64,000 bases of DNA from Nitrosomonas sp. (GTDB lineage: Bacteria; Pseudomonadota; Gammaproteobacteria; Burkholderiales; Nitrosomonadaceae). Positions 1 through 64,000 of this stretch are shown here, piece after piece. The stretch is taken from assembly GCA_019635215.1 (NCBI GenBank), contig JAHBZZ010000001.1, positions 186,001-250,000 of the forward strand. Direction: 5' to 3'. Numbering within the stretch: the stretch's first letter is position 1; each line of letters begins with the position of its first letter. The position numbers and the translations under genes are program-made. The notes beneath the pieces were generated by a model, which was not told where the DNA came from, searched no databases, and saw only the letters and a list, made by a program, of their open reading frames with translations.

Positions 1-930
1 ATAGCCAAGCGCTGCACCCAATCCCGCCATTACCGCTGCCCGTCGTGCCGGTATGTGCAGCGGTAAAAACCCGCTATAACGCCATAGTGAAAATACCAAC
101 CCATAAACCAGCGTGGCAACCAGACTGATATGTAATCCGGAAATCGCCATTAAATGATTCGTACCGGTGCGTGTAAAAATTTCCCAATGATCCGATGAAA
201 TCGCACGTTGATCACCGGTCACCAATGTCTTCAGTACGCCGGCATACGGCTGATCCTGCAAGATCCAGTCAAAACGCTGCTGAATATGCTGCCTTACCTG
301 CTCTATCCGATAGAACGACCATCCGGTTATTGCTTCCAGACGCATGTTGTCATCGGCTTCCCGCACATAACCAACGGCCCGTATGTTGCGCTCCAGCGCC
401 CATTTTTCATAGTCAAATCCATGCGGGTTGGCGGTACTATGCGGACGCTTCAAACGCACAGTCATTTGCCAGCGTTCACCTGGATTTATCACCGGTAACG
501 CTGTTCTGCCGTCATCTCCCGTTTTATTGTTATACCACGATAGCGATATGCGCTTCGGCACATGCGCGTGCGGTGTGATGACATGCTCAACGTCAAACAG
601 AAAACCGGCTTTTCGTTTAGTGTACAATGGGATATTGGAAACGAAACCGGTGATTTGCACATCCCTGCCCTCCCAGTTTTCTGGCAGGCTGTCCGCCAGA
701 CGCCAGTAAGCCTTACCGGCGGCCCAGAAATAACCGCAACCCAACAAAAACACCAGCAACAGGCAACGGCTGATGAAACGCACAGCATGTGTCTGACCTG
801 ACCAGCAAACGATAACGCCGGCAAACAGCGGGAATAGAAAGAATACCAGCGGCATAGCGGGCAAATCAGCCTGCCACTGCAACAATCCCACACCCAGAAC
901 AAACGAAAGTATGCCAAGACGAACGGGCAC
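1..930 (-). CDS. comEC: ComEC/Rec2 competence channel protein, N-terminal part (cut by window edge)
   Basis: ComEC is the inner-membrane channel that carries single-stranded DNA into the cytoplasm during natural transformation. Reading the minus strand from a GTG at 930 gives an open frame of 310 codons that runs off the left edge. It starts MPVRLGILSFVLGVG and continues with several hydrophobic segments and a soluble stretch of the DUF4131/OB type. Near the truncated end is MAISGLHISL, the conserved GISGLH-like motif of the Competence domain. A TAA lies directly upstream in frame (937-939), leaving GTG 930 or TTG 936 as starts. The metallo-hydrolase-like C-terminus is outside the window. The type IV pilus motors upstream and dprA at 35 kb fit a competence role. 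Confidence 0.87.
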   Translation of the reverse strand, partial: MPVRLGILSFVLGVGLLQWQADLPAMPLVFFLFPLFAGVIVCWSGQTHAVRFISRCLLLVFLLGCGYFWAAGKAYWRLADSLPENWEGRDVQITGFVSNIPLYTKRKAGFLFDVEHVITPHAHVPKRISLSWYNNKTGDDGRTALPVINPGERWQMTVRLKRPHSTANPHGFDYEKWALERNIRAVGYVREADDNMRLEAITGWSFYRIEQVRQHIQQRFDWILQDQPYAGVLKTLVTGDQRAISSDHWEIFTRTGTNHLMAISGLHISLVATLVYGLVFSLWRYSGFLPLHIPARRAAVMAGLGAALGY

Positions 931-1250
931 GGGCAATTAAGGTTGCATTTTATGAACTGACAAGAATTCTGGTTTTATCCGGCGGCCGATAATGGATTCC
1001 AGCTGGAATATGATGCCGCCCGGAATTGCCTCAAAGCGGCCAAAACGGCTGGCAATCAAAACACCGTAATACTTGCAACACCGGTTATCCATTAACGGAT
1101 GCTTTATTTTGTCGCGATTGCAAATAATCACTGTACACTCGCATGAAAAACAGTATATTGATTACCTGCTTTATGATGCATATTGCCCGTACAAGCATAT
1201 TTCAATCCCGCATTCAATGCTGTTCTGTGCGCACCGATCAATATTTCCAT
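931..1250. other. Intergenic stretch between comEC and pilU with no supported gene
   Basis: About 320 bases separate comEC from the end of pilU. A GTG-started frame of 64 codons (937-1131, minus) fills part of it, but no ribosome binding site precedes either its GTG or its internal ATG, and the product resembles nothing I know. The comEC promoter probably lies here, but I could not pick a convincing one. Confidence 0.4.
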
Positions 1251-2390
1251 TTATTCCTGAATAGTCAGATGTGCAATCCCCGTACTCAAATCCTTACCCT
1301 TGGCCTCCTTACCCTCCAGTTTGATCTGCAAACGCAGCTCATTCATCGAGTCCGCATTCCGCAAAGCATCTTCGTAGCTGATCAGACCTGCTTCGTAGAG
1401 TTCAAACAATGCCATATCGAATGTCTGCATACCGAGTTCGCGGGATTTTTTCATAATCTGTTTAATTTCATGCACATCCCCTTTGAATATTAAATCAGAA
1501 ATCAATGGCGAATTGAGCATAATTTCAATCGCGGCAGCCCGCCCTTTGCTTTCTTTTTTGGGAATCAGGCGTTGCGCGATCAAGCCTCTTAAATTGAGCG
1601 ACAAATCCATTAATAATTGCGGACGGCGTTCTTCAGGAAAAAAATTGATAATCCGGTCTAGCGCCTGGTTGGCGCTATTCGCATGCAATGTGCCCATGCA
1701 TAAATGGCCGGTTTCAGCAAACGCAATCGCGTGCTCCATGGTTTCACGGTCACGAATTTCGCCGATCAAAATCACATCCGGTGCCTGGCGCAGAGTATTT
1801 TTCAGCGCCGCTTCCCAGGATCCGGTGTCAACACCGACTTCACGCTGCGTGATGATGCAATTGATATGTTCATGGACATATTCCACCGGATCTTCAATGG
1901 TAATAATATGACCGTAGCTGTTCTTATTTCGATGCCCTATCAAAGCTGCCATGGACGTTGACTTACCCGATCCGGTACCGCCAACAAAAATAACCAGACC
2001 GCGTTTACTCATGACCACTTCCTTAAGTATCGGTGGCAAGCCCAGATCGTCAGCATCCGGTATCTTTGTCGTAATTGTCCGTAATACGAGCCCTACCCGT
2101 TGTTGCTGAACAAATGTATTGACGCGGAAACGCCCGATTCCGGCAGGATTGATCGCAAAATTACATTCCTTGGTCTGTTCGAATTCTTCAATCTGCTTTT
2201 CATTCATGATCGCACGTGCCATAACCTCAGTATGCCCGGCTGATAAGGACTGCTGAGATACAGGCGTCATTTTTCCATCGATCTTTAATGCCGGTGGAAA
2301 ACCCGCGGTAATAAACAAGTCTGACGCTTTCTTGCTTAGCATTAAACGCAGAAGATCATGCATGAATTTTACCGCTTGCTCTTTATTCAT
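1251..2390 (-). CDS. pilU: Type IV pilus retraction ATPase PilU
   Basis: PilU is an accessory retraction ATPase that works with PilT at the base of the type IV pilus. The 379-residue product carries Walker A GGTGSGKST (about 137-145), an Asp box ITIEDPVEY (163-171), Walker B VILIGEIRD (206-214) and a His box TGHLCMGTLH (227-236). The frame could begin at 2402 (MGMAMNK), but MNKEQAVKFMHDLL at 2390 matches the usual PilU N-terminus, and neither start has a clear ribosome binding site. It follows pilT almost without a gap, so the two are probably co-transcribed and coupled. PilU lacks the AIRNLIRE motif seen in the neighbouring PilT, which separates the two paralogues. Confidence 0.95.
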   Translation of the reverse strand: MNKEQAVKFMHDLLRLMLSKKASDLFITAGFPPALKIDGKMTPVSQQSLSAGHTEVMARAIMNEKQIEEFEQTKECNFAINPAGIGRFRVNTFVQQQRVGLVLRTITTKIPDADDLGLPPILKEVVMSKRGLVIFVGGTGSGKSTSMAALIGHRNKNSYGHIITIEDPVEYVHEHINCIITQREVGVDTGSWEAALKNTLRQAPDVILIGEIRDRETMEHAIAFAETGHLCMGTLHANSANQALDRIINFFPEERRPQLLMDLSLNLRGLIAQRLIPKKESKGRAAAIEIMLNSPLISDLIFKGDVHEIKQIMKKSRELGMQTFDMALFELYEAGLISYEDALRNADSMNELRLQIKLEGKEAKGKDLSTGIAHLTIQE

Positions 2391-2405
2391 AGCCATACCC
2401 ATGAA

Positions 2406-3446
2406 TTATCTGAAATTGTCTTTATTTGCTGCCTTATTACGCGCTTCGGCCGTAGTCACGATATTACGCCTTACCAGCTCGGTCAGGTTCTGATCCAGTG
2501 TCTGCATGCCAAGATTTTGTCCGGTCTGGATTGCAGAATACATTTGCGCAACTTTGGCTTCACGAATCAAATTACGTATTGCGGGTGTACCAATCATGAT
2601 TTCATGGGCAGCAACACGGCCATTACCATTTTTTGTTTTCAGCAGTGTCTGCGATATTACTGCTCTGAGTGACTCCGATAGCATTGCGCGTATCATTTCC
2701 TTTTCTTCCGCCGGGAAAACGTCAATGATACGGTCTATGGTCTTAGCCGCTGAACTGGTATGCAAGGTGCCAAAAACCAGATGACCGGTTTCTGCAGCCG
2801 TCATGGCTAGGCGTATGGTTTCCAGGTCACGCAATTCACCGACCAGGATGATATCGGGATCCTCACGCAGCGCTGAACGCAGCGCATTTTCAAAGCTGTG
2901 CGTATCACGGCCTACTTCACGCTGATTGATGAGGCATTTTTTACTTTGGTGAACAAATTCGATAGGGTCTTCCAGCGTCAGGATATGCCCATACTCATTC
3001 TCGTTGATATGATTGATCATGGCGGCCAGCGTAGTTGATTTGCCAGACCCGGTCGGTCCGGTCACAAGTACCACGCCACGCGGTTGATTGGCAATTTCCG
3101 TGAAAATCTTCGGGGCACTAAGCTCCTCAAGCGTCAGTACTTTTGATGGAATTGTCCGCATGACAGTCGCCGCACCGCGCTGCGTATTGAACGCATTGAC
3201 ACGAAACCGCGCCAGATTCGGCACTTCAAACGAGAAATCACACTCCAGGTTTTCTTCATAGTATTTGCGCTGACCATCGTTCATAATGTCGTACACCATG
3301 GCGTGTACTTCCTTATGCTCCATTTCCGGCAAATTAATGCGTTTGACTTCACCATGCACGCGAATCATAGGCGGCATACCAGCCGATAAATGCAAATCCG
3401 AAGCCTTGTTCTTAACGACGAATGCAAGCAGTTCCACTATATTCAT
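2406..3446 (-). CDS. pilT: Type IV pilus retraction ATPase PilT
   Basis: PilT is the hexameric motor that depolymerises type IV pili, powering twitching and DNA uptake. The 346-residue product starts MNIVELLAFVVKNKASDLH. It has Walker A GPTGSGKST (130-138), an Asp box LTLEDPIEF (156-164), Walker B IILVGELRD (199-207) and the PilT-specific C-terminal motif AIRNLIRE (289-296). The frame is open 83 codons further upstream, but the ATG at 3446 has a good AGGGGA ribosome binding site four bases before it and gives the family N-terminus. It is the first gene of the pilT-pilU pair and divergent from the acyltransferase gene at 3770. Confidence 0.97.
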   Translation of the reverse strand: MNIVELLAFVVKNKASDLHLSAGMPPMIRVHGEVKRINLPEMEHKEVHAMVYDIMNDGQRKYYEENLECDFSFEVPNLARFRVNAFNTQRGAATVMRTIPSKVLTLEELSAPKIFTEIANQPRGVVLVTGPTGSGKSTTLAAMINHINENEYGHILTLEDPIEFVHQSKKCLINQREVGRDTHSFENALRSALREDPDIILVGELRDLETIRLAMTAAETGHLVFGTLHTSSAAKTIDRIIDVFPAEEKEMIRAMLSESLRAVISQTLLKTKNGNGRVAAHEIMIGTPAIRNLIREAKVAQMYSAIQTGQNLGMQTLDQNLTELVRRNIVTTAEARNKAANKDNFR

Positions 3447-3769
3447 GTCATCCCCTGATGTCCGCTGATATCGGAAAATATTAAACTTTTGAAGTTCAGC
3501 ACTATCGGATGAACAAGCGCAATAGATTAGGGTTATTTCATACTTTGGCCGAAAAATGGAATGCACAGCGGATGTTTCATCTGCGTAACGCAACCGGATA
3601 ATCACACAGCAGATAGATCTATCGAGGTATTTTGGTTCAATTGACCGGAATATCATGACCGAAGGCATAAACCGCCCAACCGTGGGCGGCATCACAGGCT
3701 GTTGAATGCGCTCATTTCAGGGTAGAATATTTCTCAAGTTCAGATATATCACCGTATCCGGCAATTCAC
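3447..3769. promoter_or_regulatory. Divergent intergenic region pilT / acyltransferase
   Basis: These 323 bases separate two divergent genes and must hold promoters in both directions. An open minus frame continues from pilT to 3695, but it starts upstream of the strong pilT ribosome binding site and shows no family similarity, so I treat it as non-coding. I found no operator-like repeat. Confidence 0.35.
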
Positions 3770-4564
3770 ATGAAACAAAGCACACCACGTTACATCCGCA
3801 TGATTCGACTGACCAGGCTATTCATCCATGTTGTATGGGGAATCTTACAGGCTGTTTTCTATCCGTATTGTCCCCAGGAAAAACAACAGCGCATGATGCA
3901 AAACTGGGCTGCCGGTATATTGAAAATATTGAATATCGATTTGCAATGTTCCGGTGAAATACCCGGAGAGGAAATCAAATGCGCATTATTTGTCGCCAAT
4001 CATATTTCCTGGCTCGACATCTGTGTCATGATGGCTGCCAGTCCGACGCAATTTGTCGCCAAATCGGAAATCAAGAACTGGCCTGTTATCGGATTTTTAT
4101 GCAAAAGAATCGGGACTATATTTATCGAGCGTTCCAAACGCAGTGATACGCTGCGCACAAATCATGAAATCAGTACCGTGCTCAGCACGGGGGAACGGGT
4201 TTGCATTTTTCCAGAGGCAGGCACCAGTGACGGGACAAGAATCAATCATTTTCACGCATCCCTGTTACAGTCCGCCATCAATGCAGAAGCCTATTTATAT
4301 CCTGTCGCCATCCGCTACCTGGATCACACCGGAGAAATCTCCAGAGATGCAGCTTATATCGACGTATCTCTCGCCGTTTCATTGCGAAAAATCCTGAAGC
4401 AGCCTTGCATAGAAGCAATACTGGCTTTTAACGATGCCATTCACAGTTCAGGAAAAAACCGCCGCGAGCTGGCGCGTTCAGCCGAGCAAGCCGTAGCTAA
4501 CAGGCTGTCGCTGCCGCTGTACCACACTGAATCCGGAAAACCTTCCTATCTTCCAGGCGCATAG
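3770..4564 (+). CDS. 1-acyl-sn-glycerol-3-phosphate acyltransferase family protein (PlsC-like)
   Basis: This family transfers an acyl group to lysophosphatidate or a related lysolipid at the inner membrane. The 264-residue product has a hydrophobic N-terminal segment (about 15-33), the catalytic HX4D block NHISWLD with H78 and D83, the substrate block FIERSKRS near 118-125, and FPEAGTSDG (147-155), a variant of the usual FPEGTRSxG. The length fits the family. It is divergent from pilT and its last 68 bases overlap the end of convergent apaH. Ornithine-lipid or hopanoid-related acyl transfer cannot be excluded from sequence alone. Confidence 0.85.
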   Translation: MKQSTPRYIRMIRLTRLFIHVVWGILQAVFYPYCPQEKQQRMMQNWAAGILKILNIDLQCSGEIPGEEIKCALFVANHISWLDICVMMAASPTQFVAKSEIKNWPVIGFLCKRIGTIFIERSKRSDTLRTNHEISTVLSTGERVCIFPEAGTSDGTRINHFHASLLQSAINAEAYLYPVAIRYLDHTGEISRDAAYIDVSLAVSLRKILKQPCIEAILAFNDAIHSSGKNRRELARSAEQAVANRLSLPLYHTESGKPSYLPGA

Positions 4565-5318
4565 CGGAAAGCTGTCTATTCCAGACACAACCGCTGTCCA
4601 GTGCAATGATATGTCTGGTAACATATAATCCCAGCGCCGACCAATGACCGCAGATAATCGTATTATTTCTGCTGATTCTGCCGGGGACCTCAAACCAGGG
4701 CATATAGCCATCCGGTATCGAATCACGCTCCCCCTTATACACGAAATTCATTCTGCCATCAGGACTACAAACACGCATACGTGTCATCGCATTGACGATT
4801 ACGCGCAGACGTTCTGAATCTTTCCAGTTGTCATGCCAGTAATCAGGTTCATTACCGTACAAACGCGCAAAAACTTCGCGGTAATTGCGCTGTTGCAAAG
4901 CAGCCTCAACTTCTGAAGCCAGTTGCGATGATCTGGCGATTGACCAGCTCGGCAACAAACCAGCATGTACCATGGCATAGTCATCTTCAGCGTAAAAGAG
5001 TCGCTGATGGCGCAGCCAGAACAACATTTGCTCGCTGTCTTCCGCATCGAGAATCGGTTGAATCGTATCGTTCTTGTGACTACGTGCAATGCCGGCATGC
5101 ACCATCAGCAAATGCAAGTCATGATTACCCAACACCATGATGACCGCATCACTCACCTGTTTCACGAAACGCAACACCGCCAATGAATCCGGTCCGCGAT
5201 TGACGATATCGCCGACCAGCCACAGCCTGTCACGTTTCGGGTTAAATCCGATTAAATCAAGCAGTGCCATAAACGCGGTATAACAGCCCTGAATATCCCC
5301 GACCGCGTAAGTTGCCAT
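4497..5318 (-). CDS. apaH: Symmetrical bis(5'-nucleosyl)-tetraphosphatase ApaH
   Basis: ApaH hydrolyses Ap4A to two ADP and, in other proteobacteria, also removes NpnN caps from RNA. The 273-residue product shows the calcineurin-type metallophosphatase signatures GDIQGC (7-12), GDIVNRGPDS (36-45) and LGNHD (63-67), then MVHAGLLPSW and a late CGHWSALG. The start at 5318 gives the usual MATYAVGDIQG N-terminus. It lies five bases after dapB on the same strand, so the two probably share a transcript. The 3' end overlaps the end of the convergent acyltransferase gene by 68 bases, and both reading frames appear intact there. Confidence 0.96.
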   Translation of the reverse strand: MATYAVGDIQGCYTAFMALLDLIGFNPKRDRLWLVGDIVNRGPDSLAVLRFVKQVSDAVIMVLGNHDLHLLMVHAGIARSHKNDTIQPILDAEDSEQMLFWLRHQRLFYAEDDYAMVHAGLLPSWSIARSSQLASEVEAALQQRNYREVFARLYGNEPDYWHDNWKDSERLRVIVNAMTRMRVCSPDGRMNFVYKGERDSIPDGYMPWFEVPGRISRNNTIICGHWSALGLYVTRHIIALDSGCVWNRQLSAMRLEDRKVFRIQCGTAAATAC

Positions 5319-5323
5319 ACCAA

Positions 5324-6151
<828 letters not shown>

Positions 6152-6640
6152 TTATGGTGTATAGGGTTGATATTTATCGAAATGACTGTCAGGTGCACTG
6201 TTCGAATTTCCGGATTCAGCATCGGTTGTCGCTGAATGCTCAGAGCGACTGCCCAATTCTTTATCCTCCGGACTTTCAGATCTCGATTGTAAATCCGTCC
6301 GCGATTTTTTACCGCCGGAATAAATTTCCTGCAGCTCGGTTCGTATTAATCGATCATCTTCAAAATAGATGGTCAATCTTTTCTGTTCAACCAGTTCACC
6401 TCTGATACGCTGAATATATGCATAATCCCAGCGACTATTGCGAAACGGGTCAACAATCAGCGGTGAACCCAATACAAACCTGACTTGCGGTCGAGTCATG
6501 CCAGGCCGTAACTTTTCAAGCATTTCGTCAGTAACAACATTACCTTGCTGCACATCGATTTTATACAATATACGCGGCGCTAATGAACATCCGGCCAGAA
6601 GATGCCAAAAAACCAGCAAAGTTATTATTTTTATTGTCAT
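6152..6640 (-). CDS. bamE: Outer-membrane assembly lipoprotein BamE (SmpA/OmlA)
   Basis: BamE is the small lipoprotein of the BAM complex that inserts beta-barrel proteins in the outer membrane. Starting at the ATG at 6640 gives a lipoprotein signal MTIKIITLLVFWHLLAGC with an LAGC lipobox. It is followed by the SmpA core with LRPGMTRPQVRFVLGSP and WDYAYIQR. An upstream TTG at 6685 would put 15 charged residues before the signal and is less likely. The last 50 or so residues are a hydrophilic Ser/Asp/Glu-rich tail beyond the usual domain. Divergent from fur, the common arrangement in betaproteobacteria, and upstream of dapB. Confidence 0.93.
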   Translation of the reverse strand: MTIKIITLLVFWHLLAGCSLAPRILYKIDVQQGNVVTDEMLEKLRPGMTRPQVRFVLGSPLIVDPFRNSRWDYAYIQRIRGELVEQKRLTIYFEDDRLIRTELQEIYSGGKKSRTDLQSRSESPEDKELGSRSEHSATTDAESGNSNSAPDSHFDKYQPYTP

Positions 6641-6725
6641 TCTGTTGATATCTTTTGTAAATTCATCTTTGTGTAGTAAACTCAACAGGCTTACATGCGC
6701 AATTTTGAATACCTCCGCAAGTTTT

Positions 6726-6771
6726 TTTACGCTTTTATTTTAACGCAATATGATACAGTAAATAATTTACT
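6726..6771 (+). promoter_or_regulatory. fur promoter with 15-bp palindromic operator candidate
   Basis: A sigma-70-like promoter is visible: TTTACG (6726-6731), a 17-base spacer and TATGAT (6749-6754). Just downstream, over the expected transcription start, is a perfect 7-1-7 inverted repeat AGTAAATAATTTACT (6757-6771). The geometry matches the 7-1-7 description of Fur boxes, while the sequence matches the enterobacterial consensus only in part. An autoregulatory site is plausible but unproven. The site also lies in the divergent fur-bamE region. Confidence 0.55.
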
Positions 6772-6785
6772 TGGCAGAGATAACC

Positions 6786-7229
6786 ATGAGCAATTCTCGA
6801 GAATTCAAGAATATTGATCTAAAAAACATCGGCCTTAAAACCACGCTTCCACGGCTCAAGATACTCAATCTGTTCGAAAACAGTCCGATACGCCATCTTT
6901 CTGCAGAGGATGTGTATAAAGAATTGCTTAATGAAAATGAAGATATTGGTTTGGCCACCGTATACCGGGTTTTAACGCAATTTGAGCAGGCCGGATTACT
7001 TGAACGTCATCATTTTGAAAGTGGCAAAGCGGTTTTTGAATTGAAAGGCGACGGCCATCACGATCACCTGGTTTGCCTGCAATGCGGACGCGTTGAGGAA
7101 TTTTATGACGGAGAAATTGAGAAACGGCAAGTAGCGGTTGCTAAAGAACGCGGATTTAAATTGCAGGCGCACTCCTTATCGTTATATGCCGATTGCTTAC
7201 AGAAAGAATGTCCGCATCGTGACAAATAA
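6786..7229 (+). CDS. fur: Ferric uptake regulator Fur
   Basis: Fur is the iron-responsive repressor of iron acquisition genes. The 147-residue product has an N-terminal winged helix with [17 protein letters not shown] (56-72), then the metal-binding run [11 protein letters not shown] (91-101) with C97 and C100, and a second pair C137/C142. These are classic Fur signatures that separate it from Zur and PerR. The frame is open from a TTG at 6771, but that codon lies inside the promoter palindrome, and the ATG at 6786 has an AGAG-type ribosome binding site. Divergent from bamE. Confidence 0.96.
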
Positions 7230-7304
7230 ACTGTATTACCCGTAAAAATAGTGCGCCATTTTATTATTCCACCAAATTATTCAATTTTACCCACCGCGTG
7301 CACC

Positions 7305-8543
7305 ATGAGTTTTTTGCGCCCGTATACCAAAAGGAATCATAAAATCCTAACATTATCAGGATTAATTTTTCTGATATGCGTATTTGCGGTAAATCCACCG
7401 GCTTCTGCCACTGCACAATCATTCAGTCAATGTGTCGCAGAGCTGCAGTTACAGGCACGGCAACAAGGCATTTCGGACAGAACGGTCAATCAAGTCCTCG
7501 GTAAAGTCAAATATCTTGCACGCGTGATTGAGCTAGATCGCCGCCAGCCTGAATTTACACAAACCTTTGCGGGCTACTTTAACACGCGCGTTACAGATGA
7601 ACGGATACGCAAGGGGCGCAGCCTCATTGCAGAACACTCGGGCTTATTAAACAGAATACAGCGGGAAAGCGGCATACCCGCCAAATACCTGGTTTCATTC
7701 TGGGGATTGGAAACCAATTACGGCGGTTATTTTGGCGACTGGTCAGTTCCCGATTCGCTGGCCACGCTGGCCTGTGATCCCCGCCGCAGTACATTCTTTA
7801 CACAGGAATTATTGAATGCCTTGCGGATTATTGATGCAGGCGATATTACACCTGACCGCATGGTCGGCTCATGGGCTGGAGCGATGGGGCATATGCAGTT
7901 CATGCCTTCCACATTCCTGAATTATGCCAAGGATGCAGACGGTGATGGGCGCCGTGATTTGTGGGGAAGCCTGGAAGATGCCATGGCTTCTGCCGCACAT
8001 TTTCTGAAGCGTCTGGGATGGAATCCTGATCTTGAATGGGGGCAGGAAGTCAGATTACCCGCCGGGTTTGATTACTCACTTGCCGGTCTGCATCATCAAT
8101 TGACACTTGGAGAATGGGCGGCACGCGGCGTTACACCGGTTTCGGGCCCCGCGCTATTACCCACTCATCAAAAAGCATCTCTGTTGGTGCCCTCAGGACA
8201 TCAAGGTCCGGCCTTTCTTGTCACACACAATTTCCATGTCATCATGCGCTGGAACCGTTCCGAATTTTACGCATTATCCGTTGGTCATCTAGCCGATCGC
8301 ATTAACGGCAGCCCCGCGTTATCCCAGCCTCCTTTAGAAAATGGAATAAAAATTTCACGGGAGCAAGTCCGCCAGTTGCAGGTGAATCTCAATGCACTGG
8401 GTATCGATGCCGGTGGCGTGGATGGTGTCATGGGCCCGCAGACACGGAAAGCGATCAGCATTTTTCAGCAGCGTACCCAGCGTATTGCGGATGGTCATCT
8501 GGATAGCGAACTGCTCGAAGCCGTACGTGCCGCCGTGCAGTAA
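7305..8543 (+). CDS. Lytic murein transglycosylase, MltB family (SLT_2 plus peptidoglycan-binding domain)
   Basis: It cleaves peptidoglycan glycan strands to 1,6-anhydromuropeptides in the periplasm. From the ATG at 7305 the product is 412 residues, with a signal segment (about 13-36), an SLT_2 domain with FWGLETNYGGYFGDW (catalytic Glu about 136) and GSWAGAMGHMQFMPSTF. A C-terminal PG_binding_1 domain reads REQVRQLQVNLNALGIDAGG...VMGPQTRKAI. Lack of a lipobox favours a soluble or membrane-anchored form over lipoprotein MltB. A GTG at 7251 is an alternative start. It ends 14 bases before the end of the convergent acyl-CoA ligase gene. Confidence 0.92.
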   Translation: MSFLRPYTKRNHKILTLSGLIFLICVFAVNPPASATAQSFSQCVAELQLQARQQGISDRTVNQVLGKVKYLARVIELDRRQPEFTQTFAGYFNTRVTDERIRKGRSLIAEHSGLLNRIQRESGIPAKYLVSFWGLETNYGGYFGDWSVPDSLATLACDPRRSTFFTQELLNALRIIDAGDITPDRMVGSWAGAMGHMQFMPSTFLNYAKDADGDGRRDLWGSLEDAMASAAHFLKRLGWNPDLEWGQEVRLPAGFDYSLAGLHHQLTLGEWAARGVTPVSGPALLPTHQKASLLVPSGHQGPAFLVTHNFHVIMRWNRSEFYALSVGHLADRINGSPALSQPPLENGIKISREQVRQLQVNLNALGIDAGGVDGVMGPQTRKAISIFQQRTQRIADGHLDSELLEAVRAAVQ

Positions 8544-8557
8544 GCCGGAATACCGTT

Positions 8558-10363
8558 CTAATGCCCTTCATAAAGCTTTTCGACCTCGGTTCTATATTGC
8601 TCTAGAATTTTGGACCGGCGCAGTTTCAGCGTCGGCGTCAGCATCTCATTGTCAACCGTCCAGGGTTCAGCCATAACGGCTACTTTGCGGATACGTGCAT
8701 AGCCTGGGAATTCACGTGTCTCGTAGGTGATTTTATCGAGCAGTATTTCTTCAGTCGTTTCATCACGCGTATTCGCATCCAGACTGTGTTCATTGGCGTA
8801 CTTTTGCCAGTTTTTATCGTTCAGCACGGTCAGCACACAAAGATAGGAGCGCGATTCACCGATAACCATCACCTGTTCAAACACAGGATCACGCAATATG
8901 GCCGCTTCCATATCGCCGGGCGGTACTTTCTCACCCGTTGACAATACGATAATATCCTTTAGCCGTCCGGTGATCGTTACATGCCTCTGTGCGTCTATCG
9001 AAGCGACATCACCTGAATTCAGCCAGCCATCTTCCGACAACACTGCACGGGTAGCCTCTGGATTATTCCAGTATCCCATCATCACATTCGGGCCACGGAT
9101 CAGCAACGCGTTATTCTCTCCAAGCCTGACTTCAACACCGGGTATCGGCTGACCGACACTCGAAGGCACATTATCGTCATGCCGGTTGACGCAAACCGTC
9201 GGACTGCTTTCAGTCATGCCGTAACCTTGCAGAATCGGCAGCCCCAGACCGATAAATACGCGTGAAATTTCAGCAGACAACGCCGCACCGCCGCTCATGG
9301 CATGACGCAGGCGGCCGCCCAGTTTACTCATCAGTTTTGCAGCAACCAGCTTATTCAGTAACGGCCACAACAAAAAAGACGGTTTCCAAGCTGCACGCTT
9401 CTGCCGGTATTCAAATCGGCTGTAACCCACATCAACCGCAAAATCAAACAGTTTTCGCGCAAACTGAGGACCTTCGGCTAATTTGGCACGTATGCCCGCA
9501 TAAATACGCTCATAAATGCGCGGCACCGAAATCAGAATCGTTGGCCGAATGATGAGCAAGTCTTCCTGTAATTGCGCAATTGAACGTGCATAAGCGATTG
9601 TTGCGCCGCACATCATCGGCAGATAATAGCCGACCGTACGTTCAAAAGTATGTGACAACGGCAGAAACGATAATAGAATGTCGTCGGAAGATACCGGAAC
9701 GACTTGCGACCCAGCATAAGCATTGGACAGAATATTGTGGTGATTGAGCATCACGCCTTTTGGCCGGCCTGTTGTTCCTGAAGTATAGATAACTGTCGCA
9801 AGTGCATAGGGATCATCGTTAATATGCCTGACAGCATTCGCTTCGGAAGGAATCCAGTCCTTCAATGTAACCAGTCGTTGATCATCCGTTTCCCCTGAAG
9901 GATCCGCTTCAATTTCACCATTAGGCTCAACCAGCACAATGCACTGCAGGCTTTTTACATGGCTCGAGGCTTCACAGATTTCCCGCCAATGCCCGGCTTT
10001 TTCCAGCACCAAAAGCCTGACACCGGCATCGGCAAGCATGTAGCTGATATTATCTGCACGATCTTCAACGTAAAATGGCACAACAACCAGCCCCAACCCC
10101 ATTGCTGCCTGGTCAAACATGACCCATTCGGGACGGTTACGCATCATAATTGCAACACGGTCACCAGGAGACAGGTTTTCTTTATCAAAAGCCGCCTGCC
10201 AGTTCGCCACATGGACATTCATTTGCGCCCAGGTGTAAGTCTCCCACGCCGCATGCTGGTCATTAAAATAACGATAGGCCTCATCCTGAGGCGTGGATCG
10301 AACGCGCTCGCCAAATAACCCATCCAGTGTTTTTGCCTGTTCTACTGAAATAACATGATTCAT
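8558..10363 (-). CDS. Long-chain fatty-acid-CoA ligase / AMP-dependent synthetase
   Basis: This enzyme activates fatty acids to acyl-CoA through an acyl-adenylate. The 601-residue product carries the P-loop YTSGTTGRPKG (193-203), the A5-type motif QGYGMTESSP and the hinge region DGWLNSGDVASID...TGRLKDIIVLSTGEKVPP. Length and layout fit the FadD15-like bacterial long-chain ligases. It starts one base after the fadE stop codon, so the two genes form a translationally linked pair that would activate and then desaturate fatty acids. Chain-length preference cannot be read from sequence. Confidence 0.93.
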   Translation of the reverse strand: MNHVISVEQAKTLDGLFGERVRSTPQDEAYRYFNDQHAAWETYTWAQMNVHVANWQAAFDKENLSPGDRVAIMMRNRPEWVMFDQAAMGLGLVVVPFYVEDRADNISYMLADAGVRLLVLEKAGHWREICEASSHVKSLQCIVLVEPNGEIEADPSGETDDQRLVTLKDWIPSEANAVRHINDDPYALATVIYTSGTTGRPKGVMLNHHNILSNAYAGSQVVPVSSDDILLSFLPLSHTFERTVGYYLPMMCGATIAYARSIAQLQEDLLIIRPTILISVPRIYERIYAGIRAKLAEGPQFARKLFDFAVDVGYSRFEYRQKRAAWKPSFLLWPLLNKLVAAKLMSKLGGRLRHAMSGGAALSAEISRVFIGLGLPILQGYGMTESSPTVCVNRHDDNVPSSVGQPIPGVEVRLGENNALLIRGPNVMMGYWNNPEATRAVLSEDGWLNSGDVASIDAQRHVTITGRLKDIIVLSTGEKVPPGDMEAAILRDPVFEQVMVIGESRSYLCVLTVLNDKNWQKYANEHSLDANTRDETTEEILLDKITYETREFPGYARIRKVAVMAEPWTVDNEMLTPTLKLRRSKILEQYRTEVEKLYEGH

Positions 10364-10364
10364 T

Positions 10365-13040
10365 TTATTTGACCTGATCCGAATGCGTGTTTATGTGGTC
10401 TTCTTTGTCACTGCCATTCCGGCCGTCATCCCTATTGTGCGCAACGTCATTCCCGGCTTTATTTTTTATAACCCCAGCGGATTCTCCGGCATCGGATATA
10501 CTATCGGTTCCAATCAGGATTTCATCCTCTAGCCGGGAAGGAACATCGACACCATGTTGAACACCGAGGGATGGATTATCTATCGATGTTTCCAGAGATG
10601 ATTCGACCGATGATACCGTTGAAACGGGTATCGTTTCAGATTGTTCAGTAACCACAGTCTCTGCATCCGGCGCGTCAGGCGTTTCAATAGAGACTCCCTC
10701 CGGGATGATACTGTTGCTATCCGCTTCCACCTGATCAGCCTGATCACCGGAGAAATCCCTTGAAAAATCATCCACTTTTATCACACGGCTGCGCAACTCA
10801 TACAGCTTCTTCATCGTATCCGCTTCGGAAGCAGTGATAACATTTAAATGGTAAGCCTGCGTGATCTGTTCCCTGCCCTGCGCGGTAATCTGGCCGGATT
10901 TGACAGCGCTACGTATTCTGGCTTCAACCGGGGCACATTCAACTGCATATTTCAAGGCTTCCTCCAGGTCGGCCATGGATTCACCAGCAGTTGCCGGTAC
11001 ATAAATGCCGCGGGTCAGTCTATCGCGTGCTTTACCCGGTTCAAGCATCAATCGTGCAACTTCATGACTTATAGCATCGGATGGCAGTGAAAATGGCCTG
11101 CCCAGCGGAAAAATCCATTTTCTCAACAGCCATATAAAAACCCGATTACCCGGAAAATTATCCAGGAATTCGTCAAATGCCTGCTGAATGCGATAAATTG
11201 CATCCTGCAGCGACCAATGCAACAAAGGCAAATCGGCCTGCTGCCGTCCGTCGTCCTCAAAACGTTTGAGTGTAGCCGAACATAAATAAAGCAAGCTGAG
11301 GATATCGCCCAGACGCGCAGAAAGCCTTTCCTTGCGTTTTAGCGAACCGCCCAGAATGACAAGCGCAATGTCGGCGAGAAACGCGAAATTGATCGATAAC
11401 CGTGTCAATTGCTGGTAATAAACCGCAACTTCTGGCGCACTTTTCTGCGGAATACTTTTCTTCATGAATTTGCCAAACAAACCATGCACAAGGCAATTCA
11501 CCGTATTGCAAATACTGAAAATGGCATGCCCCACCAGCGCTGCATCGAATGTTTCCGAAGCACGTTTACTATCGGTATCATGCGTCGCATTAATTTCTTG
11601 CAGAATATACGGATGGCAGCGAATCGCGCCCTGACCGAAAATAATCATATTCCGTGTCAGAATATTCGCACCTTCCACCGTAATACTCACCGGTATTTGC
11701 TGATAGGTACGGCCAATATAGTTGCGCGGCCCGAGGCAGATAGCCTTGCCACCATGAATATCCATGGCATCGTTGACGGCCTGGCGTCCACGTTCGGTCA
11801 AATGATATTTGACGATGGCCGAGATTACCGATGGCTTTTCACCCAGATCGACGGCACCCGCAGTCATCGTACGTGCCGCATCCATCATGTAAGTATTGCC
11901 GCCGATACGCGCCAGCGCTTCTTCAATACCTTCAAAATAGCCGATTGGCGTTTTAAACTGAACACGTACACGGCTATAAGCGCCGCTGGTTCTCGCGGCC
12001 AGTTTCGCACCACCGGTACTGGTTGCCGGTAAGGAAATGGAACGGCCAGCCGCCAGACAATTCATCAGCATCGGCCAGCCCTGCCCTACACCTTCCCGCC
12101 CGCCGATAATCCATTCCATCGGAATGAATACCGCTTCGCCCGAGTTCGGCCCGTTCTGAAATGCGCCATTCAACGGAAAATGACGGCGTCCGATATGAAC
12201 ACCCGGCGTACCGGTCGGTATCAGCGCCAGGGTTATACCCAGGTCTTTCTGCGGCCCGAGTAGATGATCAGGATCATAGAGCTTAAACGCGAGCCCGAGA
12301 ATCGTGGCTACCGGTCCGAGTGTGATATAGCGCTTTTCCCAGGTAACGCGCATTCCCAACACATCCTGTTTGCCGTTGAATTCACCCCGGCACACAATAC
12401 CGTAATCGGGAATCGAACCGGCATCCGACCCGGCTTCCGGCGCAGTCAGGCCAAAACAGGGCACTTCCAATCCTTTCGCCAGCCGTGGCAGATAATAGTT
12501 TTTCTGTTCCTCGGTACCATAGTGCAGCAGCAATTCCGCCGGACCCAGGGAATTCGGCACCATGACAGTGACTGCGGCAGTGCCGCTGCGAGAGCCGATT
12601 TTCATGACGACTTCGGAATGCGCCAGCGCAGAAAACCCATATCCACCGTATTGTTTGGGAATAATCAGACCAAAAAAACCATTTTCCTTGATGAACTGCC
12701 AGACTTCCGTCGGCAGGTCTTTCAGATCATGCGTGATTTTCCATTCATCCAGCATGTCGCAGAGTTGCTCAACCGGACCATCGAGAAATGCCTGCTCCTC
12801 AGCACTCAATTGCGGCTTGGGATAGGCCAGCAACTTATTCCAATCCGGTTTACCGCTGAACAACTCACCATCCCACCAGACGGTACCGGCATCGAGCGCT
12901 TCCTGCTCGGTCTGCGATATCTGTGGCAGCATTTTACGAAACAGTTTCAGTACCTGATTTGAAACAATCAGACGGCGCATCACAGGTACATATAAAATCA
13001 AGGCTACAATAGCCAGCAGTATAAATAGTGTCAGGAGCAT
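10365..13040 (-). CDS. fadE: Acyl-CoA dehydrogenase, FadE type, with acidic C-terminal tail
   Basis: FadE-type enzymes catalyse the first oxidation of beta-oxidation. The 891-residue product starts with a membrane segment MLLTLFILLAIVALILYVPV, as in E. coli FadE, followed by the FAD-dependent domain with CFGLTAPEAGSDAGS, the MDIHGGKAICLG region and the long C-terminal domain typical of FadE (DUF1974). The last about 136 residues (from VDDFSRDFSG) are a hydrophilic, Ser/Asp/Glu-rich tail without visible domain; E. coli FadE is about 814 residues. It precedes the acyl-CoA ligase gene with one base between them. Confidence 0.94.
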   Translation of the reverse strand: MLLTLFILLAIVALILYVPVMRRLIVSNQVLKLFRKMLPQISQTEQEALDAGTVWWDGELFSGKPDWNKLLAYPKPQLSAEEQAFLDGPVEQLCDMLDEWKITHDLKDLPTEVWQFIKENGFFGLIIPKQYGGYGFSALAHSEVVMKIGSRSGTAAVTVMVPNSLGPAELLLHYGTEEQKNYYLPRLAKGLEVPCFGLTAPEAGSDAGSIPDYGIVCRGEFNGKQDVLGMRVTWEKRYITLGPVATILGLAFKLYDPDHLLGPQKDLGITLALIPTGTPGVHIGRRHFPLNGAFQNGPNSGEAVFIPMEWIIGGREGVGQGWPMLMNCLAAGRSISLPATSTGGAKLAARTSGAYSRVRVQFKTPIGYFEGIEEALARIGGNTYMMDAARTMTAGAVDLGEKPSVISAIVKYHLTERGRQAVNDAMDIHGGKAICLGPRNYIGRTYQQIPVSITVEGANILTRNMIIFGQGAIRCHPYILQEINATHDTDSKRASETFDAALVGHAIFSICNTVNCLVHGLFGKFMKKSIPQKSAPEVAVYYQQLTRLSINFAFLADIALVILGGSLKRKERLSARLGDILSLLYLCSATLKRFEDDGRQQADLPLLHWSLQDAIYRIQQAFDEFLDNFPGNRVFIWLLRKWIFPLGRPFSLPSDAISHEVARLMLEPGKARDRLTRGIYVPATAGESMADLEEALKYAVECAPVEARIRSAVKSGQITAQGREQITQAYHLNVITASEADTMKKLYELRSRVIKVDDFSRDFSGDQADQVEADSNSIIPEGVSIETPDAPDAETVVTEQSETIPVSTVSSVESSLETSIDNPSLGVQHGVDVPSRLEDEILIGTDSISDAGESAGVIKNKAGNDVAHNRDDGRNGSDKEDHINTHSDQVK

Positions 13041-13294
13041 CTTTTTCCCCTTGATTGAATGAATTCGGTCCGGCGGTAAATGTAGGTTTTAATTCTGTTC
13101 ATCTTCATGACGTAGCGACGTGGCATATCCAAGTGCAAGAATCACGCCACATGTGTAGAATCCACAAACAACCGATAAGCTACAAATTTACATGATAATT
13201 GCACTCATCCTACACGCAAATTGATTTTTTTTGAATCAAGTGTTGCCGATTCGATACACTTCTTTATGACAGACGACCCGTCTTTTAAAAATAA

Positions 13295-14437
<1,143 letters not shown>

Positions 14438-14531
14438 CGTAGCTATGAGCATGCGGACGTATGTTTTTATTAACCCCATTGCGACCATTAATTAGCAGAT
14501 CGTAAGAGGCCGTTAAGGTAGAAACCGCCGC

Positions 14532-15029
14532 TTAAAATTGGCCTGTATTCTCCGGTGATGAAATGATTTTAGCTTTCTCCAGCTGCATGTTTCCAGATGC
14601 TGTTTTCGATTCTGCAACGGATTCCCGGGCAGCTAATTCATGCGCCATCGCTTTGTGAAAAGCGGCTTTTTCATCATATTCCTCGGCAGCCTGCTCATAC
14701 TGCCGAATTTTGAATTCGATACGCGACTTGGCGCTTCTCTGAGTCTTGCCAAAATGTGTTGGAAAGACATTCTTCTCCAAGATTTCTCTTTGTTCCTGTA
14801 CCTTAGCCTGCATTTCAGCAGCCAGATTTTCATATTTACCGGCTAAAGCTTCATGATCCTGGTTCTCAATATCTTCAGACGCAACACCGGATTCGGAGAG
14901 ACCCGCTAACGGCAGCGTATTCGTCGAAGCACACGCTGTCAGTAATGCGAATATGATCAGAATTACCCAGTATCTTATTCCTGACACAGGTAGTTGAGAA
15001 ATAATAAAACTTCCTGTTTTTACCGGCAT
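14532..15029 (-). CDS. Small lipoprotein of unknown function, paralogue of the next gene
   Basis: I do not recognise a named family. From the ATG at 15029, preceded by GGAG and AAGG elements, the product has 165 residues. Its signal ends in a lipobox (ALLTACAS), so it is probably a lipoprotein. The mature part is hydrophilic and predicted helical, with the pattern YENLAAEMQAKVQEQREIL then SRIEFKIRQYEQAAEEYDEKAA. The same pattern occurs in the 146-residue protein encoded just upstream, which points to a tandem duplication. An open TTG frame from 15071 has no support. A cell-envelope or coiled-coil role is only a guess. Confidence 0.75.
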   Translation of the reverse strand: MPVKTGSFIISQLPVSGIRYWVILIIFALLTACASTNTLPLAGLSESGVASEDIENQDHEALAGKYENLAAEMQAKVQEQREILEKNVFPTHFGKTQRSAKSRIEFKIRQYEQAAEEYDEKAAFHKAMAHELAARESVAESKTASGNMQLEKAKIISSPENTGQF

Positions 15030-15103
15030 AACCTTAATCTCCGTAAATGAAAGGGCACGATATCTGTGCAATAAAGTGCGATTTATAAATGCGGCGGAAC
15101 CCG

Positions 15104-15149
15104 AAAAGCAAGAAAATAAGCCGCCAAGAAATCATTCTTAAGCGGCTTA
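15104..15149 (-). terminator. Rho-independent terminator after the 146-residue protein gene
   Basis: On the minus strand an eight-base stem (positions 15142-15149 pairing with 15117-15124) encloses a second AAGAA/TTCTT stem. It is followed by a T-rich run TTTTCTTGCTTTT. It lies 31 bases past the stop at 15180 and separates the two paralogous genes into distinct transcripts, or attenuates read-through. Confidence 0.75.
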
Positions 15150-15179
15150 CACGAGGCATACATTTGACGATGCTGTTTC

Positions 15180-15620
15180 TTACAAACCACCGGTTTCGTT
15201 TGACATGACCTTTGCTTTATTCATTTGACCGGATTGTCCGGCAGAATTCCTGGATGCCTGCTCGGCAGCAATTGCGCTATGGTAAGCGGCTTTTGCCAGA
15301 TTCTCCTGAGCAACCTGATCATATTCATAAATTTTATTGACAATACGTGACTTGAGATATTTTCCATTCCTACCGAGGAAGCTTGTGTTGGGTTTGTTCC
15401 TGAGAATTTCCACTTGCTCATCTCTTTTAGTCTGCATTTCTCCGGCCAGACGTCTGTACTGCTCAGCTATTGCAATATGATCCACATGGCTACTATTGCC
15501 TGCCCGATTGACCAATTGCATCGCGGCAGCTCCATCTGACGCAAAGGCATTGACCGATAAACCGGTATTCAAAAAGAAGGCCAGCAATGAAAATACGATC
15601 AGAGATTTTCCTGTTTTCAT
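15180..15620 (-). CDS. Exported helical protein of unknown function, paralogue of the 14532-15029 lipoprotein
   Basis: The 146-residue product has an N-terminal signal peptide (MKTGKSLIVFSLLAFFLN..., with AFA/SDG as a likely cleavage region) and no lipobox, so it should be periplasmic. The mature part shares IAEQYRRLAGEMQTKRDEQVEIL and SRIVNKIYEYDQVAQENLAKAA with the neighbouring lipoprotein, including the spacing of these blocks. A GGAG element lies about ten bases before the ATG. A strong terminator follows. No catalytic motif is visible and the function is unknown. Confidence 0.78.
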   Translation of the reverse strand: MKTGKSLIVFSLLAFFLNTGLSVNAFASDGAAAMQLVNRAGNSSHVDHIAIAEQYRRLAGEMQTKRDEQVEILRNKPNTSFLGRNGKYLKSRIVNKIYEYDQVAQENLAKAAYHSAIAAEQASRNSAGQSGQMNKAKVMSNETGGL

Positions 15621-16086
15621 AGTAGCAATAACTCCAAGTAAGTTAACACGCTGCCATACTAACGGACTCTAAACAATGCGTATATTGGGGAAACTATTGT
15701 TTTTTCCTAATGGAAACCCTTAGATTCAATCATATTACCGCTGCTGATAAATAAGCAATTAATCCCTATACCGTTTGCACACACCTGAAACCCGATTCCG
15801 TATTATCGGACCAGTTACAACCGATCCGGCCCAGCCGACACTTAAGACTGAACGCTTATTTTCATGCTAATTCTTTAATTTCGACTTGCGTTACAACGCG
15901 TTTAATACTATTGTGCGAGCAACAATAATATTATCCGTTCCATCATACCAACAACCCGGCAACCTTCTGAAAATCATCAATATTACTTACCCCTATGTTT
16001 TTCATGTCTGACAAGAACAGCATACTTTGGTCAACATAATCTTTTAATTTTCAAGGCTGTTTAGCCCCATTGAGCGAGTTTTATTT
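15621..16086. other. AT-rich intergenic region between divergent genes
   Basis: This 466-base stretch lies between the exported-protein gene (minus) and the aminotransferase gene (plus). No frame in it has a plausible start or family match. It should contain promoters for both genes. I saw no long repeat or RNA gene. Confidence 0.4.
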
Positions 16087-17466
16087 ATGTCCTTCAGTAT
16101 TTCCACACTGCTAGAAAATCACCACACTGAGAAATTTGAACTGCATGAGAAGCATCTCAATAATCAGATGGTCAAGGTCTTAAAAACCATTGGTTACAAT
16201 CGCAACTATAAAAGCGCTGTGGGACAGTACCTGTATGATTACGAAGGTAATGAATACCTCGACCTCTTGAGCGGGTTTGGTGTCTTTGCGGTTGGGCGCA
16301 ATCATCCAACGGTAATCAGGGCCTTGCAGGAAACACTGACATCGGAGTTGCCGAATCTGGTGCAGATGGATGTATCACTTTTAAGCGGTCTGCTCGCCAA
16401 AAAAATTCTGCAGACCGTGCCGAATAATCTAAATCGCATGTTTTTCTGCAATTCAGGCTCTGAAGCTGTCGAGGCCGCGATCAAGTTTGCACGGTATGCA
16501 ACTCGACGGCCTCAGATTTTGTATTGCGAACACAGTTTCCATGGTTTAACGCTGGGTTCGTTATCTCTCAACGGTGAAAAAATTTTCCGGGATGGTTTTG
16601 GCGCTTTACTACCCGACTGTGAATCTGTGCCTTTTAACGATCTGGATGCACTGGAAAATGCACTGCGCCATAAAAACGTCGCGGCATTCATTCTGGAGCC
16701 GATTCAGGGCAAAGGCGTCAATGTACCCGACGATGATTACCTGCCCGGTGTCGAACGACTTTGCCGTCAGTACGGCACACTGTTTGTCGCCGACGAAATT
16801 CAGACCGGTATCGGCAGAACCGGAAAATTCTGGGCGATTGATCACTGGAACGTCAAACCGGACATGATTCTGATGGCCAAGGCATTATCTGGTGGATTCA
16901 TACCGGTCGGCGGTGTTGCCATGACCGAAGCTGTCATGGATACGGTATTCAATCGTATGGACCGCGCAGTCGTACACGGATCGACTTTTTCCAAAAACAA
17001 TATGGCGATGGCCGCCGGTCTGGCGACATTGCAAGTCATCGAAGACGAGAAATTGATTGAAAATAGCGCCAGAAGAGGCAAAACCATCATCGATGGTATT
17101 AACGCGATGACCGGAAAATATGAATTTCTCCAGGAAGCACGCGGCAAAGGATTGATGATCTCAGTCGAATTCCATGCCCCCCGGAGTCTGTCGCTCAAAG
17201 CCGCTTGGGCAATGCTGGAAACAGCCAATAAAGGCTTGTTCTGCCAGATGATTACAATTCCACTGTTCAAGGAACATCGCATTCTGAGCCAGGTTGCGGG
17301 TCACGGTATGAATGTCGTAAAATTATTGCCACCACTTAATCTGACCGATAAAGACTGCCAAAATATACTCGCAGCATTCGATCATACAATCGCAGAAACA
17401 CACAAAGTACCCGGTTCAATCTGGAACCTTGGCAAAACACTGGCCGGACACGCCATCAGGAAATGA
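16087..17466 (+). CDS. hpnO: Class III PLP-dependent aminotransferase, HpnO-like (probable aminohopanoid synthesis)
   Basis: The 459-residue product is a class III (ornithine/acetylornithine type) aminotransferase. It has a NSGSEAVEAAIKFAR phosphate-binding block (122-136), VADEIQTGIGRTG with Asp236, and the PLP lysine K265 in MAKALSGG. The long N-terminus (LLENHHTEKFELHEKHLN...) and the C-terminus ending VPGSIWNLGKTLAGHA are what I recall of the HpnO group, which converts bacteriohopane intermediates to aminobacteriohopanetriol. No other hopanoid gene is in the window, so the assignment rests on overall similarity, and another ornithine-type aminotransferase is possible. Its 3' end overlaps a small convergent gene by 11 bases. 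Confidence 0.72.
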   Translation: MSFSISTLLENHHTEKFELHEKHLNNQMVKVLKTIGYNRNYKSAVGQYLYDYEGNEYLDLLSGFGVFAVGRNHPTVIRALQETLTSELPNLVQMDVSLLSGLLAKKILQTVPNNLNRMFFCNSGSEAVEAAIKFARYATRRPQILYCEHSFHGLTLGSLSLNGEKIFRDGFGALLPDCESVPFNDLDALENALRHKNVAAFILEPIQGKGVNVPDDDYLPGVERLCRQYGTLFVADEIQTGIGRTGKFWAIDHWNVKPDMILMAKALSGGFIPVGGVAMTEAVMDTVFNRMDRAVVHGSTFSKNNMAMAAGLATLQVIEDEKLIENSARRGKTIIDGINAMTGKYEFLQEARGKGLMISVEFHAPRSLSLKAAWAMLETANKGLFCQMITIPLFKEHRILSQVAGHGMNVVKLLPPLNLTDKDCQNILAAFDHTIAETHKVPGSIWNLGKTLAGHAIRK

Positions 17467-17692
17467 CAAGTTTCAGGTCGAGTACGCGTGAACAACAGTC
17501 TTTCGGCATTACCGCAGAAGAAAAGTAACCAACGGATGATCCGAACACTTCAGCCGGCAGTACAATCAATGCGATTAATGCAACGGCCATCGCGATCGTC
17601 CAGAGCACCGCCACTGCAAGATTTCCCGGGTTCATCCCGCTTGGAATAACAACATAACCTGTTTTCTTGCCATTTGATATGATTTTGCCCAT
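17456..17692 (-). CDS. Small single-span membrane protein, unknown
   Basis: From the ATG at 17692 the frame encodes 78 residues starting MGKIISNGKKTG. One strong hydrophobic segment (LAVAVLWTIAMAVALIALIVLPAE) is followed by a short soluble tail. The regular membrane segment and basic N-terminus argue for a real gene. The ribosome binding site is weak, an upstream TTG/GTG start (17722) is possible, and the 3' end overlaps the convergent aminotransferase gene. I do not recognise a family. Confidence 0.45.
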   Translation of the reverse strand: MGKIISNGKKTGYVVIPSGMNPGNLAVAVLWTIAMAVALIALIVLPAEVFGSSVGYFSSAVMPKDCCSRVLDLKLVIS

Positions 17693-17723
17693 ATCATCGT
17701 CAGCATAGTTTCCGTACAACACA

Positions 17724-17954
17724 ATGCATCAGCGTCTGCTAGTCACACTCAATATATCGTCACAACAGCTCATTCATTATTACGAAGGTAACATAAGCAT
17801 GGTGGTGGCCCGCACCATGGATGGCCGGACTGTTCGTTTCCCCGCCAATATTCTGCGTTCTGTAGTACAAACAAATGGCGTTCATGGCATTTTCGAACTG
17901 GTTGTCGATGAAAACCGTAAATTTGTCTCGCTCCAACGTATATCCGACGTATGA
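17724..17954 (+). CDS. DUF2835 family protein
   Basis: The 76-residue product matches the short DUF2835 family as I know it: a beta-rich protein with HYYEGNISMVVARTMDGRTVRFPANILRSVVQ and a later GIFELVVDENRKFVSLQRI. Family members have about 70 residues and no known function. The ATG at 17724 puts the conserved region about 17 residues in. It is divergent from the small membrane protein gene. Confidence 0.78.
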   Translation: MHQRLLVTLNISSQQLIHYYEGNISMVVARTMDGRTVRFPANILRSVVQTNGVHGIFELVVDENRKFVSLQRISDV

Positions 17955-18083
17955 ACAGCATTCATCTTCTATTGCACAGGTTCTGAGCCACGCGCTTTCA
18001 TTGCCAGGGAAGCTGGGTTAAACTCTGCCTCGTTATTCATCACAATTTGTTTTTTTCACACTCATTCTAAAAGAACTAACTAA

Positions 18084-19748
<1,665 letters not shown>

Positions 19749-19818
19749 ATTATAAATAAGGAGATTCGAATACTGGCGGCAAAACAAGAAACATTAACAA
19801 TCTTGAAAAAACGATCTG

Positions 19819-21321
19819 CTAGGCAAGCATCCGGTAAATCCGCCGGTAGGCAGCCGCGCTGATGCGCCAGCTGAAGTCTTTTGCCATGCCGTTCTGCTGC
19901 AGCGTGCGCCATGTTGCAGTGTCCTTGAACAGTTCCACAGCACGCCGGATCGTGGCGAGCAATTGTTCCGCGGTCATCAGATGAAACACAAAACCTGTCG
20001 CGCTGCCGTCATTCAGCGTAGCCGGTGTGCAATCCACGACAGTATCGACGAGTCCGCCGGTGGCGTGCACCAGTGGCAGCGTGCCGTATTGTTGGCTGTA
20101 CATCTGATTCAGACCGCAGGGTTCGAAACGTGAGGGCATCAGAAAGCAATCGGCGCCCGCTTCGATCAGGTGCGATAATGCTTCGGTATAGCCAATGTGC
20201 ACGGCGATTTTTCCCGGATACGCCTGCGCAAGCGCGGTAAGGCTTTTTTCCATTTCCGCGTTGCCGCTGCCCAATATCACCAGTTGCACGGGTATTTTGA
20301 CGAGTTGCGGGGCGACCTGCTGCAACAGATCGAAGCCTTTTTGATGCGTGATACGGCTGATTGCGGCGAATAGCGGTACAGTGTCGTCCAGCGCAAGTGC
20401 CATTGTCTCCTGCAGCACCCGTTTGTTGATTGCTTTGGCCGACAGATCGGTGTGGCTGTAATGGCTGACGATATAAGGGTCTCTGGCAGGATTCCAGAGG
20501 GTCTCGTCTATGCCGTTGATGATGCCGGTCAACTGTTCGCGCCGTGCCGACAGCAGTCCCTGCAGGCCGAAACCGAGCGGTTCGGATTGGATTTCCCTGG
20601 CGTAATTGGGACTGACCGTGGTGATATGCTCGGCGTAATAAAGCCCTGCCTTTAAAAAAGACATCCGACCGTGAAATTCTATGCCGTGCATGTCGTAACT
20701 GCTGGCGGGCAATCCCAGGCGGGCGACATTTTCCGGCGGGAAATTGCCCTGGAAGGCAAGGTTGTGGATTGTCATCACCGACGCTGCTTTACGGCCCGGA
20801 TGAAAATGCAGGTAGGCCGGAGTAAGGCCGCTTTGCCAGTCGTTGCAGTGCACGATGTGCGGCTGCCATTTCAGTGGGCTGGCATCGCTGCCCAGGATGG
20901 CGCCGATTTTGCCGAGCAACCCGAACCGCCAGGCATTATCCGGCCAGTCCTGTCCCGCCGGATCCTGGTAGGGACCGCCTTCTCGTGAATACAACTCCGG
21001 GCAGTCGATAATGAATACCGGGATACTGCTGGAGTCATTGACCGGCAGTTTTGCCGCGCGGAGTACACATGGCGGAAAGTATTTAAGATGCTCGAATACG
21101 GCAACTTTCCGTTTTGGTTTCAGCCCGGTCAATACTTGTGGATAGCCCGGGATCAGCAGCCTGACATCCATACGCAGCGCGCGTAACGCCGCGGGAAGTG
21201 ATGCGCTGACATCGCCGAGTCCGCCGGTTTTGCAGAGCGGAAAAACTTCGGGTGTGATAAAGAGTATACGCGGCTCATTGCGTGAAGGAACAGGTAAAGG
21301 AATGGGTACAGTGCTTGACAT
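19819..21321 (-). CDS. glgA: Glycogen synthase GlgA
   Basis: GlgA (GT5) extends alpha-1,4-glucan chains from ADP-glucose. The 500-residue product carries the ADP-glucose-binding KTGGLGDVSASLPAAL (K31), the central HCNDWQSGLTPAYL region and the C-terminal PSRFEPCGLNQMYSQQYGTLPLVHATGGLVDTV block. It is the last gene of the minus-strand glycogen cluster and follows pgi by two bases, implying one transcript. Substrate is inferred from the family and from adjacent glgC. Confidence 0.96.
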   Translation of the reverse strand: MSSTVPIPLPVPSRNEPRILFITPEVFPLCKTGGLGDVSASLPAALRALRMDVRLLIPGYPQVLTGLKPKRKVAVFEHLKYFPPCVLRAAKLPVNDSSSIPVFIIDCPELYSREGGPYQDPAGQDWPDNAWRFGLLGKIGAILGSDASPLKWQPHIVHCNDWQSGLTPAYLHFHPGRKAASVMTIHNLAFQGNFPPENVARLGLPASSYDMHGIEFHGRMSFLKAGLYYAEHITTVSPNYAREIQSEPLGFGLQGLLSARREQLTGIINGIDETLWNPARDPYIVSHYSHTDLSAKAINKRVLQETMALALDDTVPLFAAISRITHQKGFDLLQQVAPQLVKIPVQLVILGSGNAEMEKSLTALAQAYPGKIAVHIGYTEALSHLIEAGADCFLMPSRFEPCGLNQMYSQQYGTLPLVHATGGLVDTVVDCTPATLNDGSATGFVFHLMTAEQLLATIRRAVELFKDTATWRTLQQNGMAKDFSWRISAAAYRRIYRMLA

Positions 21322-21323
21322 GC

Positions 21324-22958
21324 CTAACGGTATTGTTTGTAAAAATTGATCAGCCCATTCGTCGAACTGTCATGCGACGCAGCCGGTTGATCATGCGCCA
21401 GTTCCGGCAGTATTTTACCGGCCAGTTGCTTGCCGAGTTCAACGCCCCATTGATCGAATGGGTTGATATTCCAGATCACGCTTTGTACAAAGACCTTATG
21501 TTCATAAAGTGCAATGAGCATGCCCAACATTGCGGGATCGAGTTTTCTGAACAGAATCGTAGTGACGGGATGGTTACCGGGGTGTATTTTGTGCGGGATC
21601 AGCTTTTCCTGCCATTTAATAGGCAAGTTGCCGGTTTCCAACTCAAGCCTGACTTCACGCTCGTTTTTTCCGCACATCAGCGCCTGTGTCTGAGCAAAGC
21701 AGTTGGCAAGCAGCAACTGGTGGTGATTGCCAATCGGATGCTGGCTCTGGCAAGGGGCGATAAAATCGGCGGAAATCGATGCTGTACCCTGATGCAGCAA
21801 TTGATAGAACGCATGCTGGCCATTGGTTCCGGGCTCTCCCCAGACGACGGTTCCGGTTGCATAGTCAATTGCTTTGCCGTCGCGGTCAATCCGCTTGCCG
21901 TTGCTTTCCATTTCGAGCTGCTGCAGGTACGCCGGAAAGCGGTGCAGGTACTGGTCATATGGCAGGATGGCATGTGATGTGATGCCAAGAAAGTTGATCT
22001 GCCAAATGGCGATCAGACCGAGCATAACCGGTATGTTCTTTTCCAGTGGCGTATTGTGGAAATGCCGATCCATGGCGTTTGCGCCATCCAGCAGTGCACG
22101 GAAATGATTCATCCCGATCGTCAATGCAATGGGCAGACCGATAGCGGACCACAGCGAATAACGACCGCCCACCCAGTCCCAGAATTCGAACATATTGCCG
22201 GGGTCGATGCCGAATTTCTCGACAGCCGCACGGTTGGTGGATACCGCGACAAAGTGGCGCGCGATATCCTGCTCACGTCCGCCTTGTGCAAGAAACCAGC
22301 TGCGTGCGGAATGCGCATTGGCCAGGGTTTCCTGTGTTGTGAACGTTTTCGAGGCGATAATGAACAGCGTCGTGGCCGGATCGAGTAATTGCAGTGTTTC
22401 GTAGAGCTGAGTGCCATCGATGTTCGAAACAAAATGTGGCTTGAGGCGGGAAGAGCCATAAGGTTTGAGTGCTTCGGTGACCATGCAGGGCCCGAGATCG
22501 GAGCCGCCGATGCCGATATTGACGATGTCGGTGATCGGTTTGCCGCTATAGCCTGTGTGATCACCGTTGCGAATTTTGTCGGTGAATATTGCCATGTGTT
22601 CGAGTACGGCATTGATTTTCAGCGTTACATCCTCGCCTTCCAGCATGACAGGTTCCTTGCTGCGCAAGGCAGTGTGCAGCGCCGGACGATCTTCGGTATT
22701 GTTGATACGCGCGCCGTGAAACAGTTGGGTAATCCGATTCTCCATGCCCTGTTGCCGGGCCAGCGCCAGCAGCAGGCTAATTGTTTCACCGGTGATGGGT
22801 TGCTTGGAAAAATCGACCAGCATATCGCCGAATATCAGGGAGAATCGCTCAAAACGGTGTGCATCCTGTTTGAATAGATCGCATACTACCTGTTTGGCGA
22901 TTGCAGGTTGGTGCGCTTTTAATGCCAACCAGGCGGATGATTGCGTTAACGAAGTCAT
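21324..22958 (-). CDS. pgi: Glucose-6-phosphate isomerase Pgi
   Basis: Pgi interconverts glucose-6-phosphate and fructose-6-phosphate, linking glycogen metabolism with glycolysis and gluconeogenesis. The 544-residue product has the sugar-binding [16 protein letters not shown] block, a [12 protein letters not shown] segment, [20 protein letters not shown] (catalytic Glu region) and the C-terminal [13 protein letters not shown] signature. It lies between glgA and the GH57 glucanotransferase gene on the same strand. Confidence 0.97.
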
Positions 22959-23019
22959 AGCGCTATGTAAATGTAAAAACGAATCAGCCGCTTAGGTTTG
23001 ACAAGCAGAATATCCATTG

Positions 23020-25062
23020 CTATCTGCGGGAAGCATCCAGTGAAAGGATGAATTCCCCGGTTTCAACGGGCCATGTCAGCAACAGGGTAACCGCCTGCAT
23101 GATTTTTTCAAAACCTTGTTCGGACTGCGACACTGTAAAAAGTGGTTGCGTAGAAAACCGGACAGGGATAGATGATTTGAGCAGAAGACTGCCCTGCAAT
23201 GTATCGTCGTCCAGTGTGATTTCGGTCAGGTCCGGCAATGCAAACGGCTGGCCGAAGCCGCCGGTCGGTTCGTTCCGGACCATGAAGCGACCACCCGGTC
23301 CGTCGCAGCTCGGCATGGCGAGGTTGATTTCGGTACTGAAGCTGTGTTTTAAACCGCCTGTAAAACGGTAGGTTACCTGTAATCGGTTATTTAAGAGTTC
23401 CAGCTGCTTAACAATCAGCGCCGATTCATACCGAGCCTGAAAGCGGATGCTGTTTGCACCGGAATCCATGTACCGGTATTCGATCAATGTATTGTTGATC
23501 CGGTCGATGAACAGTGCACGGGCGTGATTGTCCGGTTCCAGGTCTGCTGCATGGATGTTGTGCTTGCTGACAATGCGGTCATGCGCCGAAGCGATACCGC
23601 TGCCCGAATCGGCAGAATGGCTGGTGCTGCCGGAACCAGTGTCATCATTCGGCGAATGCTCATCGCACAACTGTACTTTGTGAAAATAGTCTTCATAATG
23701 GCGGCGCAAAGTATCGCCAAAATTATGCTTCAGGTCATAGGCATCGAATTCGGCAATGCCGGCGGATGGATCGTGTTTCAGAATGATTTGCAGAATGCCA
23801 TTCTGCAGACAGGTTTCGTCGATGCCATCAAAATCGATATCCTGGGTGATGCGGTTTGCACGCGGCGCGTATTGGTCGAGCATCGCTTCCAAATCAATCA
23901 GGCTATTGTAGATGGCGCGCCGCAGATGCGGCAGATACAGACCGCCAAACAGGCCATGCCAGTAGGCGTCATTCGCCTGAGCGGCATACAGTTTCCACTG
24001 CATTTCGCCAGTATTCGGGTTTTCCGGCAGCACGGCCAGCCGTTCGGACAGGGCGAGCATGCGCTTGTGCATCCAGTTGGATTCCGGGTAGCGCGAGAGG
24101 AAGTTTTTCCAGATACCGCCGCGTAAAAAAGCTTTATTGCGTTCAAACCCGCCGGATGCTTTGGATTGTTTCACCAGATCAGTGTATATCCGGGCGGATT
24201 CTGCCGGCAACGTCCACTCATTCATTTCGATGTACGAAGTAGTGGGCAGATAAACGATACCTTTAGTTCTTCCGGCAGTATGATAATCGCGGTAATGCCG
24301 CGGCGTTACTTTCGGCGAGGATAGGATGCCTTGAATAAACTGTTCAAGCCAGCCTTGCTCATAGACCCATGCATAAGTTTCCGGCCATATGCCGAATTTT
24401 TCGATATCGTCGAAGTAAATCGCGGCAATAGATTGATCACCTACATTTCCGGTTGCGAGTGATTCAATATGCGCGATTGCCTCGTCCGCAGGTGAAAAAG
24501 GCAGTTTGTAGCGCAATGTTTCGGATATCGGGAAAATATCCAACCTGCAGGCATCTTCTTCCGTTGTAAAAAAACCGTTGAGTTGTCCGGTGGTTTTGCC
24601 GGTGCAGAGAAAATGGTAATCGTCAACAATCACATACCGAATACCGCACGCTGCCAGCGCGGGCACGACGGTTGAGTCCCATACCCGTTCTGTCAGCCAG
24701 GCACCACTGGGCCGCTGGCCGAACTTTGTTTCCAGTTTTCCGGAAAAGGTTTCGATTTGTCCTGTACGGTCACGGGCGGGTATGGCTGCCAGCACAGGCT
24801 CGGTTTCGCCGGCACCGAAAAGCTCGACCTGACCGCGGCGGACCATTTCCGTCAGCATGGCCATGTCCTGCGGAAAATGCGCACATAAATAATCGAGCAG
24901 CCATCCCGAGAAATGAACTGCGAAATGAAAATCGGGATAACGGAACAACACTTCCAGAAAAGGCTTATAACAACGTTGATGCGCATCCGCCAGAACTTCG
25001 GGAAAATTACCGATCGGCTGATGCGCATGAACACCAAAAAGCAATGATACAGGTCGGGGCAT
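23020..25062 (-). CDS. GH57 family 4-alpha-glucanotransferase-type enzyme (DUF1925/DUF1926)
   Basis: This is a retaining alpha-glucan enzyme of GH57, most like the archaeal and bacterial 4-alpha-glucanotransferases that disproportionate maltodextrins. The 680-residue protein begins with the HAHQP motif (12-16), then GQVELFGAGETEPVLAAIP, GAWLTERVWD with the likely nucleophile E125, and YFDDIEKFG with the acid Asp at 218 or 219. A large beta-rich C-terminus corresponds to DUF1925/DUF1926. No signal peptide, so cytoplasmic. Cotranscription with glgA, pgi and glgC suggests glycogen or maltodextrin turnover. An alpha-amylase activity cannot be excluded. Confidence 0.88.
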   Translation of the reverse strand: MPRPVSLLFGVHAHQPIGNFPEVLADAHQRCYKPFLEVLFRYPDFHFAVHFSGWLLDYLCAHFPQDMAMLTEMVRRGQVELFGAGETEPVLAAIPARDRTGQIETFSGKLETKFGQRPSGAWLTERVWDSTVVPALAACGIRYVIVDDYHFLCTGKTTGQLNGFFTTEEDACRLDIFPISETLRYKLPFSPADEAIAHIESLATGNVGDQSIAAIYFDDIEKFGIWPETYAWVYEQGWLEQFIQGILSSPKVTPRHYRDYHTAGRTKGIVYLPTTSYIEMNEWTLPAESARIYTDLVKQSKASGGFERNKAFLRGGIWKNFLSRYPESNWMHKRMLALSERLAVLPENPNTGEMQWKLYAAQANDAYWHGLFGGLYLPHLRRAIYNSLIDLEAMLDQYAPRANRITQDIDFDGIDETCLQNGILQIILKHDPSAGIAEFDAYDLKHNFGDTLRRHYEDYFHKVQLCDEHSPNDDTGSGSTSHSADSGSGIASAHDRIVSKHNIHAADLEPDNHARALFIDRINNTLIEYRYMDSGANSIRFQARYESALIVKQLELLNNRLQVTYRFTGGLKHSFSTEINLAMPSCDGPGGRFMVRNEPTGGFGQPFALPDLTEITLDDDTLQGSLLLKSSIPVRFSTQPLFTVSQSEQGFEKIMQAVTLLLTWPVETGEFILSLDASRR

Positions 25063-25188
25063 GTGAAACTCCTACTGGAAATGCAGTCTGTAACGATATA
25101 CGCCTGAACGCTTGAATCAGCCATTGAATGAATGGCTGCCGGATAGATATTATTTATGGCGGATGCACGGTATGTCGCCGGTTCGTTT

Positions 25189-26892
25189 TCATGATGACCG
25201 CCGCATGACGCCGCTTTCTTCGGCATATTCATCGCCTTTGCTGATCGGCTCGGCCAGTGTTGCGGGGGCCGGTAGTCTCAACAGATGATACAGGTTCGCC
25301 AGATTATCACGGTAGAGCTGATCAAACCGGGTTACTGTACTGGCCTGGTTATAATCGCCAAACCACCAGAACCAGTCAGAACTTTCACAGGAAGCAAGTT
25401 GCAGTTCCGCTTCGGCTTTTTCTTCCTCCGACAATCGATCGCTTTGCATGACCAGGTCAAAACTTTGTTTGGCTGCACACAGCAGATCCCAGGCGTGGTT
25501 TTTTTCCGGGTCGCCGATCCAGGTCGAAAATGATCCGTATACCCAGCTGCCTGCCGTCAGTGCAGGTAATTGCACAATGTTGTCCAAATGCCCTGTTGAA
25601 GCGATATAGTCACTGTACGTCGTGGTGCCGATGGCAGGATGGTTTTCCAACAGTGTATACAGGTCATCGAGAAAGAAAAATCCGTTATAGGGATAATATT
25701 CCCAGGCATTTTCGCCATCCAGAATCACACTGACGATATTTCCTTCAGGGCCGGCATGCAGGGCTATCTGTTCGAGCATATCGACGAAATGTTCAGCCGC
25801 ATCCCGTCCATACCATTTAGCATATTCAAAGCCGATGAGGTCGGATAACCGGTCATCGCGGAAAAAGCAGATGACGTCGCCTGTTTTCGTCTGGATGCGG
25901 TAGGGGCGGTACAAATAGTGATTACGGTCGGACAGTGTGTCATGTGCGGAAGATCGGTGCAGCAGGCTGTTGATCAGCACGCTTTCGCTGCTGGCACACC
26001 ATTGGCAGCCGGATTCCGCCAGGATCGGTATCAGTGCGGATGACACTGCGCCTTCAGCAGGCCAGATACCAGCCGGTTTTGTGGAAAAACGCCGGGCATG
26101 GCTGGTTATGGCTTTGTTTACATGAAACGCCACACGGCTGCGTCCACCGGGGTAGGCATAGCTGGCGGGCAGGGTTGCATCGGCAACGCTTTCACGCGCA
26201 GAAGCAAAATCAATCAACAATGGTGCCAGCGGATGATAATGCGGAGTTGTCGAGATTTCGATCTGCTTCTTCTCGGCGAGCCTGCGGTAACGCGGTATCA
26301 ATTCTGATATCAATGCGCCGATCAGATCGAAAAGCTGCATTCTTTCGGCATGGCTGAAACCCTCGCTTTTTGTGATCAACTGCATGATGATCTCGCTGTG
26401 ACGCCGCACACTCTCGCCTGTCCAGGCAAGGTGGTACCATACCAGCAGATCGGCCAGGTAACGTTCCGAGAAATTGACCAACCCGGCTGCATTCTTGTAC
26501 TGCAACGTATCGTATAGATCATGCAGGCGCGCATAAGCCGGGTAAGGCTTGAGCATGGTATTGTGATTGCCTTTGAAACAATTGGTCAGGATGCGTTCCT
26601 GGTCTTCGCGGGAAATCGTTGCCAGATCCGGTGTAGCCAGCAGGCGCAGCAAAGGATCGCGTATCTGCCCTGAAGCGAATTGCTCGACGTAGTCTTCCAG
26701 CTGATCGAGAAGCACCGGTACGAAATTGACGACCGCTTTGATTCCGGGGTGCGATTCCAGATGATAGGCCATATCGGTGTAGTCCTTAATGGCGTGCAGG
26801 TACACCCAGGGCATTTCAAATTGCCGGGTATCGTGATGACGATAATCGGGCTGATGCATGTGCCACAGCAAGACGAGTTCAATTTTTTTCAT
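25189..26892 (-). CDS. GH57 glycoside hydrolase (alpha-amylase/pullulanase-like group)
   Basis: This second GH57 enzyme is of a different subgroup from its neighbour. The 567-residue product starts MKKIELVLLWHMHQPDYR, the family motif 1. It has KPAGIWPAEGAVS with the likely nucleophile E280, VSVILDGENAWEYYP with D392 as acid, and FSTWIGDPEKNHAWDLL. No signal peptide is seen, so it acts on internal alpha-glucan. It lies nine bases after glgC and 126 bases before the other GH57 gene. Its product specificity (debranching, amylase or transferase) is unknown. Confidence 0.87.
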   Translation of the reverse strand: MKKIELVLLWHMHQPDYRHHDTRQFEMPWVYLHAIKDYTDMAYHLESHPGIKAVVNFVPVLLDQLEDYVEQFASGQIRDPLLRLLATPDLATISREDQERILTNCFKGNHNTMLKPYPAYARLHDLYDTLQYKNAAGLVNFSERYLADLLVWYHLAWTGESVRRHSEIIMQLITKSEGFSHAERMQLFDLIGALISELIPRYRRLAEKKQIEISTTPHYHPLAPLLIDFASARESVADATLPASYAYPGGRSRVAFHVNKAITSHARRFSTKPAGIWPAEGAVSSALIPILAESGCQWCASSESVLINSLLHRSSAHDTLSDRNHYLYRPYRIQTKTGDVICFFRDDRLSDLIGFEYAKWYGRDAAEHFVDMLEQIALHAGPEGNIVSVILDGENAWEYYPYNGFFFLDDLYTLLENHPAIGTTTYSDYIASTGHLDNIVQLPALTAGSWVYGSFSTWIGDPEKNHAWDLLCAAKQSFDLVMQSDRLSEEEKAEAELQLASCESSDWFWWFGDYNQASTVTRFDQLYRDNLANLYHLLRLPAPATLAEPISKGDEYAEESGVMRRSS

Positions 26893-26901
26893 GCAATAAA
26901 A

Positions 26902-28182
26902 TCAGCCATGGTAATGTGTCCGCTGTCCGAGCATTTCAGGTGTGATCAGCGTTATGCCTTTTTCAGTCACATAAAACTGTTTGCTGTCTTCAACGGTATC
27001 GAAGCCGACTCTGAGGCCTTCCGGAATTTTGCAGTTTTTTTCAACCACTACACGCTTCAGATGCGCATTCCGGCCGATATCGACATTGGGCAGGATAACC
27101 GAATCCTCGACCCTGCTGTAACTGCGCACCTGTACATTGGAAAAAAGCAGGGAACGCCATACCGTACCGCCGCTGATAATGCACCCGCCGGATACCATGG
27201 AATCCAGCGCCTGACCACGCCGGTCTTCGTCATCGAAAACGAATTTTGCTGACGGTAATTGTTCCTGATAAGTCCATATCGGCCAGCTGTTATCATACAG
27301 ATTCAATTCCGGTGTTACTGTCGTCAGATCGATATTGGCTTCCCAGTAGGCGTCCACTGTGCCGACATCACGCCAATACGGCACGCCTGCAACCATATTG
27401 ACGCAGCTGTCCCGGAACCGGTGTGCGAAGACACGATGACGCGGCACCAGATAGGGAATCAGATCCTTGCCGAAATCATGTGACGAAGTTTCGGTTTCGT
27501 GGTCGCGGATCAGTTGCTCAAACAGGAACGCCGTATTGAAAACATAAATGCCCATACTGACAAGCGCTTTATCCGGATGGCCGGGCATAGGTTGAGGGTT
27601 TTCCGGTTTTTCAGTGAAGCTGGTTACGCGCCAGTCGTCGTCAACGCCCATGATGCCGAATGCACTCGCTTCTTCCAGTGGAACTTCGATGCAGGCGACG
27701 GTCAGATCAGCTTTCTTGTCGATATGCTCGGCCAGTAATTTGCCATAGTCCATTTTGTAGACATGGTCCCCGCCCAGAATCAACACATAATCATTGTCAT
27801 GGTGATGCAGTATGCTGAGATTCTGGAATACCGCGTCGGCTGTTCCCTGATACCAGGATTCCTTGATCTGCTGCTGTGCCGGCACCAATTCGACATATTC
27901 ATTGAAACGCCCGTCCAGAAAACTCCAGCCGCGCTGGATATGCTGAATCAGGCTTTGCGCCTTGTATTGTGTCAGGACACTGATTTGACGCACGCCGGAA
28001 TTGACGCAGTTTGACAATGGAAAATCGATGATGCGGAATTTGCCGCCAAAAGGTACGGCAGGCTTGGCACGCCAATCGGTCATCTGCTTCAGTCGTGTGC
28101 CGCGACCGCCGGCCAATATCAGCGCGATGGTGTTGCATGTGATTTTGTTGGGAACATTATTCAGTGCATACTGCTGTTCCAT
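26902..28182 (-). CDS. glgC: Glucose-1-phosphate adenylyltransferase GlgC
   Basis: GlgC makes ADP-glucose, the regulated step of bacterial glycogen synthesis. The product has the nucleotidyltransferase motif [11 protein letters not shown] (about 21-31), [16 protein letters not shown], the [10 protein letters not shown] block, FTEKPENP and a C-terminal left-handed beta-helix. The ATG at 28182 is chosen because an ideal AGGAGGT lies five bases upstream; a longer TTG-started frame (28200) overlaps that site. Length from this start is 426 residues. It is the first gene of the glgC-GH57-GH57-pgi-glgA run and divergent from glgB. Confidence 0.97.
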
Positions 28183-28312
28183 CGATGACCTCCTGTTCAA
28201 ATAGGGGTAATTTTTCCGTTAAACACCAGATCCAACGGGTATCACAAGGCATTACGGTACTATGATATCAGTAAATAGGCAAACCTAAACGCGGTTATAT
28301 TATAATTTCCAC
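28183..28312. promoter_or_regulatory. Divergent glgC/glgB control region
   Basis: The 130 bases between glgC and glgB are AT-rich. A TATAAT at 28301-28306 sits within a palindromic ATTATAAT and could serve as a -10 element in either direction, though no good -35 partner is visible. For glgB it would place transcription start at or next to the ATG, giving a nearly leaderless message, in line with the missing ribosome binding site there. Confidence 0.3.
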
Positions 28313-30535
28313 ATGTCTTCCGATATCTTAAAACACGCATCGTTATCTGCATCCCGAGACCCGCTTCAGGATGCGCTTTTGGGCGGGCGATTGCATGACC
28401 CTTTCGCTTATCTCGGGATACACAAGACAGCCCATGATTACCGGGTGCGGGCTTTTCAGCCTCGCGTCCATGCAGTCTTGGTTAAAACGGCGCAGGGTTT
28501 TGAGCCGATGATGCGTATTCATGCCGAAGGGATTTATGAGTGGCAGGGTATGGAATCGCCGTCGATACCCGTCCGATTGCGTATAGAAACACAGGACCCT
28601 GTAACGCAGTCAAAGCATATTTATGAGATTTACGATGCCTATTCATTTTCATCGCAAGTAACCGACCACGATCTCTATCTGTTTAATGAAGGCAAACTGC
28701 ATCAGGCTTATCGCACGTTGGGCGCGCATCGCGTGCACAATACCGGAGTAGAAGGCATGCGATTTGCGGTGTGGGCACCTAACGCCGAACGTGTCAGTGT
28801 CGTGGGTGATTTTAACCATTGGGATGGCCGTATGCACCCGATGGGCGTGCATCATAGCAGCGGTGTCTGGGAATTGTTTATTCCGGAGTTGCCGCCCGGT
28901 GCGCTTTACAAATATGAAATACGCAACCGTCATAGTAGGGAAATCCTGTTGAAAACGGATCCTTATGCGACACGTTTCGAGTTGCGCCCAAACACGGCGG
29001 CATTGACGCCCGTAAACCATACCTATCCATGGTCTGACAGGGCATGGATGGAAAAGCGCGTGCATTGGGACTGGCTACACGCACCATTGAATATTCTGGA
29101 AATCCATCCCGGTTCATGGAAGCGGCATCCCGACGGCCGTTTTTATAATTACCGGGAAATCGCCCAGCATCTGATTCCTTATGCGCTGGAAATGGGGTAT
29201 ACCCATCTCGAACTGATGCCGGTTTCAGAACATCCGCTGGATGAATCCTGGGGCTACCAGACCACCGGGTATTTCGCTGTGACAAGCCGTTATGGCTCTC
29301 CTGACGATTTCAAATATTTTATCGATGCCTGTCATCAGGCGCAGATCGGTGTGATTCTTGACTGGGTGCCGGGTCATTTTCCACTGGATGCTTTTGCACT
29401 GGCGCGCTTTGATGGTACTGCGCTGTATGAGCATGAAGATCCGCGTCTGGGTTATCATCAGGACTGGGGTACGTATATTTTTAACTACGGCCGTAACGAA
29501 GTGAAATCTTTTCTGTTATCCAGTGCGCATTACTGGCTGACGGAATTCCATCTTGACGGATTGCGGGTCGATGCGGTCGCTTCCATGCTGTATCTGGACT
29601 ACTCACGTAATGAAGGCGAATGGCTGCCCAATCCGTTCGGCGGGCGGGAGAATCTGGATGCCATCGATTTTCTGCGTGCACTCAACATTATGGTGCATGA
29701 AGCATTTCCCGGTGCATTGACGCTGGCGGAAGAATCCACCGCCTGGCCGGCGGTATCGCGCCCGACTTATGTGGGTGGTCTGGGTTTTTCGATGAAATGG
29801 AATATGGGCTGGATGCACGATACGCTGTTATATATGCGGCAGGATCCCGTCTATCGGCGTTATCACCATGACCAGCTCACTTTCAGTCAGCTTTATACGT
29901 ATACCGAAAATTTCGTGCTGCCTTTTTCCCATGATGAGGTTGTGCATGGCAAAGGGGCCTTAATCCATAAAATGTCCGGTGATCAATGGCAGAAATTTGC
30001 CAATCTAAGATTACTGTTCACCTATCAGTTGACGTACCCCGGCAAAAAGCTGAATTTCATGGGCAATGAGTTTGCACAGAGTGCTGAATGGGATGTCAGC
30101 CGGGAACTCGACTGGCCGCTGCTTGCGAACAAGGCAAATTCAGGGGTACAGGCTGCGTTGAAAGATCTGAATCACTTGTATAAAAACACGCCTGCACTGT
30201 ATCAGCTCGATTTTTCCAGTGAAGGCTTTTCCTGGATTGATTGCCACGATTCTGACCAGTCGATTATCAGTTACATGCGTCAGTCACGTGACGGACGGTT
30301 TATGATTGTAGTACTTAACTTTACCCCGGTTCCACGCGAAAACTATCGCATCGGCGTGCCGGTAAAAGGCATTTATCTGGAAAGATTCAATAGCGACTCG
30401 TTTTATTACGGCGGGAGCAATATGGGTAACGCCGGGCATATCAGCGCCAGCTGTGAACCGTGGATGGGGTTGTCGCATTCGCTGATGATCACTTTGCCGC
30501 CGCTGGCGGGCGTTATTTTTTCATTGAAGGAATAG
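28313..30535 (+). CDS. glgB: 1,4-alpha-glucan branching enzyme GlgB
   Basis: GlgB (GH13) introduces alpha-1,6 branches in glycogen. The 740-residue product has an N1 domain, a CBM48 with [22 protein letters not shown] (151-172) and the GH13 barrel. The barrel has [18 protein letters not shown] (nucleophile D420), LAEEST (acid Glu 473/474) and [10 protein letters not shown] (transition-state Asp). The length matches the longer, N1-containing branching enzymes such as E. coli GlgB. The ATG at 28313 lacks an evident ribosome binding site. It is divergent from glgC, completing the glycogen set. Confidence 0.96.
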
Positions 30536-30820
30536 CCGGTCCGGCTTGTGCGGCGATCGGGATTTTTCAGTTTAAATTCTGGTGATTAAACTATAAGAAG
30601 CTATTTGGACATTCCTGTTTCAAGCCAGTCTTCTCAACATGAGCATTCTGAATCTGTGTTTTTAACGCCGCAGCGGCAACGCAGATTGTTTTCCAACCGC
30701 CTGTTAACGCCTGTATCCAAAATTTCCAAACAATCTTTAAGATAATCCAGTGAATAATCTATTGCACGAATTCTTTTACTATTATAAATTTCCCTATATT
30801 CACAATTAAGAGGACCACAC

Positions 30821-31075
30821 ATGTTTTACATGGAAGATGCAGAAATTATTTTAATGTTTTCTCTACTGGCCATCCCTGTTGCAATTTGGTTACAAATATG
30901 GGTAAAGAATCGTCGACAAAACCGGAAAAACCAATTTGGCGAGGAAGAGTTCGAAAATACCGGCCGCGCTTTTTTTTCCATTATCATTGAAGGCACAGCC
31001 ATTATTGGCGGTCTGATCATGATTATCGTAGCTTCCAGCGGTGTCGTTAAATACGTCATTAACTTCTATACTTAA
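30821..31075 (+). CDS. Small membrane protein of unknown function
   Basis: The 84-residue product has two hydrophobic segments (about 10-27 and 57-76) joined by a basic then acidic loop (KNRRQNRKNQFGEEEFENTGR). An AGAGG ribosome binding site lies seven bases before the ATG, supporting this start over an internal ATG at 30830. The 285 bases before it hold no other convincing gene. A hairpin follows 18 bases after the stop. I do not recognise a family. Confidence 0.65.
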   Translation: MFYMEDAEIILMFSLLAIPVAIWLQIWVKNRRQNRKNQFGEEEFENTGRAFFSIIIEGTAIIGGLIMIIVASSGVVKYVINFYT

Positions 31076-31080
31076 CATTT

Positions 31081-31128
31081 TCTAAAAGACAAAAGCCCGA
31101 TAATCGGCTTCCGCGATCAATCGGGCTT
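31081..31128 (-). terminator. Intrinsic terminator, mainly for topB, possibly bidirectional
   Basis: AAGCCCGAT (31093-31101) pairs with ATCGGGCTT (31120-31128), with a partial inner stem. Read on the minus strand it is followed by TTTTGTCTTTT, a usable U-tract for transcripts leaving topB. It lies 92 bases past the topB stop and 18 bases past the small membrane protein gene, which it may also terminate. Confidence 0.65.
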
Positions 31129-31219
31129 ATAGGTTCTGGCGTGTAAATTAACGGCCTAAGCACACAATACAATAAACACAGTTTCAAGACCCCACCATTC
31201 TCAATCGTTTACGTTGCAC

Positions 31220-33760
31220 TTATTTTGCTGTTTCCGCTTTTCTGCTCGTCGGCTTTGATTTTACCTGTTTGTTTTTTGCTCCGGTTGTATCCGCCACACT
31301 GGCCTCAGTTTCTTTTTTGGTTTTTTTCTGCTCAAATTCAAATCCAATTTTACCATCAGCATTCCTGATCAAATAAGCTGAGAACGGTCTGCCTTTTTTA
31401 GAAATAAACTTACTGAGCAAATCAGTTTTTCCTTTTTCAAGTAGCTTCACCACTTGGTCCGGTTCAATCGGACGCTCAAGAATAATTTTACTCATTTTAA
31501 AACTACAGGTACGTGAACTTCCAACCGCCTTTTCACATACATAGAACATACCATGCTCATAAACGGCGTGCTGACACAATGGGCATTTTCCCAATGCAGG
31601 CTGACCCGAAAAATCAACAAACGATAGTTCTTCCGTATCATTGCCAAAATCAAATTTCGTTTCAAAATCCTCAGTCAGCCTGATATTCGCATTGAATAGC
31701 CGTCCCATCTTGCTGCGAAAACCTTGTAGCGGACCGACTTCGCGTTGCTTGATCAGTGTTTCCATTTCATCAATTTCGAACTGACGCCCAGCTAGAATTT
31801 TCCAGACGGAAAAATCGCACTGTTCACACCGGAATTTTTTATATGTCTCACGCACTATACCGCCGCATTTGGGGCAAGGCGTCTTGAGCATAGCAAAATC
31901 ACCCTCAATTGTTTCACCCTGATGGCTCTTAGCTTGACCAACGATATGGCGCGTCATTTCAGCAATTTTTTCCATAAAAGCATCGCGCCGGAGTTCACCC
32001 TTCTCGATTTGCCGCAGCTGAAACTCCCAATTTCCCGTCAGTTCGGGGGAAATCAGTTCCGGTATCCTTAAACCACGCAACAACGTAATGAGCGAAAAAG
32101 CCTTGGCAGTCGGATGCAGCTCACGTCCGACTCTCAGCAAATAATTTTCCGTAACCAAGCCTTCTATGATAGCTGCGCGCGTTGCCGGCGTTCCCAGTCC
32201 TTTTGCACTCATCGCCGCGCGCAATTCCTCATCTTCTACGAATTTACCAGCACCTTCCATTGCTGAAAGCAATGTCGCTTCATTGAAGCGCGCGGGAGGA
32301 CGGGTTTGATTGGAGATAATTTTGACTTTAGCTGTCTCCACCGATTCACTCGGCTGAACCACAACCAATGACGCATCATCTTCACTCTTACCATGCAGTG
32401 ATTTACCATAAACGGCCTGCCATCCGGGATTAACCATGACTTTGCCTTCCGTTTTAAAAGGTTCGCCTTCAACATGAGTAATACGTGTTGTAATCAGAAA
32501 CTCGGCCGCGGGATAGAATATGGCTAAGAATCGTTTAACAACGAGATCATAAAGCTTGGCCTCGGGTTCATTCAGTTTCTTTGGATTCAAAGATGTAGGA
32601 ATGATAGCAAAGTGATCCGAAATCTTGGCATTATTGAAAATACGTTTATTCGGTTTTACCCAGTCGGAGGCCAGAATTTTGCGGGCAAACTCAGCATACG
32701 CAGTATCTTCAAAACCAATTAAAGTATCTTTGACCGTTAACAAATAATCTTCCGGCAAAGCACGTGAATCTGTTCGTGGATAGGTCAACACTTTATGTTT
32801 TTCATACAAAGCCTGCGCCAACCCAAGCGTCGCCTTGGCAGAAAACCCAAAACGGCTGTTGGCGTCGCGCTGCAAGCTTGTCAAATCATAAAGCAGAGGA
32901 CATGTCTCTTTTGACGGTTTACTTTCCTCACTGACAATCCCCGGCTTTCCTTCACATTTAGTTCGTATTAACTCCGCTTTTTCTCGGTCCCAGATCCGAT
33001 CGGCTTTTAATTCACTGTCCGCTTTATCCCTTTTAAATTGCTCATCAAACCATTTGCCGTAATAAGTACCATTCCCGGCAACAAATTCACCTTCCACTTC
33101 CCAGTAATCCTTGGGCTTGAATTTTTTAATCTTTTCTTCTCTTTCAACCAGAATTGCCAGTGTCGGAGTCTGCACACGTCCTACCGTTGTTTTGTGAAAA
33201 CCGCCTTCCTGAGAATTAAAGGCGGTCATTGCACGTGTACCATTGATTCCGACCAGCCAGTCCGATTCCGAGCGGCTCACGGCAGCCTCGGCCAATGAAT
33301 GGACTTCCGAGTTATCCAGTAATTTTTCAAACCCCTCACGGATCGCATCGGGTGTCATAGACTGTAACCACAAGCGCTTGATCGGCTTGTTGTTATGAAC
33401 ATGGCGCATGATGTAGTAAAAAATCAATTCACCTTCACGTCCGGCGTCACATGCGTTAATGATGCCATCGACATCCTTGCGCTTAATGAGCTTCGTTAGA
33501 AGTTTTAATCGAGACGCCGTTTTTTCTATGGGGTTCAAGTCAAAATGAGGCGGAATAACCGGTAAATGGGCAAAACTCCATTTACCCCGTTTAACCTCAT
33601 ATTCTTCGGGTACGACAAGTTCCAGCAGATGCCCTACAGCAGATGAAACAATATAATTCTCATTTTCAAAATAATCTGTATGCTTGGTAAAACCACCCAA
33701 CGCACGTGTAATATCAGCAGCTACAGATGGCTTTTCCGCAATGACCAACGTTTTACTCAT
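31220..33760 (-). CDS. topB: DNA topoisomerase III (type IA)
   Basis: Type IA topoisomerase that decatenates and relaxes DNA. From the ATG at 33760 the product is 846 residues. It has the TOPRIM motifs AEKPSVA (Glu9) and DAGREGELI, the catalytic tyrosine in LTYPRTDSRALP (Y327), and C-terminal Cys4 modules starting CPKCGG and CPLCQH, then a Lys-rich tail. A GAGGGG element just before this ATG decides the start over the ATG four codons upstream. It lies downstream of smg and dprA in the order common in betaproteobacteria, and a terminator follows. Confidence 0.95.
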   Translation of the reverse strand: MSKTLVIAEKPSVAADITRALGGFTKHTDYFENENYIVSSAVGHLLELVVPEEYEVKRGKWSFAHLPVIPPHFDLNPIEKTASRLKLLTKLIKRKDVDGIINACDAGREGELIFYYIMRHVHNNKPIKRLWLQSMTPDAIREGFEKLLDNSEVHSLAEAAVSRSESDWLVGINGTRAMTAFNSQEGGFHKTTVGRVQTPTLAILVEREEKIKKFKPKDYWEVEGEFVAGNGTYYGKWFDEQFKRDKADSELKADRIWDREKAELIRTKCEGKPGIVSEESKPSKETCPLLYDLTSLQRDANSRFGFSAKATLGLAQALYEKHKVLTYPRTDSRALPEDYLLTVKDTLIGFEDTAYAEFARKILASDWVKPNKRIFNNAKISDHFAIIPTSLNPKKLNEPEAKLYDLVVKRFLAIFYPAAEFLITTRITHVEGEPFKTEGKVMVNPGWQAVYGKSLHGKSEDDASLVVVQPSESVETAKVKIISNQTRPPARFNEATLLSAMEGAGKFVEDEELRAAMSAKGLGTPATRAAIIEGLVTENYLLRVGRELHPTAKAFSLITLLRGLRIPELISPELTGNWEFQLRQIEKGELRRDAFMEKIAEMTRHIVGQAKSHQGETIEGDFAMLKTPCPKCGGIVRETYKKFRCEQCDFSVWKILAGRQFEIDEMETLIKQREVGPLQGFRSKMGRLFNANIRLTEDFETKFDFGNDTEELSFVDFSGQPALGKCPLCQHAVYEHGMFYVCEKAVGSSRTCSFKMSKIILERPIEPDQVVKLLEKGKTDLLSKFISKKGRPFSAYLIRNADGKIGFEFEQKKTKKETEASVADTTGAKNKQVKSKPTSRKAETAK

Positions 33761-33892
33761 GACCCCTCGCATAAAAACGAGTCACAGTCAATTTCTGCGC
33801 CACTACAATAGCTGGAAAATAAAAATATTTTTTATCAAACACATTCATACCCGGAAAATTATTACTGCGTTAATTGCCTGAAAAAATAACAC

Positions 33893-34351
33893 TTAATGCC
33901 AGTGATGCGCATCACTGACAATCAGTAATTTTTCCAAGACTGCATCATCCGATAACTGATTATGCATCCAAAGTTCAGTCAGCACGATGAGCTTAATTTT
34001 CTCAAGACTTGATGAACCTTCCTCCAGCGCAATAACGCGATCTATCAGCAGCTCACGTTGCAGTGGATTAATAATTTTGGATTGTTCCAGAAAAATAATA
34101 AAACCGCGACCTTCAGTGTCGATTTTTTCCATTTCAACCGTACTGAAGCAACGAACGGACTTATTCTCAGCAAGCGACTCTGGATAACTGCCATTATCCT
34201 GTTGCGCCAGATCCGATAACCAGTCAAGGGCTTGATGAATATCTTCATCATTAAAACCTGCCATGGTTAATTTGCGGGTCAGCGTTGCTGAATCAGGATA
34301 ACTTCCTGAATCAAAATAATTCTCAAACAAATAATAAAGTATTTCGAACAT
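33893..34351 (-). CDS. smg: Smg family protein (DUF494)
   Basis: The 152-residue product is a Smg/DUF494 protein, recognised by MFEILYYLFENYF at the start, the two helical blocks ATLTRKLTMAGFNDEDIHQALDWL and LQRELLIDRVIALE, and the ending LKLIVLTELWMH-like segment. Its molecular role is unknown; the gene is regularly found next to dprA in beta- and gammaproteobacteria. Here it lies between dprA and topB, each separated by more than 100 bases. Confidence 0.93.
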   Translation of the reverse strand: MFEILYYLFENYFDSGSYPDSATLTRKLTMAGFNDEDIHQALDWLSDLAQQDNGSYPESLAENKSVRCFSTVEMEKIDTEGRGFIIFLEQSKIINPLQRELLIDRVIALEEGSSSLEKIKLIVLTELWMHNQLSDDAVLEKLLIVSDAHHWH

Positions 34352-34508
34352 CGTAGTGTCTAATCGTTGTAAATATATATTTACTTTATCTTATTGAACG
34401 GAAATTCCATCATACATCTGAAACCGGTGGCCTGCGTCATTTAAAACATACGTCATAAGCCATAAAATATGCTTTCTAATTCTTTTTTCCAGTCACTGAC
34501 TATTGTAT

Positions 34509-35666
34509 TTATCGCGCAATTCTTTGATAACAACCGCCCGGAAGACAAGCAACATAACCGCTAAGTTCAAGTGTTAATAGCATGGCGGATACAGATTCAA
34601 CCGTCAAGCCACTTCGTATACATAACGTATCAATATCGATCACATCATGTCCCAGGCATTTGAGTAACAACACACCTTCATCCGGTTGGGAAGAATCTTC
34701 GGGAAATTGTTTGATTTTGTCTTGAGTCATCCTTTCTGTACGACTTGCCTGACCATCTTTTTTCGTCTGGCATCCGTTACGGACAGCGTAATTCAACTCA
34801 TCCAGGATATCCTGAATACTCTCAACAAGCTTGGCACCTTCCTTGATCAATAAATGACAGCCTTTAGATAATGGCGAATGAATAGAACCGGGTATTGCCA
34901 GAACTTCGCGCCCCTGTTCCAGAGCCTGCCTTGCCGTTATCAATGAACCACTACGCAAAGCGGCTTCGACAACCAGACAACCCTGGCTCATACCGCTGAT
35001 AATACGATTTCTTCTGGGAAAATTTCTACCGATCGCAGGCGTTCCGAGCGGCAATTCAGAAATAAGTGCCCCATTCCTGGCCAGCTTGTGTGCAAGCTGA
35101 TGATTCTTTGCAGGATAGACGATATCCAATCCCGTGCCGACCACTGCCATACTCGCCGCGGAACCCCGTAGACCACCAAGATGGGCCGCCGTATCTATGC
35201 CGAGCGCCAAGCCACTGATAATGCAAAATCCGGCATTGCTTGCGGACTCGGCAAACACTTCGGCATTAGATAATCCTTGCGGTGTTGCATTGCGGCTGCC
35301 GACTATCGCCAGAGCCGGCCTGATCAACAGATCGCGATTTCCCTTAAAATAAAGTAATGGCGGTGGGTCCTGGATATGCAGTAACTGCGCTGGATAATCA
35401 GACTCAGCGAGCGTAACAATGGAATTCGCCGGATCTTTCAGCCAATTCAGCGCAGCGTTAACTCGCGCAGGTTCGGCGCCACGTTTAATATGCTTGCCTA
35501 TGGATTTCTTGACTATCCGTTCAAGCGCTGCTTCAGGCGCCGATAAAATCGCTGCCGGATTGCCAAATGCAACCAGTAACCGGCGTATGGATTCATCACC
35601 AACACCTTTGATGAGACAAAGTTTCAACCAGGATTCGATGTCTGCATTATCAATCGCATGATTCAT
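34509..35666 (-). CDS. dprA: DNA processing protein DprA
   Basis: DprA protects incoming single-stranded DNA and loads RecA during transformation. The 385-residue protein has a SAM-like N-terminal part, the Rossmann core with VGSRNATPQG (122-131), SGLALGIDTAAHLGGL (151-166) and FPRRNRIISGMS. A C-terminal winged-helix (DprA_WH-type) region reads DIDTLCIRSGLTVESVSAMLLTLELSGYV. With comEC, pilT/pilU, recA and this gene, the window holds much of a transformation pathway. Confidence 0.96.
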   Translation of the reverse strand: MNHAIDNADIESWLKLCLIKGVGDESIRRLLVAFGNPAAILSAPEAALERIVKKSIGKHIKRGAEPARVNAALNWLKDPANSIVTLAESDYPAQLLHIQDPPPLLYFKGNRDLLIRPALAIVGSRNATPQGLSNAEVFAESASNAGFCIISGLALGIDTAAHLGGLRGSAASMAVVGTGLDIVYPAKNHQLAHKLARNGALISELPLGTPAIGRNFPRRNRIISGMSQGCLVVEAALRSGSLITARQALEQGREVLAIPGSIHSPLSKGCHLLIKEGAKLVESIQDILDELNYAVRNGCQTKKDGQASRTERMTQDKIKQFPEDSSQPDEGVLLLKCLGHDVIDIDTLCIRSGLTVESVSAMLLTLELSGYVACLPGGCYQRIAR

Positions 35667-35839
35667 AAATCACTCTAGCCGCACTTGATCGAATATTGTC
35701 TCTGGGTAAATACCGGCTTGTTCAATGATTATAATTAACGCTGTTACTTCCGAAGTATATCGATAAAATGAGGCAATCGCCGCGTATCTCTTTCCACCAA
35801 TGTGCCCATGATACACAATTATTGTTATTACCACCGCCT

Positions 35840-36877
35840 TTACGGATTTTTAACTGCATCCTGAATCAGGATTGAGCCTGTGCTTTGAACCACTAGCGCA
35901 TAAGATACATGATCAAATACACGAAACACAAATACTAACCCCGAACGTTCATCAGGCAATGCTATCATTCTCCCATCCGGCATTCGAGTCTGACTCCTAC
36001 GATAGACGGCAAGTACATTCCCCATTTCCAAACCATCTCGCGCCCCCTTGTTCAGGGTTATAACAGAACCTTTGGCAATCTCTGTCACACCGCCATAGAC
36101 TGACAGGATACGGCCATTAATCGGCACAACCGGTGCATGTGGCGCATAATTGTTAAAAATGACTCCCGGCGCGGGAACAAGACGATCGCCTTTCAAAATT
36201 TCCTGTGTCGAGTACGTTATCATCGCGGTACTAATCTCATCAAAAGCGGTAACACTTGCATTACCTAAATACTCCGCTTCATAACCGATTACCTGATTAT
36301 TCAGATCAGGATCCTTTAGTGCTTTTCCCGGTCTGAAAATCTGCCACAACTTACCCAGATCATAGGGCATATTACTTGCATAGACCGTATTGCCGGCACT
36401 CATGACAACCCGGCTATCGCTTGTCCCCAATAAAAAAGGCGCTCGCAGCAGACCATCCTTTTCAATCACTAATGGCTGTGTCAAGAACGGCTCAATCACA
36501 GAAGCCGGTATGCTAGGAATGGCGCTTGAATCGACCGGTTCAATCCGTACATTGGGCGACAATTTGACGATCCGCTGGTTCTCGTCTTCTTTGATCAAAT
36601 GCAATCGGTTACCCCTTAATGTTTTCTCCAAAACAATCACATCACCAGGATATATTTGATGGGGATTCTTCAGTTGATCACGGTTAAGCCCCCAAATTTC
36701 AGGCCATCGCCAGGGATCTTTCAGAAATCGCGCAGCGATCCCCCATAAGGTATCACCATGCACTACGACATGACGCTCTGGCGAATCCGATCTGAGCAGA
36801 TTATCGCCGACGGCATAAACAGGTGGAATGGAAAGCAGGCTTAGACCGATGATTATAGATATAATAGGCTTACGCAT
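35840..36877 (-). CDS. Exported LysM-domain protein
   Basis: The product has a signal peptide (MRKPIISIIIGLSLLSIPPVYA), then a LysM peptidoglycan-binding domain with VVHGDTLWGIAARFLKDP and NPHQIYPGDVIVL. About 240 further residues are beta-rich without a named domain and include a late ITLNKGARDGLEMGNVLAVYRR segment. The ATG at 36877 has a GAGGT site upstream and gives the signal peptide directly; the frame is open to 36934. This gene is commonly placed before dprA and divergent from def in betaproteobacteria, as here. Role in envelope maintenance is inferred. Confidence 0.9.
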   Translation of the reverse strand: MRKPIISIIIGLSLLSIPPVYAVGDNLLRSDSPERHVVVHGDTLWGIAARFLKDPWRWPEIWGLNRDQLKNPHQIYPGDVIVLEKTLRGNRLHLIKEDENQRIVKLSPNVRIEPVDSSAIPSIPASVIEPFLTQPLVIEKDGLLRAPFLLGTSDSRVVMSAGNTVYASNMPYDLGKLWQIFRPGKALKDPDLNNQVIGYEAEYLGNASVTAFDEISTAMITYSTQEILKGDRLVPAPGVIFNNYAPHAPVVPINGRILSVYGGVTEIAKGSVITLNKGARDGLEMGNVLAVYRRSQTRMPDGRMIALPDERSGLVFVFRVFDHVSYALVVQSTGSILIQDAVKNP

Positions 36878-36982
36878 ATAAATAATAACCTCAAGTACGA
36901 AAAATATTTCAACGCGCACAAAATTGCTTGCCAATGATACGATCTATATCAATATTCTGTTTGTTCAATTAAATCATTTTTT

Positions 36983-37486
36983 ATGGCTATTCTAAAAATT
37001 CTACAATATCCGGATGAACGACTGCATACTGTTGCAGCGCCTGTCACCGAGGTCACCGGAAAAACACGCACATTAATTCAGAACATGGCGGAAACCATGT
37101 ACGCCGCTCCCGGTATTGGTCTTGCTGCAACACAGGTAGACGTGCATGAGCGCATTATCGTTATCGATATATCCGAAACACACGATCAATTGCATACCCT
37201 CATTAATCCCGAAATTATCGCGCATCATGGCGCACTCGAATACGAAGAAGGTTGTCTATCCGTACCAGGCATATATGGCAAAGTGAAACGCGCCGAATCC
37301 GTAACGATCAGCGCATTGAACGCCGAAGGCAAACCTTTTACGCTGGAAGCATCCGGATTGCTGGCCATATGCATTCAGCATGAAATGGACCATCTCGAAG
37401 GCAAAGTTTTTGTCGAATACTGGTCAGCATTTAAGCTATCGCGTGTTTTAGCAAAAATCAAAAAAAGGCAGCGCAGCGCAATGTAA
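36983..37486 (+). CDS. def: Peptide deformylase Def
   Basis: Def removes the formyl group from nascent proteins. The 167-residue product has the three motifs GIGLAATQV (44-52), EGCLSVPG with metal ligand C91, and QHEMDHLEG with H133, catalytic E134 and H137. It starts the def-fmt-rsmB run and is divergent from the LysM gene, with about 105 bases between them. Confidence 0.97.
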   Translation: MAILKILQYPDERLHTVAAPVTEVTGKTRTLIQNMAETMYAAPGIGLAATQVDVHERIIVIDISETHDQLHTLINPEIIAHHGALEYEEGCLSVPGIYGKVKRAESVTISALNAEGKPFTLEASGLLAICIQHEMDHLEGKVFVEYWSAFKLSRVLAKIKKRQRSAM

Positions 37487-37567
37487 GTAATGTCATCAGA
37501 AAAAGCCGATACGATGAAACGCATACAGCCTCACCCGCAGCGTTATTGATTGAAATCAAACAACACA

Positions 37568-38524
37568 ATGAGAATAATATTCGCAGGAACACCTGTTTTT
37601 GCAGCAACGGCATTGGATGCATTAATCAAGGAAAATCATGATATTGTTTTAGTATTAACACAGCCCGATCGCCCGGCAGGCAGGGGAATGAAAATGACCG
37701 CCAGTGCCGTTAAGCTTCTGGCTCAGACGCACAACCTGAGACTGCTGCAGCCGCAATCGCTGAAAAATCAGGTGATACACGCGCAGCTTCATGAAATGGA
37801 TGCGGATTTGATGATTGTCGCCGCCTATGGCCTGATTCTGCCCGAGGCAGTATTAAAAATACCGCGACTAGGTTGCTTGAACATACATGCATCGCTACTG
37901 CCGCGCTGGCGCGGTGCAGCGCCAATTCAAAGAGCCATTCTGGCCGGCGATCAGGAAACCGGTATCACCATTATGCAAATGGATGCCGGATTAGATACGG
38001 GAGTCATGCTGCTGAAAGAATCAATTGTCATTTCATGCGACGATACCACACAAACACTGCATGACAAGCTCAGCCAACTGGGTGCACAGACCATGATCCA
38101 AGCGCTGACACTGTTACAGCAAAACCGGCTTACACCAGTATCCCAGGACGAAGCACTGGCCTGTTATGCCGACAAAATCAACAAAAATGAAGCACTGATT
38201 GACTGGCGCAAACCAGCCGAACAAATTGACCGGGCCATTCGTGCTTACAATCCGGCACCGGGTGCTTACACGTTTTTTCAAGGACAGGCCATCAAAGTCT
38301 GGCAGACCAGCGTCATCGCACACGATTCTGATCAACCGGGAAAGGTTACAGCCATCGAGCACAATGGCATTATTGTCGCCTGCGGTACCGGCTTGATACG
38401 GCTTGAAATTATTCAGAAGTCCGGCGGCAAACGATTATCGGTGACAGAATTTTTGACCGGATTTGAAATACATCCGGGAGATTATTTTGATATCGACACT
38501 ACTGCCGCGGATAATCATGGTTAA
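37568..38524 (+). CDS. fmt: Methionyl-tRNA formyltransferase Fmt
   Basis: Fmt formylates the initiator Met-tRNA, supplying the group removed later by Def. From the ATG at 37568 the product is 318 residues beginning MRIIFAGTPVFAATALDAL. It has the folate and catalytic core NIHASLLPRWRGAAPIQRAIL and the LDTGVML region with the conserved Asp. A TTG six codons earlier is the only alternative. The stop overlaps the rsmB start by eight bases, so translation is probably coupled. Confidence 0.97.
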   Translation: MRIIFAGTPVFAATALDALIKENHDIVLVLTQPDRPAGRGMKMTASAVKLLAQTHNLRLLQPQSLKNQVIHAQLHEMDADLMIVAAYGLILPEAVLKIPRLGCLNIHASLLPRWRGAAPIQRAILAGDQETGITIMQMDAGLDTGVMLLKESIVISCDDTTQTLHDKLSQLGAQTMIQALTLLQQNRLTPVSQDEALACYADKINKNEALIDWRKPAEQIDRAIRAYNPAPGAYTFFQGQAIKVWQTSVIAHDSDQPGKVTAIEHNGIIVACGTGLIRLEIIQKSGGKRLSVTEFLTGFEIHPGDYFDIDTTAADNHG

Positions 38525-39800
38525 AACCCAGCTCATCGCCGCCGGTATCGTAAGTCATGTTTTACGCGGCGCCAATCTGACCGGCTTATTGCAGGAATGC
38601 TGGCAAAAGCATCCGGCACTATCGCAGCAACAAAAAGGCGCCATTCAGGATTTCAGTTACGGCGTATTGCGCTACCATGGCCAGCTCGCTGAAATTCTCG
38701 CTCATCTGCTTGAAAAAAAACCACAGGACCGCAAGATATATTATCTGTTATTGATCGGACTGTACCAGTTGCTATACAGTAAATCATCGGTCTACACGAT
38801 CACCAACCAGATTGTCACAGCATCGCGCGCACTCAGCAGCAACAAAAAAATTCAGGGATTGGTCAATGCCGTTTTACGTAATTTCATCCGCCGTAAAGAA
38901 ATATTGATCGCTAAAACAACCGAAAAAGACGTGAGTTTTTATTCTCACCCGCAATGGTGGATCGACAAGCTGCGTACCCAATATCCCGGTAATTTTCAAG
39001 CCATCCTGGCTGCGAACAACCAGCATCCGCCGATGACATTGCGCGTCAACCGGCGCAAAATCGGCATAATGGCTTATCAGCGACGCCTTGCCGAACAAGG
39101 TATGGAAGCACAATTGATATGGCCTGAAGCATTACTGCTGAAACACCCTGTCGGCGTCGAGAAATTGCCCGGCTTTAATGATGGCCTGGTCTCTGTACAA
39201 GACGCAGGCGCACAACGGGCCGCCACGCTGCTTGACACGCAATCAGGCATGCATGTGCTTGACGCCTGCGCGGCTCCCGGCGGTAAGAGCACGCATTTAC
39301 TGGAACTTGCGGATATCTCATTAACCGTATTAGACAATGACGACGATCGCCTTGAACAGGTCAGACAGAATCTCCTGCGTCTGCAACTGCATACGGCACA
39401 GACACAGATCATTTGCGGCAACGCCACAACGCCGGACGCATGGTGGAATGGCAAACCGTTCGACCGCATTCTGGCTGATGTTCCCTGTTCGGCTTCAGGC
39501 GTCATTTGCCGGCACCCCGATATCAAATGGATACGACGTGAAAGCGATCTGAAGAAATTTGCCGCAGACCAACATGCCATCCTGAATGCGCTGTGGCAAA
39601 TTTTAGCCAGAAATGGTAAGTTGCTGTATGTCACATGCTCAATTTTTCATGAAGAAAATAAATTGCAAATCGCACAATTTGTGCGAGAGCATTCCGATGC
39701 ACGTCTGTTACCGCTTTCTGACCCCATGATACCGGATGGACAATTATTGCCGGACATGCAACATGATGGTTTTTTTTACGCCTTATTACAAAAACTTTGA
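38517..39800 (+). CDS. rsmB: 16S rRNA m5C967 methyltransferase RsmB
   Basis: RsmB methylates C967 of 16S rRNA. From the ATG at 38517 the protein is 427 residues. It has an N-terminal NusB-like helical domain (ending near LVNAVLRNFIRR), then a SAM-dependent domain with LDACAAPGGKSTHLLEL, ADVPCSASG and the catalytic-type TCS in LLYVTCSIFHEEN. The chosen start overlaps the end of fmt by eight bases, as usual for this gene pair. Starting further upstream would put 18 unusual residues inside fmt. Confidence 0.96.
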   Translation: MVKTQLIAAGIVSHVLRGANLTGLLQECWQKHPALSQQQKGAIQDFSYGVLRYHGQLAEILAHLLEKKPQDRKIYYLLLIGLYQLLYSKSSVYTITNQIVTASRALSSNKKIQGLVNAVLRNFIRRKEILIAKTTEKDVSFYSHPQWWIDKLRTQYPGNFQAILAANNQHPPMTLRVNRRKIGIMAYQRRLAEQGMEAQLIWPEALLLKHPVGVEKLPGFNDGLVSVQDAGAQRAATLLDTQSGMHVLDACAAPGGKSTHLLELADISLTVLDNDDDRLEQVRQNLLRLQLHTAQTQIICGNATTPDAWWNGKPFDRILADVPCSASGVICRHPDIKWIRRESDLKKFAADQHAILNALWQILARNGKLLYVTCSIFHEENKLQIAQFVREHSDARLLPLSDPMIPDGQLLPDMQHDGFFYALLQKL

Positions 39801-39807
39801 ATTCTTC

Positions 39808-40413
39808 ATGACACAAAACCGTTTGATACAACTTTTCCTGTCCTGCATGGTTGTATCGCTCGGGCTAATTACCGCAAGTGCATCTGCAAATGGCAGCATC
39901 CAGGTGCACACATTCAAACTGGAATTAGCTGAGAATACTTATTTTATGAGCGTTGATTCCGAAATCACACTGAATCCGACACTGGAACAGGCGCTGGAAA
40001 AAGGTGTTGTGCTCTATTTCGTCACCAAATTCACATTAGTTGAACCACGTTGGTACTGGCTGGATAATGAAGTCGCGCGCATCAAGACACGCATTGGCTT
40101 GAGGTATTACACGCTCATCCGGCAATATCAACTCAGCGACCCCACCTTTACAAAATACTTCTTTACGCTGAAAGAAGCCTTGCAGGCGTTACAACAACAA
40201 CGCAAACTTCCGCTAACCGTTATCTCCGAACTTTCGGATACCAGCGATTATCATGCAACATTACGATTATGGCTGGATTTAACGCGTATGCCCAAACCGT
40301 TCCAAGTTGAGGCTCTGGGTTCAAGCGCATGGAACCTGAGCTCTGAACGCCTGCAGTGGCGTATGAAATTACCTTCACCGGAACATCCCTTTCAGTTCTC
40401 ATATCCACAATGA
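39808..40413 (+). CDS. DUF4390 exported protein
   Basis: The 201-residue product has a signal peptide (MTQNRLIQLFLSCMVVSLGLITASASA) and a DUF4390-type core with TLNPTLEQALEKGVVLYFVTKFTL, a WYWLD motif and YYTLIRQYQLSD. The C-terminal WLDLTRMPKPFQVEAL and WRMKLPSP segments also fit. It starts seven bases after rsmB and its stop overlaps the sensor kinase start as ATGA. The constant placement before NtrY-like kinases suggests a role with that sensor, but the function is unknown. Confidence 0.9.
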   Translation: MTQNRLIQLFLSCMVVSLGLITASASANGSIQVHTFKLELAENTYFMSVDSEITLNPTLEQALEKGVVLYFVTKFTLVEPRWYWLDNEVARIKTRIGLRYYTLIRQYQLSDPTFTKYFFTLKEALQALQQQRKLPLTVISELSDTSDYHATLRLWLDLTRMPKPFQVEALGSSAWNLSSERLQWRMKLPSPEHPFQFSYPQ

Positions 40414-42554
40414 AATATGTGCTGATCATTTGTACAGGATTGGGGGCGGTCATGCTGTTCCTGCTGGCCACAGCAGGCGCCAACACAGACTTTTTTGAAC
40501 GCCGCTATAAGATTCTGTTAATCATTAACATTGCCTTTGTGCTCCTGTTTATGATCGTGGTCGGTCTTCTGCTCTGGCGATTCAGGCGGCGGCTTAAGTC
40601 CGGCGTATTCGGATCGAGACTGGCACTGCGCCTGTTATTGATTTTCTCACTCATGGCTATTCTTCCCGGTGCTCTGGTTTACACCGTATCCGTACAGTTT
40701 CTTGGAAAGAGTATCGAATCCTGGTTTGATGTCAAAGTCGACCGTGCACTTGAAGGGGGTATGAGCCTCGGACAAACCATGTTGAAAAACTTATTGGAGG
40801 AATTGCAGAAAAAAGCACACGCAACAGCACTGACGCTTTCCGACCCATCTGCTTCGCCTGTCACTGTGCTCAACGAATTATTATTGCAGTCACAAATCGA
40901 TGAGGCCACTCTCTTCAAGCAGGATGGCAAAGTCATCGCGTTCTCCAGTGAAAGCAGCTTGACAGTTTTTCCAACCGCACCGAGTATCTCCGTCATGCGG
41001 CGCATCAGAGCGCAGAAACCATTTAGCGCCATTGAATCGATTGACGGCAAGGGCCTGTACTTACGGGTATTAACACCGGTTAATGTACTCAGTTTAAATG
41101 ATGACATACGGATTTTACAGTTATTGCAAGCCGTTCCGGAACAACTCGCCAAAGATGCCAAGAGAGTAGAGGAAGGTTTTCAGGATTACCAGGAGCTTTT
41201 ACTATCGCGTCACGGACTGACGCGACTCTACAGCGCGACGCTGACGCTGGCGTTATTTTTATCACTTTTTTCAGCTTTGGCAGCCGCGTCTTACCTCAGT
41301 GAAAACCTGAGCGCGCCACTGGGTATGCTGGCAGAAGGTACACGCGCCGTTGCGCAGGGCGATTACAGCCGTCGTCATCTGGTCCAAAGCCGGGACGAAC
41401 TGGGTATATTGACCGAGTCCTTTAATCTGATGACACAACAACTTGAAGAAGCCCGCGCAGCAGCCCAGCATAATCAACAGGAAGTCGAAAGCGCGCGCGC
41501 GCATCTGGAAAGCATACTCGCAAACCTTTCCTCAGGCGTGCTGGTACTTGATGAACAGCTGAATCTGATCAAAGCCAATCGCAGTGCGGAGAAAATTCTA
41601 CAAGCACCGCTCATCAGCCTCGATGGTTCGGTCATTGACGGCTGTATTGAAAAAGAACCCCAGATCAAAACCCTGATCATCGAAGCGCGCAACGGTTTTA
41701 ATTCAGGGGAAACCGGCATGTGGCAACGGCAAATAACACGCATCAACGATGGCAATAATCAGGTACTACTGTTGCGCGGAACACGTCTGCCGGAAATATC
41801 CGGTGGCGGTGGCGTTGTGGTATTTGATGATATTACAAACCTATTGCAAGTACAGCGTGCTGTCGCATGGAGCGAAATAGCACGGCGTCTGGCACACGAA
41901 ATCAAGAACCCCTTGACCCCGATTCAACTTTCTGCCGAACGTATGGAACACAAACTGGCCAGCAAATTAGAGGAGCAGGATGCGGCTATTCTGCGTCGGT
42001 CAACAGAAACCATAGTCAACCAGGTCGAAGCGTTAAAACGCATGGTCAATGAATTTAGCCAGTATGCGCGCGCACCTACTCTCGAGAAGCGCACATTGGA
42101 CATCAATGATTTAGTACAGGAAATCTTGACGCTTTATGAGACAACAAGCACTGTAAACCAGGCACGCCCGATACGAATCAAGCGGATACTGGGAAGCAGT
42201 CTGCCTGCGATTCATGGCGATTCTGCGCAATTGCGCCAAGTATTGCATAACCTGCTACTCAATGCACAAGATGCTCTGACGGAGATTGACGAACCTATGA
42301 TCGAAATTCAAACCGAAACGATACAAGACGGTGTAAAGTTAACAATTCGGGATAACGGAGGCGGATTTCCGGATGAAGTCAGATCACGCGTATTTGAACC
42401 TTACGTGACAACCAAAGTAAAAGGAACCGGATTGGGATTGCCTATCGTCAAAAAAATTGTTGAGGAACATGAGGGTACTATAGCCATTCAAAATTTGAAA
42501 CCACGGGGCGCTCAGATCACGATCACCTTGCCGGCCATGGAAAAAGCCGCTTAG
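40410..42554 (+). CDS. NtrY-type membrane sensor histidine kinase
   Basis: The 714-residue protein has two N-terminal membrane segments close together, a third near residue 75-95, a long extracytoplasmic region, another membrane segment (about 285-305) and a HAMP-like stretch. A PAS-like region with LESILANLSSGVLVLDEQLNL follows, then a HisKA box LAHEIKNPLTPIQLSAERM with H496 and an ATPase domain with NLLLNAQDAL, DNGGGF and GTGLGLPIVKKI. The start overlaps the DUF4390 stop (ATGA). The response regulator gene follows 25 bases later. In relatives NtrY responds to nitrogen or redox state; the signal here is not visible. Confidence 0.93.
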   Translation: MKYVLIICTGLGAVMLFLLATAGANTDFFERRYKILLIINIAFVLLFMIVVGLLLWRFRRRLKSGVFGSRLALRLLLIFSLMAILPGALVYTVSVQFLGKSIESWFDVKVDRALEGGMSLGQTMLKNLLEELQKKAHATALTLSDPSASPVTVLNELLLQSQIDEATLFKQDGKVIAFSSESSLTVFPTAPSISVMRRIRAQKPFSAIESIDGKGLYLRVLTPVNVLSLNDDIRILQLLQAVPEQLAKDAKRVEEGFQDYQELLLSRHGLTRLYSATLTLALFLSLFSALAAASYLSENLSAPLGMLAEGTRAVAQGDYSRRHLVQSRDELGILTESFNLMTQQLEEARAAAQHNQQEVESARAHLESILANLSSGVLVLDEQLNLIKANRSAEKILQAPLISLDGSVIDGCIEKEPQIKTLIIEARNGFNSGETGMWQRQITRINDGNNQVLLLRGTRLPEISGGGGVVVFDDITNLLQVQRAVAWSEIARRLAHEIKNPLTPIQLSAERMEHKLASKLEEQDAAILRRSTETIVNQVEALKRMVNEFSQYARAPTLEKRTLDINDLVQEILTLYETTSTVNQARPIRIKRILGSSLPAIHGDSAQLRQVLHNLLLNAQDALTEIDEPMIEIQTETIQDGVKLTIRDNGGGFPDEVRSRVFEPYVTTKVKGTGLGLPIVKKIVEEHEGTIAIQNLKPRGAQITITLPAMEKAA

Positions 42555-42579
42555 CTAAAAGACTAGGAATAAAATCAGA

Positions 42580-43842
42580 ATGACGACAAACAACACGATA
42601 TTGGTAGTTGATGACGAGATTGGTATACGTGAGTTATTGTTTGAAATTTTACGTGATGAAGGCTATCGCGTGGCACTAGCCGAGAATGCAGAGCAGGCAC
42701 GTGTATGGCGCGGTCAAACACGGCCCGATTTGGTTTTATTGGATATCTGGATGCCGGATACGGACGGTATTACATTGCTCAAAGACTGGGCCAGTAGCGG
42801 TATGTTGACCATGCCGGTCATCATGATGTCAGGACACGGTACTATCGATACTGCCGTTGAGGCGACACGGATAGGCGCATTCGGTTATCTGGAAAAACCC
42901 ATTCCCCTGCAAAAACTGTTATCCACGGTGGGCAAAGCCTTACGCGGCGGTCAGAACAAGCAACAGGCCGCACTTTCATTATCCAGTCTGGGTAAGGGGG
43001 CGCTGATCATAGAGCTCAAGAAAAAACTCGAAAAAGTGGCCAACCTAAAAACACCCTTGTTGCTGATGGGAGAGCCTGGCGTCGGTATGGACATTTGTGC
43101 GCGCTTTCTACATCGCCCCAACACGCCCTGGGTGGAACCTGAAACACTTGCCGTATTAGCGGAAAAACCACTAGATTTACTGGAAAAAGCGCGCGATGGC
43201 TTATTGTTCTTAAACGACATCGGTGAAATCAACAAGTTAGCTCAGAAAGGATTATTACTTCTACTGAGCAAGCTGGAAAAATACAATGTACGGCTGGTTT
43301 GCGCAACGACACAACCATTGGCCGAGCTTGCCGCGCATGGCAACTATATTACCAAATTATATGATTCGCTCAGTAGCCTCAACATCGGTGTACCCGCTTT
43401 GCGCGCACACCGTGAAGATATCCCGGAATTAGCCAACCAGATTCTAACGAGCTTTGCCGAAGCCGGAGAAGTCTCACCTGTACTGAAATTCAGCACAGCC
43501 GCACTGAATTACCTGCGTAATTATGATTGGCCGGGTAATCTGACGCAACTCACAGGTGTGGTACATTCTCTGGCATTGACCTGTACCGGTGATGAAATTA
43601 CTGCTGATATGGTGCAGCAGGCGATGGTTTTTCCAGAATCCACCGTAAAATCAGCCGCACCGGATATTCCTTTTGATCTCTCCCTCCGGGAAGCACGTGA
43701 CCTGTTTGAAAAAACGTATTTTGAACGCCTGATTGAAGAGGAAAATGGCAACATGACACGCGTTGCCGAACGTGCAGGACTGGAACGGACGCATCTTTAT
43801 CGTAAGATCAAATTACTCGGTATCAAACTACGCGGAAATTGA
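42580..43842 (+). CDS. NtrX-type response regulator with degenerate sigma-54 AAA+ domain
   Basis: The 420-residue protein has a complete receiver domain (DD at 11-12, phosphoacceptor D55 in LLDIWMPD, K106 in EKP) and a C-terminal Fis-type helix-turn-helix (NMTRVAERAGLERTHLYRKIKLLGI). The middle AAA+ domain is degraded. Walker A reads GEPGVGMDI (164-172) without the GK pair, Walker B reads LFLNDIGE instead of LFLDEIGE, and the span between them is some 25-30 residues short, with no GAFTGA loop. It therefore probably regulates without sigma-54 ATPase activity. It pairs with the kinase gene just upstream; a terminator follows. Confidence 0.92.
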   Translation: MTTNNTILVVDDEIGIRELLFEILRDEGYRVALAENAEQARVWRGQTRPDLVLLDIWMPDTDGITLLKDWASSGMLTMPVIMMSGHGTIDTAVEATRIGAFGYLEKPIPLQKLLSTVGKALRGGQNKQQAALSLSSLGKGALIIELKKKLEKVANLKTPLLLMGEPGVGMDICARFLHRPNTPWVEPETLAVLAEKPLDLLEKARDGLLFLNDIGEINKLAQKGLLLLLSKLEKYNVRLVCATTQPLAELAAHGNYITKLYDSLSSLNIGVPALRAHREDIPELANQILTSFAEAGEVSPVLKFSTAALNYLRNYDWPGNLTQLTGVVHSLALTCTGDEITADMVQQAMVFPESTVKSAAPDIPFDLSLREARDLFEKTYFERLIEEENGNMTRVAERAGLERTHLYRKIKLLGIKLRGN

Positions 43843-43909
43843 CATATTCCAGCCCGATGGGCCCCTGTTCTGTTCACCGGAATTTCCGGTTTTTCAAACA
43901 ATGTTCGTA

Positions 43910-43939
43910 AAAAAAGCACACCCGGAAGTGTGCTTTTTT
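43910..43939. terminator. Bidirectional intrinsic terminator between ntrX-like gene and hppA
   Basis: AAAAAAGCACAC pairs perfectly with GTGTGCTTTTTT around a six-base loop (CCGGAA). The A-run and T-run allow termination in both directions, fitting its place between the ends of two convergent genes. Confidence 0.88.
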
Positions 43940-43963
43940 ATTCGGCTCGAAGCAATCAGATCA

Positions 43964-46021
43964 TTACAGCAATGGAATAATCATCAATGCCACAATATTG
44001 ATAATCTTGATCAGCGGATTGATTGCCGGACCAGCGGTATCCTTGTAAGGATCGCCGACAGTATCGCCGGTAACGGAAGCTTTATGTGCTTCACTGTTTT
44101 TACCACCGAAATGGCCGTCTTCAATATATTTTTTGGCATTATCCCAGGCACCACCACCCGCTGTCATGGAAATCGCCACGAATAGGCCGGTTACGATGGA
44201 ACCCATCAACACACCGCCCAGCGCCTGCGGCCCAAGCAATACGCCAACCAGCAGCGGTACCAGTACCGGCAGAAGCGATGGAATCATCATTTCCCGAATC
44301 GCAGCTTTGGTCAGCATATCCACTGCACGTGAATAATCCGGCTTGGCCGAACCATCCATAATGCCGGGAATCTCCTTGAACTGACGTCGCACTTCAACTA
44401 CCACTGAACCGGCCGCGCGACCGACAGCTTCCATCGACATTGCACCAAACAGATATGGAATCATGCCGCCTATAAACAGACCAATGATAACCATGTGATT
44501 TGACAAATCGAACGTCAGCGCATGACCGGCAGCCTCCAACCCATGGGTATAATCCGCAAACAATACCAATGCAGCGAGACCGGCGGAACCAATCGCATAG
44601 CCCTTGGTTACCGCTTTAGTGGTGTTGCCTACGGCGTCAAGCGGATCGGTAACCGCACGGACAGATTCGGGCAACTCAGCCATTTCTGCGATACCGCCCG
44701 CATTATCGGTAATCGGACCATACGCATCCAATGCCACAATAATACCGGTCATCGACAGCATCGCAGTAGCTGCGATAGCAATACCGTAAAGACCTGCTAG
44801 CGCATACGCCATCAGAATACTTAAGCAGACAGCCAAAACAGGCGCTGCGGTAGCACGCATGGAAACACCCAAACCAGCAATAATATTCGTTGCGTGTCCC
44901 GTCGTAGAAGCTTCTGCAATATTCTGTACCGGCGGATAATCGGTGGATGTGTAGTATTCGGTAATCACCACCATTGCACCGGTCAGCAACAAACCAATCG
45001 CACCTGCCAGGAACACACGCAGCACCAGAGCACCGCCCGCCACTTCAACACCGGAAACTTCAAGCGACATATCCGCCATGAACCATACGGTCACCGGCAG
45101 AAAAGCCACCAGTGCAATACCGCCCGCAACGATCAAACCGCGGTAAAGCGCTTTCATGATCGTACCGCCTTCCTGCATTTTGACGTAGTAACACCCGATG
45201 ATCGATGCAACAATAGAAACCGCACCGAGCATTAACGGATACACCACCGCACTCATTCCATTATCCGCAAACAGCAACGCACCCAACAGCATGGTAGCGA
45301 TAATCGTCACTGCATAGGTTTCGAACAGATCGGCCGCCATACCTGCACAGTCGCCCACGTTATCACCAACGTTATCGGCAATGACCGCCGGGTTACGCGG
45401 ATCGTCCTCAGGAATACCGGCTTCTACTTTACCGACCAGATCGGCGCCAACATCAGCACCCTTGGTAAAAATACCACCGCCTAAACGGGCAAAAATCGAG
45501 ATGAGCGATCCACCGAAAGCAAAACCAATCAGCGGTTTAATGACATCGCTAACCGCCGCATCCGTTTCCGCGCCACTGAATAGCCACGCGCTGTAGCCTG
45601 CAACGCCAAGCAGTCCCAGGCCAACAACCAGCATACCGGTCACCGCGCCCCCGCGGAATGCAATGGCAAGCGCTTCATTTAAACCGCCACGTGCCGCTTC
45701 CGCGGTACGTACATTGGAATGTACCGATACCGTCATCCCCAGATACCCGGCCGCCCCGGATAAAATGGCGCCAAGCGCAAAACCGATTGCTGTTTCCCAG
45801 GTTAATGCCAACCAAATCGCTAAAAACAGAACTGCACCAACGATCCCGATCGTTGTATATTGACGATTGAGATACGCCGAAGCGCCTTCCTGTACAGCAG
45901 AAGCGATTTCCTGCATGCGAGCATTACCGGTAGGCTTAGCAAAAATACCCTTGATCCAGATACCGCTGTAAACCAAGGCAAGAATCGCGCTACCAATTGC
46001 GATAATTAAACCGTTAGACAT
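43964..46021 (-). CDS. hppA: Membrane-bound proton-translocating pyrophosphatase (K+-independent type)
   Basis: HppA couples PPi hydrolysis to ion pumping across the inner membrane. The 685-residue product is almost entirely membrane segments and has the PPi-binding loop [20 protein letters not shown] (188-207) and [19 protein letters not shown]. The stretch [10 protein letters not shown] has Lys at 469 where potassium-dependent enzymes have Ala, marking the K+-independent, proton-pumping subclass. It follows pfp and adk on the same strand, but a hairpin after pfp suggests its own promoter in 46022-46115. The pump could recover energy from PPi released in biosynthesis, or run in reverse. Confidence 0.96.
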
Positions 46022-46119
46022 AAAAAGAACTCCAGTTAAAGTCAGACCAAATTAAAATCATATGTAGAATATCGGCCTAATAATTCCACATAATTAAACA
46101 CTTGTCCAAAATCATGAAA

Positions 46120-46144
46120 CAAAAAGCGCATATTCTATATGCAC
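46120..46144 (-). terminator. Probable intrinsic terminator downstream of pfp
   Basis: On the minus strand GTGCATAT pairs with ATATGCGC (one G-T wobble) around a three-base loop, followed directly by TTTTTG. It lies 35 bases past the pfp stop, in the pfp-hppA gap. The stem is short, so termination may be partial. Confidence 0.55.
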
Positions 46145-46178
46145 TGGTTGTTAAAATACATCAGAATTTTAAAGCTGC

Positions 46179-47438
46179 TCAGATTTCAAATGTATCCAGT
46201 TTTTTCTGAACTGCAACATTTTTTAAGCGCACATAATCAGGCAATCCGTTTTTATAAGGCGGATAGTCCTCACCTTCGATCAGTGGCTGAAGATATTCAC
46301 GGCAAGCTTCGCTGATACCGAAACCATCTTCGCTGATATAGTCCGCCGGCATCATTTTTTCAACATTGGCGACATCCGAAAGCTGTGCCATACCGACTTG
46401 CCAGCGATACGGCGTGCTGGACAGGCGCTCAATCGTCGGCATCACCGAATTATGGCCGGCAATGGCATATTCGACCGCGGCTTTGCCCATTGCATAAGCC
46501 TGCTCGACATCGGTTTTAGAAGCCACATGACGCGCCGCACGCTGCAGATAATCCGCCACTCCCCAATGGTACTTCAGGCCCAGACCGTCTTTGATAATAT
46601 TGGCCACGACAGGCGCGACACCCCCCAACTGCGCATGGCCGAAAGCATCCCGCAAACCTTGATCGGACAGGAAATTGCCGTCCCCGCCTTTGACACCTTC
46701 AGACACAACAACTGAGCAATAACCATACTCCTTAACATAGCTATCCACTTTGGCAAGAAATTTTGCCTTATCAAACGTGATTTCCGGAAACAGGATAACA
46801 ATCGGAATTTCACAATCCTTACTCGATGCCAATCCGCCAGCCGCCGCTATCCAGCCCGCATGACGTCCCATGACTTCCAAAACAAAAACTTTGGTTGAAG
46901 TCTTCGCCATACTGGCCACATCAAAGCTCGCTTCACGTGTTGACACCGCGATGTATTTAGCGACCGAACCGAATCCCGGACAGCAGTCCGTAATCGGCAA
47001 ATCGTTATCCACTGTCTTGGGCACATGAATCGCCTGAATCGGAAAACCCAGCGTACTGGATATCTGAGATACTTTCAGACAAGTATCCGCAGAATCGCCA
47101 CCACCGTTATAAAAGAAATAGCCGATGTCATGCGCTTTGAAAACTTCAATCAACCGCTCGTACTCCCGACGGTTCTGTTCAATACTTTTCAATTTATATC
47201 GGCATGAACCAAAACCACCCGATGGCGTATGGCGCAGGGCCGCAATCGCTTGCGCGGAATCCGCGCTGGTATCGATCAAATCTTCAGTCAGCGCACCGAT
47301 AATACCATTGCGCCCAGCGTAAACATTACCGATTTTATCCGGATGCTGACGCGCAGTTTCGATAACACCCGCGGCCGATGCATTAATAACCGCCGTAACG
47401 CCACCCGATTGGGCATAAAATGCATTTTTTATTGACAT
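46179..47438 (-). CDS. pfp: Pyrophosphate-dependent 6-phosphofructokinase
   Basis: This enzyme phosphorylates fructose-6-phosphate with PPi, reversibly, in place of the ATP enzyme. In the 419-residue product, NGGGDSADT (111-119) has Asp at the position where ATP-using enzymes have Gly. The substrate motif is PKTVDND (140-146), with Lys instead of the Gly of the ATP type. Both point to PPi specificity. MGRHAGWIA is the conserved sugar-binding segment. Neighbours hppA and adk fit a PPi and adenylate energy block. Confidence 0.95.
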   Translation of the reverse strand: MSIKNAFYAQSGGVTAVINASAAGVIETARQHPDKIGNVYAGRNGIIGALTEDLIDTSADSAQAIAALRHTPSGGFGSCRYKLKSIEQNRREYERLIEVFKAHDIGYFFYNGGGDSADTCLKVSQISSTLGFPIQAIHVPKTVDNDLPITDCCPGFGSVAKYIAVSTREASFDVASMAKTSTKVFVLEVMGRHAGWIAAAGGLASSKDCEIPIVILFPEITFDKAKFLAKVDSYVKEYGYCSVVVSEGVKGGDGNFLSDQGLRDAFGHAQLGGVAPVVANIIKDGLGLKYHWGVADYLQRAARHVASKTDVEQAYAMGKAAVEYAIAGHNSVMPTIERLSSTPYRWQVGMAQLSDVANVEKMMPADYISEDGFGISEACREYLQPLIEGEDYPPYKNGLPDYVRLKNVAVQKKLDTFEI

Positions 47439-47585
47439 ACTCTATTTCTCCTGATGATCAAAACATGACAAAAGTTATCGTATCGGAAACGCTAACTTCC
47501 TAAATTTTAAAAACACAAATCCTGGACAACAAAAATTCAGAACAGTACGCATGTGCCGGCTATTCTGAATCTTTGCTGACGCCAA

Positions 47586-48296
<711 letters not shown>

Positions 48297-48455
48297 TCAA
48301 ATCGCCGACAGCGTAACCATTGAAACAAAAAAGCCTCGCGGCCGTGACGATAAAATCGCGATTATATCGCAGGCTGGCAAGATACTCGAGTATTGTTTTT
48401 TTATTTCTACCGATTTTTTAAGCACGAAAAAAATGAATTTGCTGAACGGCCCGTC

Positions 48456-48485
48456 TTACAGAAACATTTATGCATATGCGATAAT
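48456..48485 (+). promoter_or_regulatory. Candidate recA promoter with extended -10
   Basis: TTACAG (48456-48461), an 18-base spacer and GATAAT (48480-48485) preceded by TGC, which makes an extended -10 element. The ATG of recA is 26 bases further on. A 12-base palindrome ATACTCGAGTAT (48382-48393) lies upstream. It does not match the CTGT-N8-ACAG LexA box, and I saw no such box in the adk-recA gap. Confidence 0.42.
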
Positions 48486-48510
48486 TCACTGACATTTAAC
48501 AGGAAAAACC

Positions 48511-49575
48511 ATGGACGAAAACAGAAGTAAAGCACTTGCCAATGCACTTGCTCAAATTGAAAAACAGTTTGGCAAAGGGTCAATCATGCGTCTGGGCGCT
48601 AATGATGTCGCCAATGACATACAGGTTGTCTCAACCGGTTCGCTCAGTCTCGATATCGCATTAGGCGTCGGTGGATTACCGCGCGGCCGTGTCATTGAAA
48701 TCTATGGCCCGGAATCTTCCGGCAAAACCACACTCACGCTGCAAGTGATCGCCGAAATGCAAAAACTTGGCGGCACTGCAGCCTTTATTGACGCTGAGCA
48801 CGCGCTGGATCCCCAATATGCCCAGAAGATCGGCGTCAACGTACAGGAACTTTTAATTTCGCAACCGGACAATGGCGAACAGGCACTCGAAATCGCCGAT
48901 ATGCTGGTACGCTCCGGTTCGATCGATATCGTGGTGATCGACTCTGTCGCCGCATTGACACCCCGTGCCGAAATCGAAGGTGAAATGGGAGATCCGCAAA
49001 TGGGGCTGCAGGCCCGCCTCATGTCGCAGGCATTGAGAAAACTGACTGCCAATATTAAGCGCAGCAACACCATGGTGATCTTTATCAACCAGATCCGTAT
49101 GAAAATCGGTGTCATTTTCGGCAATCCAGAAACTACAACCGGTGGCAATGCACTCAAATTTTATGCATCCGTCCGACTCGAAATAAGACGCACCGGTGCT
49201 ATCAAGAAAGGTGATGAAACAATCGGCAGCGAAACCCGCGTTAAAGTTGTTAAAAATAAAGTCGCGCCGCCCTTCAAACAGGCTGATTTCGACATTCTAT
49301 ACGGTGAAGGCATCTCCCGTGAAAGTGAAATTATTGAACTGGGCGTTCATCACAAACTGATTGACAAGGCAGGTGCCTGGTATGCCTACAACGGCGAAAA
49401 AATCGGCCAGGGTAAAGACAATGTACGCGACTATCTGAAAGAACACCCGAAAATGGCGCAGGAAATTGAACAAAAAATCCGTGCGGCTGTTGGCCTGGCG
49501 GATACGGGGAAAAAGAACAAAAATCCCGGAAACAATGCCGATAAAAACAACACCGACACCTCAGATGGCAAGTAA
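48511..49575 (+). CDS. recA: Recombinase RecA
   Basis: RecA forms filaments on single-stranded DNA for recombination and repair. The 354-residue product has Walker [10 protein letters not shown] (66-74), the [16 protein letters not shown] region, the loop segment [20 protein letters not shown], and [20 protein letters not shown]. The C-terminus is a short Lys/Asn/Asp-rich tail. AGGA seven bases before the ATG is a good ribosome binding site. recX follows 12 bases later, the usual arrangement for a RecA and its inhibitor. Confidence 0.98.
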
Positions 49576-49587
49576 TCGAATCACGCA

Positions 49588-50046
49588 ATGACAACCGGCA
49601 ACAAAATATCACTGGAAACGCGCGCGCTGCAGTACCTCGCAAAACGCGAATATTCGCGATACGAGCTAGAACAAAAGCTGTCAGCCCATGAACACTCACG
49701 GCAACAGGTATCCGACCTGCTGGATCAATTGGAACACGACGGTTATCTATCCACCGAACGTTTTGCCGAGCAAACGGCACGGATACGCCGCAAACGCCTC
49801 GGCAGCCAGCGCATCGTTCGCGAACTCAAAGAAAAAGGCGTCGATGAACATGTCATTACCGATATACTACCCGGCCTTAAAGATAGCGATCTCGAAACGG
49901 CACAGCACATCTGGCAAAAAAAATTCGGCACACCGCCCAACGACCTGAAAGCGCGCAGCAAACAGATACGCTTTATGATGAGCAGAGGCTTTTCATCGGA
50001 TACAATCAACACCCTATTGTCGCAAGCTGATAAGGAAGAAACATGA
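49588..50046 (+). CDS. recX: RecX regulatory protein
   Basis: RecX binds the RecA filament and limits its growth. The 152-residue product has the helical repeats of the family: RALQYLAKREYSRYELEQKL, LDQLEHDGYLSTERFAEQ, KRLGSQRIVRELKEKGV and RFMMSRGFSSDTINTLL. It follows recA closely and its stop overlaps the next start as ATGA, so all three genes are probably co-translated. Confidence 0.95.
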   Translation: MTTGNKISLETRALQYLAKREYSRYELEQKLSAHEHSRQQVSDLLDQLEHDGYLSTERFAEQTARIRRKRLGSQRIVRELKEKGVDEHVITDILPGLKDSDLETAQHIWQKKFGTPPNDLKARSKQIRFMMSRGFSSDTINTLLSQADKEET

Positions 50047-50405
50047 CAATCATTCAAACACTGATCATCGGCGTGCTGATGCTTTTTTCACTCACATCCA
50101 ATGGTTTTGCCGCCGGCACCGGTAATCTCATCACACCGATTCATGAAGTCAATACCGCACCCGCCAGATTTGACGACAAAGAAATCAATCTCAGAGGCGT
50201 CACAAAAGAACCCACACACATTCCGCTCATCGATTTAAAAGCCTATACACTGGAAGACGAAAGCGGCAAAATCACCATTCTGACAAGCGCCGAATTGCCG
50301 CGTACGGATATAGAAATTATCGTCCGGGTACGTATTGAAAATCTCGCGATCATCCAGGGCGAAGCGGTAGGGACCACGGTTATAGAATTAAAACGATACG
50401 AATAA
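50043..50405 (+). CDS. Small exported protein, OB-fold-like, unknown function
   Basis: The 120-residue product has a signal peptide (MTIIQTLIIGVLMLFSLTSNGFAA). The mature part is beta-rich, with a pattern like small OB-fold domains: INLRGVTKEPTHIP..., YTLEDESGKITILTSAELP and IIVRVRIENLA. The resemblance is to short periplasmic OB domains, which I cannot assign further. Its start overlaps the recX stop (ATGA) and alaS begins 12 bases after its stop, so it sits within a housekeeping operon. Confidence 0.75.
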   Translation: MTIIQTLIIGVLMLFSLTSNGFAAGTGNLITPIHEVNTAPARFDDKEINLRGVTKEPTHIPLIDLKAYTLEDESGKITILTSAELPRTDIEIIVRVRIENLAIIQGEAVGTTVIELKRYE

Positions 50406-50417
50406 ACCACTACGAAC

Positions 50418-53012
50418 ATGAAAAGCAGCGAAATCAGACAAAAGTTTCTCGAATTTTTCGAATCCCATGGCCACACCCGCGTTCCATCCAGTCCGCTGGT
50501 GCCGAGAAACGATCCGACGCTGTTGTTTACCAACGCAGGCATGGTGCAGTTCAAGGATGTTTTTCTGGGTCAGGATCAGCGCAGCTATGTGCGCGCAGCC
50601 AGTTCGCAGCGCTGCGTGCGCGCCGGCGGCAAGCACAACGATCTGGAAAATGTCGGCTATACGGCGCGGCATCATACGTTCTTTGAAATGCTCGGCAATT
50701 TCAGTTTCGGCGATTACTTCAAGCGCAACGCCATCCAGTTTGCCTGGGAATTTCTGACCGTCACGCTGAATATTTCACAGGAAAGACTGTGGATCACCGT
50801 CTACGCCGAAGACGACGAAGCTGCGGATATCTGGCTCAACGAAATCGGCGTCAATCCGGCACGCTTTGTCCGTATCGATACCACGGACAATTTCTGGCAA
50901 ATGGGTGATACCGGCCCGTGCGGACCGTGTTCCGAAATTTTTTACGATCATGGCCCCGATGTCGCCGGCGGGCCACCCGGCTCCGCTGATGCGGATGGCG
51001 ACCGCTACATCGAAATCTGGAATCTGGTGTTCATGCAGTATAACCGTGACAGCAACGGCGAACTGCACCCGCTGCCCAGACCATCGGTTGATACCGGCAT
51101 GGGATTGGAACGGATTTCCGCCGTCATGCAGCAGGTGCACAGCAATTACGACATCGACTTGTTTCAGGATCTCATCAAAGCCGCCGCCCGTGAAACCGGC
51201 ACGCAAAATCTTGCGGACAACTCGCTCAAAGTCATCGCCGACCATATTCGCGCGTGCGCATTTCTGATCACCGACGGCGTTATTCCAAGCAGCGAAGGCC
51301 GCGGTTATGTATTACGGCGCATTATCCGCCGCGCTATCCGCCACGGCTACCGCCTGGGTCAAAAAGAACCGTTTTTCTACCGGCTGGCAGCCGACTTGAG
51401 CAATATCATGGGCACAGCCTACCCTGAGCTGCCCGCAGCCAAGGAGCGTGTTGCCAGCGTACTGCAACAGGAAGAAGAGCGTTTTGCCGAGACATTGGAG
51501 CACGGCATGCAGGTACTGGAAGGTGCGCTCGAAAAGAATGTCAAAGTCATTGACGGTGAAACCGCGTTCCGTCTGTACGACACCTTCGGCTTCCCGCTTG
51601 ACCTGACCGCCGATATCGCCCGCGAACGCGGCATCGGCGTTGACAATGAAGGCTTTGAAAAGGCCATGGCCAGGCAGCGCGAACAAGCGCGCGCAGCCAA
51701 CAAATTCACCATGACTGAAGGACTGGCTTACCATGGTGAGCAAACAGCCTTTCACGGCTACGACGCACTACAGCATAAGGGCAAAATTCTGGCGATCTAC
51801 AAGGCAGGCACGTCCGTCGACTTCATCGAAGCCGGTGACGAAGCCGTCATCGTGCTCGATCACACGCCCTTCTATGCGGAATCCGGTGGCCAGGCTGGTG
51901 ACAGCGGCGAACTCATGGCCGCAAACGGCACATTTGCTGTCGCCGATACGCAGAAAATCCAGGCCGATGTATTCGGTCACAAGGGTCTGCTGCAAAGCGG
52001 CCGCATGGTCGTCCAGGATCATGTTCAGGCCAGCGTCAATCCGGTCACACGCACCAGTACCGCCAATAATCATTCCGCCACACATCTGCTACACGCCGCA
52101 TTGCGCAAGGTGCTCGGCACGCATGTCGCGCAAAAAGGCTCGCTGGTCGACGCCAGTCGCCTGCGTTTCGACTTTTCGCACAATACACCGCTCACCACCG
52201 AGGAGATCCGCAAAGTCGAACAGCTGGTCAACGCGCAAATTCGCAATAACTGGCCGGTCACCGCCAATCATATGAAATACGACGAAGCTGTCAAACAGGG
52301 TGCGATGGCGTTATTCGGCGAAAAATACGCTGATGTCGTGCGCGTCATCGGCATGGGCGATTTTTCCACCGAACTGTGCGGCGGCACACATGTCGCGCAA
52401 ATCGGTCAGATCGGCTTCTTCAAAATCACCGGCGAAACCGGCATTGCCGCCGGCATACGCCGCGTTGAAGCGGTCACCGGCAGAACTGCCGTCGATTACG
52501 TGCAGCAACGCGAGGCACAACTGCAGATCATCGCACAAACGCTCAAGACCAGCTCGCAGGACATCCATCAGAAAATCGCGCAGATTATCGACAACGTCAA
52601 ACAAACCGAAAAAGAACTCGAACAACTCAAGGCCAAACTTGCCGGTTATCAAAGCACGGGACTGGCCGACCGGGCCCGGGATATCAAAGGCGTCAAGGTA
52701 CTCACCGCCAGCCTGGAAGGCGCCAGTGCAAAATCGCTGCGCGAAACACTGGATCAGTTAAAAAACAGACTCAAAACCTGCGTCATCGTGCTGGCCACCG
52801 CTGAGGCCACTAATAAAGTCACGCTGATTGCAGGTGTCAGCGACGATCTGACCCGACAGATTAAAGCCGGTGAACTGGTTAATTTTGTCGCCCGGCAGGT
52901 CGGCGGCAAAGGCGGCGGCCGACCGGATATGGCACAAGCCGGCGGTACGCAACCGGATCACCTGCCTGCGGCACTGGATAGTGTCATGGGTTGGGTGGAG
53001 GAAAAAATTTGA
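50418..53012 (+). CDS. alaS: Alanine-tRNA ligase AlaS
   Basis: AlaS charges tRNA-Ala and edits mischarged products. The 864-residue protein has the class II core ([32 protein letters not shown]), the editing-site [11 protein letters not shown] and [12 protein letters not shown] zinc motifs, and a C-terminal DHHA1-type domain ending [18 protein letters not shown]. Length fits the bacterial enzyme. It ends 24 bases before the end of the convergent RiPP transporter gene. Confidence 0.98.
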
Positions 53013-53036
53013 AGACTCACAGCCGGATATGATCGA

Positions 53037-55211
53037 CTACCCCACCATACGTACATTTGCTGCGTTATCCGGGCTCAATTCCAAGTCACCATCGGAAGCG
53101 CTTCTTGCAGTTGTATCGCTAACAACCTTTCCGGCGCTCAATCTAATCACCCAGTCGGCGCTTGCAATCGTTTCAGGACGATGCGCCACGATAATCCGCG
53201 TCAGTTTGAGTAAGCGTATCGCATGATTAACATTTTGCTCGCAATGGACATCCAGGTGACTTGTCGCCTCATCCAGAAAAAGAATAGCCGGTTGCCGGTA
53301 TAAGGCACGGGCCAGCAATAACCGCTGTTTCTGACCGCCCGATAACACTGCGCCCATATCCCCTACTAATGTATTGAATTGCATGGGCATCGCAATAATG
53401 TCCTGATGAATAGCAGCAAGGCGCGCACTTGCCTCGATACGCTCAAAATCAGGCCGCGGATCAAAAAAGCAAATATTCTCGGCGATCGAACCCGCGAAAA
53501 GCTGATCATCCTGCATCACACTCGCAACCGCCTGGCGGTACCGTGTCATTCCCACCCGGCTCAGCGGCAACCCGTCAACCTCAATACTCCCATGCGTCGG
53601 CTGTAACAAACCGAGCATGAGTTTTACCAATGTCGTCTTTCCACAGCCTGAAGGACCCACGATCGCGACTGACTCTCCTGCCTGAATACTAAAATTGATA
53701 TTCTGCAACACTGGCGGATCGTTTTCTGTGTAACGGAAAGTGAGATTCTTAACCTCGATTCGACCGGCAGGCGGCATGAAAGAAACATTCTGAAGCGCAT
53801 CCACCGGTTCAACCGGCGTAAGCGCTACATCACCGACCCGTTCTGTATGAAGCTCCAGCATACGTAATTCCAGGCCTTTCTCGATCAGGGCGGAAATCCG
53901 CTGTACAAACTGGGTTTTGTAGGCCATAAACGCAAATAGCATACCAATGGAAAAGCCGCTGCCGTTAGCCGTGTCCAGTATCAGCATGGCACCGAGCGCA
54001 ACGGTAATAATATTTTCGATCCCGAACAAAAGGCCATTCAGCCCCTGATATAAAATATTCAAACGTTGTGTCCGGATGCTTGCATTGAACTGATCGGTCA
54101 GCAGATTCTGCCAACTGGCAGCGCGGGATGCTTCATAAGCGAACAGTTTAATGCTTTGCATCCCCCTCACGGTCTCCAGGAAATGGCTGTGCTGTTTCGC
54201 GCCGCGTACGATATGATCTTCAGTCGCCAGTCGCAGTGGACGGTACAGCGCTATACGCAACACCCCATACAACATCGCCGCGGTAAGGGCGACTAAAGCC
54301 AATTGGATACTGTAAAAAAGCATCATACCGAATGTAATGATCACCATCACACCGTCGATCAAGGCTTCCAGAAAACCGGTAGTCAATGTACGCTGAATAG
54401 CGTTCAATGAATCGAAACGCGACACGATATCCCCAATATGACGCTTATTGAACCACTGCATGGGCAAACGGATCAAGTGACGAAACAGATTCGTCATCAT
54501 TTGTAAATTCAATGTCGTACTTAACACCATCAATACCCAGGCTCTCAGCGCTGTAACGCTGACCTGCACTATGGCCAGCAAGAGAAAGCCCATACCTAAA
54601 ATCGTCACCAGATCATGATCATGCGCAACCAGAGCATGATCAATCACCCACTGCATATAGAAAGGCGCCAGAATGGCAAAAATCTGCAATATCATCGCAA
54701 GCACCAGAATCTGGGTGATAGCCCTTCCCAAACCCTGCAGACGACCGATCAACGATCGCAGTTTTATCCTGCGAATATCGTGATGCGCAGCAAACGTATG
54801 CGTTGGAGTCAGTTCAAGTGCAATGCCTGTAAAATGTTTTGAAAATTCAGCCAAAGCGATATCGCGCTCCCCTATTGCAGGATCATGCACTGTCACGCGG
54901 TCACGCTGTACCTGCGTCAGAACCACGAAATGATTAAAATCCCAGTGCAGCAGGCAAGGTAATGTCAATTCAGGCAAATGGTTAAGATCAAGGCGCAAAG
55001 GACGCGCAGCCAACTTTAACCGGTCGGCAATCTGAATTAAATCAGCCAATGTCGAGCCCCGCGGTGAAACGCTATGCTGCGCCCGTAACGTAGTCAGATT
55101 GATCCGGTGGCCATGAAAGCTGGCAATCATCGCCAGGCAGGCCAGACCGCATTCAGCCGCTTCGGTTTGCAGGATAACGGGGGTTCGATGCCGTAGCGAA
55201 AAGTTAAGCAT
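53037..55211 (-). CDS. Peptidase-containing ABC exporter (C39 leader peptidase, PCAT type)
   Basis: This protein both removes a double-glycine leader and exports the peptide. The 724-residue product has an N-terminal C39 peptidase with the catalytic triad intact (C21 in AAECGLACL, H94 in DFNHFVVL, D110 in VHDPAIG) and oxyanion Q15. It continues with an ABC membrane domain with about six segments and a nucleotide-binding domain with GPSGCGKTT (519-527), LSGGQKQR (623-630) and ILFLDEATSHLD. The HlyD-like gene ends two bases upstream. With the precursor and radical SAM genes it forms one operon. An outer-membrane TolC partner is not in the window. Confidence 0.93.
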   Translation of the reverse strand: MLNFSLRHRTPVILQTEAAECGLACLAMIASFHGHRINLTTLRAQHSVSPRGSTLADLIQIADRLKLAARPLRLDLNHLPELTLPCLLHWDFNHFVVLTQVQRDRVTVHDPAIGERDIALAEFSKHFTGIALELTPTHTFAAHHDIRRIKLRSLIGRLQGLGRAITQILVLAMILQIFAILAPFYMQWVIDHALVAHDHDLVTILGMGFLLLAIVQVSVTALRAWVLMVLSTTLNLQMMTNLFRHLIRLPMQWFNKRHIGDIVSRFDSLNAIQRTLTTGFLEALIDGVMVIITFGMMLFYSIQLALVALTAAMLYGVLRIALYRPLRLATEDHIVRGAKQHSHFLETVRGMQSIKLFAYEASRAASWQNLLTDQFNASIRTQRLNILYQGLNGLLFGIENIITVALGAMLILDTANGSGFSIGMLFAFMAYKTQFVQRISALIEKGLELRMLELHTERVGDVALTPVEPVDALQNVSFMPPAGRIEVKNLTFRYTENDPPVLQNINFSIQAGESVAIVGPSGCGKTTLVKLMLGLLQPTHGSIEVDGLPLSRVGMTRYRQAVASVMQDDQLFAGSIAENICFFDPRPDFERIEASARLAAIHQDIIAMPMQFNTLVGDMGAVLSGGQKQRLLLARALYRQPAILFLDEATSHLDVHCEQNVNHAIRLLKLTRIIVAHRPETIASADWVIRLSAGKVVSDTTARSASDGDLELSPDNAANVRMVG

Positions 55212-55213
55212 GA

Positions 55214-56461
55214 TCAGATACGACCGGTAATCGATAATAAAGGATCAAAAACCCATTCGATCAGACGCCGCCGGTCAATATGAATATCCGCATCCAGCAC
55301 CATTTCCGCCTGTAATGGTATAGCCTGACCATAGGCCTGAATCTGTTGTTGAGGCAGACGAACCGTGACACGATAAACCGGTTCCTGAATCGCTACCGGC
55401 AGATTAGACGTATCCGGTTGAATCACTGCGCGGCCGATTTCAATCACTTCACCCAGATGATGCCCAAAACGCTGATAAGGAAAAGCCTGGTAACGCAGTG
55501 AAACCGATTGTGCAGGCTTAATAAATCCTGCGGAGCGCGTTGGTATCAGCAGTTGCGCCTGTAATTCCGCACCTGCTGGCAGAACGGAGAGCAGCGGCAG
55601 ATTGGAATGCACAGTTTGCCCGACTTCTGCCAGAATGGTCGTCACCGTACCGTCAGCGGACGCCGTCAGAACAATACTGCGCCGGAGATCTGTTTCCGTG
55701 AGTTGCTGTTCCAATTCTGAAATTTGCCGCTCAATAACCGCCTGGTTATTGGTCTGTTTTAAACGCGATGCGGACAATTCAATACGCGCCGCGTTCAATT
55801 CACGATTCAGACCTGAAATGCTGCGCCGGATCTGCGCCAGTTGATTACGCTGATCGATTAATTCTTCATGCCTCTGCTGCAATGCAGCTTCGGACATAAA
55901 CCGCTCCGCAACTAATTTCTGATACCGTGCGACCGTGCGCTCCGCACCGGCAACGCGCTCGGATTGCAGTGCCAATTGTGCTTCTGTCTCGCGGATTTCC
56001 GTTTCAAGCCCGCGAATGCGCCCGGCAATACTGATTCCAGTCAGTGAATCAATCTCGCTTTGCTGATTTTGTTCGAATCGCAAACTCGCTTGCCGCTGTT
56101 TTAGCTCGGCAAGCATGGTGGCTTGCGCCTCTCGTGCGTTGGCTGTCGTGCGCTCACTGGAAATCGTCAGTAAGGGATCACCTTGTTTGACAGATTGCCC
56201 TTCACGTACATGCTTTTCCTGAACCGTACCCATTTGCGGGGAATAAATCCGGATCATGCCCGTAGTCGGCGACAAATACCCCACAACATGCGCTTTACGT
56301 GTATATTCGCCCCAGAAGGCAAATCCTGTCAGCGCTGTTGTAAATATCACGGCTATCCAGATCAGCAGGCTGATCGCCGGTGATCGCGCAATCAGCACAT
56401 CGCCTTTTAGCGGATCATGCTGATAAGTGAGTGCTTCTGAGCGAAAAAGAGCGTGTGACAT
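55214..56461 (-). CDS. HlyD-family periplasmic adaptor of the peptide exporter
   Basis: It should bridge the ABC exporter to an outer-membrane channel. From the ATG at 56461 the product has 415 residues: LFRSEALTYQHDPLKGD, one membrane segment (SLLIWIAVIFTTALTGFAFWG), a split biotinyl-lipoyl-like domain (YSPQMGTVQEKHVREGQSVKQGDPLL), a long coiled coil (about 105-250) and the closing beta-barrel. Starts at 56479 (ATG) or further upstream at a TTG are possible, but LFR.EA is normally near the N-terminus in this group. It lies between the radical SAM gene (92 bases) and the exporter gene (two bases). Confidence 0.88.
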   Translation of the reverse strand: MSHALFRSEALTYQHDPLKGDVLIARSPAISLLIWIAVIFTTALTGFAFWGEYTRKAHVVGYLSPTTGMIRIYSPQMGTVQEKHVREGQSVKQGDPLLTISSERTTANAREAQATMLAELKQRQASLRFEQNQQSEIDSLTGISIAGRIRGLETEIRETEAQLALQSERVAGAERTVARYQKLVAERFMSEAALQQRHEELIDQRNQLAQIRRSISGLNRELNAARIELSASRLKQTNNQAVIERQISELEQQLTETDLRRSIVLTASADGTVTTILAEVGQTVHSNLPLLSVLPAGAELQAQLLIPTRSAGFIKPAQSVSLRYQAFPYQRFGHHLGEVIEIGRAVIQPDTSNLPVAIQEPVYRVTVRLPQQQIQAYGQAIPLQAEMVLDADIHIDRRRLIEWVFDPLLSITGRI

Positions 56462-56553
56462 AGCGTAGTTCTCAGACATGAAACTGTAGTTACTCAACGC
56501 TGAAGTACCAGAGCCATGCTAAGGCCATCTGACCGGTATCGCTGTGCAGAAAC

Positions 56554-57591
56554 TCACATCGACATAAAATGCATGGCACGATTCCGGGCAACCCTGCCCG
56601 CTTCCTCAGCGCGCTGACCAATCAAGTTATTCCAGTCAAAGAAAAAAGGTGCAGGCGCACACGCGATTTCCTCATACACATCACGGCATAACGAATAGAA
56701 CGCAGGCAAACTTCGTTTACGCCATTCCGCAACCAAGACACTGAGTGGCGCATGTTTTAAATTACCCATCGTATAGTCACGCGAAAAACCGTGTTGAACC
56801 GGGCTGACCGTGCCGTCCGCTTCGATTACCAGTGGCGCGATAAGCTCACCAAACCGTTTTCCTTCTGCTCCGGACTCATCGCCGGCAAATACCAATTCCG
56901 GCTGTTGTTTGATCACCTCGCTAAATGCAAGATCGACGTGTATCCGGATATCGCTATCGACTTCCTGCTGGGCCAGCATCCAGGCATAGGCACCTTCAGT
57001 TGCATCGGGCGAATTGCCGCGCAGCATCGTTGCCGCATTCCCCACTTCCTCCAGTGGATGAATCTGCAGCAGTTTTGCGCCCTCACCCGCGGCAAAATCA
57101 CGGACCCAGTCGAATTCATCCAGGTTATATTGCGTCAAAGTAAAAATAAATCCAAAAGGCATATCCGCCGCGCGCAATAGCGGCAAGCGTAATTTCATGG
57201 TATCAAACGCAAGTTGCGAACCCCTGATACGATTATGTGATGTCGGGATACCGTCAATACTGATGGCAAGCACATCCACCACATCACGTAGCCGTTCGAT
57301 TTTCCGCTCGGTTAATAACATGCCGTTGGTTGTAACTGCTGTCCTCATCCCCAGCCGGTGCGCATGCTCCAGCAGTTCAGTCAGCGGTTTGTAAAGCATC
57401 GGCTCGCCTCCCGAAAGGCTAACGTAGTTGAAGCCTTCATGCGCGGCATCTGAAATTGCGTCACATAACAGTTCCAGTGTCAGGAATTCTTTTTCATCCG
57501 GGGAAGAAGACGAGTAGCAATGAAGACAACGCAAATTACATTGCCGGGTTGGGTGAATCTGTAAAACACGCGATAATCCGGTTGGCCCCAT
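56554..57591 (-). CDS. Radical SAM peptide-modifying enzyme with degenerate SPASM-like C-terminus
   Basis: The 345-residue product has the radical SAM cluster motif CNLRCLHC (C18, C22, C25) and the SAM-binding SLSGGEPM (59-65) and SIDG. The C-terminus resembles a SPASM domain (VIEADGTVSPVQHG...MGNL) but lacks the cysteine expected after TVSP, and the whole region has only C302 and C311. Auxiliary iron-sulfur clusters are thus probably absent or incomplete. AGGAG seven bases before the ATG lies just after the precursor stop, so the two genes are translationally linked. Modification of the precursor core is inferred from context; the reaction is not known. Confidence 0.87.
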   Translation of the reverse strand: MGPTGLSRVLQIHPTRQCNLRCLHCYSSSSPDEKEFLTLELLCDAISDAAHEGFNYVSLSGGEPMLYKPLTELLEHAHRLGMRTAVTTNGMLLTERKIERLRDVVDVLAISIDGIPTSHNRIRGSQLAFDTMKLRLPLLRAADMPFGFIFTLTQYNLDEFDWVRDFAAGEGAKLLQIHPLEEVGNAATMLRGNSPDATEGAYAWMLAQQEVDSDIRIHVDLAFSEVIKQQPELVFAGDESGAEGKRFGELIAPLVIEADGTVSPVQHGFSRDYTMGNLKHAPLSVLVAEWRKRSLPAFYSLCRDVYEEIACAPAPFFFDWNNLIGQRAEEAGRVARNRAMHFMSM

Positions 57592-57605
57592 TGCTAAACT
57601 CCTTA

Positions 57606-57824
57606 TCAGAATTGCTGTTGATTAATATTTAATTCATTCATTTGCAACTGCTGTGAATTAAATACATAGCGATCGACAGGAATACCACGGATTAACCAAG
57701 TAGGAATAATAGTTCCACCGAATGAAGCACCACCGGCAACTTGTGCAATCTCTTCCGGCGTCAAACTGGCCATGGTTTGGCACTTCACTTTCAGTTTTTC
57801 TGAGCCACTCATTTCTTGTGACAT
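57606..57824 (-). CDS. RiPP precursor peptide with double-glycine leader
   Basis: The 72-residue peptide starts at the ATG at 57824, which has GAGGAG eight bases upstream; a longer frame to 57854 would begin before that site. Residues 21-32, LTPEEIAQVAGG, match the C39 leader rule L(-12), E(-8), hydrophobic (-7), V(-4), G(-2), G(-1). The predicted core, residues 33-72, has no cysteine, one Trp (W43), Tyr53, Arg46 and Arg52, and a Gln/Asn-rich end. A second GG at 36-37 fits the rule poorly. It is the first gene of the precursor-rSAM-HlyD-exporter operon. No known peptide class was recognised in the core. Confidence 0.85.
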   Translation of the reverse strand: MSQEMSGSEKLKVKCQTMASLTPEEIAQVAGGASFGGTIIPTWLIRGIPVDRYVFNSQQLQMNELNINQQQF

Positions 57825-58439
57825 GATTGTTCTCCTCAAAAAAGTTGAATACATTTCAATGATTGATGATTAGCCGGCAGACTCGCCAATAAAGTAAGAC
57901 CAGCTGGCGAAATCAGTAACAGTACAAATGAATGACTGCTTAGCTTTTCACTCAACCAAGGTTCAAGATAGTCTGAATTGAAAAAATGCACAGTGGGAAA
58001 AATCACACCCGCAGTAGTGTTTCTATGCCAGAAACCAGAATTGACGATAGCTGAAGCGGCCAGAAGTTTTGAAATTAATGCCAATATGCTTGGACGATGG
58101 TCTTCATCGTGAGAGAGACGAAGTGAAATATTCGTTCATCACCCCAAAGAAACCCCATCCGGTTGGTTTAATGTGCCGACTATTGGCCGTTATCCACAGA
58201 AGCTATAGAATACATCCGCATGAAAAACAATTTATCCTGTTATACAGATACATTCTCACACCCGCCTTACGTTGCGTGTATGCCCAATCCATGGAAATTC
58301 AGTCCGGCATGCATACCGTCATTCATAGCACACAGGTACAGCTCATGGAAATAGAAGACACCGTCCCGGATTGCAGGGCATATCAGGCATGTGACATGCA
58401 TTGCCATCACCACTACACCGGAAAACCCAGCCTGCAGAT
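57825..58439. other. 615-base divergent region between RiPP operon and tpm
   Basis: Apart from the doubtful minus-strand ORF above, a plus-strand frame of 124 codons (58069-58443, TTG or ATG at 58078) runs into the tpm start with an ATGA overlap. Its composition (many Cys, His, Tyr) and lack of a ribosome binding site make it unconvincing. I could not define promoters with confidence, though both the RiPP operon and tpm must be controlled from here. Confidence 0.35.
57836..58084 (-). CDS. Doubtful short ORF directly upstream of the RiPP precursor
   Basis: An 82-codon frame without ATG (TTG at 58084; open back to a TGA near 58138). Its TGA stop lies inside the GAGGAG ribosome binding site of the precursor gene, an arrangement typical of coupled genes. 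The product has a hydrophobic stretch near SFVLLLISPAGLTLLASL. No ribosome binding site or family match was found, so it may be chance or a decayed gene. The RiPP promoter should lie within 57840-58140. Confidence 0.25.
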   Translation of the reverse strand: MALISKLLAASAIVNSGFWHRNTTAGVIFPTVHFFNSDYLEPWLSEKLSSHSFVLLLISPAGLTLLASLPANHQSLKCIQLF

Positions 58440-59099
58440 ATGACCAAAGAATACTGGCTTGACCGTTGGAAACGCTGCGAAATCGGGTTTCACCAGGATC
58501 AATTCAACCCGTATCTCATGAAATACTGGTCACGGCTGCAAATTCCGGATAACAGTAGCGTTTTTGTTCCGCTATGCGGAAAATCCCGGGATATGATCTG
58601 GCTGCAAAACCGCGGTCATTCCGTTCTCGGCGTGGAATTCAGCAGATTGGCTGTCGCCGCTTTTTTCCAGGAAAATAGTGTCACGCCGTCCCAACAGACC
58701 AGCCAGCGGTTTGAGCATTATGCCAGCGGCGGAATAGAAATCCTGCTGGGTGATTTTTTTGATTTGCATAAAACACATCTGGAGAACGTCCGTGCCGTTT
58801 ATGATCGCGCATCACTGGTGGCGCTCCCGCCGGACACACGCAAACGGTATGCCGTGCACATGATGCATATCCTCCCGCCCGCAACACCGATACTGCTGGT
58901 CGGTTTCGATTATCCTCAGTCTGAGATGCAGGGCCCGCCCTACGCCGTCTCCATGGAAGAAATCGACATACTGTACCGGGATCGTGCTGAAATCAACCTG
59001 ATCGGACAGATCAATGTACTGGAAGAAAATCCGCGCTTCAAACAACTTGGCTTAAGCCGGCTGCAGGAAAATATTGTTTTGTTAACCACACGGCTCTGA
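58440..59099 (+). CDS. tpm: Thiopurine S-methyltransferase family protein Tpm
   Basis: These SAM-dependent enzymes methylate thiopurines and, in bacteria, tellurite or selenite. The 219-residue product starts MTKEYWLDRWKRCEIGFHQ, the typical TPMT N-terminus, and has FVPLCGKSRDM (42-52) for SAM binding, VLGVEFSRLAV, and VRAVYDRASLVALPP. The frame is open 13 codons upstream, but this start gives the family length. The natural substrate here is unknown. It is divergent from the RiPP operon, probably by chance. Confidence 0.93.
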   Translation: MTKEYWLDRWKRCEIGFHQDQFNPYLMKYWSRLQIPDNSSVFVPLCGKSRDMIWLQNRGHSVLGVEFSRLAVAAFFQENSVTPSQQTSQRFEHYASGGIEILLGDFFDLHKTHLENVRAVYDRASLVALPPDTRKRYAVHMMHILPPATPILLVGFDYPQSEMQGPPYAVSMEEIDILYRDRAEINLIGQINVLEENPRFKQLGLSRLQENIVLLTTRL

Positions 59100-59163
59100 A
59101 TCGCATCAGAAAAACAGCGCATGCCATAAAAACTGAATTTCTGCCGCGGCCTGGTGGCCCGGT

Positions 59164-59238
59164 TTAATCCGCGGGCAAGGCCTCAGCCCGTTTGAGGTCG
59201 CCATAAATCTGGCTGTCGCTGAATTTCGATTTTTTCAT
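59164..59238 (-). pseudogene. Remnant of IS3-type transposase orfA (24 codons)
   Basis: On the minus strand the ATG at 59238 opens MKKSKFSDSQIYGDLKRAEA, followed by LPAD and a stop. The first 20 residues match the start of the IS3-family orfA helix-turn-helix protein (MKKSKFTDSQI..LK.AEAG as I recall it). The match ends abruptly, so only the 5' end remains. AGGGGA precedes the ATG. No matching inverted repeats or orfB were found nearby. Confidence 0.6.
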
Positions 59239-59311
59239 CGCAGAATCCCCTGTCTATCAAATACTAGAAAACTCTACTTTCGATTCCTGCTATTTTTCGG
59301 GAGGATTACCC

Positions 59312-59497
59312 ATGGACGATGAATTATCTATTTTTGCGTGGATACAGATGGTGGATACTTCCCTGGAAGGTGATGTTGCAGTGCGTCGAGGTCTACAAAA
59401 ACTGCTCAACATTTCTGCTAAACTCACAGTACAGGAAACCCGGCAGTGGCTTGCTCCATTTTCTCCACGGCGTGCATTAATAGCTGTACATCTGTGA
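59312..59497 (+). CDS. Short ORF with strong ribosome binding site, unknown
   Basis: The 61-residue product begins MDDELSIFAWIQMVDTSLEG and is mixed hydrophobic and charged without signal or membrane segment. GGGAGG lies seven bases before the ATG, as good as any in the window, which is the main reason to list it. It lies next to the IS3 remnant and could be a truncated gene. I do not recognise a family. Confidence 0.4.
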   Translation: MDDELSIFAWIQMVDTSLEGDVAVRRGLQKLLNISAKLTVQETRQWLAPFSPRRALIAVHL

Positions 59498-59646
59498 GCG
59501 TTCTCTAATACGCAAATTTAATGGAAGAAGATTGATCAAGATGCTATTTCTGGATGAATGATATCTGCGCATCATCGCATGATTCATCGATTCCAAATCA
59601 AATGCTATAAAATAATTTTTTGATTAATAATTCTGGAGATGAGTGT

Positions 59647-60207
59647 ATGAAAGCAGTCCGTAGAGATTCTTACAGCAATTTGCTTATTCATTCGAAATTT
59701 CCTGCAATGCTTTTAAGTGTGTCATTGTCCTTTATTCAGCCTGTTCAGGCCGCAAGCGGCGATGCAAGCAACAAAAATCCACTGGCGTTTGGTGCGGAAC
59801 AGCGTTTGATCGATTTCAGCCGGCTTGATTGGGAGTCCATGAAATCGGACAATATTCCACCCGGCGCAGAAATAGCGATTCTACACGGCAATTTTGAAAC
59901 AGGACCGGCCGAAGCTGTCGTGCGTTTGCCCGCTCATTATACTTTTCCTGCGCACAGTCATCCCATCACAGAAACTTATTTATGGATTCAAGGTGATTTC
60001 AGTTATGTCAGTGCGGATGGCAAAACAGTGGATATGAAAGCACCTACTTTTATCAGCTTACCTGAAAATGTGCCGCATGCATTGATCTGCAAGGATCAGC
60101 CCTGCATATTCTATCTTCGCTATGAGAAACCGTTCGAAGTGAAATTCCACCCCATGCCAAAAATGGAGAAAATCCCATTGCCGGAAATTCGCACTTACAA
60201 TCATTAA
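59647..60207 (+). CDS. Exported cupin-domain protein
   Basis: From the ATG at 59647 (GGAG nine bases upstream) the product is 186 residues with a signal peptide ending near PVQAASG, so it should be periplasmic. The cupin core has the metal-ligand pattern PAHYTFPAHSHPITETYLWIQG followed by ISLPENVPHALIC, like ChrR-type cupins. Catalytic or sensory function is unknown. A zinc alcohol dehydrogenase gene follows 60 bases later on the same strand and may be co-expressed. Confidence 0.83.
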   Translation: MKAVRRDSYSNLLIHSKFPAMLLSVSLSFIQPVQAASGDASNKNPLAFGAEQRLIDFSRLDWESMKSDNIPPGAEIAILHGNFETGPAEAVVRLPAHYTFPAHSHPITETYLWIQGDFSYVSADGKTVDMKAPTFISLPENVPHALICKDQPCIFYLRYEKPFEVKFHPMPKMEKIPLPEIRTYNH

Positions 60208-60267
60208 AGTTTCAAATGAATAGGATGCATAAAATTTCAATCAGTCACTGCATACCGGAGGATTAAA

Positions 60268-61284
60268 ATGACTCAAATCCAAGCCTGGGCAGGTCATGGC
60301 CCTAAACAGAAACTTGAACGTTATACGTATGATCCTGGCCCGTTAGGGGCGGAAGAAGTCGAAATTGCCGTTGATTACTGCGGTTTATGCCACTCCGATT
60401 TGTCAATCATCAATGATGAATGGAGGATGACAAAGTATCCGGTCGTACCGGGACACGAAGTTGTGGGCAGCATTATTGCCATGGGCAAGCAAGTCAAGGG
60501 TCTGAAAATTGGGCAGAAGGTCGGCGTGGGCTGGAACGCCGACAGTTGCATGCACTGTCACGAATGCATAGGGGGTAATCACAATCTGTGCTTAACCGCT
60601 CAGCCTACCATCGTCGGGCATCGCGGAGGCTTTGCCGAAAGGGTCAGGGCGCATTGGGTATGGACTATTCCGTTACCCGATGGATTGGATATCGCCAGTG
60701 CAGGCCCGTTATTGTGTGGTGGAATTACTGTATTTTCGCCGTTGCTGACATTCAATCTCAAACCGACTCATCACATCGGGATTGTGGGTATCGGCGGGTT
60801 GGGACATATGGGACTTAAATTTGCCCGGGCATGGGGCTGCGAAGTGACTGCATTTACCTCTAATGCATCGAAAGCGGATGAAGCCAGAAATTTTGGCGCG
60901 CATCACGTGGTGTCCAGCCGTGATCAATCCGCGTTGCGCAAAATGGCCAATTCATTGGATATGCTGATTGTGACAGTTAATCTGCCTATGGATTGGGCGG
61001 GTTTATTGAGAACCTTGAAACCGAATGGCCGTCTTCACGTAGTTGGCGCAGTTGTAGAGCCGATGCCGATCCCGGCGATCGATTTAATCTTTGGACAAAA
61101 AAGCGTTTCAGGCTCTCCAACCGGCAGTCCAGTTACATTGGCCACCATGCTGGAATTTGCTGCAAGACACCATATTGCACCGCAAGTCGAACATTTCCCA
61201 ATGAGCCGGATTAATGAGGCACTTGAGCATCTGGAAGCCGGTAAAGCGCGTTATCGTGTTGTGTTAGAGGCCGATTTTAACTAA
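60268..61284 (+). CDS. Zinc-dependent alcohol/aldehyde dehydrogenase (cinnamyl-alcohol dehydrogenase-like)
   Basis: It reduces aldehydes or oxidises alcohols with NAD(P). The 338-residue product has catalytic zinc ligands in CGLCHSD (C41) and GHE (H63, E64), the structural zinc cysteines C94, C97, C100 and C108, and the nucleotide-binding GIGGLGHMGLKFARAWG. The CGLCHSD and late SGSPTGSP segments place it in the YahK/CAD-like group, which usually prefers NADPH and aldehyde reduction. GGAGG lies before the ATG. The substrate is not evident from context. Confidence 0.93.
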   Translation: MTQIQAWAGHGPKQKLERYTYDPGPLGAEEVEIAVDYCGLCHSDLSIINDEWRMTKYPVVPGHEVVGSIIAMGKQVKGLKIGQKVGVGWNADSCMHCHECIGGNHNLCLTAQPTIVGHRGGFAERVRAHWVWTIPLPDGLDIASAGPLLCGGITVFSPLLTFNLKPTHHIGIVGIGGLGHMGLKFARAWGCEVTAFTSNASKADEARNFGAHHVVSSRDQSALRKMANSLDMLIVTVNLPMDWAGLLRTLKPNGRLHVVGAVVEPMPIPAIDLIFGQKSVSGSPTGSPVTLATMLEFAARHHIAPQVEHFPMSRINEALEHLEAGKARYRVVLEADFN

Positions 61285-61347
61285 AGCTGACACGGAACTC
61301 TGAGCGCCCTCGAAAAAAATCAAATCACAATAAACTGCAATGCCCTC

Positions 61348-61378
61348 ACACGAAGCCGAGACTCTCTCGGCTTCGTGT
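61348..61378. terminator. Perfect 14-bp hairpin after the dehydrogenase gene
   Basis: ACACGAAGCCGAGA pairs fully with TCTCGGCTTCGTGT around a three-base loop, 64 bases past the stop. There is no T-run on either side, so it may be a transcript-end stabiliser or a factor-dependent terminator and not a classical intrinsic one. Confidence 0.55.
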
Positions 61379-61497
61379 CGGCTCAGTGAAACAACTGTCC
61401 GTCATAATGGGAACAGCTCCCAAACAAAACCAGGATAGCTCACTGACATAAAATGAACAAAAATACGCAGTCTCGCAGTCTGGGTGCGTAATCACTT

Positions 61498-62133
61498 TTA
61501 ATGGATGATGTCCAATGATAACAGCAGCCGCATTTCGTCCTCATCCAGATCAGGTGATCGATGTAAAACCCCGGAACCTTCGATTCCTTCCCATCGGTCA
61601 CCTTTAAACAGGGCAATATCACCCGAACCCAGCCTTTGTACAGAATCAGCGCTGCCAGGTATTTGATCAAGTATTTCCGGAAAATCCGGTTTGTTCGCCA
61701 TACAGTCGAGCCATTCGGTCCCTTTTCCGGCATATGTTGTTATCAAGCGACAGGGTACTTTATCGGTATGAAAACGCGGACACATGGTTTTATTTAAGAC
61801 ACACAATCTAAAGCCGATTTGACGAGACTCGAATAAACATGCGTACATTTCCACCACCATATATACATCCTTGATAAAGGATTGCCGGTAGAAATGTTGC
61901 GGAAGTGCAGCACCCAGCAAACCGTTCAATTCATGTAAATGCACCGCCCGCGTCAATTGGAAATCATGCGAAGTATTCTGCAGAAAAACCGCATACGCTT
62001 TAACATCAACACTTATCGCGCGTCTATAGATACACAGTTTAATATCGGCATCATAGATTCGCGTCAGTATTCCGGGCGCATATCCGGATATACAGATACT
62101 CGAATACTTGTTTTTGACAGGCATTGTTCCCAT
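61498..62133 (-). CDS. DUF1826 family protein
   Basis: The 211-residue product resembles DUF1826 proteins: VFLQNTSHDFQLTRAVHLHELN, then CPRFHTDKVPCRLITTYAGKGTEWL and a late GDIALFKGDRWEG...GVLHRSPD. The HxD and late His suggest a cupin-like or 2-oxoglutarate-oxygenase-like metal site, which is inference. It begins three bases after the COG0523 GTPase gene. DUF1826 genes are known beside Zur-controlled COG0523 genes, so a role in zinc limitation is likely. Confidence 0.85.
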   Translation of the reverse strand: MGTMPVKNKYSSICISGYAPGILTRIYDADIKLCIYRRAISVDVKAYAVFLQNTSHDFQLTRAVHLHELNGLLGAALPQHFYRQSFIKDVYMVVEMYACLFESRQIGFRLCVLNKTMCPRFHTDKVPCRLITTYAGKGTEWLDCMANKPDFPEILDQIPGSADSVQRLGSGDIALFKGDRWEGIEGSGVLHRSPDLDEDEMRLLLSLDIIH

Positions 62134-62136
62134 ACT

Positions 62137-63336
62137 TCATGCTCGCCAAAGCGCAAATGGATCTTCCAAAGCAGCCCAACCATTCCTTCCGGCCCCCAGT
62201 TCTTCATCGGTCAACAGACATTCATCCAGCCATTGACACAAAGCATGCCGATCCAGATTCTGCCCTATAAAAACCAGCTCCTGCCGCCGGTCGCCATAAG
62301 GTTCCTGCCATTTTTCCATGATCGACTGAATGTGGGTTTGATCGTGTGGCCATTCGCTTCTGGGTACCGCTTGCCAGAACATGCCGGCATAACCATAGCG
62401 GGCAATACCACCGGCCTGACTCCATTGCCCAACGTCATCCGGCCGTGTCGCCAGCCAGAAAAAACCTTTGGACCGAAGCAGCTTTCCCTCTGTCCAGGGC
62501 TGATGGAGAAAGTCATAGAAACGCTGCGGATGAAATGGCTTTCTGGCTGAATAGATAAAGCTGCCGATACCGTATTCTTCGGTTTCCGGAATGTGCTCTC
62601 CGCGCATTTCCTTTAGCCAGCCCGGCGCCTGCTGCGCATGCTCAAAACCGAATTTTCCGGTGTTCAGGATCTTGGAAAGCTCTATCTGTCCGTTTTCGAT
62701 GGCAATGATTTCCGCTTGTGTGTTCAAGCAGTGCAGAATATTGCGTAATTTTTCCAGCGTTGCTGAATTAACCAGATCGACTTTATTGATCAGGATGACA
62801 TCGCTGAATTCCACCTGTTCAATCAGCAGATCGGCAACACTGCGTTCGTCGTCTTCTCCCAAGCTTTCGCCTGCCGCCCGCAACATTCTGGCTTCTTCGT
62901 AATCTTTCAGAAAATTAACCGCATCGACCACGGTCACCATCGTATCAAGACGCGCAATGTCAACCAGACCAACGCCATCATTATCTGAAAAAGTAAACGT
63001 TTCCGCGATCGGCATGGGCTCCGATATACCCGTCGATTCGATGATCAAATAATCAAACCTTCTTTCACCGGCAAGCTCGCATACCGCAATTAACAGATCC
63101 TCGCGTAATGTGCAGCAAATGCAGCCATTGCTGAACTCAATCAGCTTTTCCTGGCATCGGTTTAACGAAACTTCTTTCTCGATAATCGCCGCATCGATGT
63201 TTATCTCACTCATATCATTGACAATAACAGCGACACGCAATCCTTCCCGGTTCTTCAGAATATGATTCAGAACGGTTGTTTTACCTGCCCCCAGAAAACC
63301 TGAAAGCACAGTCACCGGCAGACGATAGTTTTGCAT
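62137..63336 (-). CDS. COG0523 (G3E) GTPase, probable zinc metallochaperone
   Basis: These GTPases deliver metal, often zinc under starvation, to target proteins. The 399-residue product has Walker [10 protein letters not shown] (13-21), the metal-binding [10 protein letters not shown] (71-80), VINKVDL-type guanine recognition (ILINKVDL) and a CobW C-terminal domain with [17 protein letters not shown]. The upstream palindromes and the DUF1826 neighbour point to the Zur-regulated subgroup over cobalamin CobW. No cobalamin genes are in the window. Confidence 0.93.
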
Positions 63337-63360
63337 AAAATTAATATGTTAAAAGAATTT

Positions 63361-63388
63361 ATATGTTAGATATGATATAACATATCAT
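63361..63388 (-). promoter_or_regulatory. Zur-like operator upstream of the COG0523 gene
   Basis: Two overlapping inverted repeats: ATATGTTA (63361-63368) with TAACATAT (63378-63385), and ATGATAT (63372-63378) with ATATCAT (63382-63388). The TATAACAT half agrees with the known proteobacterial Zur half-site; the other half is weaker. It lies 24 bases before the ATG, where a repressor would block transcription of the two-gene unit. Confidence 0.55.
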
Positions 63389-63648
63389 TTAATAAATACA
63401 ACCTTAATATCATTCATATTCAATCACCCTTTTTCCCCGTTTTTGTAAATGTCATGCTGCGATAAACCACGCCATATATCATTACAGAATGTATCTATCC
63501 GCCCGGTATAATAGCGATCACCTTTAATATTTGTGCTTTTAAATTCACAACCCGGACCTCCGACAATCAGTAAAATGAATTGTTAATTAAACATAACAAA
63601 ATGACGGCTATCAGAGACCATATAAAATAAGCGAATAAAAGAACTATT
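63389..63648. other. Divergent intergenic region COG0523 / aroG
   Basis: AT-rich stretch without a supported gene. A TATAAA (63621-63626) lies 23 bases before the DAHP synthase ATG and may be its -10 element, with no clear -35. Confidence 0.3.
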
Positions 63649-64000
63649 ATGAAATTCCAGACCGATGATTTACGCATTATTGGCATGCATGAACTCCGCC
63701 CGCCAGTGGAACTGCATGGCGACTATCCGCTGACAGAAGCTGCAACTGAAACAGTCTATGCCGCACGGCAAGACGTTCACCGCATTTTGCATGGCGACGA
63801 TGATCGCCTGCTGGTCGTTACCGGCCCCTGCTCCATCCATGATACCGAGGCCGCACTGGAATATGCCGTTCGTCTGAAACACCTGCGCGAGGTTTTCAAG
63901 CATCAGTTGCATATCATCATGCGCGTGTATTTCGAGAAACCACGCACAACGGTCGGATGGAAGGGATTGATTAACGATCCTGATCTGGATAACAGCTTTC
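63649..64000 (+). CDS. aroG: 3-deoxy-7-phosphoheptulonate (DAHP) synthase, N-terminal part (cut by window edge)
   Basis: This enzyme joins erythrose-4-phosphate and PEP in the first step of aromatic amino acid synthesis. The frame opens at the ATG at 63649 with MKFQTDDLRIIGMHELRPP and continues to the window edge (117 codons). It contains the class I motif VVTGPCSIHD, AALEYAVRLKHL and MRVYFEKPRTTVGWKGLINDP. This is the AroF/G/H type; which feedback inhibitor it obeys cannot be read from this part. Confidence 0.93.
   Translation, partial: MKFQTDDLRIIGMHELRPPVELHGDYPLTEAATETVYAARQDVHRILHGDDDRLLVVTGPCSIHDTEAALEYAVRLKHLREVFKHQLHIIMRVYFEKPRTTVGWKGLINDPDLDNSF

Follow-up and report, generated by a model that had tools for sequence, protein, structure and literature searches.

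It is proposed with moderate confidence that a four-gene operon of Nitrosomonas sp. yields an exported ribosomal peptide, whose core is modified by a radical SAM enzyme (rSAM) at a conserved x-Gly-Ile-x site, likeliest by epimerization. The operon lies within the window, a stretch of 64,000 nucleotides, and its four ORFs encode a 72-aa double-glycine precursor, the rSAM, an HlyD adaptor, and a C39-ABC exporter. The sequence-only reading had placed these genes on one strand, with the precursor stop next to the ribosome-binding site of the enzyme and two bases between adaptor and exporter; all three points are borne out, the shared strand being the minus strand. The precursor gene (57606..57824) ends with TGA, which is directly followed by TAAGGAG (57599..57605), the ribosome-binding site of the rSAM, and after seven further bases by the rSAM ATG at 57591. 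The rSAM gene (56554..57591) encodes 345 aa with a CxxxCxxC motif at residues 18/22/25 and matches PF04055 with 86.7 bits (Pfam). The HlyD-type adaptor (55214..56461) matches PF13437 with 65.3 bits (Pfam) and TIGR01843 with 148.1 bits, the latter under the NCBIfam cut-off of 208.65. It can also be read from a TTG at 56497; since its relatives align from residue 13 in five of six cases and from residue 17 in the sixth, translation more probably begins at the ATG at 56461. Two bases after its stop follows the ATG of the 724-aa exporter (53037..55211), which contains a Peptidase_C39 domain (PF03412, 128.3 bits vs a cut-off of 22), an ABC_membrane domain (126.3 bits), and an ABC_tran domain (117.1 bits). 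Its sequence shows Q15 and C21, which we take to be the C39 motif residues, together with an H94/D110-type pair. In combining a double-glycine leader, a C39-ABC exporter, and an HlyD adaptor in one operon, the system resembles double-glycine C39-exported bacteriocins and RiPPs, but differs from them in that core and maturase stay under every NCBIfam cut-off.

The precursor is divided into a predicted leader (residues 1-32, 57729..57824) and a predicted core (residues 33-72, 57609..57728). The junction reads ...LTPEEIAQVAGG followed by ASFGG..., with the cut predicted after Gly-Gly on account of the C39 exporter, and the leader segment LTPEEIxQxAGG is conserved in seven Nitrosomonas-type sequences. 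The sole cysteine of the precursor is residue 15, within the leader; a thioether reading, as for sactipeptides or ranthipeptides, was therefore rejected because the core holds no Cys donors. Across the same seven precursors, W43, I45-P49, D51, and Y53 are invariant, giving the motif W-x-I-R-G-I-P-x-D-x-Y (57666..57698), which in the window is W43-L-I-R-G-I-P-V-D-R-Y53. The precursor dN/dS amounts to 0.14 between the window and L078 (dN 0.219, dS 1.60, a dS near saturation) and ranges from 0 to 0.29 among L079-L082. In Pfam, the precursor has no match at E<=1, and herein neither a nitrile-hydratase-like nor a Nif11 leader appears. NCBIfam lists a single row for it, the leader domain of class I lanthipeptides (E 0.51, 10.6 bits vs 22). 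Zero matches were obtained against 72,556 plasmid records. It had been claimed that the core matches no known class. This stands insofar as no Pfam or NCBIfam cut-off is reached, but the Gly-Ile motif is found again in small ORFs next to related rSAM genes, and the family is placed among the radical SAM RiPPs rather than as a proven new class. The only other profile matches in the window genome, both weak (G000:C8, E 0.05; G000:C19, E 0.73), were considered as further precursors and rejected, there being no RiPP context at L127.

The rSAM is present in 7 of 125 genomes of the window's family, the window included, and all of these belong to one genus. All seven carry precursor, rSAM, HlyD, and exporter in the same order. 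In the six relatives (L078-L083), the rSAM is 72-76% and the exporter 76-81% identical to that of the window; the exporter of L082 is frame-shifted and thus split between two frames. A homologous precursor is located directly upstream of the rSAM in all six and additionally in G139 and G818 (by locus, L078-L083, L087, and L101). Hence, the precursor is conserved beside the enzyme in relatives, which the earlier note had named as its own test, and the four genes co-occur as a unit. Nine other window genes queried around L078-L083 were absent, except that one of them matches a small ORF of L083 over 30 residues (E 0.007). Outside the genus, at least one further carrier, G818, was obtained from 369 genomes of the class; in it, rSAM (53% identical), HlyD (45%), exporter (60%), and a precursor follow the same order; its core reads SVFPRGIPWP, so that Trp43 is not kept. 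Screening 399 genomes of the order gave G139, with an rSAM 62% identical and a motif-bearing precursor alongside but neither an HlyD nor an exporter relative in its 16 kb, and G442, with an rSAM 39% identical and a divergent precursor alongside. The searches at order, class, and phylum level were samples in which up to five first-look candidates were scored per genome, and their counts are minima. Among plasmid records, only seven distant rSAM matches were found, all under 60% identity.

W-x-I-R-G-I-P-x-D-x-Y is a local variant of a broader motif, approximately hydrophobic-[PI]-x-G-I-x-x-[DP]. Relatives of the rSAM were found in at least 3 of 145 genomes of G442's family (G442, G1319, G1324), in 3 of 100 genomes (G1435, G1216, G1361), in at least 6 of 292 genomes (G1216, G1217, G1435, G1527, G1560, G1670), and in at least 3 of 398 genomes of a phylum sample (the window genome, G1216, G1217). 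Up to 14 candidates were scored per genome in the 145-genome search and up to 7 in the 292-genome search, so that distant members were possibly missed. G818 and G442 fall within the window's class, and G1216, G1435, G1527, G1560, and G1670 lie outside that class but in the same phylum. A divergent precursor bearing the motif adjoins the rSAM in G442, G1216, G1217, G1319, G1324, G1435, G1527, G1560, and G1670. The ORFs directly upstream of these wider rSAM genes are about 93-137 aa long, with end stretches such as IFPRGIVEPDRYRM, LFPYGILVDDLFRV, IFPWGIKDPDMLRV, IMIDGITDPERLRV, and MIDGIPSDFF. None of the wider rSAM loci examined has a relative of the window exporter nearby. This arrangement bears on the idea that the peptide is exported essentially unmodified and that the rSAM targets something else. 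An exporter and a leader would alone be enough for an unmodified bacteriocin, but the adjacency of precursor and rSAM is kept without the exporter in G139, G442, and the wider set, where the genes overlap or nearly touch in several cases, and we consider this idea very improbable.

In an alignment of 14 precursors, Gly47 is found in 14/14 and Ile48 in 13/14; alignment A5 leaves out L080 and L082. The residue before Gly is Arg in the window and Asp, Gln, or Trp in other members. Two Gly-Ile copies occur in L114, L119, and L120; in L104 and L121, the second copy is Tyr-Gly without Ile. A leave-one-clade-out test, with training sites chosen by eye, picked the motif in all 13 precursors (at the aligned site in 12 of them, at the other of its two copies in L114), and for each of them at most 22 of 2000 shuffles scored as high. 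Omitted from this test were L080-L083, which nearly duplicate L079, then L105, which nearly duplicates L104, and the sisters L106 and L116. The 62 controls, ORFs that precede unrelated rSAM genes at 41 loci, scored 7.01 at most and all stayed below the family minimum of 8.38. An earlier and narrower motif test, trained on nine close cores only, did not pick out two members: shuffles scored as high in 933 of 5000 cases for L088 and 1276 of 5000 for L104. The figure for L116 was 4190 of 5000, and the good score of L106 (12 of 5000) is chance-like and refers to a place not counted as motif.

The model of the rSAM has a pLDDT of 94.3 (an earlier model built from 7 rows, pLDDT 55.9, was set aside), and the nearest solved folds are the RiPP enzymes SkfB and SuiB. 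In alignment A8, SPASM/twitch-type rows carry Cys in columns 247, 264+, 309, and 311+/319+; the window rSAM lacks Cys in these auxiliary-cluster columns, and beyond residue 200 it contains only Cys302 and Cys311. As judged by alignment and model, the enzyme would thus hold one [4Fe-4S] motif within a twitch-type fold that is devoid of the usual auxiliary-cluster cysteines. Their absence favors single-cluster chemistry over cross-linking of the darobactin kind. It also makes an oxidative cross-link needing an auxiliary electron acceptor less likely than a redox-neutral change.

Such a cross-link would join Trp43 or Tyr53 to a nearby carbon of, e.g., Ile45 or Ile48. The result would be a cyclophane or a ring of the Ile-Trp type, like those of triceptides, darobactin, or dynobactin. 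In its favor, all seven Nitrosomonas-type cores keep Trp43 and Tyr53, the carbon-carbon cyclase SuiB is among the nearest solved folds, and an Ile-Trp cross-link is named in the title of one paper. Trp43, however, is kept neither in G818 nor in the wider set, and in the SPASM enzymes covered by the available part of a review, auxiliary clusters are essential for modification (PMC8326336). The dynobactin maturase (DynA) model NF041298, among the best 25 models, reaches 52.3 bits where 450 are required; darobactin's own model is not among these 25. Cross-linking is hence judged unlikely, and the likeness to darobactin drawn in the earlier note does not hold up; the darobactin-like or triceptide reading was set back because the cysteines are missing and G818 has lost Trp43.

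The top NCBIfam models for the rSAM are those of NirJ, AhbC, AhbD, and TIGR04347, which cover residues ~11-200. The window enzyme is far below all their cut-offs (TIGR04347, 98.4 bits vs 525). These families are heme-precursor enzymes or unassigned and occur in other gene contexts. TIGR04103, which we take to be a splicease-type model, scores 58.9 bits vs 725. Splicing of the backbone at the residue before Gly would follow PlpX-type spliceases, which excise tyramine from Xaa-Tyr-Gly (PMC11002830, PMC9415263, in the portions available). PlpX and the window share a Gly after a variable residue, and several wider precursors read x-Tyr-Gly: L119, L120, L121, and L104 show P-Y-G, A-Y-G, or K-Y-G at one or both sites, and L114 shows P-Y-G. 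In the window, by contrast, the Gly is preceded by Arg (Ile-Arg-Gly), and the residues found in other members also depart from Xaa-Tyr-Gly. PlpX, as far as described in the accessible text of PMC11002830, further possesses a SPASM domain and an RRE partner, PlpY; SPASM cysteines are missing from the window rSAM, no RRE was identified in or beside it, and no PlpY-like partner was noticed in the ORF list. Together with the low TIGR04103 score, this leaves splicing improbable.

A single-cluster change at Gly-Ile other than epimerization might be an oxidation of C-alpha or the side chain, a desaturation, a cyclopropane as in the TVG family, or a cleavage at Gly. Gly alone among the motif residues is invariant throughout the 14 precursors, and TvgB makes cyclopropylglycine from Val in a repeated TVGG, but it is assigned to the SPASM set (both from the part of PMC9062424 available). 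These outcomes together are regarded as rather unlikely, though less so than cross-linking. Epimerization of Ile48 or a neighbor, with Cys302 as a possible hydrogen donor, is only tentatively put forward, yet it is the likeliest single chemistry. Proteusin epimerases, according to the available part of PMC8326336, contain no cluster besides the radical SAM one and have a single Cys that is strictly conserved and critical. From the same part, EpeE has two clusters and PoyD a C-terminal RRE. The window enzyme resembles PoyD in having only the radical SAM cluster, as far as its cysteines tell, but differs in that no nitrile-hydratase leader is present, no RRE was identified, and Cys302 is not kept in the wider set. 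EpeE of the epipeptides differs by its second [4Fe-4S] cluster, for which the cysteine map of the window enzyme has no counterpart. SkfB, the sactisynthase of the sporulation killing factor (PDB 6efn), carries an RRE at its N terminus and binds its twitch cluster by Cys351, Cys385, and Cys387 (PMC6231123, from the portion available). The window enzyme instead starts near the rSAM core and lacks the SkfB cluster ligands, and its substrate core contains no Cys. Cys302 is present in 10/10 close rSAMs (alignment A4) and absent in 7/7 distant Gly-Ile enzymes (L115, L104, L113, L114, L119, L120, L121); hence, a shared Cys-donor mechanism fails for the wider set.

For the proposed pathway, the precursor would be translated with its 32-residue double-glycine leader, and the rSAM would act on the core at the conserved x-Gly-Ile-x site, as its conservation suggests. 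The C39 domain would then cut after Gly-Gly, and the ABC/HlyD pair, judging from its domains, would transport the core through the inner membrane. A linear peptide with D-residues would result, perhaps directed against competitors or used as a signal. Enzyme and motif are part of a wider proteobacterial set, and in the branch of Nitrosomonas and G818 they occur together with a double-glycine leader and an exporter. More broadly, and with somewhat less confidence than the pathway itself, the Gly-Ile motif may be the modification site of an undescribed RiPP class of at least two classes of one phylum, whose maturases lost their auxiliary clusters and most of whose members are precursor-enzyme pairs without such an exporter nearby, sometimes with two motif copies; in Nitrosomonas and G818, a double-glycine leader and a C39 exporter would have been joined to the pair, yielding a secreted product. 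In the literature covered, from which subscription journals were largely missing, no paper was recognized as describing this family, and no RiPP paper for ammonia-oxidizing bacteria was found. If the explanation is true, a peptide family with a crisp target motif is added to these bacteria, and the enzyme offers a clean test case for a twitch-type radical SAM peptide enzyme after loss of its auxiliary clusters. The diversity of the precursors, several with two motif copies, points to positions worth mutating.

Concerning the genomic site, GC content reveals no clear island, and a promoter scan gave one site vs an average of 7.4 in shuffles. In the three close relatives G070, G074, and G009, similarity to the window spans alaS and ends at ~53010 at the edge of the operon, apart from one 47-base match elsewhere. 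At 29 other alaS loci, the operon is absent within ~1.5 kb, one of them having a 27% ABC match that is unrelated. Its location is thus a synteny break, which is consistent with its acquisition.

A sister subfamily of the radical SAM enzyme, accompanied by precursor-like ORFs, is found at two loci, L106 (7542-9065), which lies on plasmid pCBMA213_1 of Mycolicibacterium sp. CBMA 213, and L116 (7008-8431) in genome G1361, and spans two phyla. The two enzymes share 53% identity over 340 compared residues, and their precursor-like ORFs 54% over 100. The subfamily exhibits additional cysteines at positions 232, 237, 243, and 302 (window numbering) and contains the stretch FEGGDFGTV...GPRP. Possibly, it represents a separate peptide family.

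Among the more distant enzyme loci that share the wider Gly-Ile motif, the upstream ORFs of L119, L120, L121, and L104 carry two cysteines in the first motif copy (CPYGIC, CAYGYC, CKYGTC). Hence, a different or additional modification of these precursors is conceivable.

In L082, one of the congeneric carriers of the four-gene operon, the exporter gene is divided over two reading frames (7456-9592), which points to gene decay or else to an error in sequencing.

In the window, synteny with close relatives is lost directly past alaS, at the operon start (53010-53040). The operon is adjoined by a thiopurine S-methyltransferase-type gene (58401-59099; 269.4 bits vs 223.2) and a cupin-type gene (59620-60207), both without evident link to its peptide.
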